The position numbers and the translations under genes are program-made. The notes beneath the pieces are model-generated. The model was not told the origin of the DNA and searched no databases. It saw only the letters and a program-made list of their open reading frames with translations. Positions 1 to 64,000 of a stretch of DNA of 64,000 nt are shown here, one piece after another (the first letter of the stretch is position 1; each line of letters opens with the position of its first letter). The DNA lies in the NCBI GenBank assembly GCA_946894095.1, contig OX335660.1, positions 3,849,001-3,913,000 on the forward strand, written 5' to 3'. The DNA comes from Incurvaria masculella. Taxonomy: Eukaryota > Arthropoda > Insecta > Lepidoptera > Incurvariidae.

Positions 1-688
1 TAAACCACCCTATTTTCTTGATTAGATACATTATCAGGTTCCGGAAGCTTTTCAGAAACCGGGCTTGGAACGGCCCACAACCTTGAACTATGATCATAGG
101 GACTTGGAACCGACTCCGAATATGTTGTTGAACTGCAAGACCTTCGATTGACTGATTGCGGTGCAACTTGAGAAGCACTTGAATCACTCCCTTCTATCAC
201 TTGTAGCTCGTACCGGGCAAATAGAGAAGCCATTTCTAGCTTTACTATACTTTGCATTCTAGGTGGGAATGTTTTAAAAGTTTGAGCATAACTTAAAAAG
301 AAATGATCAACTCCATCCATTTTGGCTTTTTGTTCATTTTTATTTTTTAAATATTCTATTATTTTCTCACTATCATTGGGGTCTGCGCTCGTTTTTCGTT
401 TTCTCGTAATTTGCTGGCTTGATCCAGTTGCATGTGTGAGATTTTGTGTTTCATTCATCGTAGAGTTCTCTGTGTCGGCTGTAACAGTGGTATGATCGTC
501 GACTGGAGAACGCTGACTATTACTTTCTGTTTGTCTTCTTATATTAAAATCGTCTAAAAACCTCAATTGCGAAGCCCATGGCCAAGACTTATACTTTTTA
601 TAAGCCTGGCCTGTAGAAGATTCATTATTTTTCTTGTACTTGTTGTAGTTATCCCTCAGACTCTTCCACTTGGCTATCCATACTTTAC
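1..688 (-). CDS. MADF/BESS accessory protein of Harbinger element 1, exon 2 (runs off left edge)
   Basis: Read on the minus strand from 688, the frame stays open to the window edge. The product begins KVWIAKWKSLRDNYNKYKK, which is the C-terminal half of a MADF (Myb/SANT-like) DNA-binding domain. Further on comes a segment with DHFFLSYAQTFKTFPPRMQ, which resembles a BESS protein-interaction motif. PIF/Harbinger elements carry such a Myb-like partner, which is thought to help the transposase find the element ends and the nucleus. The exon starts right after an AG on the minus strand (689-690) and joins in phase to the exon at 16331-16478, together giving GFGDSKVWIAKW. The intron between them contains the transposase exon on the other strand plus a later gypsy insertion. 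There is no initiator Met in this piece because it is an internal exon. The stop codon lies outside the window. Confidence 0.72.
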
Positions 689-707
689 CTAAAAAAAAAT
701 TTTTCAG
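689..707. promoter_or_regulatory. 19-nt segment acting as 3' splice site on both strands (Harbinger 1)
   Basis: The 19 bases between the minus-strand MADF/BESS exon (ending at 688) and the plus-strand transposase exon (starting at 708) read ctaaaaaaaaatttttcag. Each strand ends in a T-rich tract plus AG, so the same segment gives both genes a 3' splice site. The second Harbinger element has a segment of identical length in the same place (58299-58317). Splicing is inferred from phase and protein homology, not measured. Confidence 0.6.
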
Positions 708-1001
708 GTACCTTGCTACAGGAGATACGTTTAAAACAATTGGCCATTCATACCGTATGGGATTTACAACTGTTGGTAAAATAGTGAAGGAAGTAAGTAA
801 AGTAATATGGGAAACATTACAACCACTATATATGGCAGAGCCGACTGAAAAAAATGGAAGGAGGCAGAAGCTGGTTTCAATGAGAAGTGGAGATTTCCAA
901 ATTGTATAGGCAGTATTGATGGAAAACATGTTTATATAAAATGCCCACCGAATACGGGAACATTACATTTTTGCTATAAACAAAGATTCTCTATTGTGTT
1001 G
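708..1001 (+). pseudogene. HARBI1-type transposase, exon 2, first half
   Basis: The exon follows a 3' splice site (AG at 706-707) and starts with the residues YLATGDTFKTIGHSYRMG, the typical HARBI1 helix-turn-helix region. The first catalytic Asp is in GSIDGKHVY near 915-940. Translation then runs into FSIV and stops being Harbinger exactly at 1001, where the gypsy element begins. The rest of the exon is at 15675-16247. An A-run at 848-854 (7 A) appears to be one base short: the frame before it reads PTEK and the frame after it reads KWKEAEAG. The upstream exon lies left of the window. This copy is inactive because of the insertion. Confidence 0.85.
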
Positions 1002-2010
1002 TGTGACGTTCGACCGGAACCCTCGCTTTTGCGGCGGCTCCGTCCGCGTCATCACGCGCCACCACTCCAAATTAAATGTAGAATAGGCGTACCCTTAGGG
1101 GGTAGCCGAGCCAAGTACTACCAGGGACGGGGAAAAAGAATACGACCAATTTTAGTGAGAATAAAGGTGGACGTTTATTACAAAGAAAACTAAACAACAA
1201 AATGCTCAAGCGGTACATAAATGGTTTGCAGTTAGAAAGTCTATCGTTGAGGCCTCCGTTAAGGGTAGAAAAACTTGGTGGTTGGTTCACTCAGTGGTGG
1301 ACCACGTCGGTGCGCAGCATGGTGGGTGCACGCGCGTGCGGTGCGGCGCGCGGGGCGTCGGCTCAGAGCAGCGGCGCCGGCGTGTCGGCCGCGTCGTCAA
1401 CGCCGGTCGACGGCGTGGCGGCGTGGCTCAGCGCTGCTCGGCGCGGGGCGCATCGGCGCGGCTGCGCGGATGGCCGGCCAGCGTGCTCGGCTACCTCGCC
1501 ACGTCGCTGCCGGCGACGGCGGCCCATCGGCGAGTCGTGTCTCGGGCGAACGGAAGACATAACTGGGGCCCACTTAGTGAGCCCCGCAGGAACCGCTGAA
1601 GTCAATTTCGAAACACTTAGACGGGCGCTCACGATAAAATGAGGCGTGGGCGCCGTAAAATGGTTACAGGGTGCTTGAGGAGCTAAAATAAAGCCAGGTC
1701 AATAGCGACCAAGGAGGAAATGAGTTTAATTAAATGAACAGGGCTGTGAGCAATCGCTAAAAGGTATTAAATTGAAGTTGGGTTACCGGTAGGTGGACCG
1801 CGGTTTGTAGAGGTGCGCTCTTTGCGAAGGCTGCTGGTAAAGTGGGCGACCCAAAATGGTCGCCGCACTACGAAATTATCATTTTCGTTTCTCTTTTTTT
1901 CTGAGGGTAAGGAAGATTTTAATTAGGTAAAACCACGGAGGGAGCAAGGCGATTGGATTAGCCTTGGCCAAGGAGCTATGAACACTGTAGTGGCTTACCA
2001 AAAATCCACA
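1002..2010 (-). repeat. 3' LTR of the gypsy element
   Basis: This matches 9985-10501 joined to 15166-15670 almost base for base. A GC-rich segment at about 1310-1530 is unlike the AT-rich rest. Several short frames in it are chance frames of the LTR. At its inner end the first bases of U3 are shorter than in the 5' LTR by 8 bp (TCACGTAG is missing after TG). Confidence 0.93.
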
Positions 2011-2026
2011 ACCCCCCCTCTCGAGG
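2011..2026 (-). other. Polypurine tract of the gypsy element
   Basis: On the minus strand the bases just before the 3' LTR are cctcgagagggggggtt, a purine run in the position where plus-strand DNA synthesis is primed in LTR elements. Called from position and composition. Confidence 0.7.
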
Positions 2027-2400
2027 AAAGAGGACGACGAGCCGTCCGACCTGTCGCCCTGGACAGACCGAGTCCTCGAGAGTAAGCCAAGGCTAATCAG
2101 GCACAGGTGAAGCCTGAATGAAATGGGTAAGTGAACAAGGTCGGGTGGGACACAAATAAAAAAACAACAATCTTAAACTACGGGCTACCTACTGGAATAA
2201 ATGCAGTAAAAAAAAAGGACAGACCAAAAAAAAACAAAATAGATACTCCTCCACGCAAAAGGAACACAAATTAGGCTCTAGAACTTAAATTAAAAAGACG
2301 TGTTGGCTTGTTTATTTATTGTAGGAGTTCCCGTATTCTTCTAACAGAATACGGTGCCGCTCCTGTAAGGTACAAAAGAAAAGTACAGCACAAAAAAAAT

Positions 2401-2610
2401 GGCTCATACAGGCTTAGATTTTTTTCATTAGGAGTTAGACTAAATCGTCCTTACCGCTCCTGTGAGGTAAAACGACGAAGTATAGCACTTAAACATGGCT
2501 CATACAGGCTTAGATTTTTTTCATTAGGAGTTAGACTAAATCGTCCTTACCGCTCCTGTGAGGTAAAACGACGAAGTATAGCACTTAAACATGGCTCATA
2601 CAACAAGTAA
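2401..2610. repeat. 96-bp tandem repeat, two full copies plus a stub
   Basis: Copies start at 2401 and 2497, and a 10-base stub starts at 2593. The copies look identical. The frame at 2308-2610 that spans them repeats the same 32 residues and is most likely not a gene. Confidence 0.9.
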
Positions 2611-3423
2611 GTTGGCTTCTTTAGTTAGCAGTAGGAGTTGGACCATACAGTGTCGTTACCGCTCCTTTAAGGCACCCAATGAGCGGCTAGCGATCATGCC
2701 CTGAGCTTGAGGAGTTCAGGACACCCTTAACCTAGAACTAACCGCTTGGTGCTACGCAACATGCCTAAACTACGGGACAACACATTATTTACAAGACCTG
2801 CTCTCGCGCCCTAACATGCATTATCTTTCGCTCGCCTCTAACATTCCAAGTCTGGTCATCCTACAGCGGAAGATCAGACATCACCTTGCAGTGGCCGTCC
2901 AGACCCTCGAAGGCGCGAGCCGGACGACCGGTGCGGGAGCGGGCCGCTCCAGACGACGTCACTAAAACTAACACAAATCACATAAATTAACCACTGACGG
3001 CACCCAGCAGCATGGCTGGCGAGGTGACGTCGGGGAACCTACAAGTAAAAAAAACAAAACAACACTACAGTCCAGTAGGTACCCGGCAACTAAGTACTAA
3101 CATTATCAAAACAACAAACTAAATAAATCAACAAAACCAAACACGGTCCGCTTTACGAAGGGAACCGGTATAGGGATTAAATAGCCCAATAACGAGGTGA
3201 GAGAGGGACATAGGTAACTCTCCATAAAGAAAAATTAAAAAAAAATCAAAAGCTTAACTTTAAGGACTTAACGACCTACTTACTACTACTTGGGCCTAGG
3301 TAGTGGTATTGGAGGCACAGTCTAGGTCTGCCGGTCTGGCATGATACCGTTAGAAAAACAGGACGCGCGTTCAAACTGCCTATGTTGCGAGAAAAAAAAA
3401 TTAAAAAAAATAAAAAATACTTT

Positions 3424-3590
3424 GAAAGGATTCACAGCCCATGAAGTGGATGAAGGAGGGTGAGGCCCAGTGCAGCGGAAGCCTTATTGCGAAAAAAAAA
3501 AAAAAAAAAAAAGTAAAAAAACATTAAAGGAATCCACAATCCATGAAGTGGATGAAGGAGGGTCAGGCCCAGCGCAGCGATGAGCTAACA
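3424..3590. repeat. Imperfect tandem duplication of about 102 bp in the gypsy 3' region
   Basis: The core 'atgaagtggatgaaggaggg' occurs at 3441 and 3543, each followed by 'aggcccag' and preceded by an A-rich tract. Confidence 0.8.
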
Positions 3591-4342
3591 TAAATGGAGG
3601 GGCATGATCGTAGCCTTGGAGGCAAAACAACAAAACATTATTTTGAAAAAAAAAAAAATTTATTTTGAGATAATAAATTTAAGAAAGAGAACCGGTGAAA
3701 AGTTTCGTTCGTGAATGAATTAAAACTGAAATGAACTGTTGCAGTTCCGCTGTGACGCGAACGGAACGAGACGAATCGATTTCGGTGGCGTTCGCCAGCG
3801 TGCGCGCCGCCGTGATCGCGTCGCGTGTCCGAACGGCCGAGTAATATCAATACTTATTACGCGCCGACTTGCTCGGATTCGCATTCAATACATTTTAAAT
3901 CTACCATAGGATAGAAAACGAGTTAGAAGCGCGCCGCGAATGTTTGCCGAGTGTCCGATTAGGTCCGCGAACAGAGGGCAAGGGCGGGAGCCAATAAAGG
4001 CGTGGGGCCCGTCAAAAACAAATGCGGCCGGGGACATTCCCAAGTGGAACGTATTAGTCCCGGCGGCAGGAAGAGAAACTGAAGGAAAAAAAATGAAACA
4101 TCCGCGGGGCCTTCTAAACTCAAGGCCAGAATACAAACTACGTTTTGACTTGTGGTGAAGGAAAACATTACATAAGATAAGGGTTTAAAAAAAACTGGTG
4201 TCCCCTCCGCTTAAGGTTCGCGGGGCAAAAAGGGCGTTTGGCACTCGCCAAAACGGTCAACCATATAATAAAATGAGAACACTTTATTCCAAAAAAATAC
4301 ATTGAAATGCAGAGCGCGTTGGGAGATCGGGTCGGAAATACG

Positions 4343-7011
4343 TTAAACTAATGTAAGCTTAAAATCTTTGACGCTCCAGTCACCTATAGACTTGCCTTTT
4401 TCGTCCGCGAGTTCGTACACCGTGGGGGTCTTCCGTTTCAAAATCGTGCACTTGACATAGCGAGGCGCTAGCTTGTAGGAGAAATACCTACCAGCGTCAC
4501 TACGGATGAAGGACTTCCTCCAAACCTGCTGACCGACCTGGAAAGATTCGGGGCGGCGGCGTAGGTTGTAGCGAGCCCTGTTGGTCAAGTGTGCACGGTC
4601 GAGGCCTTGCCGCACCCTCTTAAATATATCGTTGAGCTCGGAGAGGTCCTCCACACGACTCTCTGTAGGCGTTAGTAAATGATCGTGAATCGACTCATCG
4701 CGCAGGCGACCGTAACTGTCACCGTCCGACACCAGCTCGCGGCCGTAGGTCAGGAAGGCGGGCGTGAACCCAGTGCTCTCGTTCACCGCCGTATTCACTG
4801 CAAACTGGAGCTTGGGCAACAGGGTGTCCCAAACGCGATGGTCGTCTTTGATGAAAGTACCTAACATAGTAACGAGCGTGCGATTGTACCGCTCAACGAT
4901 ATTTATTTCGGGCGTGTACTTCGGTGTGTAAAACTGTTGGGGAATGTTGTACCGACGGAGTAGGTCACGGAGGTCCGATCCGATAAACTCCGTTCCGTTA
5001 TCAGACAAAACGGTTTTCGGAACACCGTGTACAAGAAAGACTCCGTTTCCAACCGGTCGGCGATATTTTTGGCCGTAGCGCGCCTGAGCGGAAAGAAAAT
5101 ACAATACTTGCTAAACGCGCAAGTAACGACTAAAATGTAAACATTACCTTCTCGCGACGCGGGAAAGGGACCGGTTATATCTATAGATATATACTCGAAG
5201 GGTCGCGAGCACTGTTTCGCCTGCCCCATCTGGCCGAGTGTAGCGTGTTGAGCGTGCTTGTGTGCCAGACACGTCTCACACTTCCTCACGTAGTCCGTGA
5301 CGTCACGGTACATTCCTGGCCAGAAATGTTGCAGGGCGAGCCTCCGATACGTTTTATAGACTCCCAGGTGACCCGAGGTCGGTTCGTCGTGACAGGAACG
5401 GACTGTCGCGGCGCGCCGGCCCGCGGGAATAACGAGTTTCCACTCGAAGTCCCTATCGAGCTGGAATTTACTTCGGGTAAAACGGTACAAGTTACCATCC
5501 CGTAAGGTAAAATTAGGTACGGACTGCGGGTTATCCGTGCATGACTTCGCTAGCCGGTCGTACCATACGTCGGGCGTGGTCGCTTCTGCTGAGGACAGGA
5601 GGGGGGCGCGGCTCAAAGCGTCCGGGATGACATTCTCCTTACCCTTGCGATGCTTGATCTCAAAATTAAAGGGGGATAAGCGGATGCCCCAACGAGCGAG
5701 ACGACCGGTCGGGTTGTCTAAGGAAAGGAACCACTTTAGAGAGGAGTGGTCTGTGTAAATAGTGAACATTGGACCGTACTCGAGATAGCACCTCCAATGT
5801 TCAACTGCGAAGATAACGGCTAGGGCTTCGCGTTCCGTCGCTGAATAGTTGGTCTCGCAAGGTGTCAGGGCTCTGCTCGCGTACGCGATTATTTTTTCGT
5901 GACCCCCGATGACCTGTGTTAGTTTCGCACCTAGTCCGCACTGGGAAGCATCCGTGTGAACCTGAAAAGACTGTGACCAGTCCGGGCACGATAGGACGGG
6001 AGCGGTGCTCAGAGCTAGCTTGAGGTCACGGAAAGAATGCTCCGCGGAGCCAGACCACGCGAACGGCGGCGTCCCGCGCTTCGTGCTCGTCAACTTATTC
6101 AGCGGCGCGGCGCGAGAAGCGAAGTCAGGGATGAACCGGCGGTTCCACGAGGCGGTCGCGAGAAACCTACGTACTTCGGTTGCGTTGGTGGGGGTAGGCC
6201 ATTCCGTTATGGCTTTTGTCTTACCGGGGTCGGGGCGCAACCCGAAACGATCCACTACGAAACCTAAGTAGTTTAGACTACTGCGAAAAAAAACCGATTT
6301 CTCCTTATTCGTGGTCAAGTTAGCCATCTTGAGCACGTCCAAAACCTTTAAGAGTATGTCTAGATGTTCTTCAAAAGTTGAAGATACTATCACGATATCG
6401 TCGAGATATACGAATACTTTACCGTGATAGGTGGATCCGAAAAGTTGGTCCATTAATCGCTGCTGGGTCGCCGGCGCGTTAGTTAAACCGAAACACATAC
6501 GTTTATAACAGAACGTGCCGCGCCCGGGAACACTGAAAGCGGTCTTTTCGCGCGAGCTGGGGTCAAGGGGGATCTGCCAGAAGGCCGAGCTAAGGTCAAT
6601 CGAGGACAGGTACTTCGCGTCGCGTAAGTTGTCGAGTATGTCTGACACGTAGGGCACTAGATAAGAATCTTTCTTAGTCACCCGATTTAATTCTCGACAA
6701 TCTAGACAAAACCTAAACTTTCCGTCTTTCTTGACCGTAAGCAGCACGGGTGAGTTCCAAGCGCTCGACGTCGGCTCGATCACGCCTAGGTCTAACAGCT
6801 TGTCGACCTCGCGGTTGATGAGCTCTAATTTGTGCGGGGAAAGGCGATAAGTTCGCTGCTTGACCGGCGCGGCGTCTCCGGTGTCGATCGAGTGAGCGGT
6901 GAGTGACGTCATACCGAGTCCAGCGGCGTCCGCTGTTATCGTATCGAAGCGAGAGATAACGCTGTCGGCTACGTTCCGTTGCGTCGCGGTCAGTCCGTCG
7001 TAGTCGACCAA
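4343..7011 (-). pseudogene. pol: Gypsy Pol: reverse transcriptase, RNase H, integrase (one frameshift)
   Basis: The minus-strand frame starts just after the Gag-protease stop. In order it contains: RT with SSAWNSPVLLTVKKDG, the FGLTNAP block and the catalytic YLDD box (about residues 202-205 of the 702-aa frame); RNase H with HTDAS and YTDHSSLKW; the integrase HHCC zinc region (HLGVYKTYRR ... CETCLAHK); and the integrase core with ISIDITGPF. Near 5046-5048 the frame shifts by one base in a short A-run (minus strand). The core then continues in the next frame with DNGTEFIGSDL and an E in the NIVERYNRT block, ending at 4343 with a basic C-terminal domain. No clear chromodomain is visible. Without the shift this would be one frame of normal gypsy length. 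Confidence 0.9.
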
Positions 7012-7032
7012 GTGGTCGACGTCGACCTTATC

Positions 7033-8892
7033 TCAAAATGAAGCAGGTGTGCCGGTCCAATCCACGAGAGTCACTTGAGTGGGAAGTAACCTAAAAGATT
7101 TCCAAAAATCGATCCCGAGGATTAATTCGGCGTTCAAGTCTGGCGCGGCATGAAAAATTAGCTCACGCGTAAGTCCATTGTAAGTCACGGGCACTCGGAA
7201 GTACCCGTTTGCTTGTGCGGTGGCCCCATTGGCTACCGTCACTCGCACGCGGAGGTCCGTATGCAGTAGGTATCCGTTCGCGACGAGTTGGCGTTGGGTT
7301 ACGCGGTTCACGAACGATACCGAGGCCCCCGAATCTAGGAGGCCCCGAAGGGAAAGTAAACCTACAGTTATATTTACATAAGGTCTATTATCTAAGTCTA
7401 AACTAGAACACAAAACCGCGTTATGATAGGAACAAAAAAAGGTCTTAAGATAAATAAGCCAATCCGTCCATTCTTTGGAGGACTGGAAAAGGGTAACACC
7501 TTCATAACGCGGACCTATCAGTTTTTTTTTCGTGCACTCAGGGCACTGGCTCTGTCGTACGCCGGGTTTCTGGCAACCGAAACACCTGAGTTCGCGGGGA
7601 GCGGGGCATCGGAAAAACGAGTGCTCGCTGGTCCGGCAACGAGGACAATAAACTTGTAGGTCGGCGCGCGGTTTGTTTTGAGCGACCGCGGACGCGTTCA
7701 CTCTGCGGGAAGCGGGCGCGCGCGGCGAGCTACCTCCGCTAGCGCGCGTGCCGCCTTTATAAGCAAATTCGGCCGCGGGCGCGTCGGCGCCGGCCGCGCT
7801 GGGCTCTTTAAAGGACCGGAAGCGAACACGGGTGGCTTCGATCTTTAGACAGTACGATTTTAACTGATCTACAGATTTAATCTCTACAAGCGAGAGTGGA
7901 CCGATGTAGGTAGGGCGCACATTGCGTAATAAAATGTCAAGCTTAGCGCTCTCGGAAAGTGGCGCGCGCAATTGATTAAAAAGCCCATGAATAATTGCAA
8001 AATAAATTGTTACGCTTTCATCTCTTCCCTGTGTGCGGGCACGTATCACCCCCAGCAGCCGGTGATCTAAATCGACCTCGTCAAACTCTGTCAGCAACAG
8101 TTCGCTGAGCTGCTCCCACGTGGCAACTGAATGACGTACGCTCCGGTACCAATGAAGGGCCGGCCCTTCGAACAACTCGGGGGCGGCTACAAATAACTGG
8201 CGAGTTGTTATCGAGCGTGACTCACGCAGCTCCTCGATCCGCTCCAGGAAGGCGCGCACGTCCTTCTCGCCATCGTACGTGAGTTTAAGCCTCGCGACTG
8301 CGTCACTGTACCTAGCTGCGGGGCACGCGTACGTTGCGACGGGTCCGGGCGGCGCGGGCGAAGGCGGCGGCGGCGGCGGCGCGGTTAAGGTGAGGGTGGC
8401 GACGGACACAGGAACGCTCGAGGCGGACGGCGGCGGCGGGGCGTCACTTTCGAATGGTCCTGGGGGGGCGAGCGAAGCAGGGGAAGGGGGCGGTGAGGTA
8501 GGACCGTCCTCGTCCTTCCCGAGGTAGGCGGACTCGGTGGTGGCGAATAAGTTGGACACCGTGTCCTTGAGCGCGACTTGTTCGTCCGACGACGCCTCCA
8601 CGCGCGTGATTCTATTGAACAGGTGGTCCAGTAAGGCCTTAACGCACGGCGTGAGTTTAGCGTCGGTTGCCGCCAGTACGAGCCGGTTGAGCTGGCTGCG
8701 GATGGACTCCAACTCATCTCCCGGATCCTCGTCCGTGAAGAATATCTCTTCCGATGGTTGGTCCCGGGCTAAGGACGCGACCTGTCGTCTTAGCGCTGCC
8801 ACGGTGCCCAGAGGTACTTCACCGCGGATCCTAACCTCGTATTCCAGCGCTTCCTTTCGCAAAAGGTTAAATATTAACTTGCGTAACGACAT
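7033..8892 (-). CDS. gag: Gypsy Gag with C-terminal aspartic protease
   Basis: This is a 619-aa frame. The N-terminal half is acidic and Pro-rich (about residues 130-190). A capsid-like helical region follows (about 200-360), then a basic linker. There are two zinc-knuckle-like motifs: CPRCRTSEHSFFRC, a canonical CX2CX4HX4C, and CFGCQKPGVRQSQC, where the His position is Val. The retroviral-type protease motif LLDSGASVSFVN lies near residue 510. The frame ends in TGA at 7033-7035. RT follows in the same frame only 22 bases later, so Gag-protease and Pol are separated by a single stop rather than by a frameshift site. Full-length otherwise. Confidence 0.88.
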   Translation of the reverse strand: MSLRKLIFNLLRKEALEYEVRIRGEVPLGTVAALRRQVASLARDQPSEEIFFTDEDPGDELESIRSQLNRLVLAATDAKLTPCVKALLDHLFNRITRVEASSDEQVALKDTVSNLFATTESAYLGKDEDGPTSPPPSPASLAPPGPFESDAPPPPSASSVPVSVATLTLTAPPPPPPSPAPPGPVATYACPAARYSDAVARLKLTYDGEKDVRAFLERIEELRESRSITTRQLFVAAPELFEGPALHWYRSVRHSVATWEQLSELLLTEFDEVDLDHRLLGVIRARTQGRDESVTIYFAIIHGLFNQLRAPLSESAKLDILLRNVRPTYIGPLSLVEIKSVDQLKSYCLKIEATRVRFRSFKEPSAAGADAPAAEFAYKGGTRASGGSSPRAPASRRVNASAVAQNKPRADLQVYCPRCRTSEHSFFRCPAPRELRCFGCQKPGVRQSQCPECTKKKLIGPRYEGVTLFQSSKEWTDWLIYLKTFFCSYHNAVLCSSLDLDNRPYVNITVGLLSLRGLLDSGASVSFVNRVTQRQLVANGYLLHTDLRVRVTVANGATAQANGYFRVPVTYNGLTRELIFHAAPDLNAELILGIDFWKSFRLLPTQVTLVDWTGTPASF

Positions 8893-9984
8893 GTTGAGTT
8901 ATTAAATAAACTCGAAAAAGTCTAAGTAACGCACTAAACTTTTAACGTAAATACGTTCTTAACATCGCATAGAATGCACGCATAATAAACTCTAAAATAA
9001 AAAAAAAATAAAAAAAGTGATCCCCAACAAATGAAGGTTGAGTGATCGGGCTGTGAAAGTCTTGAAACGCACGAGGTGCATGCGCAAGGTAAGTGAGAAG
9101 AAACAGTATGGGCATCAAAAGTTCAAGAAAAAAAATGGTCCCCCACGAATGAAGGTTGGGTGATCAGGGCCGTGAAACTACGCGCCCGCGCGACCGCTCC
9201 GCGTCGCGACAATTAGATGGAGCGAGGGAAAGAAAAAAAAACGTGGGTAGTTTCGCGAGCAAAGAAAAAACAACTCGTAAAAATTCCTACGGCACACGCG
9301 CCGTCTGAACTAAATTAAAACAAAACGGAATCATACTGGGTAACAGGCGGGATCTACCGAGCGCTAACCAAAACAGAACGAAAAAAAAAACGTGAGACCG
9401 TATCTAGTTCAGTAGGAGGGAGCGTGTTAGGCAAGTTGAAGTGAGCGCGAAATACCAACGGGGAATCGAAAGTTTTAGATTATCGATGCGAAATTATGAA
9501 TCTGTCGTCTCAAAGTGAGCGCAGTAAAGACATCGCTCGCGCTGTGTCGCGCGGCCATGTTGTGTAGTGAAATCTAAGTTCAATGTGAAGTTATCAAGGG
9601 CAGCTAAACATGGAATGAATTTATGTTTTTCAGCTGAAGGCGAAACGTAAGTACTGTGTGAAGTGAGTGGGGCGTAAACAGGATCAACTCGTTCGGTGGT
9701 CGAATCAACTTCGAAACATGGTTTCAAGGTTAGGTCGATCGCCGAATCGAACGCGTTATCGTCTCAACCAATGCGATAGCTCACTAGCACACAACAATCA
9801 CACGTAAAAATGTTACAGCAAACAATTAATGAGAAGAAAAAATGGAGGGCTCAACAGAAACCTGGCTTTTTACAAATTAAATATTCTTTTTCCCTCCCAG
9901 GCAGTACATAGCTCGGTTTGGAGTGGGGCGCAAAATAGAAACAGGATTCCTAGTCCTGCTCGTCCCCGAACCAGTGGATGCCAG
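8893..9984 (-). other. Gypsy 5' leader with a duplicated segment; primer-binding region next to the LTR
   Basis: About 1.1 kb lies between the 5' LTR and the Gag start, with no convincing frame. A segment beginning near 9017 is repeated near 9136 (atgaaggttgagtgatcggg against atgaaggttgggtgatcagg). Directly next to the LTR (9984 downward on the minus strand) the bases read ctggcatccactggttc, which contains the TGG expected of a tRNA primer site. I cannot name the tRNA. Confidence 0.6.
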
Positions 9985-10501
9985 TGTGACGTTCGACCGG
10001 AACCCTCGCTTTTGCGGCGGCTCCGTCCGCGTCATCACGCGCCACCACTCCAAATTAAATGTAGAATAGGCGTACCCTTAGGGGGTAGCCGAGCCAAGTA
10101 CTACCAGGGACGGGGAAAAAGAATACGACCAATTTTAGTGAGAATAAAGGTGGACGTTTATTACAAAGAAAACTAAACAACAAAATGCTCAAGCGGTACA
10201 TAAATGGTTTGCAGTTAGAAAGTCTATCGTTGAGGCCTCCGTTAAGGGTAGAAAAACTTGGTGGTTGGTTCACTCAGTGGTGGACCACGTCGGTGCGCAG
10301 CATGGTGGGTGCACGCGCGTGCGGTGCGGCGCGCGGGGCGTCGGCTCAGAGCAGCGGCGCCGGCGTGTCGGCCGCGTCGTCAACGCCGGTCGACGGCGTG
10401 GCGGCGTGGCTCAGCGCTGCTCGGCGCGGGGCGCATCGGCGCGGCTGCGCGGATGGCCGGCCAGCGTGCTCGGCTACCTCGCCACGTCGCTGCCGGCGAC
10501 G
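9985..10501 (-). repeat. 5' LTR of the gypsy element, first piece
   Basis: This piece is identical in order to 1002-1518 of the other LTR. It is cut at CGACG (10497-10501), which is repeated at 15166-15170 after the Transib insertion. Confidence 0.93.
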
Positions 10502-13500
10502 CACGGTGGCGTGTAATTTGCGCCTAGTGGACTTTGCCGCTGACGATTTTTTTTTTGTTTTTTTCGATATTCTAATGATGCAGTTTTATTCATTTTAACA
10601 TTTTTATTACTTCTATATTAAGTATTTTGCAAATAAACAAATATTTTGGGTGAAATAACATTTTTCTTGTTTTCAATGTATGGAAATAATTATAAAATTG
10701 CTGATAACTCGTAAAGCACAAGTGATCACAAAATAATATTCTGGATAATCAATAAGGTCCCCGTACGTGATATTTTAGCTTTAACCAACAACCTCGCAAA
10801 TGCTCGTAACTTTAGGAAAAAAAATAAAAACGGTTTTGGTGTATGGGAAAAGCTCGTATATTGGCAGGTATTATTCATTTAACTAAATTTATTGATCTAA
10901 AACTACGTATAAATTAATCCTATTACTTACTAGGAAGTACTAATCCTACCCGGGGTCGTATCATGGCATAGAATGTACAATAGTCGAAGCGACAATGACA
11001 ATCGTCCGTTTTATGTAGTAGTATGTAGTAGTATAAGGATGGACCTGTTATGGCACCTTGTTCCCATAAAGTATGTTGGTATCATGACAGTAGGTAGAGT
11101 ATCAAGCTAAATTAAAACAAACATGGGAATAACAATATAAGGTTCCTTAAATTGATTTACAGTACATATTTATTTGTCACAATTTCCGGCTTAACTAGGG
11201 ATAGGCAAACAACATAATTATATAAATATAAATAAACATAAAAATATAAAAAACATAAAACGTAAAACTGGATATAATTTTAAGAGGTCACACTTGGGAC
11301 ATATCCTGTAAGGCCGGTTCGAGCCATAGAGAAAGTAACCTCTGAACAAATCTTATTGAGTTTATGATTATTAAAAAAATACTTGTTAATGATAATGTTT
11401 GATATTTTAAGGATCACCCGCAAACCTATCTGGACCAAATTCATGAAGATCGGATTCTCAGTATGTGGAATTAAGTGTTTTACTTACACTTCAGATACAA
11501 ATATTCGAGATTGAGATCAAGCCACGTTTATTTGATCGCGCCAATAGTTTTAATCTACTAGTCAAAATAATATAAATAATTTACCGATAACGAGTCATAC
11601 TCATTCTCACAACTTTAGAAATGAAACATAGGCACTACATTAATGTACTAGAAACTGTTCTCAACACTTTCGTTCCATTGGTGGTAATATTAGCATTACA
11701 ATAATGCAACATTCCTGAAATATTAGAGTTCACAGGAAAAACAAGACGGATTAAAAGTTTACTAGGAAAGAGATAAGCAAGCACAGGCGAGCATTGTCTG
11801 TGAACTGAGTAACGCCATCTATCGCGCGTCCAAGAGGTACAAAGACAAAGGCGCGAGAAAGGGATAACAGATTCTTTCAAAGCGCGCTATTTTTGTCGTA
11901 ATCTGTAATCATGGAATTCAGTGGACAATCAGTATGTACCAGCCTGTCATATCGTCCTGACGTTTTCCAACGCACTTGGTCGCGGTGTATTTTCGGTGTT
12001 CGTATTGTTGCTGCAACTATAATTGTGTCAATAATGGAAAGTTTGTGTACAAATTTGGATTTATATGTCATCCTTAAAGACAATAACAATTTAAAAAATC
12101 CAGAACTTTTGTATGATGTGATTAAATCCAAGCTTTCCGTGGACTTAACAAGTGATATTCAATCCGGTCTTCATGAGTTCTGCAGAAAATTCTGTTTTAC
12201 TCTTCACAGAAGATGGATGAATGTTGGTTCTAAATTAGACCAATTCTTCGAGAGCTATAGTGCGTGGCTAGAATCACCAATTCAGTGGCCCGATTGTGTA
12301 ACGAATGCTCTTCAGGGACAGCGCATCGATGACACGGAGCAAGTCGATATCAGCCTCGATGAACCTGAACCGTCAACTATAGCGTCTACCAGTGGAACTA
12401 ATCTTCTTACTTCTACTAATATTAAACCAAGAAAGCCTTTTACTGAAATAGGTTTAAAACAAAAGAAAAGAAGAACTGAGCAGATACGAGAAACATACGC
12501 ATCCCCAGAATTGGCATTTGCCACGTCGATGAGGCTGAAAGCTAATGGAAACCAAGAGGTCGCAGAAATACTGGAATACCTCTTAAAAAATCCCGACGAA
12601 GTGCCACGTGTCAAAGCATTTATTGAGAAGAAGGAAGAAAAACGACAGCTCAGCCCCGAAAAAGCTCTAGGAGGTATGCTATCCACAAAAATGACTAGGT
12701 GGATGTATAATTCTTGGAGGAATATTTTGAAAGAAGAAGGCTTTGACGTATTGCCTTCTTCTTATCAATTACAATCAGTCAAACAGGATTGCTATCCAAA
12801 GAAAGAAGACATAACTATAACTGATTCAGAAGCCCAGATCAAATTGCAGTCTTTACTAGATTTAACCGCAAAAAGACTGCTAAAGTTCGTTAGCACAGAG
12901 GATGATTCATCGCAATTTAGACTAGAAAGTAAGTGGGGACTGGACGGTGCCTCAAATCAGAGTAGCTACAAACAGATTTTGGACGAAAGCTACGATGATT
13001 CTTCCGTGTATATGGCAAGTTTGGTACCACTGAAGCTGTCAAGCGGTGACAAAGTCGTCTGGAACAATGAAAAACCAAATTCAAGTAAGTTTTGCAGGCC
13101 GATTTTCTTCAAATTTATAAAAGAATCGAAGGAACAAGTACAACGTGAGGTCTCCAGTATTGAAACTGAAATAAACCTTCTTGTACCCACGCAAATTGGT
13201 GAAAAACGAATAAGTCACACCTTATTCCTAACCATGGTGGATGGTAAAACTTCTTCAATTCTAACTGAGACTTCAACACAGAGATGTGACATATGTCATG
13301 CCACACCAAAAGAAATGTGTACCATAAACGTGTTAGAAAATAAAAATACTAACACTGAAATGTATAAGTACGGCTTATCTACTCTACACGCTTGGATTCG
13401 TATGATGGAATGCATCCTACATATTGCACATAAATTAGATTTAAAAAAGTATTATGCCACTACGGACGAAGAAAAACGCAAGATACAACAAAGGAAAACA

Positions 13501-15165
13501 CAAATAACTGACGACTACAGACGTACCACTGGACTTTTGATAGATGTCGTTAAACAGGGGCAAGGAAACTCCAATGACGGGAACAGTGCCAGGTGATTTT
13601 TTGGGGACCCGCATACCACAGCCACCATTACGGGAATAAATGAAAACCTTATTAAAAGATTTGCAGTAATTCTAGAAGCCATATCTTCAGGGCAGGCCAT
13701 CAATATCGAGGAATTTAAAACATATTGCAAAGATACTTATAAATTGTACTTGAATCTGTACAGTTGGTACTATATGCCACCGAGCGTGCATAAAATACTT
13801 GCACATGGAGGGGACATCATTCAATCGTTCGGACTGATACCAATTGGAATTCTATCAGAAGAGGCATCAGAAGCTCGAAATAAAGATTTCAGGGAGTATC
13901 GCCGGAATCACACTCGAAAGTTTTCAAGAGCAGCCACGAACGAAGATACACTTAATAGACTTTTATTAACTTCAGATCCTTGGTTATCAACAATACGACC
14001 TAAATTTGAAAAAATCAAGAAACCCCATTCCGAAGAAGTAAAAACCTTATTAATCGTTAATGAAGAAAAAGAAAACATTGAGTTTGTTGATGTCAATCAA
14101 TTATAATTTCTCAAGTTTATACAATGTACAAATTATAGTAATGATCTTGTTTTGACTAGTGGATTAGGGCTTTTGGCGAAACCACATTAAAAAAAACGCG
14201 CCTTGTACTCAACCTCTTGGGTGGTGTGGAATAGAGTATTTGAAGGGTTAGTAAAAAAATATTCCACGTACTGAGAATCTAGTATTTGTGAATTTGGTCC
14301 AGCCAAGTTTGCGGGCAACTCAGGTATATCCTTAAACAATTCATACATTATAAATATTTGTTAAGTAATTTCTCCATATTATTAAACCCAATCCGAATTG
14401 TTTGTATGTTACTGTCTTTATAGATATAGGATATATTCTAAGTGTGACCTTTTAAGGTTGTATACAGTTTCAGGTTTTCATTTATATCATGTTGCAAGTC
14501 AATGTACGCCTGAAGTTGTGAGAAATATTGTTAATCCCATTCTTATTTGTTTTTATGTAACTTGTCATAGATGGCCGTCATGATATTAGCCTAATGTACC
14601 TTATAAGAACTGGGTTCCATGCCAGGACATATTTTATGGCTACATGAATGGAAAACGGACAATTTTCTTTGTCGCTTCGACCATTGTACATTCTATGCGA
14701 TGATACGACCCCGGGTACGATTAAACCTACTTCCTAGTAAGTAATAGGATTATTTTATACGTAGTTTTAGATGATTAAATTTAGTTAAATGAATAATACC
14801 TGCCAATATACGAGCTTTTCCCATACACGAAAACAGTTTTTATTTTTTTTCCTAAAGTTACGAGCATTTGCGAGGTTGTTGGTTGAAGCTAAAATATCAC
14901 GTACGGGGACCTTATTAATTATCCAGAATATTATTTTGTGATCACTTTTGCTTTACGACTTATCAGCAATTTTATAATTATTTCCATACATTGAAAACAA
15001 GAAACATTTTATATCACCCACAATAATTGTTTATTTGCAAAATACTTAATATAGAAGGAATAAAAATGTTAAAATGAATAAAACTGCATCATTAGAATAT
15101 TGAAAAACACAAAAAAAAAATCGTCAGCGGCAAAGTCCACTAGGCGCAAATTACACGCCACCGTG
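10502..15165 (+). mobile_element. Transib DNA transposon, copy 1 (4664 bp)
   Basis: Both ends carry the inverted repeat cacggtggcgtgtaatttgc, with the 5-bp target duplication CGACG at 10497-10501 and 15166-15170. The copy at 27253-31916 has exactly the same length. The outer roughly 510 bp of the two ends are near-identical inverted repeats, and weaker similarity continues inward. The first seven bases, CACGGTG, match the heptamer type shared by Transib ends and V(D)J recombination signals. Non-coding flanks are about 1.4 kb (left) and 1.06 kb (right). No second gene, such as a RAG2-like kelch protein, is visible. Confidence 0.93.
11911..14106 (+). pseudogene. Transib (RAG1-like) transposase, copy 1, one nonsense codon
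   Basis: The frame is homologous along its length to the 731-aa frame of copy 2. It differs at residue 45 (L for W), residue 138 (R for H), residue 507 (H for Y), and by a TGA stop at 13594-13596 where copy 2 has AGA (residue 562). The RAG1-like landmarks are WGLDGAS with D345, TMVDGK with D444, a CDIC zinc pair, HKILAH, and EARNK with E654. The stop falls between the second and third acidic residues, so the product would lack E654 and the HKxLAH zinc site. This copy should be catalytically dead but can still be moved if a working transposase is present. Confidence 0.92.
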
Positions 15166-15670
15166 CGACGGCGGCCCATCGGCGAGTCGTGTCTCGGGCG
15201 AACGGATGACATAACTGGGGCCCACTTGGTGAGCCCCGCAGGAACCGCTGAAGTCAATTTCGAAACACTTAGACGGGCGCTCACGATAAAATGAGGCGTG
15301 GGCGCCGTAAAATGGTTACAGGGTGCTTGAGGAGCTAAAATAAAGCCAGGTCAATAGCGGCCAAGGAGGAAATGAGTTTAATTAAATGAACAGGGCTGTG
15401 AGCAATCGCTAAAAGGTATTAAATTGAAGTTGGGTTACCGGTAGGTGGACCGCGGTTTGTAGAGGTGCGCTCTTTGCGAAGGCTGCTGGTAAAGTGGGCG
15501 ACCCAAAATGGTCGCCGCACTACGAAATTATCATTTTCGTTTCTCTTTTTTTCTGAGGGTAAGGAAGATTTTAATTAGGTAAAACCACGGAGGGAGCAAG
15601 GCGATTGGATTAGCCTTGGCCAAGGAGCTATGAACACTGTAGTGGCTTACCAAAAATCCACTACGTGACA
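15166..15670 (-). repeat. 5' LTR of the gypsy element, second piece
   Basis: This continues the LTR after the Transib insertion and ends in ctacgtgaca, followed by the GTTG target duplication. The last bases show that the complete U3 start is TGTCACGTAG, which is truncated in the other LTR. Confidence 0.93.
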
Positions 15671-15674
15671 GTTG

Positions 15675-16247
15675 CTTGCAGTGGTGGATCCAGATTACAA
15701 ATTTATTTTGATCGATGTTGGCAGCTATGGAAAAGATAGTGACAGTACGGTTTTTCAAAGGACTTCATTCTATCAAAAAATTGTTAACAATCAGCTGAAC
15801 ATTCCCGGGTCAAAGCCGTTACCAGGTCGAGAAAAGCCAGTGCCTCACGTTTTTATTGGAGACGGCGGTTTCAAATTAGAAACATTTTTGATGAGACCTT
15901 TTCCAACTAATGTAACCATACAGGATTTAAGAAAAAAGACATATAATAAGAGACTGAGTAGTGCAAGACGCATAGTAGAGAGCACATTTGGCATTTTGGC
16001 TCAAAAATGGCGGGTATTTTTTAAGCCATTGGAACTCAATGTAGACACTGTCGTTGATGTTGTAAAAGCAGCGTGTTGTTTACACAATTACCTTAGAGTA
16101 AAAGGAGATTGTCACATCTATGATGATGAGCCAGACAATGATCAACGCAGTGCCGCCTTTCAACATTTTCAGCAAACAAATATGAACAGAACCAACTGTG
16201 CAGCGTATGCAATTCGGGACGAATATATCGCTTATTTTAATCAATAG
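15675..16247 (+). pseudogene. HARBI1-type transposase, exon 2, second half
   Basis: The exon resumes directly after the gypsy target duplication with LAVVDPDYKFILIDVGSYGKDSDSTVF, containing the second catalytic Asp. It continues to SARRIVESTFGILAQKWRVF, containing the catalytic Glu. It ends at a TAG at 16245-16247. This half keeps its full frame. Function is lost through the interruption and the upstream A-run shift. Confidence 0.88.
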
Positions 16248-16330
16248 GTAGGGTAAGAAATACCAATTGTCAATATTAGACTGATATCCAAATGATTGAA
16301 ATAAAATTACTATTACAATGTGATACTTAC

Positions 16331-16478
16331 TGTCTCCAAATCCCATTTCTGTGGCAATTTCAAGCCAAGCTTCGGATTTTTTGTCGCGGTTTTTATAGTC
16401 TACATCACTTAAATCGTATAATAAACTCCTTTCCCTAACCAATTCAATTAACTTTTCTGTGTTTGCTACCTCAGACAT
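16331..16478 (-). CDS. MADF domain, exon 1 of the Harbinger 1 accessory gene
   Basis: A minus-strand ATG starts MSEVANTEKLIELVRERSLL, continuing with KSEAWLEIATEMGFGD, the N-terminal half of a MADF domain. A consensus donor (A|GTAAGTAT) follows at 16330. The phase fits exon 2 at 688, where translation continues with the second half of the same domain. The exon sits 84 bases beyond the transposase stop, so the whole transposase exon lies inside this gene's intron. The second Harbinger element has a donor in the same relative place, 87 bases after its transposase stop. Confidence 0.68.
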
Positions 16479-16479
16479 C

Positions 16480-17069
16480 GCGGCTTTCAGGCGTTCCCTG
16501 TCTCGGCGGGCAAAGAACTCTTAGAACGCGACGTTCCGCTTTGACCACCGCGGTCTGACTGCCCGCTGTGTGCGTTGTTGTTATAGACTCGGTACATTCT
16601 AATGAACGCCGAACGCAGAACTCGGAACTCTGAACTCCTGACCGCTCTCTGTGTGCGCGGGCTCTTAGCCTATCCCGCACTAACCTCTATTAATACTAGT
16701 ACACTGGACAGGCTATCGACGACTCGATAATGAAGCAATTTGATATTCGCCATTTTGGCGCTGATGGCAGTGAAAGTACTCGGAACTATTTTTCTTTTTG
16801 GCGCCAAACATTACGCTGCGTTCATAAAGTGATGAATGCGCTGAGATTGAGTTATGTTTGAACACTACTTTCAGCGGTCTGAGCCCTTTAAGCACTTTAT
16901 GAACGCGCCCATAATATGTTTTGGCGCCAAACGACTGGACTTCGATTGAAACAAGTACAGACTAACTACTTGTATGTTGAGTCGAACATTTTCTTAGAAC
17001 TTTTCTGTGATTTTGTGTGGTGCTGTGACTTTGTCTGTTTACCTACTTTTTTGACTTGGGATTTGCAAA
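16480..17069. other. Probable Harbinger right end and spacer
   Basis: No gene is seen. A short inverted repeat, gcgttcataaagtg near 16819 and cactttatgaacgc near 16892, may be part of the Harbinger terminus, which would place the element's end near 16908. The other terminus is outside the window, so this cannot be confirmed here. The sequence ttggcgccaaac occurs at about 16798 and 16922. Confidence 0.35.
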
Positions 17070-18144
17070 ATGCCATTCGAGTACACTCCCCGTGATTACG
17101 CTAATATGCATTTTATTTATGGATTGTGTAATGGAAATGCCCGGCAATCTGCGCGAGAATATCGTGCCCGATACCCAAATCAGGATCGTTACCCGGATTA
17201 CCGCGTTTTTATCCGTGTTCATAATTCTTACCTTGAAGGTCGAATCCCTGGTGTTAATCAATTTCCAGAGGGAAGACCTAGCTAGAGCTGTAGACGAAGA
17301 TCGGGTGCTCGATTTGGCATTAGATGATCCTGGTACAAGCGTTCGTCGAATTTCGAGACGCCTCGGTATCCCGAAAACCACAGTGCATCGCATCTTGAGA
17401 CGTAACAACCTTCACCCGTACCACGTGCAACGCGTTCAAGCTCTATTACCTGCCGACTATCCACGCAGAGTAAACTTTTGTAGAGAAATGCTGCATCGAA
17501 TACGAGACGACCCACTTTTTTTTAATTCCATTTTATGGAGCGATGAGTCTTCTTTTAAAAGGATTGGCGTATTCAACATACATAACCTTCATCAGTGGGC
17601 AGTAGTTAATCCACACGTCATAAGGGATGATCGATTCCAGTACAAATTTGGAGTTAATTTATGGGCTGGCATATTAAACAGCACAGTAATTGGACCGTTC
17701 GAACTTCCAGCACGGCTCACTGGCGCACGCTATCTTCATTTCCTTCGAAATGATTTAGTTGGACTTCTACAAGATGTTCCCCAAGATATCCAAGATAGAA
17801 TGTGGCTGCAGCATGACGGAGCTTCCGCTCATAATTCGCGCATTGTAAGAGAATATCTTAATCAGACATACCCCAATCGATGGATTGGGAGGGGAGGAAC
17901 TTTACACTGGCCACCGCGCTCACCGGATCTGAACCCATTAGATTATTTCCTGTGGGGATATTTTAAAGAAGCAGTGTATGAAAAGGAAAATTTGAATGAG
18001 CTAGAGTTACGACAAAAATTACAAGCAACAGCTGGTATCGTAAAAAATAACCATCGTGCGCTGAGAAGATTGAGAATAAATTTTATTAGAAGATGTCGGT
18101 TGTGCATTCGGGTTGGTGGGAGAAATTTTGAGCACTTGTTGTAG
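17070..18144 (+). pseudogene. Tc1/mariner-like (DUF4817-type) transposase with one-base frameshift
   Basis: The N-terminus, YTPRDYANMHFIYGLCNGNA, is the DUF4817 helix-turn-helix region. A second HTH follows (TSVRRISRRLGIPKTTVHRI). The DDE_3 catalytic domain has WSDESS, QHDGASAHNS and RSPDLNPLDYF, with 36 residues between the last two Asp. Near 17283 an extra T appears to shift the frame: before it the text reads EGRPS then stop, after it RAVDEDRVLDLALDDPG. Corrected for that base the product would be about 358 aa, normal for these arthropod elements. I did not find convincing terminal repeats. Confidence 0.8.
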
Positions 18145-19246
18145 TCGATGAATAAATGGATTAGAGAACAGGCATTTTTGTTTTTATTCATAATAAAATC
18201 CATTTGAAATTTTGAACTAACAAAATCTATTTAATTTTAATTGCAGGCAAAATAATGGTCGATTGTCATGTAAAAATTTGTTTTTACACAAATACCAGTA
18301 TTTTAAATATTTTCAGAACTATCATCAAGCATACAATAAGTGTCTGATAAACAATATTAATATTTCTTAGAATATTGTGCAGTCAGATATTTCGAAAATT
18401 ACCACTCATTTCGGTTCTTCACTTGAAAAAAATACTTTTTTAAATGAAAGTAAAATGGTATTATACTTTTTTAGAAGCGCAATAAAGTGTACAAGTTTTT
18501 GATATTATGGGCAAACTTTTGGTAGTACATTTTTTTTGCACCAGGAATGTTGGAATTAGCGTTGAATTTGTTGAAATTTGAAACTTTTTACGAAAAACAT
18601 ATTTAAAATTTAAAATAATGTATTAGATAGATGCAAATGTATTTTTATTAAAAAGGTAAGATATTCGGCAACAATAAATTTAAATAAAAATTAGAAAAAG
18701 TTATGAACTTTTTTTTAACATATTTTTTTTATTTTACATTCTGAAAATTTAAAAATAATCAGAAATAAATTAATTACTTTTAAACTAGGAATGACTTAGA
18801 ATCTAAAGTAGGTGTTTCTGATAGGCACTGACCTCTTCTATCCCCACTATTCGTTTGATCCACTACTTACGGGACACCCACAAGATTTTTAACCCTTTCC
18901 CCGCCAGTGCCTCTACATAGGCAGTCATTCGCCCACGCCAGGCCTTTTCTAAACTACCATAAAATCGACTACTAAAATAAAACTTATTGAAATGTAATCA
19001 CTGTGTTTTATTTCTCACACCCACCTAAAAAAATCTTGCAAAAAAAAAGATTTTTTAATTAAATTCAAATTTGCGCGCGCAATTTTATCTTGTTGGTGGT
19101 GTAGGGAAATTACGACAATTGCTTTTATCGATGTTTTCAAGGGCAAATGGTATCTGCTAAAACAAAACATCGCGAAAAAGAATTCAACTTTGGTCAGTCA
19201 AAGAAGATTGTTTTTTGATATTTTTTCCCTTTCGGAAAGGCAAGGA
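18145..19246. other. AT-rich spacer, no gene
   Basis: Long A and T runs, no supported frame and no RNA gene recognised. A copy of a dispersed motif (ctgataggcactgacc and following) is at about 18815. Confidence 0.6.
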
Positions 19247-20355
19247 CTCTCGCTATACAGCCTAAAGATTAGATTAGAGGTTACTCCTAATCCTCACGTT
19301 GGCTTGTGATTCACTTTCACCTGCCATCCGCCATGGATCTTTTTTCCTGAATATAGGCACATGTGCAGTCACATAAAAAAATTGGTAAGATTTTTTTTTA
19401 CATTAAAAAATGTTTTATTAATCAAAAAACAAAGCTATAAAAAACAGAAAATAATTTTGTATGCAACAAGATGCATATATTGTTTGTTTTTGAAGGGGGG
19501 GGGGGGGGGGTAATCTTGGAAACCGATCAAAAAATATTTTGACATTGAAATGATTCACTCTATAATATAGAATACTCACCATCACGCTAAATTATATAAC
19601 GGGTATGCATTAACGTCAAATAAAACAAAAAGTCAGTTTTTTTATTAAGAATGCAAGCTGTTCCATGGAATCCATGTAAAACTGTAAGTCCCCTACTAGA
19701 TGGTAGGGTTATGCCCGCCAGGGTTGGTACCATCGCATTGGATAAAAATATGGTCAAAACTGCAATTTACGTGTTTTAAATCCAGTAAAATGTAGCCATG
19801 CTCATAAAGGGAAGGAAATGTATCGTTAATTTAGGGTTTTCTGATAAGCATCGATCTACTAGTTACGGGACACCTGCATATTAGTTTATTTTATTAATTT
19901 AAGTAAATTTGCATTGTGTAGATTTATCATATCGTGAAATAAAAACAAATTTATCTGGTTCACAATGTTTGTATTATGCAGATTCATATAAGTTATTTTA
20001 CTCTTGATTGGTGCAGCGCGTGCCCGGCTGACGCCGACTCAAATAATAACAAAAATCGTACTTAACTACAAAAATGGCAATTATTTTTTACTTTTTAGTG
20101 TTTTTTCTTTGAAGTCGGTTATTTTTTTGTTATTTTTTTTTATTTGTTTATTTTTAGTGAATCTGAGGTACACTTACTAATTTGTGCACGTCCTTTCCAA
20201 AAAAAAATAATCACCGAAATCGGTTTGCGTTATATTGAGTTATTCGTCCATTTGTCGCGCAAATCTTAATACAAATTTAAGACTTATATGATTTTCTCAT
20301 GGATATCATTGTCAGAACTTAACCAAATTAAAATGGGACCACTTGGGAAGCACTA

Positions 20356-21296
20356 CACGGTGCAGTTGCTCTAAAGGCATGAGTGCTGCAGCCTTCTAAC
20401 GAAGTTGAGTATATTATTTTACTTAAGAATACCCATAGATCTTATTGAGTTATTACCTCCAATTACGTGAAGGTTAGAGAAGGCGATTGACCTAAATATG
20501 TGTACCTACATATCGACGGCCACATAGCAGCTGATGTTATCGTTAATAATAATTTCATACACTTAATTTTGTATTTATCTTAAATGACCCAAATGTTGTT
20601 ATTATTAAAAAAATGTCTATAAAAATAAGAGTAACTCTGCTTAATACACAACTATCTGTCTATATAATATAAGAAAACTGACTTGAACTCAAGCCCTCGA
20701 GCCTGTCTGTCACAGTGAAGTGTGAACAACATCAGACGTGATACGCATTGGGACTGAGCAAGCTAGCTAGGGGTTTTAATGGTATTGTCAGGTACCCAAA
20801 TGTACCTGAGCTAAACACAGTCCGACCCACGTGAGTCCTTACCATTTCCAGTTAGCTAGGTACAGACTACATATCGCACAATAGGTACTGATAGAATGCT
20901 CAATCAACCGACTTGTCGCAACCATAAGTAGGTAAAATAGTTATTAGTAATATTCAACAGGGATAAATCATCAGTATTTACTGTGTTACTTGTTTTCTGG
21001 TTTTCTTTAATTGATTGTTTTTATTTAGTTTTAAAAAATATTTTTTTTTCTTTTCCCAATTTTTTTTTTTTTTTATTCTAATTCTATTCAATTTTCTATT
21101 ATATATTCTTTTCTATTCTAATTAATTATATTCTATATTCTATTCTAATTATTCTTTAAATCGATTTATTTATAATTTAATTTTTTTTTTCTCTCTTTTT
21201 CAATAACAGTATTTAAAAATAATTTATTAAGCAATTGTCTTGCAACTACCTACCTTTGTGGGATTCTTCTAACACTTTCTTCTTCTTTTTCCTTTC
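20356..21296 (+). other. LINE 5' untranslated region
   Basis: About 940 bp before the ORF1 start. AT-rich with long T-runs in the second half. No frame supported. An internal Pol II promoter would be expected here, but I cannot point to one. Confidence 0.6.
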
Positions 21297-22912
21297 ATGA
21301 ACACTCGGAGCAAAACTCGTTCCGCCATGGCCACCAAACATGATGACCAACTGATGACCCTGCTGCAGCAGGTAAAAGAGCTGCAGCAACTAAACAGCCA
21401 GCTACTAGACGAGCAAGCGGAGAACTCAGAGGCGTTCGACGGTCTATGGTCGAGCAATGCTGAACTTAAGAGGATGCTCGCCAAGAAGACTCATCAAATT
21501 GAGGAGCTCCAGGCTTCGGAGCAACAATTGTTGGACACAATACACGAGTTTGAGAAAGATCACGCCGAGTATGAGAAGGTGCTCGATGCCAACAATGCCC
21601 TGCAGAGGGAGATGTTGGAACTTCAACTGAACAGGGAGACCAGCGGCACCTTCTCCCACGACGGCGACACGGATGAGCTGCAGAATTTGAGGGAACAGCT
21701 GACTGCCAAGGCAAAAATGAACACTGCTCTGCGAAGAGAGATCGCCGAAAAGAATGTGACCATTCGCGAGCAATCCATTATACTCCTGCAGCAGGCGGCA
21801 AGTAGCAGTAGCGCACACACTACACCACAGAAGCCTGCGGCATCCCCGTACACCACATCTTGCTCACACTCTCCAAGTCCTCCTATAAATGGCATCATCG
21901 ACCTTTGCTCCCCTAGCCAAGAGTGTCAGCCCCGTCCGGAGTCGACAGCGCAGCCCGCGACACCTCTCACGTCTCCATCCAGCTCTTCGTCTGCGTCTGC
22001 GGCCACAATGGCTCCGAAAAAGAAGAAAAATAAAAAGAAGGCAGCAAAGACCAAGTCTTCTGAGGGAGAAAAAAGGGCGCGGGCCGACTTACAGAAGGTT
22101 ACCTCCGGGGCTCCCAAATGTAACCAAAATAAATGTAGAAAAAATAATAGCAATAGTAACAATAGACTAACTCAAGAGGATGAGAACAAAATCATGAGGC
22201 CTAACACGACTGTGCCAAGTCACATGCCCATTCAGGCTACAGTTAAGTCGACAAGCTTGCCAGTAGGTATGCCCGTTAGACAAGTACTCATTCTGTGTGA
22301 CGAGCATGGCACTAACATGGCTCAGCGGTATAGTGAGTCGTGTAAGTCGTCGGACTTCATCTCCGCTCTCTGCAAGCCTGCGGCACCTATCACCGAGATA
22401 ATTAAGGACTTTCCCCGCAAGGTCAATGGGATGCGGGAAAATGACATTGTTATTTTGTTAGTGGGCAATGCAGGTTCAAATGCTGATGTGAACATATTTA
22501 CGAAATGTGTAAATTATGTAGTAGATATGTGTGGACGCAAAAAAAATAAATTATTTATTAGTTCCCTGTTGTATGTGCCACATTTCACAAATAATTCGCA
22601 CAACACTAATGCTACTGCCTATAGAACTAATACAAATATATATATACACTTACAAACAGTGTACCAAATACTACCTTCTTAGATTTAAATTCACTATTGA
22701 GACCATGTTATAACAAACATGGAGCTCTTAATAACTTGGGACTAAGAGCCCTTGCACACCAAATTCAAAACTGTAATTATGTTATGAAAACATCCAATTT
22801 AGCATTCATTCCATTGGATGCAAATGCAAACGAAAATGTGCAATCTGATATACATGAAAATAATGGTTCTTTTTTATATTCAAATCCTCTAAATGTGTCC
22901 AACCGAAAGTAA
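21297..22912 (+). pseudogene. LINE ORF1: coiled coil plus SGNH-hydrolase-like domain, frameshifted
   Basis: The first frame (461 aa, ending at 22682) begins with a Leu/Gln/Glu-rich coiled coil (about residues 15-170). A Ser/Pro-rich linker and a strongly basic Lys-rich stretch follow (about 240-260). A domain starting VLILCDEHGTNMAQ, with DIVILLVGNAGSNAD, then resembles the esterase (SGNH) fold found in ORF1 proteins of CR1-type LINEs. The frame shifts within a TA microsatellite (22635-22647). The C-terminus continues in another frame with LLRPCYNKHGALNNLGLRALA, including the His expected near the end of that fold, to 22912. An indel in the microsatellite is the simplest explanation. Confidence 0.75.
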
Positions 22913-22929
22913 ACAAAAAAAATAATACA

Positions 22930-25821
22930 ATGTTGGATACTGTAAACTTAAATAGCAGTAAAAAACATTTTAGAGTGGGTCACCAAAATGTTCAAGGAAT
23001 GAGAGGAAAATGCCCAATGATAGAATTAACTTTAAAAGAAAATAATTTTGATGTGTTTTGTATTAGTGAATCTTGGATTGATGTTAATGAGTTAAATTCC
23101 CACCAAATTACAAATTATACAGTAATAAGTAGTAGTCACAGAAAAAACTTTATTAGGGGTGGGACACTAATTCTTGTAAAAAATGGTTTGAGAGCAAAAA
23201 ATCGACTGGATATTGTCAATATGTCTATCGAAAAGGTATTTGAAATAAGTTGTATAGAAGTAAGTTCTTTTCTTATTCTTTCAGTTTACAGGTCTCCTTC
23301 AGAAAACATATCGTCATTTTCAGAAAAGCTAGAGGAATGTCTACACACAATAAGTATTAACAATAACAAGTCAATAATATTATGTGGAGATTTTAATATA
23401 AAATTACCTCTAGATAAACAAGGAAAACATGATCTAACAGATTTAATGGATAGTTTTTTGCTCCAACAGACCATTTTTGAGCCGACGAGAGTGACTGACT
23501 CATGTGAATCGTGTCTGGATAATATTTTCACTGATGTCAAATACATAGAATCAAAAGTCTTTTTGGGAGTTCAGTCAGATCACTATGCTCAACAAATATC
23601 CATAAACGATAAATCTAAATGTATAAATAAAACCATAAATCGATCATGCAGGATTATAAATAAGTGTAAAATTGGAGATTTAAGTAATGATCTAAAAAAC
23701 GAATTTCATAAAGTAGATAATAAATTAAATTTTAAACAATTTTATAATCCATTTATTAGATATGTTAATATGCACATGCCATTAAAAAGAGTACCAAAAA
23801 TGTATAGAAACAATAGTGCATCATGGACAACCCCTGGCATTCTTATTTCAAAACATAAATTGTTTACTTTGTATGACTTGTTAAAACTTAATAATAACCC
23901 AGGTCTTAGATCGTATGTATCGCTATATAGTAAAATATTTAAACAAGTTACTATGAAGGCAAAACAAATTTTCCTAAAAAATAAATTAATAAACTCAGAT
24001 AATAAAATAAAAATGGCTTGGACTATAATAAAGGATGAAACGGGCAAATCACCAAAATGTATTGACGCACAATTAGAACTCAAAATAGACGAAGAACTTA
24101 CTACAAATGGACCCGCGGTGGCTAATCATTTCAATAAATATTTTTCTTCAATCGCACAAGATACAACAAAATGTATGCAATCAAGTTTGGATTTATCATT
24201 GGAGCACCTTAAAATGTTTTTGCCACGCAATAAAGACTTCGTGATTTTTGAACCTGTAAGCTATTCTGAGATTGAAAAAATAATTAGAGACCTTAAGTCT
24301 AAAAGATCGCAAGATTTATGGAACCTATCTCCTAATTTGTTAAAGTCCATCTCGGACTGTATTATTGAACCTCTTAGAATTGTCATAAATAATTGTCTTG
24401 AAGAGGGCACATTTCCGGACTCATTAAAAATTGCTAGGGTTATACCATTGTTTAAAAAAGGATCTCATAATCATGTTGAGAATTATCGACCTGTGTCTTA
24501 ACTACCAGTGTTCAGCAAAATTTTTGAAAAAATTCTTGAACAAAAATTAGTAAATTTCTTTGACATTCACACTGTAATTAATTATAAACAATTTGGGTTT
24601 CGTAAGGGTAGGTCAACAGGAGATGCCATTGCGTCAATGATGAAATCGGTTTTAACTTCTCTAGATAACTCGATGAGTACCTACGGCATTTTCTGTGATC
24701 TATCAAAAGCATTTGACTGTGTAAATCACGAAATTCTGCTAGGGAAACTAGAACATTATGGTGTTAGAGAAAAAGAATTAAGTATATGTAAATCATATCT
24801 ATCAAATAGAAAACAAGTCTGTGATGTAAACGGCACTAAGTCTGATGTAGAATCGATCACTATGGGTGTACCGCAGGGCTCAATTCTGGGACCATTGTTC
24901 TTTTTGATTTACATTATTGACATTTCAAGCTGCATCGCAACAGACATCGAGATGGTTTTATTTGCTGATGACATATCATTAATTGTAAAAGATCAAAATA
25001 TATCGGACCTGCGGGTGTCCTTTATACAAGCCATAAACTCACTAAAATTATGGTTTGAAGCCAATAACCTTCTTTTAAATGTAAGTAAAACTAACTTAAT
25101 GCACTTTGTGCTGGGGACCCAGAAACGCTATGTGAATCATGATGTTTTAAATGCAGCACATGATTTGTCTTTGAGTATAACTAAGGAAATAACATTTCTT
25201 GGTGTAGTATTTGACAATCGTTTTACATGGAAACCACATATTGATAAGCTTGCTGCTAAGCTTAGCTCTGCATGCTATGCAGTAAAAAAAATTAAGGAGC
25301 TTTGTGGTTTAGAAGCTGCTAAATCTGTCTATCATGCCTATTTTCACAGCATAATGTCATATGGGCTGATGTTCTGGGGTGATGCAGCTGAAGTAAATCG
25401 TATATTTGTTTTGCAGAAAAGAGCACTGCGATGCATGCTTGGCATGAGGACGAGAGAATCCTGTAGAAAGGTGTTTGGTGACGTAGGAATCTTAACTTTG
25501 CCAAGTGCTTACGTTTTTCAAAACATCTGCTATGCAAGAAAACATATAAATGATTTCACCCTTAACTGTGATGTTCATAACTATAACACAAGACACAAGA
25601 ACAATGTTAAAGTAATTAGTCATAAATTAGTCAAAACATCTAAGAGTTTTATATGTAACAGTGTTAGATTTTATAATAAATTGCCCAAAGAGGTGAGAGA
25701 TTTATCTGAAAATTCTTTTAAAGTTAAGGTTAAGAAGTTGCTAACACATAAGGCTTACTATTGTATTAAAGATGCCCTAGCTGATAAATTTGAATTTGCT
25801 GAGATTTTGACTGCCTGCTGA
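22930..25821 (+). pseudogene. LINE ORF2: endonuclease and reverse transcriptase, one nonsense codon
   Basis: One frame of 964 codons, interrupted only by TAA at 24499-24501, where related RTs have Leu (RPVSLLP); TTA to TAA is a one-base change. The endonuclease domain shows GHQNVQGMRG, FCISESW, LCGDFNI and a final SDH. The RT shows FGFRKGRST, FCDLSKAFDCVNHEIL, MGVPQGSILGPLF and the catalytic FADD box. The C-terminal region (WKPHIDKLAAK ... YNTRHKNN ... FYNKLP) is typical of Jockey/CR1 group proteins. There is no RNase H domain. Start chosen at the first Met, 18 bases after ORF1. Confidence 0.9.
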
Positions 25822-26722
25822 CTGGGTACAAAAAGTATCCTATTATTATTACTATTTTGACTAATTTTATTTTTACTAATTTTTGACACCTGATACATTT
25901 TGTATCTTTACTACTTTTATGATAAGTACTACTTGTAGTATGAATTTACTAACCAAGCAATTTTGATTTGATACAATTTCGTATCAATAATGACGAGGGC
26001 TCTATACACCCGAATTTTATTTTTATTTTATTTTAGTTAAGCATTATTAGTTTCTCGGTATTGGTCAAAATCTCATATAGGAATCTATTATTACTTTATT
26101 GATAGGGATGCTCTCAAACCATTATACTCTTAATTGTCTGTAGGTGGTAGCATTTAAAGGGATATGTAACTATGTGATCAGCTGACAGTAGTAGTTTATG
26201 ACAAAACTCATAGTATTAAAACCTAATGTGCAAGTGTTTCACAGTGTTGTGTTGCCACTGGAGCAGTGCATCGCTTAAAAGTCCTTGCTTACGGTGACGC
26301 TTGGCTCAGGTTATCTCTTTCCCTAAAATATGGTTGAAAGAGGTAATGGCTGTGCCCGGCGTGATGCTCGTGAACGGGTGCTGTTTGTGGGGACTGGCCT
26401 GCTCCAATTGGCAACATATTAGTTGGAGGGGATTGTCTTTGCAAATAAAATGATATTTGTCATGAACTGTTGCATACGGCATGGATTGTAAATTTTTGTG
26501 TATTCATGTGAATTTAGTGTTTTACCTATGTTTCTGTTAAAATAATTGACAAACACTTTTGTAAACTTAGACTAAGTGGACGTTGAAAAAAAAAAACAGC
26601 GGAGTTTCTTTCCAGTTCTTCTTCGCTGTGTTTTGTTTTGCTGAACTGGCCAATGCTAAAATATGACAAATCCGAGTGCAGTGTACTGTCTATGGATGAT
26701 GAATAAACAATACAATACAAAT
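25822..26722 (+). other. LINE 3' untranslated region and tail
   Basis: No gene. The region is matched in reverse by 37251-38169 in the truncated copy. It ends in a simple repeat of the aataaac/aatac type rather than poly(A), as in CR1-group elements. Confidence 0.75.
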
Positions 26723-26726
26723 ACTA

Positions 26727-27115
26727 GCTTTCATTTAAAAAAATAATCATAAAATCGGTTCACCCAGGCAAAAGTTATGAGGTAAAAAACATAAAAAATA
26801 AAAAAAAACATACAGACTAATTGATGACCTCCTCCTTTTTTTGATATCGGTTAATAAAAAAATAATCATCAAAATCGGTTCACCCAGGCAAAAGTTATGA
26901 GGTAACAAACATTTAGAGGAATTGATAACCTCCTCCTTTTTTTTAAGTCGGTTAAAAACAAACAACAGTTCAAGACTGCATATTATTGAAATAATAATCG
27001 AGTGTGGCGTATTGAGAAGGATTATGCCAAAAATCTTGGCGGTGAAAGGGTTAATGTCAACTGTAATTTGATAATCTGTGTGAATGCGCTTACACATTAA
27101 AAACGAACTAAAAAA
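26727..27115 (-). repeat. Lepidopteran-type dispersed repeat in the left arm
   Basis: Two tandem versions of the motif 'atcggttcacccaggcaaaa' followed by 'acctcctcctttttt' occur at about 26753 and 26874. The same pair is present in reverse in the right arm at about 35530-35750. Confidence 0.8.
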
Positions 27116-27252
27116 AACTACTCTTCCGCGGCGTGCTCCGCGGGCCCCGTATGCCCCATGCGCCTCGCGTGCTCCGCGGGCCCCGTGTGCTCGGAGGGCC
27201 ACGCGTGCTCAATTCGGCACGCGTAGAAGATGTATCCGTCCCCCGCACGGCG
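27116..27252. repeat. GC-rich tandem unit (left arm, before Transib)
   Basis: One unit of the same GC-rich repeat found at 31922-32579, cut at CGGCG (27248-27252) by the Transib insertion. Confidence 0.9.
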
Positions 27253-30200
27253 CACGGTGGCGTGTAATTTGCGCCTAGTGGACTTTGCCGCTGACGATTT
27301 TTTTTTTGTGTTTTTCAATATTCTAATGATGCAGTTTTATTCATTTTAACATTTTTATTCCTTCTATATTAAGTATTTTGCAAATAAACAATTATTGTGG
27401 GTGATATAAAATGTTTCTTGTTTTCAATGTATGGAAATAATTATAAAATTGCTGATAAGTCGTAAAGCAAAAGTGATCACAAAATAATATTCTGGATAAT
27501 TAATAAGGTCCCCGTACGTGATATTTTAGCTTCAACCAACAACCTCGCAAATGCTCGTAACTTTAGGAAAAAAAATAAAAACTGTTTTCGTGTATGGGAA
27601 AAGCTCGTATATTGGCAGGTATTATTCATTTAACTAAATTTAATCATCTAAAACTACGTATAAAATAATCCTATTACTTACTAGGAAGTAGGTTTAATCG
27701 TACCCGGGGTCGTATCATCGCATAGAATGTACAATGGTCGAAGCGACAAAGAAAATTGTCCGTTTTCCATTCATGTAGCCATAAAATATGTCCTGGCATG
27801 GAACCCAGTTCTTATAAGGTACATTAGGCTAATATCATGACGGCCATCTATGACAAGTTACATAAAAACAAATAAGAATGGGATTAACAATATTTCTCAC
27901 AACTTCAGGCGTACATTGACTTGCAACATGATATAAATGAAAACCTGAAACTGTATACAACCTTAAAAGGTCACACTTAGAATATATCCTATATCTATAA
28001 AGACAGTAACATACAAACAATTCGGATTGGGTTTAATAATATGGAGAAATTACTTAACAAATATTTATAATGTATGAATTGTTTAAGGATATACCTGAGT
28101 TGCCCGCAAACTTGGCTGGACCAAATTCACAAATACTAGATTCTCAGTACGTGGAATATTTTTTTACTAACCCTTCAAATACTCTATTCCACACCACCCA
28201 AGAGGTTGAGTACAAGGCGCGTTTTTTTTAATGTGGTTTCGCCAAAAGCCCTAATCCACTAGTCAAAACAAGATCATTACTATAATTTGTACATTGTATA
28301 AACTTGAGAAATTATAATTGATTGACATCAACAAACTCAATGTTTTCTTTTTCTTCATTAACGATTAATAAGGTTTTTACTTCTTCGGAATGGGGTTTCT
28401 TGATTTTTTCAAATTTAGGTCGTATTGTTGATAACCAAGGATCTGAAGTTAATAAAAGTCTATTAAGTGTATCTTCGTTCGTGGCTGCTCTTGAAAACTT
28501 TCGAGTGTGATTCCGGCGATACTCCCTGAAATCTTTATTTCGAGCTTCTGATGCCTCTTCTGATAGAATTCCAATTGGTATCAGTCCGAACGATTGAATG
28601 ATGTCCCCTCCATGTGCAAGTATTTTATGCACGCTCGGTGGCATATAGTACCAACTGTACAGATTCAAGTACAATTTATAAGTATCTTTGCAATATGTTT
28701 TAAATTCCTCGATATTGATGGCCTGCCCTGAAGATATGGCTTCTAGAATTACTGCAAATCTTTTAATAAGGTTTTCATTTATTCCCGTAATGGTGGCTGT
28801 GGTATGCGGGTCCCCAAAAAATCTCCTGGCACTGTTCCCGTCATTGGAGTTTCCTTGCCCCTGTTTAACGACATCTATCAAAAGTCCAGTGGTACGTCTG
28901 TAGTCGTCAGTTATTTGTGTTTTCCTTTGTTGTATCTTGCGTTTTTCTTCGTCCGTAGTGGCATAATACTTTTTTAAATCTAATTTATATGCAATATGTA
29001 GGATGCATTCCATCATACGAATCCAAGCGTGTAGAGTAGATAAGCCGTACTTATACATTTCAGTGTTAGTATTTTTATTTTCTAACACGTTTATGGTACA
29101 CATTTCTTTTGGTGTGGCATGACATATGTCACATCTCTGTGTTGAAGTCTCAGTTAGAATTGAAGAAGTTTTACCATCCACCATGGTTAGGAATAAGGTG
29201 TGACTTATTCGTTTTTCACCAATTTGCGTGGGTACAAGAAGGTTTATTTCAGTTTCAATACTGGAGACCTCACGTTGTACTTGTTCCTTCGATTCTTTTA
29301 TAAATTTGAAGAAAATCGGCCTGCAAAACTTACTTGAATTTGGTTTTTCATTGTTCCAGACGACTTTGTCACCGCTTGACAGCTTCAGTGGTACCAAACT
29401 TGCCATATACACGGAAGAATCATCGTAGCTTTCGTCCAAAATCTGTTTGTAGCTACTCTGATTTGAGGCACCGTCCAGTCCCCACTTACTTTCTAGTCTA
29501 AATTGCGATGAATCATCCTCTGTGCTAACGAACTTTAGCAGTCTTTTTGCGGTTAAATCTAGTAAAGACTGCAATTTGATCTGGGCTTCTGAATCAGTTA
29601 TAGTTATGTCTTCTTTCTTTGGATAGCAATCCTGTTTGACTGATTGTAATTGATAAGAAGAAGGCAATACGTCAAAGCCTTCTTCTTTCAAAATATTCCT
29701 CCAAGAATTATACATCCACCTAGTCATTTTTGTGGATAGCATACCTCCTAGAGCTTTTTCGGGGCTGAGCTGTCGTTTTTCTTCCTTCTTCTCAATAAAT
29801 GCTTTGACACGTGGCACTTCGTCGGGATTTTTTAAGAGGTATTCCAGTATTTCTGCGACCTCTTGGTTTCCATTAGCTTTCAGCCTCATCGACGTGGCAA
29901 ATGCCAATTCTGGGGATGCGTATGTTTCTCGTATCTGCTCAGTTCTTCTTTTCTTTTGTTTTAAACCTATTTCAGTAAAAGGCTTTCTTGGTTTAATATT
30001 AGTAGAAGTAAGAAGATTAGTTCCACTGGTAGACGCTATAGTTGACGGTTCAGGTTCATCGAGGCTGATATCGACTTGCTCCGTGTCATCGATGTGCTGT
30101 CCCTGAAGAGCATTCGTTACACAATCGGGCCACTGAATTGGTGATTCTAGCCACGCACTATAGCTCTCGAAGAATTGGTCTAATTTAGAACCAACATTCA

Positions 30201-31916
30201 TCCATCTTCTGTGAAGAGTAAAACAGAATTTTCTGCAGAACTCATGAAGACCGGATTGAATATCACTTGTTAAGTCCACGGAAAGCTTGGATTTAATCAC
30301 ATCATACAAAAGTTCTGGATTTTTTAAATTGTTATTGTCTTTAAGGATGACATATAAATCCAAATTTGTACACCAACTTTCCATTATTGACACAATTATA
30401 GTTGCAGCAACAATACGAACACCGAAAATACACCGCGACCAAGTGCGTTGGAAAACGTCAGGACGATATGACAGGCTGGTACATACTGATTGTCCACTGA
30501 ATTCCATGATTACAGATTACGACAAAAATAGCGCGCTTTGAAAGAATCTGTTATCCCTTTCTCGCGCCTTTGTCTTTGTACCTCTTGGACGCGCGATAGA
30601 TGGCGTTACTCAGTTCACAGACAATGCTCGCCTGTGCTTGCTTATCTCTTTCCTAGTAAACTTTTAATCCGTCTTGTTTTTCCTGTGAACTCTAATATTT
30701 CAGGAATGTTGCATTATTGTAATGCTAATATTACCACCAATGGAACGAAAGTGTTGAGAACAGTTTCTAGTACATTAATGTAGTGCCTATGTTTCATTTC
30801 TAAAGTTGTGAGAATGAGTATGACTCGTTATCGGTAAATTATTTATATTATTTTGACTAGTAGATTAAAACTATTGGCGCGATCAAATAAACGTGGCTTG
30901 ATCTCAATCTCGAATATTTGTATCTGAAGTGTAAGTAAAACACTTAATTCCACATACTGAGAATCCGATCTTCATGAATTTGGTCCAGATAGGTTTGCGG
31001 GGGATCCTTAAAATATCAAACATTATCATTAACAAGTATTTTTTTAATAATCATAAACTCAATAAGATTTGTTCAGAGGTTACTTTCTCTATGGCTCGAA
31101 CCGGCCTTACAGGATATGTCCCAAGTGTGACCTCTTAAAATTATATCCAGTTTTACGTTTTATGTTTTTTATATTTTTATGTTTATTTATATTTATATAA
31201 TTATGTTGTTTGCCTATCCCTAGTTAAGCCGGAAATTGTGACAAATAAATATGTACTGTAAATCAATTTAAGGAACCTTATATTGTTATTCCCATGTTTG
31301 TTTTAATTTAGCTTGATACTCTACCTACTGTCATGATACCAACATACTTTATGGGAACAAGGTGCCATAACAGGTCCATCCTTATACTACTACATACTAC
31401 TACATAAAACGGACGATTGTCATTGTCGCTTCGACTATTGTACATTCTATGCCATGATACGACCCCGGGTAGGATTAGTACTTCCTAGTAAGTAATAGGA
31501 TTAATTTATACGTAGTTTTAGATCAATAAATTTAGTTAAATGAATAATACCTGCCAATATACGAGCTTTTCCCATACACCAAAACCGTTTTTATTTTTTT
31601 TCCTAAAGTTACGAGCATTTGCGAGGTTGTTGGTTAAAGCTAAAATATCACGTACGGGGACCTTATTGATTATCCAGAATATTATTTTGTGATCACTTGT
31701 GCTTTACGACTTATCAGCAATTTTATAATTATTTCCATACATTAAAAACAAGAAAAATGTTATTTCACCCAAAATATTTGTTTATTTGCAAAATACTTAA
31801 TATAGAAGTAATAAAAATGTTAAAATGAATAAAACTGCATCATTAGAATATCGAAAAAAACAAAAAAAAAATCGTCAGCGGCAAAGTCCACTAGGCGCAA
31901 ATTACACGCCACCGTG
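27253..31916 (-). mobile_element. Transib DNA transposon, copy 2 (4664 bp, apparently intact)
   Basis: Ends read cacggtggcgtgtaatttgc in inverted orientation, flanked by the 5-bp duplication CGGCG (27248-27252 and 31917-31921). It has the same length as copy 1 and the opposite orientation. Outer inverted repeats of about 510 bp match at roughly 95 percent by eye. The transposase frame is open throughout. Ends, duplication and frame all look complete, so this copy is a candidate for an active element. Confidence 0.94.
28312..30507 (-). CDS. Transib (RAG1-like) transposase, full-length 731 aa
   Basis: A DDE recombinase that would cut and paste the element by a hairpin mechanism related to V(D)J recombination. 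Visible landmarks match the RAG1 core: D345 in WGLDGASNQS; D444 in TMVDGK; a CDICHAT zinc pair after it, as in RAG1 (CxxC); HKILAH, the His pair of the zinc-binding domain; and E654 in EARNKDFREYRR, at the position of the RAG1 catalytic Glu. The N-terminal 340 residues are less conserved, with a Lys/Arg-rich stretch near 195-205 that may be a nuclear localisation signal. Start taken at the first Met of the frame. A second Met at residue 42 (MESW) is a plausible alternative. Length is normal for Transib. Confidence 0.94.
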   Translation of the reverse strand: MEFSGQSVCTSLSYRPDVFQRTWSRCIFGVRIVAATIIVSIMESWCTNLDLYVILKDNNNLKNPELLYDVIKSKLSVDLTSDIQSGLHEFCRKFCFTLHRRWMNVGSKLDQFFESYSAWLESPIQWPDCVTNALQGQHIDDTEQVDISLDEPEPSTIASTSGTNLLTSTNIKPRKPFTEIGLKQKKRRTEQIRETYASPELAFATSMRLKANGNQEVAEILEYLLKNPDEVPRVKAFIEKKEEKRQLSPEKALGGMLSTKMTRWMYNSWRNILKEEGFDVLPSSYQLQSVKQDCYPKKEDITITDSEAQIKLQSLLDLTAKRLLKFVSTEDDSSQFRLESKWGLDGASNQSSYKQILDESYDDSSVYMASLVPLKLSSGDKVVWNNEKPNSSKFCRPIFFKFIKESKEQVQREVSSIETEINLLVPTQIGEKRISHTLFLTMVDGKTSSILTETSTQRCDICHATPKEMCTINVLENKNTNTEMYKYGLSTLHAWIRMMECILHIAYKLDLKKYYATTDEEKRKIQQRKTQITDDYRRTTGLLIDVVKQGQGNSNDGNSARRFFGDPHTTATITGINENLIKRFAVILEAISSGQAINIEEFKTYCKDTYKLYLNLYSWYYMPPSVHKILAHGGDIIQSFGLIPIGILSEEASEARNKDFREYRRNHTRKFSRAATNEDTLNRLLLTSDPWLSTIRPKFEKIKKPHSEEVKTLLIVNEEKENIEFVDVNQL

Positions 31917-32600
31917 CGGCGCCAGTGGCAACGACAAACTAACTAAAAAAAAACTACTCTTCCGCGGCGTGCTCCGCGGGCCCCGTATGCCCCATGCGCC
32001 TCGCGTGCTCCGCGGGCCCCGTGTGCTCGGAGGGCCACGCGTGCTCAATTCGGCACGCGTAGAAGATGTATCCGTCCCCCGCACGGCGCCAGTGGCAACG
32101 ACAAACTAACTAAAAAAAACTACCCTTCCGCGGCGTGCTCCGTGGGCCCCGTATGCCCCATGCGCCTCGCGTGCTCCGCGGGCCCCGTGTGCTCGGAGGG
32201 CCACGCGTGCTCAATTCGGCACGCGTAGAAGATGTATCCGTCCCCCGCACGGCGCCAGTGGCAACGACAAACTAACTAAAAAAAACTACTCTTCCGGGGC
32301 GTGCTCCGCGGGCCCCGTATGTCCCATGCGCCTCGCGTGCTCCACGGGCCCCGTGTGCTCGGAGGGCCACGCGTGCTCAATTCGGCACGCGTAGAAGATG
32401 TATCCGTCTCCCGCACGGCGCCAGTGGCAACGACAAACTAACTAAAAAAAACTACTCTTCCGCGGCGTGCTCCGCGGGCCCCGTATGCCCCATGCGCCTC
32501 GCGTGCTCCGCGGGCCCCGTGTGCTCGGAGGGCCACGCGTGCTCAATTTGGCACGCGTAGATGTATCCGTCCCCCGCACGGCGCCAGTGGCAACGACACC
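31917..32600. repeat. GC-rich tandem array, left arm (four units of 163-167 bp)
   Basis: Units start at about 31917, 32084, 32250, 32416 and end at 32579. Each holds two copies of a cgtgctccgcgggccccgt-like core and the linker cagtggcaacgacaaactaa. Frames predicted here (for example 32442-32802) are by-products of the repeat. Confidence 0.92.
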
Positions 32601-33022
32601 ACTGGTGCGCCTCTGCCACGCGCCCGAGGCACTCGTGGCAGAGGCAGGTGCGGGGGAGGCTCCTGCCCTCGATCTCTGCGCAAATGAAATCGCGGCGGAG
32701 GCGCCGCGGCGTCCTGCTGGCTTCTGAAAAAAAAAAACTTGCATGCATACTCGAGCTTCTACTTCGAGCTTCAGGTCCACCTAAATATAAATAATTGTAC
32801 AAGTAGGTAGGTACTTAGTTACATGGTATGTTTTAAACACACGTTGCATATCTACTCATGACATTCTCACCTGTGAGTTACCGGTGAATCATCTGTGAGG
32901 CACTGGTGACTCACAGATCTTTTTACGGGGCAATCATTTTATAAATACGAAACTGTTGTGAATCACATGTGAGAATCTCCCTCTGTCTGAATAGACCCCC
33001 AGTTCACAACACGCTATTTTTT
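32601..33022. repeat. Inner end of the left inverted-repeat arm
   Basis: Mirrored at 33990-34420. Contains several short inverted motifs of the type acctgtgagttaccggtgaatc / gtgactcacag. No gene. Confidence 0.85.
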
Positions 33023-33989
33023 TTCTTTCTTGCAACGCTTCCGAGCTGCAAAATCGATGGACGTCAGTCGCTGGTCCGCACAAGCACGGGCACGGAATAC
33101 AGTCCCCAGCCCTGCCGATACTGACCAGCAACTCCGAACGAGAAGAGCACTTCGTGTCGAGTCGGCTCCACTTCGGCACGGCCTATTGCAATGGCGGGCG
33201 AAGATGCCTCCTGCGTTTCCCCTTCACGTCGGCGCCACTCCCTGTCCCGACGACCGCCAGTGCAATAGTGATAGACGCTTCCGGCTCCGCTACCGAGTCG
33301 TCTTCCGAAGTTAGAGGTCCGATCTACCTTTTTAAGCTCGCACTTAATTTATCTCCTAACCGCAAAGTATTCTGACGTTTGTTCGTCGGCGCTAGGAGAA
33401 CTAACTCAGCACGAGCTCCGGTCCGAACGCTGCGTTAAGCGCGAATGGCGACAATGTGCCGGTCCGAACGCTGCGTCGAGCGTGCACTTCGACTACGTGC
33501 CGCTATCGTAGCATTAAACTCGATATCGTTTTCACATGCTACAAAGTATACAGAGTATCCAAGGGATGCGTGGTGGGGTCGGCACGCAAGCCGACCCCAC
33601 CACAGCCGAACGACCCTAAGTGCCGTGCCGACTGAGCGGGAAACGGGGTGTAGCTGCGCGCAGGGCGGGCGACGATAAAAATCAGTTGACCCCGGCGTGG
33701 AGGCCACAACTTCATGTATATCCCTGGATATCACTCATGAAAGCGAAAGCGAGAAGTTCTCGTGTTCGTTTCTGTCAAACCCAATGTAGGAAAAAAGATG
33801 CTTACTTTTTAGTAAATCCCTGAATACCAAGTTTTGGAAATCGCACTCAAAACTAACAAAAAGTTTTTGCAATGACAAACCTGGCGAAGTTTCCCGTCGG
33901 TTCTTCCTCTTCAGAAGCAATCGATCCGGAGGGGAAAAAATTACGGATCCAAGTGGATAATAAACAACTAATAGAGTAAATAAAGAAAG
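33023..33989. other. Spacer of the giant inverted repeat
   Basis: About 970 bp present once between the arms. No convincing gene. A stretch at 33397-33566 is repeated in the same orientation outside the right arm (36861-37030), including 'aacgctgcg' duplicated within it and 'acagagtatccaaggga'. A perfect short hairpin (tggtggggtcggc / gccgaccccacca) lies at about 33570-33603. Confidence 0.75.
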
Positions 33990-36862
33990 AAAAAAAATAG
34001 CGTGTTGTGAACTGGGGGTCTATTCAGACAGAGGGAGATTCTCACATGTGATTCACAACAGTTTCGTATTTATAAAATGATTGCCCCGTAAAAAGATCTG
34101 TGAGTCACCAGTGCCTCACAGGTGATTCACCGGTAACTCACAGGTGAGAATGTCATGAGTAGATATGCAACGTGTGTTTAAAACATACCATGTAACTAAG
34201 TACCTACCTACTTGTACAATTATTTATATTTAGGTGGACCTGAAGCTCGAAGTAGAAGCTCGAGTATGCATGCAAGTTTTTTTTTTCAGAAGCCAGCAGG
34301 ACGCCGCGGCGCCTCCGCCGCGATTTCATTTGCGCAGAGATCGAGGGCAGGAGCCTCCCCCGCACCTGCCTCTGCCACGAGTGCCTCGGGCGCGTGGCAG
34401 AGGCGCACCAGTGGTGTCGTTGCCACTGGCGCCGTGCGGGGGACGGATACATCTTCTACGCGTGCCGAATTGAGCACGCGTGGCCCTCCGAGCACACGGG
34501 GCCCGCGGAGCACGCGAGGCGCATGGGGCATACGGGGCCCGCGGAGCACGCCGCGGAAGAGTAGTTTTTTTAGTTAGTTTGTCGTTGCCACTGGCGCCGT
34601 GCGGGAGACGGATACATCTTCTACGCGTGCCGAATTGAGCACGCGTGGCCCTCCGAGCACACGGGGCCCGCGGAGCACGCGAGGCGCATGGGGCATACGG
34701 GGCCCGCGGAGCACGCCGCGGAAGAGTAGTTTTTTTTAGTTAGTTTGTCGTTGCCACTGGCGCCGTGCGGGGGACGGATACATCTTCTACGCGTGCCGAA
34801 TTGAGCACGCGTGGCCCTCCGAGCACACGGGGCCCGCGGAGCACGCCGCGGAAGGGTAGTTTTTTTTAGTTAGTTTGTCGTTGCCACTGGCGCCGTGCGG
34901 GGGACGGATACATCTTCTACGCGTGCCGAATTGAGCACGCGTGGCCCTCCGAGCACACGGGGCCCGCGGAGCACGCGAGGCGCATGGGGCATACGGGGCC
35001 CGCGGAGCACGCCGCGGAAGAGTAGTTTTTTTTAGTTAGGTTGTCGTTGTCACTGGCGCCGTGCGGGGGACGGATACATCTTCTACGCGTGCCGAATTGA
35101 GCACGCGTGGCCCTCCGAGCACACGGGGCCCGCGGAGCACGCGAGGCGCATGGGGCATACGGGGCCCGCGGAGCACGCCGCGGAAGAGTAGTTTTTTTTA
35201 GTTAGTTTGTCGTTGCCACTGGCGCCGTGCGGGGGACGGATACATCTTCTACGCGTGCCGAATTGAGCACGCGTGGCCCTCCGAGCACACGGGGCCCGCG
35301 GAGCACGCGAGGCGCATGGGGCATACGGGGCCCGCGGAGCACGCCGCGGAAGAGTAGTTTTTTTTAGTTCGTTTTTAATGTGTAAGCGCATTCACACAGA
35401 TTATCAAATTACAGTTGACATTAACCCTTTCACCGCCAAGATTTTTGGCATAATCCTTCTCAATACGCCACACTCGATTATTATTTCAATAATATGCAGT
35501 CTTGAACTGTTGTTTGTTTTTAACCGACTTAAAAAAAAGGAGGACGTTATCAATTCCTCTAAATGTTTGTTACCTCATAACTTTTGCCTGGGTGAACCGA
35601 TTTTGATGATTATTTTTTTATTAACCGACTTCAAAAAAAGGAGGAGGTCATCAATTAGTCTGTATGTTTTTTTTTATTTTTTATGTTTTTTACCTCATAA
35701 CTTTTGCCTGGGTGAACCGATTTTATGATTATTTTTTTAAATGAAAGCTAGTGCTTCCCAAGTGGTCCCATTTTAATTTGGTTAAGTTCTGACAATGATA
35801 TCCATGAGAAAATCATATAAGTCTTAAATTTGTATCAAGATGTGCGCGACAAATGGACGAATAACTCAATATAACGCCAACCGATTTCGGTGATTCTTTT
35901 TTTTTTGAAAGGACGTGCACAAATTAGTAAGTGTACCTCAGATTCACTAAAAATAAACAAATAAAAAAAAATAACAAAAAAATAACCGACTTCAAAGAAA
36001 AAACACTAAAAAGTAAAAAATAATTGCCATTTTTGTAGTTAAGTACGATTTTTGTTATTATTTGAGTCGGCGTCAGCCGGGCACGCGCTGCACCAATCAA
36101 GAGGAAAATAACTTATATGAATCTGCATAATACAAACATTGTGAACCAGATAAATTTGTTTTTATTTCACGATATGATAAATCTACACAATGCAAATTTA
36201 CTTAAATTAATAAAATAAACTAATATGCAGGTGTCCCGTAACTAGTAGATCGATGCTTATCAGAAAACCCTAAATTAACGATAAATTTCCTTCCCTTTAT
36301 GAGCATGGCTACATTTTACTGGATTTAAAACACGTAAATTGCAGTTTTGACCATATTTTTATCCAATGCGATGGTACCAACCCTGGCGGGCATAACCCTA
36401 CCATCTAGTAGGGGACTTACAGTTTTACATGAATTCCATGGAACAGCTTGCATTCTTAATAAAAAAAACTGACTTTTTGTTTTATTTGACGTTAATGCAT
36501 ACCCGTTATATAATTTAGCGTGATGGTGAGTATTCTATATTATAGAGTGAATCATTTCAATGTCAAAATATTTTCTGATCGGTTTCCAAGATTACCCCCC
36601 CCCTCCTTCAAAAACAAACAATATATGCATCTTGTTGCATACAAAATTATTTTCTGTTTTTTATAGCTTTGTTTTTTGATTAATAAAACATTTTTTAATG
36701 TAAAAAAAAATCTTACCAATTTTTTTATGTGACTGCACATGTGCCTATATTCAGGAAAAAAGATCCATGGCGGATGGCAGGTGAAAGTGAATCACAAGCC
36801 AACGTGAGGATTAGGAGTAACCTCTAATCTAATCTTTAGGCTGTATAGCGAGAGTCCTTGAG
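33990..36862. repeat. Right arm of the giant inverted repeat
   Basis: Continuous reverse complement of the three left-arm pieces. Holds 5-6 GC-rich tandem units (34418-35370), one of them about 36 bp shorter, then the lepidopteran-type repeats (35530-35750), then AT-rich sequence to 36862. It shows the unoccupied LINE and Transib target sites. Confidence 0.9.
34418..35370. repeat. GC-rich tandem array, right arm
   Basis: Reverse complement of the left array. Units begin at about 34418, 34580, 34747, 34877, 35040 and 35209. The unit at 34747 is about 130 bp instead of 163-167 bp. Copy number differs from the left arm, as expected of tandem repeats that change by unequal exchange. Confidence 0.88.
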
Positions 36863-37250
36863 AACTAACTCAGCACGCGCTCCGGTCCGAACGCTGCGTT
36901 AAGCGCGAATGGCGACAATGTGCCGGTCCGAACGCTGCGTCGAGCGTGCACTTCGACTACGTGTCGCTATCGTAGCATTAAACTCGTTCTCGTTTTCACA
37001 TGCTACAAAGTATACAGAGTATCCAAGGGATACTCTGTATACGAGGTGCTCGACACCGTCACTATTACTTATTCTGACAATATAATATACCATAGAAAAA
37101 TAACGCAACGCGCGAATAAACTAGCTGCATATCTACTCCGCATGTCTACTGAGGAAAGCGAAAGCGAGTTCTCGTGTTTCTCATGACGAGAAAAGAACGG
37201 CATTTCTAACTACGTTGCAATATATTTTGTAAGGACGAGAAGCGAATAGA
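36861..37250. repeat. Direct repeat of the spacer sequence outside the right arm
   Basis: 36861-37030 matches 33397-33566, and 37147-37180 matches about 33735-33768. The intervening sequence differs. Ends at the tail of the truncated LINE. Confidence 0.8.
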
Positions 37251-38850
37251 GTTTATTGTTTATTGTTTATTGTTTATTCATCATCCATAGACAGTACACT
37301 GCACTCGGATTTGTCATATTTTATCATTAGCCAGTTCGGGGAAATCCCAGCGAAGAAGAACTGGAAAGAAACTCCGCTGGTTTTTTTTTTTCAACGTCCA
37401 CTTAGTCTAAATTTACAAAAGTATTTAGACTCACAGATAAACACGCTAAATTAATATGAATTGACGAGAATCAGCAATTCATGTCATATGCAACAGTTCT
37501 TGACAAATATCAGTTTATTAGTAAAGACCATGCCCGCCATCTAGAATGTTGCCAATTGGAGCAAGCCAGTCCCCACAAACAGCACCCGTTCACGAGCATC
37601 ACGCCAGGCACAGCCATCGCCTCTATCAACCATAGTTTAGGGAAAGAGGAGACCCGAACCCAGCGTCGCCGCAAGTAGGGACCTTAAAGCGATGCACTAC
37701 TCCAGTGGCAACATGAAAAAGTTGTGAAAGCTCTGTACGATTTAGTTTTAATACGATTATTTCTGTCATGAACTACTACAGTGACCTGTAAACAAAGAGT
37801 CAAAATACAAAATACGTTATTATTCTTACAGCTAAAAAAAAAAACTATATAATATTACACTTTAAATGCTACCACCTACAGAAAATTAAGAGTACAATTG
37901 TTTGAGAGCAACCATATACGAATAAGATTCCTGAAAGAGATTCTGACCAACACCTACAGTTAAATAATGCTTCAATACAGTTCGGGTGTACAGAGCCCTC
38001 GTCATTATTGATACGAAATTGTATCAAATCAATATTATTTTGTTAGTAATTTCATACTACACGTAGTATTTATCATAATAATAATATGGATACATAATGT
38101 ATCGAGTGTCAAAATTAGTAAAAAAAAAAAGAAAAGCCAATGTTATAGTAGGATACGTTTGGTACCCAGTCAGCATGTGGTCAAAATCTCAGGAAATTCA
38201 AATTTATCAACTAGGGCCTCTTTAACACTATAATGAGCCTTTTGTGTTAAGAATTTCTTAATCTTAGCCTTAAACATTTTTTCACTTAACTCCCTGACCT
38301 CTTCGGGTAATTTGTTATAAAATCTAACACTGTTACATATAAAACTCTTAGATGTTTTAGCTAACTTATGACTAATCACTTTAACATTGTTCTTGTGTCT
38401 TGTGTTATGGTTATGAACATCACTATTAAGGGTGGAGTCATTTATATGTTTCCTCGCGTAACATAAGTTTTGGAAAACATAAGCACTTGGTAAAGTCAAA
38501 ATTCCTACGTCACTAAAAACCTTTCTACAGGAGTCTCTCATCCTCATTCCTAGCATGCATCGCAGTGCTCTTTTCTGTAACACAAATATACGATTAACTT
38601 CCGCTGCATTACCCCAGAACATCAGCCCGTATGACATTATACTGTGAAAGTAGGCATGATAAACAGATTTAGCAGCTTCCAAACCACAGAGCTCCTTAAT
38701 TTTTTTTATTGCATAGCATGCCGAGCTGAGCTTAGCAGCGAGCTTATCAATATGTGGTTTCCATGTAAAACGATGATCAAATACTACACCAAGAAAGTTT
38801 ATTTCTTTAGTTATAGCTAAAGACAGATCATTTGCTGCATTTATTACTTG
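37251..38850 (-). mobile_element. 5'-truncated copy of the same LINE
   Basis: The minus-strand copy holds the 3' part of ORF2 and the 3' region, with a tail of repeated tgtttat at 37253-37277 (reverse of the aataaac tail). Similarity to 20356-26722 stops near 38850, typical of incomplete reverse transcription. Confidence 0.85.
38170..38850 (-). pseudogene. LINE ORF2 C-terminal fragment
   Basis: The frame is open from the truncation point to the stop at 38170. It aligns to the last roughly 227 residues of ORF2 at 22930-25821 with scattered substitutions (for example NAAEVNRIFVLQKRAL and SFICNSVRFYNKLPEEV). It lacks endonuclease and RT catalytic parts. Confidence 0.88.
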
Positions 38851-40505
38851 TATGCAGTATTACTTGTATGGAACAAAGACAAAAGTGATGGGTTATAGCG
38901 TAGTCTGTTACTACTCCGAAAAACATATGACTTCAAAAGTACCTACCTACTTCCTTTTTGTCGGCCGTGCATATTATTTTCGCCCGAATTGGGTAGGTAC
39001 CTACTCGGATTTTGTGAACTCCGCTTACCCGGCTTTTATACCCACTGCACACTACTGCATGCATATTACATTTATATGTAATGGCCCGGTATGTTTTTGG
39101 TCAATTCGAATCCTTATTATATTGAAGTAACGTAGTGACAAAACACAAGGCTGAAAGTGGCTTCATACCAGTCGGCGCGGCGCGGGCTGGCGCATGGTGG
39201 CGCGTCGTAGGTATCCGCAAAAGTCGGTAACATCAAAGGTGCGACGTGGCGCGGTGCGTGCGTGCTCGAGGGTGCGCGTGCGCGCGCGTGCTTGCGCGAT
39301 TGAACTTGTTCATTTCGTTCTTTGATTCCGTCTGAACTCCGAGAACGAGAACACATCGCGTCTTCGCGGTCTCGGTGAGCATCGGCTCGCAAAAACACAA
39401 CGCCTGCGTTTTCCAAACCACGCTAGAAGAATACGATTCCGTCGAAACATGCGGTTTTGACAAAATACACACGTAAAGCACACAGCTATCATTTAGCAGA
39501 ATAGGGCTTCTGACCTCACGTGCACCGTATGGTCAATTACCAGTAAATTGACAAGATATTGACATAATGAATAGGAACTCACCTCTGGGGGCTCCTCCAC
39601 CCACAGAGCCATTGGCGCAGGAATGCACACCGCCCTTCCTGCGCCGTTCGCGATCTGCGATCAGCCATCAGAGGGCTTCTGTGAAGACATAAAACACATT
39701 CGGACATTACAATTACATAAAGAATTTGTACATATCAGAAAATCTAAACTAGTAACTGAATCTAATGAAGAACTTACGATTCAGACATCTTTTGCGCCGT
39801 TCTAACCTCAAACACACTTTCGGGCGACCGGCTCGGCAAGACTGGCGCAAGGTCTAGCCGTCCAAACATAAATATTCTTTGACAGGACACGTGACCTCAT
39901 GTTCGTAGAAAAAGTGTGGTTTTGATGATTTTACAAATATGCTATTTTCACAAAAAAATTACATTGCACAGACCGAATGTACCATACATTTATTTATTTA
40001 TTGATTTATTTTATTTAGCATTACAATGGTAAGAATAATTTAATCCCTACTACCTAAACTGGCCCACAGGCTGTATTATAGGTGGTAGCCTATTAGTAGA
40101 AAGATTTTGAAACATTTACCTTTAAAAAAATAGTAAATTCAAATTGAACTGCGAAAGTAAATGCCCCAGTGCAATGGGCATGGTGGCCCGAAATGGCTAT
40201 GTTATCGGTTCCGGGCACACTAAAAAGGAATTGTGGCGTGGCTCTTTTTTTATTTCTTGGAGCTCCTCGAAGGCTACAGGAAATTTGGGCTGGTAAATGC
40301 ATCATGCAGACTGGATTCAATGGGATCACTCCGAATCAAATTTACAAGAAAGAGTTAAGGCAACACGAGTAAACTAAACTAAAAGCTACATAAGAAAACA
40401 ACAAAATTTAATATTTCTTTAATTAACAATTCATATGTTCTAACAGTGTGATAGTTGTATTTTTATCAGAAATATATTATATTAAACATAAACTAAGAAC
40501 AGTTA
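38851..40505. other. Unassigned sequence with one weak exon candidate
   Basis: No gene is established. 39150-39400 is GC-rich and purine/pyrimidine-alternating (gtgcgcgtgcgcgcgcgtgc). 39960-40030 is AT-rich. The frame at 40169-40372 resembles nothing I know. Confidence 0.5.
39583..39612 (-). CDS. Weak candidate first coding exon (host gene?)
   Basis: Minus strand: ccaATGG start context, ten residues MALWVEEPPE, then a consensus donor GTGAGT at 39582. A GC-rich block lies nearby (39150-39400), but it would be downstream on this strand. I do not recognise the protein. Too short to trust without transcript data. Confidence 0.2.
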
Positions 40506-40790
40506 TCATGAGTTCGACGTTCTTAAAACATGCGCTACTGCTCGCTTGAAAAGTGTTAGACTGAGATTAAAGATATCCAGGGAATTGAACAATGTGTTGT
40601 AGAATAAGCACATCCGCTGCAGTGGTACACGTTCCCCTGAATTTGTGGATTTAGAGTTAATGTGAAAAACATATTTTGATCGAGTAGTTCTACTAGGCAC
40701 CTTAAGCCCTACATACATGATTAAGAAGATCTGAGCAGTCTATATAGCTATTACACATTTTAAATAGTGTCATAACATCAAGCAATTGCC
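40506..40790 (-). pseudogene. LINE ORF2 C-terminal relic (other family)
   Basis: The minus-strand residues LKVPSRTTRSKYVFHINS, LQRMCLFYNTLFNSLDIF and LTLFKRAV match the tail of Jockey/CR1-group RT proteins (a Thr-Arg block, then FYN.L and F...FK). No RT catalytic part remains, and the family differs from the LINE at 20356. Confidence 0.5.
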
Positions 40791-41322
40791 TTCTCTGGCT
40801 TAGGGTTAAAATAGAAAAATGCTAAGAATATCTACATATTTTCATCTTTTTTCAGTGTTTCAGATCTGAATATTAATTTTTACATGTCATTAAATTTGCG
40901 CGTTTTCGGAAAAAGAGACGCATCAAATTTTATATCATCATTTTGCATGACTTTAGAATTGGCAGGCATCTCTTTCTTGATTCTTTTTTATTTATTTTCT
41001 TGGGATTTTTTTTCAGGAGGAAACCGTAAATTTGACAAATATTTACAGCAACGGTGTCAACTTAAAAACACTTTTTTAAATAATTTCACGTTTAGAACAT
41101 CAGATGGAATGAGGAACCGTTGCAGTTGGAATTTTAATTGAACTTGTAAACTTACCAGAGCCATCGTCGCAGTCGCTGTCACAGACATTTTTTATCGGTA
41201 TGGGGTGGAATCGTGGTCTCTTGTTAGATCCCAACTCGCTGCAATCACTTTACACGTGTGATGGCAAGATAATTGAACTTTGGCTTTAAAAGTCCACGCT
41301 ATTAGGCCCGATGAATCGGTTG

Positions 41323-41799
41323 TCAACCAAACCCATCCACACTTTCAAGGAGAATCTTCTTTGGTGAGCTCCTTATTTCTTCTTTCGCGGGTTCATATTC
41401 TTTGGCGCCCAGTAAATGAGCACTGTGGTATTTAGTAATGCTATCTCGGTTTAACTGCGATTCGTCCGTCTTCAAAATCTTACTTAAACAATTGCGGTCT
41501 TCTAGGTCGATGTTTATCAAAAAACGACAAACATTCATCCTTCGAGCAGGATCTCCCTCCTCGATAAGAATGCACGGGCGTGTAGTGCAATGGGTATAGC
41601 CGTGCTGTGTGTGCAATAAACCACACTTTCCACTCCTTCTGCCAGCATCTGCCTGCCTTCGGTTAATACTGCCGGTGTCTCGGAGGCTCCGGTATGTACC
41701 AGAGCCATCGTCGCTGTCGCTGTCCCAGACAATTTTGAATGGAATAGGGTAGAAATGTGGTCTTTTGTTTGATCCCACCTCACTGCAATCTCGGTACAA
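41323..41799 (-). pseudogene. Relic of a DUF4817-type Tc1/mariner-like transposase
   Basis: The frame contains YRSLRDTGSINRRQADAGRR, like the end of the DUF4817 helix-turn-helix, and further on LEDRNCLSKILKTDESQLNRDSI with the first catalytic Asp. The middle is degenerate and the other catalytic residues are absent. About 95 bases at 41699-41795 are repeated with divergence at 41156-41260. Confidence 0.55.
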
Positions 41800-42640
41800 G
41801 TCTGTACAAATACACAGTGTTTGGTAATGTATCGAATTACCAAGTCATATACAGTGCTGAATTGTTAAAGTAATGTTTTCTAATAGCATCGTTTTGTTTG
41901 GTGCTAATTGTATTTTATTCATTCCCGCACGCTGCACGCAATAAATGACATAGGCCTACATTTTTATTGTTTTTTGTTAAGTAATTTTATATTATTTTAA
42001 GGCTTCTCTACACACACAAATATTATCGTATTCTTTTCTGGTAGCAAAATCTATTGGTTTTCTGGAGATATCACTCGACATAAGCAATGAGAAAAGTACT
42101 TCATTTTCAAATCGATACCAGGAAAAATATAAACACTTCTTACCTCACTCTTCAAAATTATCCTATAAAAGCGACCAAAAAAAACACAAATAAAAACAAA
42201 ACAACACACCCAAATTCACTGTTTATTAATTTCACTGTATCACTTTTCAAATGTATTTTCAGTGTAAAATATTATGTAAAGAAGGGTTAATGACCCGGTT
42301 TGCAGTGGACTGTAAGGTGTTTCTCTTTGGAAGCTATTGGGGAGGATGGGCTCACCCGGTGCAGCTAAGTTGACGCTGTAGTACCCTTGGAACAAGGAAG
42401 GATTCACTCACCAACCGGTCGACTTGCTACTATCAAACCTGTATTCTGGGGACAATGGGCGATGTTCCTGCTGTGGCAGTGTAGTACGTCTTCGGTAGTT
42501 GGAGCTGTTTTTTTTTCTGATTTTAAATGAGCGACAAATTGGTTCTGTGTGGGGTTCAAAAGGAGGACAGAATTTGAATGAATATTCGTTGACTTTGACA
42601 GTTCTCTTGTCATTACTAACCGTCATCATTTGGGTGGCTG
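41800..42640. other. AT-rich sequence without recognised genes
   Basis: I see no supported frame. 42400-42640 may be degenerate transposon sequence. Confidence 0.5.
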
Positions 42641-43990
42641 CGTTTTACAACCTATCTATGCACCAAAAAGTTTTCCATAGGGTTTTAATAGATGATTTTT
42701 CGCTGGCCATTCTATCTTTATTTTCGTTGAACCAATCTCTGATAATACGAGCAGTGTGTACGGCGCTGTTTTGAATAAAGCTTATTTGAGGCATATATTC
42801 TGCGGGATAAGTACATTTTTGCACCTTTGTTGAACAAACATTTTCTATAGGGTTTAAATCCGGTCGTTTGGCTGGCTAATATATCTTTATGATTTCAGGG
42901 TGTTCGTTAAGCCAATCCCTGATAAAGCTTATTTGAGGCAAATATTCTGCGGGATAAGTCCTGTTAGAATATTATCCAAATATTGCCCAAACATTTTCTA
43001 TAGGGTTTAAATCCGGTCGTTTGGCTGGCTAATATATCTTTATGATTTCAGGGTGTTCGTTAAGCCAATCCTTGATAAAGCTTATTTGAGGCAAATATTC
43101 TGCGGGATAAGTCCTGTTAGAATATTATCCAAATATTGCCCAAACATTTTCTATAGGGTTTAAATCCGGTCGTTTGGCTGGCTAATATATCTTTATGATT
43201 TCAGGGTGTTCGTTAAGCCAATCCCTGATAAAGCTTATTTGAGGCAAATATTCTGCGGGATAAGTCCTGTTAGAATATTATCCAAATATTGCCCAGACAT
43301 TTTCTATAAGGTTTAAATCCGGTCGTTTGGCTGGCTAATATATCTTTATGATTTCAGGGTGTTCGTGAAGCCAATCCCTGATAAAGCTTATTTGAGGCAA
43401 ATATTCTGCGGGATAAGTCCTGTTAGAATATTATCCAAATATTGCCCAAACATTTTCTATAGGGTTTAAATCCGGTCGTTTGGCTGGCTAATATATCTTT
43501 ATGATTTCAGGGTGTTCGTTAAGCTAATCCCTGATAAAGCTTATTTGAGGCAAATATTCTGCGGGATAAGTCCTGTTAGAATATTATCCAAATATTGCCC
43601 AAACATTTTCTATAGGGTTTAAATCCGGTGGTTTGGCTGGCTAATATATCTTTATGATTTCAGGGTGTTCGTTAAGCCAATCCCTGATAAAGCTTATTTG
43701 AGGCAAATATTCTGCGGGATAAGTTCTGTTAGAATATTATCCAAATTTTGGCCAAACATTTTCTATAGGGTTTAAATCCGGTCTTTTGCCTGGCCAATCT
43801 ATCTTTATGTGTTCAAGGTGTTCGTTGAACCAATCCCTGATAATGTGAGCAGTGTGTACGGCGCTGTTCTGAATAAAGCTTATTTGAGGCATATATTCTG
43901 CGGGATACGTACATCTTGCACCATTATAGCTCAAACATTTTCTATAGAGTTTTAATCCGGTCTTTTAGCTGGCTAATCTATCTTTATGAT
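42641..43990 (-). repeat. Tandem array built from a Tc1 transposase 3' end (153-bp period)
   Basis: The landmark gataaagcttatttgagg occurs at 42921, 43074, 43227, 43380, 43533 and 43686, exactly 153 bp apart. The flanking copies at about 42661-42850 and 43740-43960 are 33 bp longer. They retain the segment coding for QN.AVHTAHII, which the six middle units lack. In reverse, each unit encodes RTYPAEYLPQIS, DW.NEHPEIIKI and KRPDLNPIENVW, the end of a Tc1 transposase with its third catalytic Asp. In-frame TAG and TAA codons show the array is not coding. The best single remnant is 43737-43934. Confidence 0.9.
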
Positions 43991-44493
43991 TTCAGGGTGT
44001 TCGTTAAAATTCCCAATTACTAGTCAGGCAAAATACGGCTTGCTATTATCCTGCGACATATACACTGGACGGTCCATCACGACTGCTGAATTAAAAAAAT
44101 CATTTTTAAAGTTAGCCCAACGGCAATAATTAGGGGCTGGAACGTTCTCCCGGGTCTTTCGTATTCGTTTTTACGTTCGTTGATTGTCGGTATGTCAGTT
44201 TCTGTTGGCACTTGTTTTATGAAGGTTTCTCTCACTCAGTTCTCGCTGGGTTTCAAATGGGTTATCGCGGCGGGGTTTTCAGGGCGGACCGTACATTAAG
44301 TAAATATGGCAACACAAAAACAGCATTGTAACATCTGCATCAGGCTTGTAAAGAGTACTAAAAAGACTGTAAATGTGGAATTGCATATTAAATTAACACT
44401 TATAGATCGTCATTCTGTATGTTTATTTTACTTCACTCTTGAACATTTAAGATTCTGGAAATGTAGATTTGCAAAGACCCGTTATTAACTTAA
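43991..44493. other. Spacer between the Tc1 array and the solo LTR
   Basis: No gene recognised. The short frame at 44306-44488 has no features I can name. Confidence 0.5.
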
Positions 44494-44497
44494 CCAA

Positions 44498-45869
44498 TGT
44501 CACGTGGCGGAAAAAAATGGATAAACAAAAGGGAATTTAGTGGGGGTTAATAAAAAGGAGTTTACGGAGAAATGTGGTGTGCATTAGATGCGAGAAGGTC
44601 ACCGAATTTTCTCTCAAATTCAGGATTCTACTTTTAGGTGAAGCCAAAAAGGGCAAAGCGAAATGAATTTAAGTCTATAGACACAAGGGACTGAAGTTAA
44701 TCATGATTTGACCTTTAAAAAAATGAAGTTAAATTTATTCGGCGATGCCGACAGATGCGCTACGGATAATACTCTCCCAACTCCTAAGAATGAAGGGTGA
44801 GGCCCTCCCTTCCCTACGACGTGGGGACCAGAAGGGTCTCTAGGACTGAGCCTGCCGAACTGAGCTTGGGAAAACACAAAGGAGAACACGCGAGCAAATC
44901 TTCACATAATATTTATTTTAAGAAGAAAATTTAAACAAACAAACAAACAAGGTAATGATACGCTGTGCGCCTGAGGGGCCTGCGATGGTTAAATGGCTTC
45001 TTAATCCGGGGTGTGCCTCTTCACATGGGACTTATCTGGTCGACGTCGTAGACGCGGAGCGCGGTGACGGCGGGCGCGCGGGCTCGGCTGAGCGGCGCGG
45101 CGCGCAGCTGATCGGCTGCAGGCGGCTCGTGCGGCCCGGGTGGCGCCTGGCATGGCACCGCGTGGCAGCGGCCACGTGATGGAAGTGCTGATGGGCCACG
45201 TGTCGCTCGCGCAGCGGCGTCAGGCGTGGAAGAGCATGGGACCCTCGGTTCGGCGGCAGCGACAAATGATTCGGGTGGCTCTTAAGCCCCCGGGAGATCG
45301 CTAGTGGCAATACAAAAATGGCCACGTTAGCACAAAATAAAATACGAATCTACTTTCCTAACAAATAATTTTAAACAAAAATCGCAATGATGCGACTATA
45401 AACAGGAAGATAGGGTTTCGCTGGCGGCCGGCGCAATTAAATTTAAATGAAATAAAAATGACTGTGTGTGGTACACCGGCCTGGAAAGCGAAGCCAGGGT
45501 TCCGGGCCAGGAGGCCGTAATTAAAAAGAATAAAAAATGTAATGGTGAAATGGGAAAATAAACACTCAAGAGGTAATAAAATGGAGGCGGGCGACAGCCT
45601 GGGCCAGTACCAACCGGAAAAATACCGCGATCTGGATGGGTCGGAGGTCTTGACTCGGTGACTGAAGAAAAATAAATGAACGAGTCAACAGCTCCGATCC
45701 ATAAAGAGAACGGTATTTTGGTTGGAGTTTTTCATAAGGGTAGGAGCTAAATCTTTAGACAATGGAGTTAGCGGTCGGCCCATGGAGCAACGAAGGTGGT
45801 TTGGAGGTGGGAAGGCCATGGAGTAGGGAACTGAGCAGACCTGGATCCCTCCAAGTCTGCTACGTGACA
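44498..45869 (-). repeat. Solo LTR of a Ty3/gypsy element (1372 bp)
   Basis: Ends read tgtcacgtggc and gctacgtgaca, flanked by CCAA at 44494-44497 and 45870-45873. The inward sequence of the right end (TGTCACGTAG on the minus strand) is the same as the start of the gypsy LTR at 1002-15670, but the body differs, so this is a related family. It has the same design: AT-rich ends and a GC-rich block at about 45040-45200. The short frames in it are not genes. It probably arose by recombination between two LTRs. Confidence 0.85.
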
Positions 45870-45873
45870 CCAA

Positions 45874-46525
45874 GTATCCGTGATTCTCTCTATAAGTCTG
45901 TCACAGAGTGTAGTACCTCAACGGATTAAGCTATTGAAGAGATACTTAGAACAATTATTTATAAAATCACCTGCTGCAATGCACTTTTAAAAATCACTTA
46001 GGATAATAAAATATTAAAGAAGATAATATCTTTATTGTCGCGGACTCTCTTGTGGTGGTTCAATTCAAAATAATGTTTACATTGCCGTAATGTATGCCGT
46101 AGGGCTTTACAGAAAATGTGCAATGCAGCATTATGCCTGCTCTTCAGCATTACAGACAGACACACTATGTTACCGAAACAAAACAGTATCAGAAACAGAA
46201 CTATTGGAAATTCTATACAAGCGATAACCGCGAAAACGGTACTTAAAAAAAAACCTACTAAAACCGTAAAAATAGGTCATTCTGAATTGAAAATGAGTTG
46301 TAGAAATCCAAAAAAAAAACACGAAAAAAAACAAGAAACTCACCAACAAAATTTCACTCGAAACGACAGCCATGGCGGCCATTTGCATTTATGCACACAG
46401 CACTGTATGTGTCTATTGCGCAATAACCACTTAAAAAACTAACACCGCGTCCAATCGCGCCACTAAAACTAGCACCGCGTCCAATCGCGCTACTCACGAG
46501 CAAACTAACGCAAAGGGTATTCGAC
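45874..46525. other. Unassigned sequence
   Basis: No gene supported. A roughly 29-bp tandem duplication (caccgcgtccaatcgcgc) lies at 46443-46495, just before the Penelope fragment. Confidence 0.5.
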
Positions 46526-47600
46526 TTTCACTCGACTCCATACATCCCAGGATTAAGTTCACTATGGAAATTGAGCAGGAAGGAAAGCTAGCATTCCTGG
46601 ATGTATAAGTGATTAAGAGCACCGATGGAAAGTTGGGTCATACGGTATATAGAAAACCGACCCATACCAACAGGTACCTACATGCATCCTCACATCACCA
46701 CCCGGCACACTTACAATCGGTACCAAAATCACTTCTACAGAGAGCGGAACGTCTTTGTGATCTACTACACATTGCTGCGGAAATTAAATTCATTGAGACA
46801 GTGCTGCAAGGCAATGGTTATAAGGCAAGAGATTGGAGAACCAGAAGGAAAGAACGACAACCACAGTATGACGTCAAGAGGCGAGCCGCATACCTGCCGT
46901 ACATCAGGGGAGTGACAGACCGTACTGCGAGGATACTGAGGAGATCCAGCATACCAGCCGTGCTGTATCCTCAACGCAAGGTCTCAGCCATGCTCCGATC
47001 AGTGAAGGACAAGGTACCATTACTCGCCGCTGGCGTCTACAGAGTTTCCTGTTCATGCGGTAAATCGTACACTGGCCAAACGAAGAGGAGCGTCAGCACA
47101 CGCATCACGGAGCACATACGGGCGGTTAAGAACAGAGATATCACGAAGTCAGCGCTGTGTGAGCATGCAGAATCTGGACCTGGGCACTGGTTGAGGTTTG
47201 ATCAGGTGAAAGTCCTAGTACCTGAACAACGAAACCTCCCACGAATCATTCGGGAGTCCATCGAAAACAGCAAGTACAAGAACTTCAATCGTGAAGATTC
47301 CTACCGTCTTTCGCCCATATGGAAACCCGTGCTGAATAAGCTGAAAACTGAATTTCGGAGAGGTGCACCGACAACAGACGTCGAGGAAAACACAGTCAGC
47401 GTGTTTTGCACTTCACACGAAATTCGGACCACAGCTAATCCTCAAGAAAATGTACGAGTGTTGCCATGGACGCTGAGAAGTGAAGCAAAGCGGCGGGTAG
47501 CCAGTAACGTGCCTACCTCCGTCGCGACAGGCACGTTCTCCTGAAGATGGAGCCCATGTGAGGCTCCGAAACGTCGAGCAGCACGTCCTGCTCCTCACAC
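46526..47600 (+). mobile_element. 5'-truncated Penelope-like element
   Basis: Similarity begins near 46526 in the C-terminal part of the RT (SIHPRIKFTMEIEQEGKLAFLDV) and runs through the GIY-YIG nuclease into the 3' untranslated region. The start of the RT is missing. Confidence 0.85.
46609..47544 (+). pseudogene. Penelope RT tail and GIY-YIG endonuclease
   Basis: A 311-residue open frame. It begins in the RT thumb region (GHTVYRKPTHTNRYLHASSH), continues through a linker, then the GIY-YIG nuclease at about residues 141-185 with GVYRVSCSCGKSYTGQTKRS and Arg/His of RITEH. Penelope-like elements use this nuclease for target-primed insertion. Just upstream a TAA (46606-46608) breaks the RT frame where LDVLV would be expected. 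The catalytic RT part is absent, so the fragment cannot move itself. Confidence 0.85.
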
Positions 47601-47754
47601 GCGCGGTAAGCCGTCAAACTAAATATTGTAATGAGGGAGGGGATCCTTCAATCTTTCGATATCTGTGCCTTTCAGTATTCTATTGATGCTGCGTGTCCAA
47701 TTGTGAATTTGAATTCTGAGTGTTAAAATAATTAAATCCTTTATAATTTTCTCC

Positions 47755-48661
47755 CTATGCACATCGCAGCTGGAACCAGTCGAAGTTGTATTCAGACAGA
47801 TATATATTTTTGATTTTTTGTGAAAGTCTTTCTTCATGAGCACGAGTATTTAGAAATGCATTGCAAGTTTCTATTAAGGAAGGAAAATTTCTTACAATGT
47901 GAGTAGGATAAGAAAGGCGTTTTGATTTATAATATGGTCTTTCCCTGTGGGAAATCCAATCATGGACCATCAGCGGCTCTTTTGCCAACAAATTTTCTCG
48001 ACTTACTTTACCGGTGTAAATAGTGTGTAAATCGTGAAATGATTTTGCATTCGTCCTTATATTTTCTTTTATCACATTCATTTTCAGAGGCGCATTTGAA
48101 GGTGGTTTTTCAGAGATATCGGTGTCTCTGTGCATTGCTGTGACATTAACGGCTTCAGTGGATACATCGGATTGCTTTTTAAAAAAATCTTTTAGATTCA
48201 AAGATTTGGTACCGTCTTCCTCGCAGTTAAAAATTTCTGAATGCCCAGTCAAAACATTTGAAAATAAGAAGGCTTTAAAATTATTGGGAGAAGGTGCTGC
48301 AGCTTGGATTTACATTTCTGTAATTGTAAGCTCTTATTTGTCCAAAAATGTTTTCTACTGGGTCTTGGTTGAAATTGCGAGCATAAAAACGATCATTACC
48401 CTTACTTTTAAAAAAAATCCAAAGCTTTTGAAAACTCCTGATGATAATTTTCCAATTTTGGAGTGATGGCACTGAACAAGGAGTATTATTTCGTAAAAAC
48501 TTAGTATTACTTAATATATTTAAAGCTTCCGTCCAGAAATCGTGATGGCCGCTGCCCTCCTTAACGGCACATCTCAGTGGCTTTGCCCTATCGAACGAGC
48601 TACCATTGACACTGTCGAACAGCTTGTCAAAAAAGATGACAGCATCTGCCGTAGCCGTCAT
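47755..48661 (-). pseudogene. P-element/THAP9-like transposase relic (C-terminal part)
   Basis: Two minus-strand frames join with one shift near 48283. The first has FFDKLFDSVNGS, KPLRCAVKEGSGHHDFW, VPSLQNWKIIIRSFQKLW and NFNQDPVENIFGQIRAYNYRN, typical of the C-terminal half of P/THAP9 transposases. The second continues with FKAFLFSNVLTGHSEIFN and a hydrophilic tail. It belongs to a different family from the P element at 50146-56908. No THAP domain was found next to it. Confidence 0.75.
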
Positions 48662-48918
48662 GGTGGTGCTTATAGGTTGACTCGATATATGTTGTCCTGG
48701 AAAATTTTACATGGATACATTTTTATTTTGGTTTTTATAGGGGTGGGTATAAGTAATATAAAAACTTTGTAAAAATTTCAGCTGTCTAATTATTGCGGTT
48801 TATGAGATACAGCCTGCACAGCAGAGTCTAACTAATCTGGTTCCGATGGTTATCCTTCGGGAAAGGAAACCTAAAAATGCTGCAAATACTCTTATACATA
48901 GGTTCTCCACTGTGTACA

Positions 48919-49220
48919 CTAATAATAATTTGGTGTACCTTGTGCTCCGGCTGCGACATGCAGAGGACGCTTTCGTGATTCAGTAGCCGTGCTTGCAGGC
49001 AAAGTTTTGTACATCCGAACAGGGTTCAAATTTTGGGGGTTCGAATTATCAAGGCCCTGCTGTACTCTGTAAGGTGCCCAAGGTTTAACCACATAATAAG
49101 GTGTACCTTGGTTTCCAGCTGCGACATGCAGAGGACGCTTTGGTGCTTCAGTAGCCGTGTGTGCAGCTAAAGTTTTCCTACTAGTGACTGGTGAAGTTGC
49201 ACCAGGGGCCCAAATGTTAT
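48919..49220 (-). CDS. Candidate terminal exon, unknown protein with internal repeat
   Basis: On the minus strand an acceptor (tttacttatttgcag) is followed by an open frame of about 99 codons to TAG at 48919-48921. It has no Met, so it would be a last exon. The product contains the same block twice, KRPLHVAAGNQGTPYY and KRPLHVAAGAQGTPNYY, each preceded by KTL.A.TATE. The DNA of the two blocks is also very similar, so it is a recent internal duplication of about 160 bp. I do not recognise the protein. It could equally be a degenerate transposon exon. Confidence 0.35.
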
Positions 49221-50145
49221 CTGCAAATAAGTAAATATTATAAGGTCTTTCATTATGTACAATATTTTACAAAAACAGAAATGCAACAAATATTACATTA
49301 TTCTTTGAGGTTCTCCAATATGAATAAAATGTACCTCGAATTAAATAAAACAATTTTTTTTTTCATTTGATGGTAGGTACAAGCCAGTCAAACGCCACAT
49401 GTATTTGCATAATATAGGTATTAACAGTTATTAGTTACTAACCTCATATGTTTTTTTGTATCTTCTACAAAGACAAATCGACTAACAGCCCGTTCACACT
49501 AGTCGTAAGTCGCATATGACTAAAAGTCGAAAGTCTGATGTACCCATGGAGCTACGACCCGGCGCGCGCACGCCGCTATGGAGAAGGCATGACGAATAAT
49601 GTTCTCCGAAACCTGGTGCGCCGGAACGACGTAAGAGGAGGGCCGGGCGGGGGGGTTTCTTCATCTTAACTATCCAATATAGTGTACACGCGATAGAAAG
49701 AGAACGAGCATGGAACTTCACATCTGCAAAGTGTGATATTTATTACTACTACGGTCTGCGTAAATAAACACAAAACTTAGCAATGCAGATGCGTGTCAAG
49801 CTTTCGCTAGTGTTGTGCCAAGTACGCGCTCTAGACAATTTTACTATTATTGATATTTAGTATTATCGATAGTCCTCTAAAGTGAAGTATTTTGCATGTA
49901 TCAACAATTTTTGCTATCTTTAATATGTATGTAATGAAAAATAATACAAGGGGCGTAATAAAACATTTTGACATTGGGAAATTGTATTCATAAAATATAT
50001 ACATCTAATAAAGAACGGCGCTAAGAAGTAAATTAACATATCACACAATATTCATTAAAAATATGTCTTTCAAACGAACCATTACCATTTCCTTAAATAA
50101 AATTAAACATATGCTCTTAAATTAGATATATCTTAGTAAATAATA
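49221..50145. other. Sequence between exon candidate and P element; possible transposon terminus
   Basis: No gene. At 49489 the sequence cagcccgttcacactagtcg resembles the start of the region before Harbinger 2 (cctgttcacactgcgtcgcg at 57089), in the same orientation. A GC-rich block follows (49555-49660). The rest is AT-rich and probably the 3' part of the P element. Confidence 0.4.
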
Positions 50146-51178
50146 CTACTGTCCCATAAATAATGTAATTTTATTGTATAGTTGCCTTTTTGAATTAAGC
50201 TGAGACGATTTCTTTGTTAAATAGTGAAGTCGAATATCAATATATTTCTGCATAACTGATTTTATAAGATCTATTAAATGGTTACTGGTTGGATATGACT
50301 GCTCGAACTGATGCATTTTTAGGTTTTCGAATATTTTGGTACCAATAAATGTTTTCAATAATTTTGTAATTATGAATTGGGTTGTGAATTTCGGTTTGAC
50401 AATATTTCCGCCGCCGCTTTCAGCGACACATTTCTTAATAAATAATTCACATTTTTTACATATTTCAATTACATCGTCTGATGGATATGTAAGTGAACCC
50501 TTATCTTTAATTATTATAAATCCAAACATATTAATATCTTTGCCGTTTATTAGAGCACTTATGCAAACTTCACATTCAATATTAGCTATTAATTGACTAA
50601 CTACCATACCTGCAATGTACGTTATGATATTTTTTACAAATTCACTCATTTCCATCTCAATTTCATCGTCTGAGTTCGATGCGACTAAATCTTCTTCAGT
50701 AACCCTCTGAGTCATATTTATCCTGTCTACGTGGGACGTACAATTTAGAATAGATATTTCTTGTAAAGATATGCAATTAGCACCTAGGGTTTCTTTTAAC
50801 TCTACGTGGGTTAATATTTTTTTGTATATAAACTTTAACTGTAGTGCTGTTGGGTTGTTGTTGCTTCCCCCGTGTGATCTGATATTGGAAAAAAGCAATT
50901 CGAGGTGGTCTTGACTAATTTTATAAAACGGAATATACATTAGAGTCATATCCCGTTCCACCAAATTCGCAAACATCAATTTTAAACTCTCAATGCATAT
51001 ACAAAGCCTATGAAGCCAGTTTTTTTATTGGATTCTACAACCAATTTGCCGTTTGCCAGTTTTAAAGATTTAATGTATACTTGTGCATCTTCCAACCTTG
51101 TAAATATTTCCATTTTATTTTTTAAATTCAGGGGTTTCTTGAAATTTCTTTGATGCATATTACGACTGTTTAAAATAT
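50146..51178 (-). pseudogene. P/THAP9-like transposase, C-terminal part (displaced by nested insertions)
   Basis: The minus-strand frames contain LNSRNMHQRNFKKPLNL, GFIGFVYALRV, then after a one-base shift near 50981-50986 ANLVERDMTLMYIPFYKISQDHLELLFSNIRSHGG, a hallmark of the C-terminal half of THAP9/P transposases. The Glu of DHLEL is the likely acidic residue of the catalytic site. It ends at 50146. The upstream part ends at 54601 in NDLFDI. The two halves fit together once 51172-54600 is removed. Confidence 0.85.
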
Positions 51179-52281
51179 TTTTAAATAAAAAAAGTACCGC
51201 CTTCAAAAAAACCGGAACTAAAAAGCAAAAAATAATTGGTTACTTTTAATTAATGTACGAAAAACTATTTTAATTCTAACTAATTATGTACAATTTCTTA
51301 ATTTTTAATCATCTTTTGAAGTCGGTGCCTTGGGTAGAGTTCGCTTCGCACGCTGCTGACCGAACAGACACTATTTCAGCCGAACACACCCGAAGTCTAC
51401 GAGAGCGTAAACAACCTGAGTCAGCAATGATTGGTCCACAGAGCATTTTAAGCGACCGATCGTCTAACTGGAGATGCCCTTAGCGTTGGTTTACGTGCAA
51501 GCTGATATCGATACAGCGCAGCGTACTGAAATTGGGTTTCAACGATTATTATTAGTACTTTCGGCTTTATAAATGCTGGACTGGTGAAGGAGGACGTTAA
51601 TTCGCTGCTCTGTGTTGATTGGTACTTCCCTGCGACATCGTTGTCTGAACGAGACGATTTCTGCCGAAATTGGTGAGATATGTACTAACCGCACACTCGT
51701 TTTGACACGTAGTTGAGAGCAGACGCTACCTATTGTTTTCTGTTCTTTTATATGTTGGTATTTTTTTTGTTTTGTGTTATGTAGGTATTTAGGTAGAATA
51801 AAAAGTACAAGCTACACCTACCTAAATATTTATCATATAAGTGGTCGTTGTTTTTATATTGGCTTGTTCGTAGGGTTTTCTTGTAAATATTTTGTTTTTA
51901 TTGTGTTAGGTATTTAGTTTAAGTATAAGGCATATTTAAATTACAAAGTACTTGCCTAAATACCTACTTACATACGTTTTTCCGACCAGTTTGTTTATTT
52001 AATTTTTGTTTTTGTGTTTTATTCAAGTAGGTAAAAGTAAGTAGCTACCTACTTATATTTCTTTCTTAGCCATAGGTGATATTAATACAACTACTTGCAG
52101 CCCTTAAAGAACGTCTACCCAAGGCACCGACTTCAAAAGATGATTAAAAATTAAGAAATTGTACATAATTAGTTAGAATTAAAATAGTTTTTCGTACATT
52201 AATTAAAAGTAACCAATTATTTTTTGCTTTTTAGTTCCGGTTTTTTTGAAGGCGGTACTTTTTTTATTTAAAAATATTTTA
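51172..52281. mobile_element. Non-autonomous element with about 167-bp terminal inverted repeats
   Basis: 51172-51338 is the near-perfect reverse complement of 52114-52281 (outer end aaaatatttttaaataaaaaaagtaccgcc, inner end gccttgggtaga). The interior of about 775 bp has no gene. It sits inside the P element. Target duplication is unclear because the ends are AT-rich. Confidence 0.8.
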
Positions 52282-53268
52282 TTTTTTGCTTTTTAGTGGT
52301 GGCGTAACTTTTAAGTCAAGGTGGGCGACCCCTTCTGCTCAACTTCACATACAAAGTGGAAAGAAGATATACATACATATACAATACAATACAATACAAT
52401 GAACGAGCATTAGCAGAAATTCAACCATTGAGAAATCTCATTTCTGACGAAAGGTAGACCGGTAACTATCTGGATTCATGAGTTCACGGTTGATACGTAC
52501 GATAATTGATACGATGAGATCACGTGAGATAGAGTGCTGTGACAGACGGAAAGACGGACGGACAGCGGAAGTTGGTGCCCTTTGGGAACGGAACCCTAAA
52601 AAGACAAAACAACGAATGACCGGAACCGCTGAGCTTCTGAATTTCTCATCCTTCCATCGTTCCGGATAGTCTGTTTCTTGCGTAAGTTTAAGTTGTATGA
52701 AAATGTGTACATATCGGCCTCGTTTATCCCCCCTTAACAGTTGAATTTTGTAAAATCCGTTGTGAGCGAGCCTTTTCGTCTTAACAAGAAGTCACTGAAA
52801 ATTTTAAGTTTCGAGGATAATTGGTTTCAGAGATCTCAACATGAGTGGTTTTCGCCTAAATGTGTTCATTTTGACCTGTTTTACCCCCCTAATAGTATAA
52901 TTTCCAAAAATATTTTCTTCTTAAGCATTCCCATCTAAAACAAAACATACTCTGACATTTCTGGGTTCAGCGGCTCTAGAGATAGAAATGTGCCCTCTTT
53001 TACCCCCCTTGAATACCCCCAACAGTTGAAGTAAAAAAAAACCTCTCATACTGAGCAATCTCACCCGAAAAGAAAGCTACTGTAACTAAAAAATCACATT
53101 TCTGGGTTCGCGGGGTTAAGAAATTCGATGTTTGTTATAGTTAAGTACCAAACTACTGGACCGATTTTGATAAAAAATAAATGGGACCAACTAGAAAGTA
53201 TACCCTTTCGAACAAAAAAAGAATTTTCCAAATCGGTCCACGGGTCTTCGAGTAATCGGTGAACATAA
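52282..53268 (-). repeat. Lepidopteran-type dispersed repeats
   Basis: Read on the minus strand, this contains the motifs 'ttagggttccgttcccaaagg', 'ctgtccgtccgtctttccgtctgtc' and 'aaatcggtccagtagtttgg', in the order usual for a common lepidopteran repeat. Its end was split by the mariner element and continues at 54552-54600. No gene. Confidence 0.65.
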
Positions 53269-53270
53269 TA

Positions 53271-54549
53271 GGTCGGGGAAAAAGTCTTTTCGCATTATAG
53301 TATGTATGAACTTGTAATAAAATCTCTTTGGCTATACTATTTGTATCTGGCTGGTTTTGGTATCATTGAAAGTTTAAATTTTAAAGAACATAATTCCAAA
53401 TTCAAATTAGGAAAATGTGTGATTCTCATTTGTTTTTCGTACTGTCAAAATGAGTGAATCTAATGAAGAAATTCGATACATTTTAAAATTTTACTACAAA
53501 AAAGGTAAAAATGCAACGCAAGCCGCGAAAAAAATTTGCGATGTTTATGGACCTAGTGCAGTGTCTGTGAGAGTAGCACAAATTTGGTTGAAGCGTTTTC
53601 AATCCGGAAATTTTGATGTCAAAGATGCACGTCGCTCTGGTCGCCCTATTACGGATAAAATGGATGCCATTTTTGAAAAAGTGGAGCAAGATCGGCATAT
53701 CAGTAGTTACGACGTAGCTGAAGAACTAGGAATTGACCACAAAACAGTTTTGGCGCACTTGAAAAAAACTGGGTACACAAAAAAGCTCGATATTTGGGTA
53801 CCTCACGAGCTCACTGAAAGAAACCTAATGAACCGTGTACTCATTTGTGATTCTTTATTACGACGTAATGAAACCGAACCATTTTTGAAGAAGCTGATAA
53901 CTGGTGATGAAAAGTGGATCACGTACGACAAGAACGTGCGAAAAAGGTCGTGGTCAAAGGCCGGTCAAGCTTCACAGACTGTGGCGAAACCCGGGTTAAC
54001 TCGCAACAAGGTGATGCTGTGTGTGTGGTGGGATTGGAAGGGCATTATTCATTATGAGCTGTTACCACCAGGCAGGACGTTCGATTCTGAACTCTACTGC
54101 GAACAACTGATGAGATTAAAGCAAGAAGTTGAGAGAAAGCGGCCGGAATTAATCAACAGAAGGGGTGTGGTTTTTCATCATGATAACGCTAGACCTCACA
54201 CATCTTTAGCCACTCAGCAAAAACTAAGAGAGTTTGGCTGGGAGGTGTTAATGCATCCGCCGTATAGTCCTGACCTTGAACCTTCAGATTTCCACCTGTT
54301 TAGGTCTCTTCAGAATTCTTTAGGCAGTGTCAGGTTAACATCACGAGAGGACTGCCAAAACCACTTGTCGCGGTATATTGATCAGAAGTCCCAATATTTC
54401 TATAGCAATGGGATCATGTCCCTACCTACAAGATGGCAAAAAGTTATCGAACAAAATGGTACTTACATACTTTAGTTAAATGTAAATAAATCATATTAAA
54501 AAATGTTTTGAATTTTCTTAAAAAATGCGAAGAAACTTTTTCCCCAACC
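53271..54549 (+). mobile_element. Mariner transposon, complete (1279 bp)
   Basis: Terminal inverted repeats begin ggtcggggaaaaagtctttt (left) and ggttggggaaaaagtttctt (right, reversed), with TA at 53269-53270 and 54550-54551. Encloses one full transposase frame. Inserted into the A-rich tail of a dispersed repeat. Confidence 0.93.
53450..54475 (+). CDS. Mariner transposase, full-length 341 aa
   Basis: Cut-and-paste transposase of the mariner family. The N-terminal helix-turn-helix region (about residues 1-110) includes FYYKKGKNATQAAKKICDVYG and ARRSGRP. The WVPHELTE linker follows. The catalytic triad is D in TGDEKW, D in HHDNARPHTS and D in YSPDLEPSDFHLF, 34 residues apart as required. The usual Ala/Leu of the last motif is Glu here. 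The pattern KKLDIWVPHEL and NETEPFLKKLITGDEKWITYD fits the cecropia-type mariners. No stop or frameshift. Confidence 0.94.
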   Translation: MSESNEEIRYILKFYYKKGKNATQAAKKICDVYGPSAVSVRVAQIWLKRFQSGNFDVKDARRSGRPITDKMDAIFEKVEQDRHISSYDVAEELGIDHKTVLAHLKKTGYTKKLDIWVPHELTERNLMNRVLICDSLLRRNETEPFLKKLITGDEKWITYDKNVRKRSWSKAGQASQTVAKPGLTRNKVMLCVWWDWKGIIHYELLPPGRTFDSELYCEQLMRLKQEVERKRPELINRRGVVFHHDNARPHTSLATQQKLREFGWEVLMHPPYSPDLEPSDFHLFRSLQNSLGSVRLTSREDCQNHLSRYIDQKSQYFYSNGIMSLPTRWQKVIEQNGTYIL

Positions 54550-54551
54550 TA

Positions 54552-54600
54552 AAAAAAAAAAAAAAAAAAGATTCCGACGAATTGATAACCTCCTCCTTTA
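54552..54600 (-). repeat. End of the dispersed repeat interrupted by mariner
   Basis: A-run followed by gattccgacgaattgataacctcctcc, the characteristic end of the lepidopteran-type repeat. It abuts the P transposase frame directly at 54601. Confidence 0.7.
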
Positions 54601-56908
54601 TATCGAATAAGTCGTTGATCAAGTTCAAGAAATATGCAGTTGCTGATGCACCAATAAATTCCCATAGTTTCAATTTTATTTCACAGAAAGTAAGAGCATC
54701 ACAAACGCTTTGGGAGAATACTTGGCTGGCTAATTTGACTTTCATTTTTTTGTTGTGAAAATGTATATGGTCTGGTCCTATTTTATTGCTAAGGTGAAAT
54801 TTTTCTTTTTCTTGTAGTTCACTTAACTTCACTACGTATTCCCATTTCACTTGTTTATCATTAACATCGATCAATACACCACTATCCTCTAACGTATTAC
54901 GAACCAACTTCAACATATGGCAGGGATCGAGGAACACGGCTACATCTTTAGATGTTGTGGGATGTGAAAATGAGGGTTTAATATTTTTAACGTCTAGTAA
55001 ACACCCTAGTTTTTTAATCATAGATATATTCGATGGACATCCATCACAAGTCAATGATACTATATCTACCCCGGCATTTGCGCAATGTGTAAGACAAAAC
55101 TGTACCAGAGATACCCTTTGATCAGCCGATACACCATCAACAAGAAAGTATGCCACTGGTACTTTCCAACTTGCATTAATTCCCACGACTAAGAAAACTA
55201 ATGCGTCTTTCGCTTTCTTTAGGCACCCTCCGTCTAACGACCCAGTTCCTGCATTTTCATATCCATGATATTCTTTACCATCATAATCAATGTGACGTCG
55301 AATAGCCATTTCATCCAGCATCAAACTGCAGACTAACTTATAATTAGTTGCTACTACCATTTTTTTATGGCTTGAAATGCCTCCGTAGTGAAGCCTGGTC
55401 TTCCATCAATGCTCTGGTACCATTTACTTAAAGTTCTAGGGTGAGGCAGACACATGTCGTACGTTTGTCTGACATACCTATAGGCTTTTGGAGAGTAGTA
55501 GTGCAGAGTAAGTGCAAAATTTCGCAGTTCCGGTGAATATTTCACCCTAGACACTTTATAATCTTTTTTTTTCAACTGCCTTTTTAAGATAGCAGCTGGT
55601 AGGATGCCTATACTATTTAAAACAGTTTCTTCAGTATCTGTTATCAGCGCTTTTTTTTCCAACGATTTCAGGACTTTTTCCAAGTTTTGTATTTTGAATT
55701 TATTTTTCCGATTGATCGCATTTAACTTCTTGATCTTTTTCTTTTGTTTTTCGACGCTGAACATGAGTTTTCGTACTTTCGTTTTAAGGATTTTTTTCTT
55801 TGGAGTGTCCGTCTCATCATTTTTATAGATCGGTGAAGATAGTTCAGTGTCCCGCACCATAGCATGATCAGTTGCCTGAAATAAAACGGATCAAGTGAAC
55901 TATGTTTCTACGAGACTTTGGACTGGCAACTGAGGCAACTGTTACGTCCCTTCCTTTACTTTCTATAGTACTACGTATAATACTCCCTGAATCGGCGAGC
56001 ATGCATGAAGAATCAGATGAGCGTGCAAGAAGCGAAAGAGGTGAGTCAGGATCGTATCAAATGGAAATCCGTGGTCTCTGCCTACCCCTCCGGGAAACAA
56101 GAGTGAATTTATGTATGTATGTATGTATGTAATACGTACTACTTAGGTAGCTCATAAACACCAATTTAAATAAATAATATTCCTCCTTCCGCGAGATTAT
56201 CAGACAGATATTTGAAATAGGAAATAATAATGTTTTATTGAAGGACATACCTCAACATATATGTTGAGAGACGGAACTGCCTCTTCAGCTAGTCGTTTTC
56301 GACCCGCTTTTGATACGTTGATTTCATTTGTTGGAAAATGTGCACAACAAACTTTGCTGTTCTTGGTAGGGATCCATGATTCTTCACGTTTTATAGCTTT
56401 CACCCATTTCAATTTCATTCGTGGGTCATTCGGGAATCTAAAATCACATAAAAATTACAAATAACATCTAACAAAATATTTAAATAGATTAAATTAAATA
56501 GGTTATATTATAGAAAGACCTTTATGTGAGTGAATTTAATTATTTTAAATCCACTCTTCTGGATATAAATAAATTTTATATTGTCTAAAATACATCTCAT
56601 TTGAGCTGAAGTCGCGTTACAACATTAAGAAAATAAAATAATTAAATCGGAACACTAAATCATATCATACTCAACTACAAAATTTCATGTTCAATATATC
56701 GATAAATGTCTGGGCTTTTCCCATCTCTACTGTAACACGCAATCGGCGTGTTGGACACCGCGCTAGGACAAAACATTCTGCTTGTTTGTACTTATAACCG
56801 ATACTATTAGGCACTAAAAAGTACTTACTGATGAAAAGTGATGCCATCTTTGGCGTGTTTTTTCGTTGCGGTGTGGTTCCTGCACAATTTCACCGAACAG
56901 CTCACCAT
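54601..56908 (-). pseudogene. P/THAP9-like transposase, N-terminal part: three exons
   Basis: Exon 1 (56908-56829, ATG at 56906-56908) encodes MVSCSVKLCRNHTATKKHAK. After GT-AG splicing it continues as exon 2 (56437-56251), with FPNDPRMKLKWVKAIKREESW and KVCCAHF. Together they form a C2CH THAP DNA-binding domain. Exon 3 (from 55875) has a Lys-rich coiled coil, then RTYDMCLPHPRTLSKWYQ. A one-base loss in a run at 55360-55366 shifts the frame, which continues with SLMLDEMAIRRHIDYDGKEYHGY, a D in SLTCDGCPSN, and DPCHMLKLVRN. It ends at NDLFDI, where the nested insertion starts. With the part at 50146-51178 the protein would be about 855 aa, close to THAP9 length. Confidence 0.83.
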
Positions 56909-57161
56909 TATTACATGAAAACACGTTCACAACGTCTGAGCTGTTGTAACACGCGCGGGTCGCGGAGACTGACGCTCGTTCGTCGGTGCGATGACCAATA
57001 TTGGCATGCGCAGTGCCTCGGCTAGGTGGCGTTTTGGCCTCTCCATACGCGGGAGCGGGGGGCGGGGGGGTTGGTACCTCCATGGATGTACCTGTTCACA
57101 CTGCGTCGCGAGTCGAATAGGTCGTAGTTTCGCGCCATTCGGTACGTAGCCAACTCGCGAG

Positions 57162-59227
57162 ATGGACGCCGACGAAGAACTTGTTGTGCTCTACTACTTA
57201 CGAAGAAAATTAAAAAAGTTGAAAAAAAAGTCAATTCCAAGAAAATACTGGATGCACCCAATCCTAACAGAAACATCGACTTTGGGAAGTTATAAAAATT
57301 TAATACATGAATTAAAAAATGACCAACGAAAATTCTTTAATTATTTTAGAATGTCACAAGCAACTTTCAACGACCTACTGTCAAGAGTTTCTGCGAGCAT
57401 CACGTATCGGAATACGACATTTAGAGACTGCATTTGTCCTGAAGAAAGACTGTCGATATTTCTTAGGTAAGTGTTTTTTTTAGAATCACACTACACTGCT
57501 ACAAATATTCAGATTGTATCAGTTGTAGTGTGATTTCTGAGGTGTATTGAAATTGAAACAAAAGTTATTTTAACTTGTTTATTTTAAGTAGGTAAACAGC
57601 GTTCAAAAATCGGAGAAATTTAAGTCAGTACTTTCCGACCAAGTAGATGCAGCAGGCGATCCTTCCTCATACGTTTGACGTGTTGCATATCCAGAACCAT
57701 GTGGGGTAAGAACAGCGGTTTTGAGAGGAATATCTGGATTCATCGGTAGATAAATAATTATAGTTCTGTGTCGAATACCCCGATCGCCGTGTGCTATCAC
57801 GCGCGTAATTATAATTATTTGCATAAAGTCTGTTTTTACGTTTCTTTTTGATTTGTTGTAACAGTGATAATACACCTGATTGAAGCTCCAACGTTTCGTC
57901 ATCGTCGAAAGACGTAACAGAGGGTAAGATACCTTTAAAAAATGATAAAATTGGGGGATCAGTTTGTTGTGATAGCCTGCTGTCTAAAAACTCGCTCATT
58001 TTGACATCTAAGTCCATTATATGTTGCTCTGGTGGCATGGTCTTTTGTCTTTTAGAAGTGCTTGGTTGCGAATTCTCAGACAACTGAGTACTGCCTTCTG
58101 TCCCTGGTTGAGATATACGCGACGCAACAGACTCTTGAGGAGGATTAGGTCTAGCAACTATACGCAAAAAATCCATTTGCTCTTTATATACATATGGCTT
58201 TGACGACTTTGCCCCTGATCCTGACTTTTTTTCATCATTTTTGTTTGTTCGGATCCAGACATTCCGTAAGTTCGTCCACTTGGTCAATACTAATTTACCT
58301 GAAATTATATTTTTCAGATATTGTGCGTCAGGATGTTCCTTCAAAGACCTGCACTACATTTTCAGAGTCGAGGTATCAACTGTTAGTAAAATTATCAAAG
58401 AAATGAGTTGCATTATCTGGGATACATTAAAAGAAGAGTTTATGAAGTTGCCCGACAATGAAAATAAATGGGAAAACATCGCAAATGGTTTTGATATTAA
58501 AGCTAACTTCCCACACTGTATTGGAGCCGTCGACGGCAAGCATATTAGAGTAGTGAAACCAAATCAAAGCGGCTCGATGTATTTCAATTACAAAGGTTAT
58601 TTTTCATTTGTTTTACTAGCTGTTGTTGATGCAGAATACCGTTTCATATATATAAGTGTTGGTTCATATGGGAAAGAATGCGATTCTTCCATATTCAAGG
58701 AGACTACCTTTTGGAAGAAACTGAATGATGGTAGTTTAAACATACCAAAGCCAAGGCCTCTTCATGAAACGATCGAAAAGGATATGCCCTATGTACTAGT
58801 TGGCAATGAAGCTTTCCCCCTGACGACAAATTTAATGAGACCTTTTGGAGGCAATCATTTGCATGATAAGAAAAGAATATTTAATTATCGATTATGCCGT
58901 GCAAGAAGATTTGTTGAGTGTGCTTTTGGAATTTTAGCTAATAAATGGAGAATACTGCATCGACCATTGGATGTCCACCCAGACACCGCTATCCATATTG
59001 TGAAAGCCTGTGCAGTATTGCATAATTATTTAAGAGAAAGGGATGGTCTAAACTTTGAAGATATTCAACTTGCACTAGAACAATCGATACAAGAACAAGA
59101 TCAACAACAGAGAGTACATAATCCTCGTGGTGGTCCGATTGCAAATGTTATACGATCGGACTTTGCAGACTATTTTACTTCCCCGATTGGTTCGCTGCCT
59201 TGGCAAACTAATGCGCGATACGCATAA
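57162..59227 (+). CDS. HARBI1-type transposase of Harbinger element 2, two exons, apparently intact
   Basis: Exon 1 (57162 to about 57466) encodes MDADEELVVLYYLRRKLKK, then RKFFNYFRMSQATFNDLLSRV and CPEERLSIFLR, the usual HARBI1 N-terminus, and ends in a consensus donor. Exon 2 starts at 58318 after TTTTTCAG, and the joined text reads SIFLRYCASGCSFKDLHYIF. The catalytic triad is D in GAVDGKHIRV, D in VGSYGKECDSS and E in VECAFGILANKWR. The total is about 404 aa, normal for the family, with no internal stop. The intron (about 850 bp) contains the main exon of the accessory gene on the other strand. I could not find both termini of the element. Confidence 0.87.
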
Positions 59228-59341
59228 TATAAATGAGTTAAAAATTAATAATACAACGTAAATACATAACTATGTAGTATTTATAATAGTTAATAAACTT
59301 TACTGGCACTTACCGAAATGTTGTCTTTCTTTTTCTTCCAT
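57667..59341 (-). CDS. MADF/BESS-like accessory gene of Harbinger element 2
   Basis: The main exon (58298-57667) starts after an AG at 58299-58300 and encodes KLVLTKWTNLRNVWIRTNKND, the second half of a MADF domain. A Ser/Pro/Gln-rich middle follows, then a BESS-like motif (FFKGILPSVTSFDDDETLELQ). A possible exon 1 (59341-59314, MEEKERQHF plus donor GTAAGTG) joins in the right phase to give HFGKLVLTKW. It sits 87 bases beyond the transposase stop, as in element 1. It is much shorter than in element 1, and the first half of the MADF domain is missing, so this gene may be truncated. Confidence 0.6.
58299..58317. promoter_or_regulatory. 19-nt segment acting as 3' splice site on both strands (Harbinger 2)
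   Basis: The 19 bases ctgaaattatatttttcag separate the two oppositely directed second exons. They end in TTTTTCAG on the plus strand and AATTTCAG on the minus strand. Length and position match 689-707 in the other element, although the flanking exons have diverged strongly. Confidence 0.6.
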
Positions 59342-61173
59342 GTTTTCAAAATTAGGTATTAGTATGGTACAAAGGGGTTTGCCTAAAAATGTATGGAAGG
59401 GTGGATTTTTTATTTTTAAGATGTTCGTTCATGATTTTTTTTTCGTTTGCAAGGGTATTTTGTAACAAGAAAAATATGGTATAATAAAACTCGCTAGCTT
59501 GGGCAGTTTTCCAGATAATGTAGTTTGAATTTGCGGTAATTTTACAAGGGTCGAACCACGTTATTATGGTGTTAAGTGGATATATAACTATTTAATCTTT
59601 TTTTAAACACTTACATATATATTCTCGACTCGCAACCCTTACAACTTTAACTGGAGCGATCAGCCATCCACTGTAAATTGGACAAAGACACTAAAACAAG
59701 ATACGACTGTTCAGTGAAAATAAAGAAATGCTCTACTACCCTATTTCCGTACAGCTATGACAGGGGATACCAACTTTACAGATGGAAATTGATAAGATTT
59801 AACTGATTAAAGAAAACTGCTTCAATAAAAGTAAACCAACTTTATTTTGTTTGCACAATTTTAATTTAACTTACATATACCTCCAATAGAGGTTCTTATT
59901 ACATTAATATGATTTAGGCAATATATGAAATAACGTTACAATAACGAATTGAACCGTTTAGGTATATGTGACACAACATTACACTACGACTGACTTATAT
60001 GGACATACACTCGATAATATTATTGCCAATTTTCGAACTTAAGGTGCCCCCGGAGGCGACTTTGCCCATACATCCGTAGTTGACTAATCATTTAAAAAAC
60101 CGCTGTTGCGATTTACCTGTTTTTTTCCCCTGTATCTATGGATCAATATCTGTGTCTGCATGCTATTGTTTTTTCAAAAAATCAACCCTCTTACAAATGA
60201 CAGCAAGAACAAAATTTGCCGTTTTTGGGGGTAAATCGACCAATATTCAGAAGGGTTATTAGCTTCATTATACACGTTCGTGTGAGATATAAATAGCATG
60301 CAAACATCCGTAATATAGTCATATTTAAAAATAAACAAGAAAATTTGAATTAGGTATTAGAGTTTTTACAGCATTTGTCGACTACGAAAATTGACCGAAA
60401 ATCGACTAAAATCTAGGCCGCTTTCGGCGTCGATCGCTTCGCACGCGGGTGTGTGGGGCTTGGAGCGGAAGGGCCGGCGGCAGGGAAGCACGTTACCTAC
60501 ATTACCTACACTACTACTGCTTGCTTTTTAGTCATCAGTGCAGGTGCGAACGGGAAGCGTGTAGGTCGGTTTTTCGGCTGGTGTCAGCTGAGGTGATTAG
60601 CATACGAGTTGCGTTTCTGATTTAGCGGTCCGAAGTACGACCTACTGTGTATTTAGGGAATCTAATCATTTGGGCTGAATAACGAAATCGATTTACTTTG
60701 CGTTTTGGTTTTGCGTCGTACTGTATGGAATATTTTATATTGGCAAATACAAAATTGGAAAATTTTTACATTGAGTGATCGTTTTGACTAGAAGTACTTA
60801 ACTAGGTAGGTAGGTACCTAGTTTTGACTCGGGCGGGAGAGGAGGGGTTCCAAGAGAGGTTACCTAAAACATCGTACTTACAAGACAGCCTATATGTAGG
60901 TACCTCTATTCGCATAGCCTGCATTTGATGCACTTTTGCCTCACGCGAAGTACCTAGTCAGAGTGTAAGCCTTCCGATTCTTGCGCTAATTAGTTGACAT
61001 ACGGAATACACACTCCTGAATTTTCACAGCAGCTTCCGACCTATTTTGGCGCATTTACGGAGCATATTTTTAATTTGTTAGCGCTGATTCGGAAACACTT
61101 GAAAATGTTTCATTTCGTGTCATTCATTCCGTGTGGCGATGCGATCGATTATACCAAATGTCGTGTAGTCATG
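59342..61173. other. Non-coding sequence, no gene recognised
   Basis: AT-rich with a GC-richer part at about 60415-60600. No frame longer than 60 codons that I can support and no RNA gene seen. The motif aggtaggtaggtacctag lies near 60800. Confidence 0.5.
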
Positions 61174-62810
61174 TAGCTCAGGGGCGCAAGGCCTTGCTTC
61201 TCATGGCAAAGACCATGAGTTCAATCCTCATCTCGTTTTTGCACCGCTTATTAGCTCAGGGGCGCAGGGACTTGCTTCTCATGGCAAAGGCCATGAGTTC
61301 AATCCACACTCCGTTCATGCACCACTTGTTTTAGCTCAGGGGCTCGGGGCCTTGCTTCTCATGGCAAAGACCATTAGTTCATTCATCATCTCGTTTATGC
61401 ACCGCTTTTTTAGCTCAGGGGCGCAGGGACTTGCTTCTCATGGCAAAGGTCATGGGTTCAATCCTCACCTCGTTCATGTTCAACTTTTTTAGTTCAGGGG
61501 CGCGGGGCCTTGATTCGCATGGCAAAGACCATTAGTTCATTCATCATCTCGTTTATGCACCGCTTTTTTAGCTCAGGGGCGCAGGGACTTGCTTCTAATG
61601 GCAAAGGTCATGGGTTCAATCCTCACCTCGTTCATGTTCAACTTTTTTAGCTCAGGGGCGCGGGGCCTTGATTCGCATGGCAAAGACCATTAGTTCATTC
61701 ATCATCTCGTTTATGCACCGCTTTTTTAGCTCAGGGGCGCAGGGACTTGCTTCTAATGGCAAAGGTCATGGGTTCAATCCTCACCTCGTTCATGTTCAAC
61801 TTTTTTAGCTCAGGGGCGCGGGGCTAGATTCGCATGGCAAAGACCATGAGTTCAATCCACACTCCGTTCATGCACCACTTTCTTAAGCTCAGGGGCGCAG
61901 GGCCTTGCTTCTGATAGCAAAGATGATGAGTTTAATCTTCACCCTGTTCATGCACCACTTTTTTAGCTCGGGGGCGCAGGGCCTTGCTTCTCATGGCAAA
62001 TGTCGTGAGTTCAATCCACACTCCGTTCATGCATCACTTTTTTAGCTCAGGGGCGTGGGGCTTGCTTCTCATGACCAAGACCATGAGTTCAATCCACACT
62101 CCGTTCATGTACTACTTTTTTTAGCTCAGGGGCGCAGGGCCTTGCTTCTAATGGCAAAGGTCGTGAGCTCAATCCACACTCCGTTCATGCATCACTTTTT
62201 TTTAGCTCAGGGGCGTGGGGCCTTGCTTCTCATGGCAAAGACCATGATTTCAATCCGCACTCCGTTCATCTACTACTTTTTAGGGTTCCGTACCCAAAGG
62301 GTGAAAACGGAACCCTATTACTAAGCCTCTTCTGTCCGTCCGTCCGTCCGTCTGTCAAAGGGCTGTATCTCATGAACCGTAATAGGTGGACGGCTGAAAT
62401 TTTTACAGAGTGCGTATTTATTTTGCCGCTATAACAACAAATAGGTAAAAATACAAAAATATAAAAAAATGAAGGGGCCCCCATACAAAGAACGTAATTA
62501 ATCGGTGTTAAATGATGTACGAAGGTACGGAACCCTTCGTGCGCGAGTCCGACTCGCACTTGGCCGGTTTTTTAGCTCAGGGGCGCGGGGCCTTGCTTCT
62601 CATGGCAGACCATGAGTTTAATCCACGCTCCGTTCATGCACCACTTTGTTTTTAGTTTAGGGGCGCGGGGCCTTGCTTCTCATGGCAAAGACCGTAAGTG
62701 CAATCCTCATCTCGTTTATGCACCACTTTTTTAGGTCAGGGGCGCAGGGACTTGCTTCTCATGGCAAAGGTCATGAGTTCCATTATCACCCGGTTCATGC
62801 ACAAATTTAT
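61174..62810 (+). repeat. Tandem array of about 17 tRNA-like units (79 bp each)
   Basis: Units start at 61174, 61252, 61332, 61411, 61490, 61569, 61648, 61727, 61806, 61885, 61964, 62043, 62122 and 62203; after an insertion, at 62573, 62653 and 62732. Each unit has tagctcaggggc, a match to the tRNA A box, with GCTC/GGGC able to form a D stem. It then has TTGC/GCAA around an 8-base loop, and gagttcaatcc or gggttcaatcc, a match to the B box. In many units this last part lies in a T-arm-like hairpin (ATGAG TTCAATC CTCAT). Most units end in a run of 4-7 T. No acceptor stem pairs, so they are not functional tRNAs. Frames predicted here are repeat by-products. Confidence 0.88.
62281..62572 (+). repeat. 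Common lepidopteran short repeat inserted in the tRNA-like array
   Basis: Begins tagggttccgtacccaaag, contains ctgtccgtccgtccgtctg and ctgtatctcatgaaccgta, and ends cgactcgcacttggccggtt. It interrupts the array between units 14 and 15, so it inserted after the array had formed. Confidence 0.85.
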
Positions 62811-63144
62811 TTTCCTTTCTGAGTTGCAAGCGAATGCGAGCTGTTCTTTCATTTCATTTCATTTCATTTATTTAAACTTTTTGGTAGTCAAACTACACTA
62901 AGTTACGTAAATATACTTTTTCGTGCTAAGCAGGTACGTCGGTTATTCCAAGGAATGTGATATGTATGTATGTATGTATAATCGACCGTGAAGCAAGGAC
63001 ACATTAATTAGAGAAAGAGCCCGCAATGTCCGCAACGCAGATGAAGCGTTAAATAAATGTATGTAGGTATAATCTTAAATACTGTGTTAGTAGGAGGCAT
63101 TCATTACGGGAGGAGGGACTGTAGAATTCTAAATTATGAGTACG
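62811..63144. other. Spacer
   Basis: No gene. Contains short microsatellites (tttcatttcatttcattta near 62849, atgtatgtatgtat near 62962). Confidence 0.6.
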
Positions 63145-63150
63145 TATACA

Positions 63151-63216
63151 GCCGGTGGCGAAATTGGTAGACGCAATACCCGCGAATGGTATGTTTTGCT
63201 GGTTCGGGTCCAGCCT
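63151..63216 (+). ncRNA. tRNA-Leu-like pseudogene or SINE head
   Basis: From tggcgaaattggtagacgca the sequence can form three tRNA arms. The D arm pairs GCG with CGC. The anticodon-like arm is ATACC / CGCGAAT / GGTAT. The T arm is GCTGG / TTCGGGT / CCAGC, and all stems are perfect. The flanking acceptor strands do not pair, and position 33 of the loop is G instead of T, so it is unlikely to be a working tRNA. The D arm looks like that of prokaryotic or plastid tRNA-Leu. It may be the head of a tRNA-derived SINE. Confidence 0.45.
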
Positions 63217-63379
63217 TGCAGTATATTCGTAAAGTAGTTCTTTCTACACTAAGTTACGTCACAAAGATCCGCGGATTCGATCAACCCAGTAAAGAAGAAC
63301 CCGCAAAGAAACTTCACGGGTTTACATAACATATTTTTCGTCCATAATTATGAAATACATACTTAGATCTAAATGTTCT

Positions 63380-64000
63380 ATAGTTCAGTAATGCTGAAGG
63401 ACACCTTGCCCTACTAGGTGGTAGGCTCAGCACGTCCAGATTGGTACCATCGCATTCGATAAAAAGATGTTTAAAGCGGGAATAATAAAATGCCAGTGTT
63501 TTCCATCCAGTTTATTGTAGCCGTGCTCATAAAGGGAAGGTCCTAGCATGGCACCTAATTTCTTCGGGAATTTGGTGTATTGGGCTAATATAACGGTAGT
63601 TAGTAGCTATCCATGTCAGGTCGCATAAAAAAACCTTCCTTGTATTGCTCGGCTACATTAAACTGGATTTAAAACACGGATAACTTTAATTGTCGCATAG
63701 ACCATCGATCATTCAATACGATGGTACCAACCCGCAGGCAAGATTATCCCTACCGCCTAGTAAGTAAGGAAGGGAACCTAGTTTGTCAGCCTCGGTAGCC
63801 CGGTGGTGCGACGCTTTGCTGGGTAAACACCTCTGAGCGCAGTTGGGTTCTGGCTGGCTGACCAGTTGCAACCGTTGAGGCTGGGCGTGGTTCGGATTCC
63901 ACGTAAAATAGTAGGTCCCTTTCCTTACTTACTAGATGGGAGGGTTAATCCCGGCCGGGTTGGTACGATCGCATTGAATGAACGACGGTTGAAGCTGCAA
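63380..64000. repeat. Cluster of dispersed SINE-like repeats at the right edge
   Basis: Three versions of a motif (tactaggtggtag ... ttggtaccatcgcatt and tgctcataaagggaagg) occur at about 63405-63540, 63700-63775 (reverse) and 63925-64000. The same motif is at 19685-19820 and in reverse at 36295-36420. Between them, 63790-63905 contains tagcccggtgg and ggttcggattcc, matches to tRNA A and B boxes. Confidence 0.6.

Follow-up and report, generated by a model that had tools for sequence, protein, structure and literature searches.

PIF/Harbinger transposons of Incurvaria masculella with two genes apparently interlocked on opposite strands

The window, the whole 64,000-nucleotide (nt) stretch of Incurvaria masculella DNA that was analyzed, holds two elements in which a transposase gene on the plus strand (exons T1 and T2) is combined with a MADF gene on the minus strand (exons M1 and M2). 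Their features are listed in Table 1. In the element at 57-59 kb, the main exon of each gene lies within the intron of the other. The sequence-only reading had described this reciprocal nesting, which proved to be real and to recur in many families, as well as the 19-nt gap with an AG on both strands, which we confirmed. The T2 region was recognized as DDE_Tnp_4, since PF13359 scored 115.4 bits over window positions 58139 to 59227, and T1 was aligned with the T1 exons of the Spodoptera frugiperda model P0002 and of the sister element L016. An Arctia plantaginis protein that aligns with 68% of the query matches the window transposase at 96-97% identity. When M2 was compared with PF10545, positions 36-84 of the domain were matched with 17.6 bits, which is under the cut-off of 22. 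We take the C-terminal region of M2 to be BESS-like; no Pfam BESS match was detected in this exon.

The copy at 57-59 kb is damaged. Its M1 exon, which ends 87 nt beyond the transposase stop at 59227, is cut approximately 50 nt from the donor, and nucleotide homology with L016 stops near position 59364. The ATG at 59341 is not a start codon: alignment with L016 (window, LIPNFENMEEKERQHFG; L016, LIPNFDNLDEKERQSCG) showed that it encodes an internal Met of the truncated exon. No match of a MADF N-half query was obtained near M1, and no pair of terminal inverted repeats was found at 56600-60700 around the copy, the right end of which has apparently been lost. Residue 265 of the window transposase is Asn, and all 13 aligned relatives have Asp at this position, which is presumably catalytic. 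Based on the truncated M1, Asn 265, and the lack of a detected repeat pair, we rejected the window copy as an active element. The altered residue concerns the activity of this copy and not its family membership: the DDE_Tnp_4 domain and the MADF second gene characteristic of PIF/Harbinger elements are both present, with the second half of the MADF domain being all that this copy keeps.

The second element has the same exon phases, and its M1 ends 84 nt past the transposase stop at 16247. Joining its M1 to its M2 yielded a full MADF domain. The earlier statement that the two window elements share the layout, the 19-nt gap, the phases, and similar offsets (84 and 87 nt) was accurate. The second element is split by ~14.7 kb of inserted sequence (window positions 1011-15668), which contains a gag-pol-like frame pair (8898-4343, minus strand) recognized by eye. 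Two near-identical long frames in opposite orientation, at 11902-14106 (plus strand; split by a stop) and at 30516-28312 (minus strand), seem to be two copies of a further gene, either mobile or duplicated.

Table 1. Features of the two elements, in window positions
Feature	Position	Strand	Remark
57-59 kb element, T1	57162-57466	+	Transposase exon 1; ends at donor GTAAGT, phase 2
57-59 kb element, transposase intron	57467-58317	+	851 nt; M2 inside
57-59 kb element, likely poly(A) signal of the MADF gene	57578-57583	-	AATAAA; ahead of T1
57-59 kb element, M2	58298-57667	-	MADF/BESS gene exon 2; MADF second half and C-terminal region
57-59 kb element, spacer	58299-58317		19 nt, CTGAAATTATATTTTTCAG; 3' splice sites back to back, AG acceptor on each strand
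57-59 kb element, T2	58318-59227	+	Transposase exon 2; DDE_Tnp_4 domain
57-59 kb element, likely poly(A) signal of the transposase gene	59292-59297	+	AATAAA; just before the MADF donor edge
57-59 kb element, M1 remnant	59314-59364	-	MADF exon 1; 5' part lost; GTAAGT donor begins at 59313
Second element, M2	1-688	-	Continues beyond the window start
Second element, spacer	689-707		19 nt, CTAAAAAAAAATTTTTCAG; AG on both strands
Second element, T2, 5' part	708-about 1010	+	Two frames at tblastn level, then insertion
Second element, T2, remainder	15669-16247	+	
Second element, M1	16478-16331	-	MADF first half; donor GTAAGT

The recurrence of the layout was studied in the 552-Mb genome (31 contigs), in which a Pfam search listed 150 transposase matches, scored candidates only. 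We examined 20 long and 20 short stretches, in most cases with a single representative of each score class, supplemented by 2 and 13 further copies, and grouped the families by eye. In the class called type A here, the transposase intron falls in phase 2 between LR and YLATG, and the MADF acceptor precedes the conserved MADF Trp by 2 nt plus six codons. All 13 type A families scored show the layout with back-to-back acceptors in the sequence itself, with an AG on both strands and with fixed codon positions and phases. Among the 22 type A rows with a plus-strand acceptor, 19 also carry one on the minus strand at the same codon offset, and the frame behind it is open for at least 80 amino acids (aa). 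As a control, AG anchors in the long loci were evaluated by the same minus-strand criterion, and 56 of 2162 (2.6%) conformed to it. The second window element was scored in the type A run; the control script could not score it. The three misses were L026 and L037, in which there was no candidate, and L040, which has an early stop; this stop is absent from two other copies of the same family, L049 and L050. Since the families are related, the family counts and the poly(A) counts given below are not independent.

Eleven loci were left unscored, namely L001-L006, L009, and L010 (two other lineages) and L042, L045, and L048, in which no junction was found. L001 and L002 coincide in location with L009 and L010, and L003-L006 are their score-class mates. 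Also outside the counts are L021, a member of the L019 family with an alignment offset, and the fragment L028. By hand count, 47 of the 150 listed matches fall on contig C20 (17.8 of the 552 Mb) and 19 on contig C21, many of them in a few clusters; because the list holds scored candidates only, this enrichment is a lead only.

In a second class, type B, both introns are in phase 0; that of the transposase precedes xPTxEEW, ~45 codons later than in type A, and that of the MADF gene follows the MADF domain. Acceptors placed back to back at a distance of 24-83 nt were assigned in 12 of 12 type B families, which were less fully checked than type A. The minus-strand frame is open for at least 60 aa in 10 of them; in L018 and L043, the site was set by eye and the frame is open for ~55 aa. 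The T1 exon was found in L012 and L014/L015 and was looked for but not found in L017 and L018. Each of the three type B M1 exons scanned (L012, L014, and L018) contains the MADF domain; 8 of the 12 type B families were covered by 1.3 kb each, in which M1 was not seen. In a tree of 14 transposases (10 type A and 4 type B), the difference between the two types falls on one branch (96/96).

We propose, with a probability of roughly 0.8, that these are PIF/Harbinger DNA transposons with two genes interlocked on opposite strands, and that the spacer between their acceptors varies freely in length, 19 nt being its short end. Along such an element, the exons follow in the order T1 (+), M2 (-), T2 (+), and M1 (-). 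Each gene has one coding-region intron that holds the second exon of the other gene, and the two acceptors face away from each other across the short spacer. Since each intron holds the other's second exon, each pre-mRNA would be spliced across an exon of the other gene. The sequence itself demonstrates the layout with its phases and donors, the MADF domain regained on joining the exons, purifying selection on both frames in the one pair compared, the varying spacer, and the position of the poly(A) signals. We infer that splicing occurs as drawn here, that transcripts end at these signals, and that the layout represents compact packaging on two strands which a clade has inherited. It may have arisen when a tail-to-tail gene pair was partly duplicated in tandem and one of the two copies of each second exon was then lost.

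The placement of poly(A) signals was analyzed in the eight type A families in which both donors were located. A signal at most 60 nt before the MADF donor was present in all eight (2.1 expected from summed shuffles), and on the other side seven had one in the interval from the MADF stop to the T1 donor (3.2 expected). In the exception, L024, the corresponding signal is located 13 nt beyond this donor. L027 and L026, further copies of two of these families, are outside the count. Two donors deviate: the MADF donor of L011 is weak, and the T1 donor of L016 is GTAATA. Overall, the predicted exons cover the element with hardly any overlap. While the pre-mRNAs would overlap fully, the predicted mature mRNAs would barely do so; they should share little complementary sequence, because in most of the families tested the predicted poly(A) signals closely precede the first-exon donor of the other gene.

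A less likely reading is that interlocking is kept as a selected device. It would avoid overlap between mature sense and antisense mRNAs and so limit double-stranded RNA, internal deletions would kill both genes, and one-gene derivatives could not spread. In its favor, all 25 assigned families retain the architecture although their spacers and sequences have drifted, and in most of the families tested the poly(A) signals precede the exon of the other gene. However, inheritance together with coding constraint would give the same pattern, and the independent trials are few, because a single change separates both intron layouts on the transposase tree. A wider formulation is similarly doubtful, namely that the whole clade is built on one bidirectional acceptor cassette, with mutually nested genes on opposite strands, tiled exons that leave the mature mRNAs almost free of overlap, the acceptor pair at two different positions within the gene pair, and both introns shifted together. 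This cassette could be selected for convergent, fully antisense transcription without complementary mRNAs and for locking both genes against one-gene deletion derivatives.

The spacer itself was proposed by the sequence-only reading to be a shared, conserved 19-nt site. The type A families have spacers of 19, 19, 22, 26, 27, 28, 30, 54, 55, 62, 90, 220, and 320 nt. With a range of 19-320 nt in 13 type A families and 24-83 nt in 12 type B families, a fixed 19-nt spacer was rejected. Variation is also found close to the window elements: L036, another copy of the family of the 57-59 kb element, has a spacer of 29 nt; the sister element L016, in which both genes are open, has 62 nt; and both other copies seen of the second element's family (L047 and L064) have 20 nt. 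Because of these lengths, the occurrence of exactly 19 nt twice in the window is a coincidence. Measuring the gap in relatives, as had been suggested, revealed half of what was to refute the earlier reading: its length varies freely, but both AGs are kept in the families scored.

It was further suggested that the 19-nt site is constrained, with the branch point of each gene inside the exon of the other, and that this could force exclusive or balanced expression of the two proteins. Apart from the 19-nt spacer in both window elements, the best branch-point-like motifs of the window copy speak for this idea. Ranked by a simple, uncalibrated motif score, the best plus-strand candidate is ACTAAT, 24 nt before the plus-strand AG and inside M2, and the best minus-strand candidate is CCTGAC, 29 nt before the minus-strand AG and inside T2. 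The spacer itself also holds CTGAA, which begins no exon and stands 15 nt ahead of either AG. Among the 12 rows whose spacer is at most 30 nt long, the top candidate lies within the opposite exon for the plus-strand acceptor in 7 (2 ties) and for the minus-strand acceptor in 3 (1 tie and 1 row without a candidate). In contrast, among the 15 rows with spacers of at least 33 nt, a candidate is present inside the spacer for the plus-strand acceptor in 14 and for the minus-strand acceptor in all 15. Moreover, TACTAAT is kept in L016 despite a plus-strand acceptor 43 nt further away, and the motif can thus be retained for coding reasons alone. Branch points in the other gene's coding exon are therefore plausible for short-spacer members and are not a general property, since long spacers hold their own candidates; as a general rule, we rejected branch-point sharing on the basis of this simple motif score. 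Given the spacer lengths and the motifs inside long spacers, we consider a constrained shared site very unlikely, and a coupling of the two genes via shared branch points is not needed and not supported.

When M1 and M2 were joined, a full-length MADF match (positions 1-84, once 2-84) with 51-74 bits was obtained in 9 of 9 type A families tested, while M2-only stretches of the two window elements gave 15.6-25.5 bits. This restoration is partly selected, because the best-scoring GT in the right phase was taken as the MADF donor. The predicted junctions are also spanned by aligned public gene models, that of the MADF gene by models of Mythimna loreyi, Operophtera brumata, and Cydia splendana and that of the transposase by models of S. 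frugiperda and Harmonia axyridis, although these models are possibly homology-based predictions. In the one pair compared, the window copy and L016, T2 showed a dN of 0.13 and a dS of 0.77 (dN/dS ~0.17) and M2 a dN of 0.36 and a dS of 1.45 (dN/dS ~0.25), values that indicate purifying selection on both frames. Although the window M2 alone stays under the Pfam cut-off (15.6-17.6 bits) and the 57-59 kb copy lacks half of the MADF domain, the restored domain in all nine families, the purifying selection, the annotated relatives, and the control rate of 2.6% make it extremely improbable that chance open frames opposite the transposase were misread as a second gene.

L016 (2048-4860 of its stretch) has both genes open, inverted repeats, and a TTA target duplication. 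With L052-L059 it forms a set of nine copies picked for having the same score, and within the stretch read their spacers and flanks do not differ. The S. frugiperda model P0002 matches L016 almost perfectly. The identical copies and the likeness to P0002 point to recent activity of the L016 family, which has possibly also been transferred horizontally.

Nested genes, in which one gene lies inside the intron of a host gene on the opposite strand, are well known. Such ordinary nesting is one-way, whereas here it is mutual, with the acceptors back to back, and recurs across transposon families. In the same genome, L010, which we take to be an ISL2EU-like element with a YqaJ-like partner, is likewise a two-gene transposon with a DDE_Tnp_4 transposase. 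Unlike in the elements described here, its other long frames (2243-3510, plus strand) and its transposase (3564-4913, minus strand) meet tail to tail and are not interlocked. In L009 and L010, which belong to two other DDE_Tnp_4 lineages, the frames of at least 110 aa, viewed without a Pfam scan, included none that looked MADF-like. Viral contigs were scanned with two peptide patterns; there were two matches, none of them confirmed.

Insect PIF/Harbinger elements with a MADF/Myb-like second gene have been described, and that paper (PMC9710019) gives domesticated gene pairs as adjacent, 97 and 179 bp apart, and not always in the same direction. A DDE transposase and a MADF partner are common to those elements and the present ones, and terminal inverted repeats and a 3-bp target duplication are found here in the sister element L016. 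The words nested, antisense, opposite, orientation, and overlap are absent from the main text of PMC9710019, which does not describe the layout in those words. Mutual nesting in such elements was not described in the titles and abstract starts of the literature searched; subscription papers or Repbase may record the layout. As far as this search of titles and abstract starts reaches, the architecture is undescribed.

The finding bears on the annotation of MADF-bearing Harbinger elements, because either gene could be split or missed by gene-prediction software that takes no account of the opposite strand. The interlocked layout may survive in fossil form in the introns of domesticated Harbinger genes. 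The elements also offer a natural test bed of many families for how fully overlapping antisense transcription is handled in a eukaryotic element, for how short the distance between two opposed 3' splice sites can become (19 nt at the least in these elements), and for how two-gene transposons hold both genes together.
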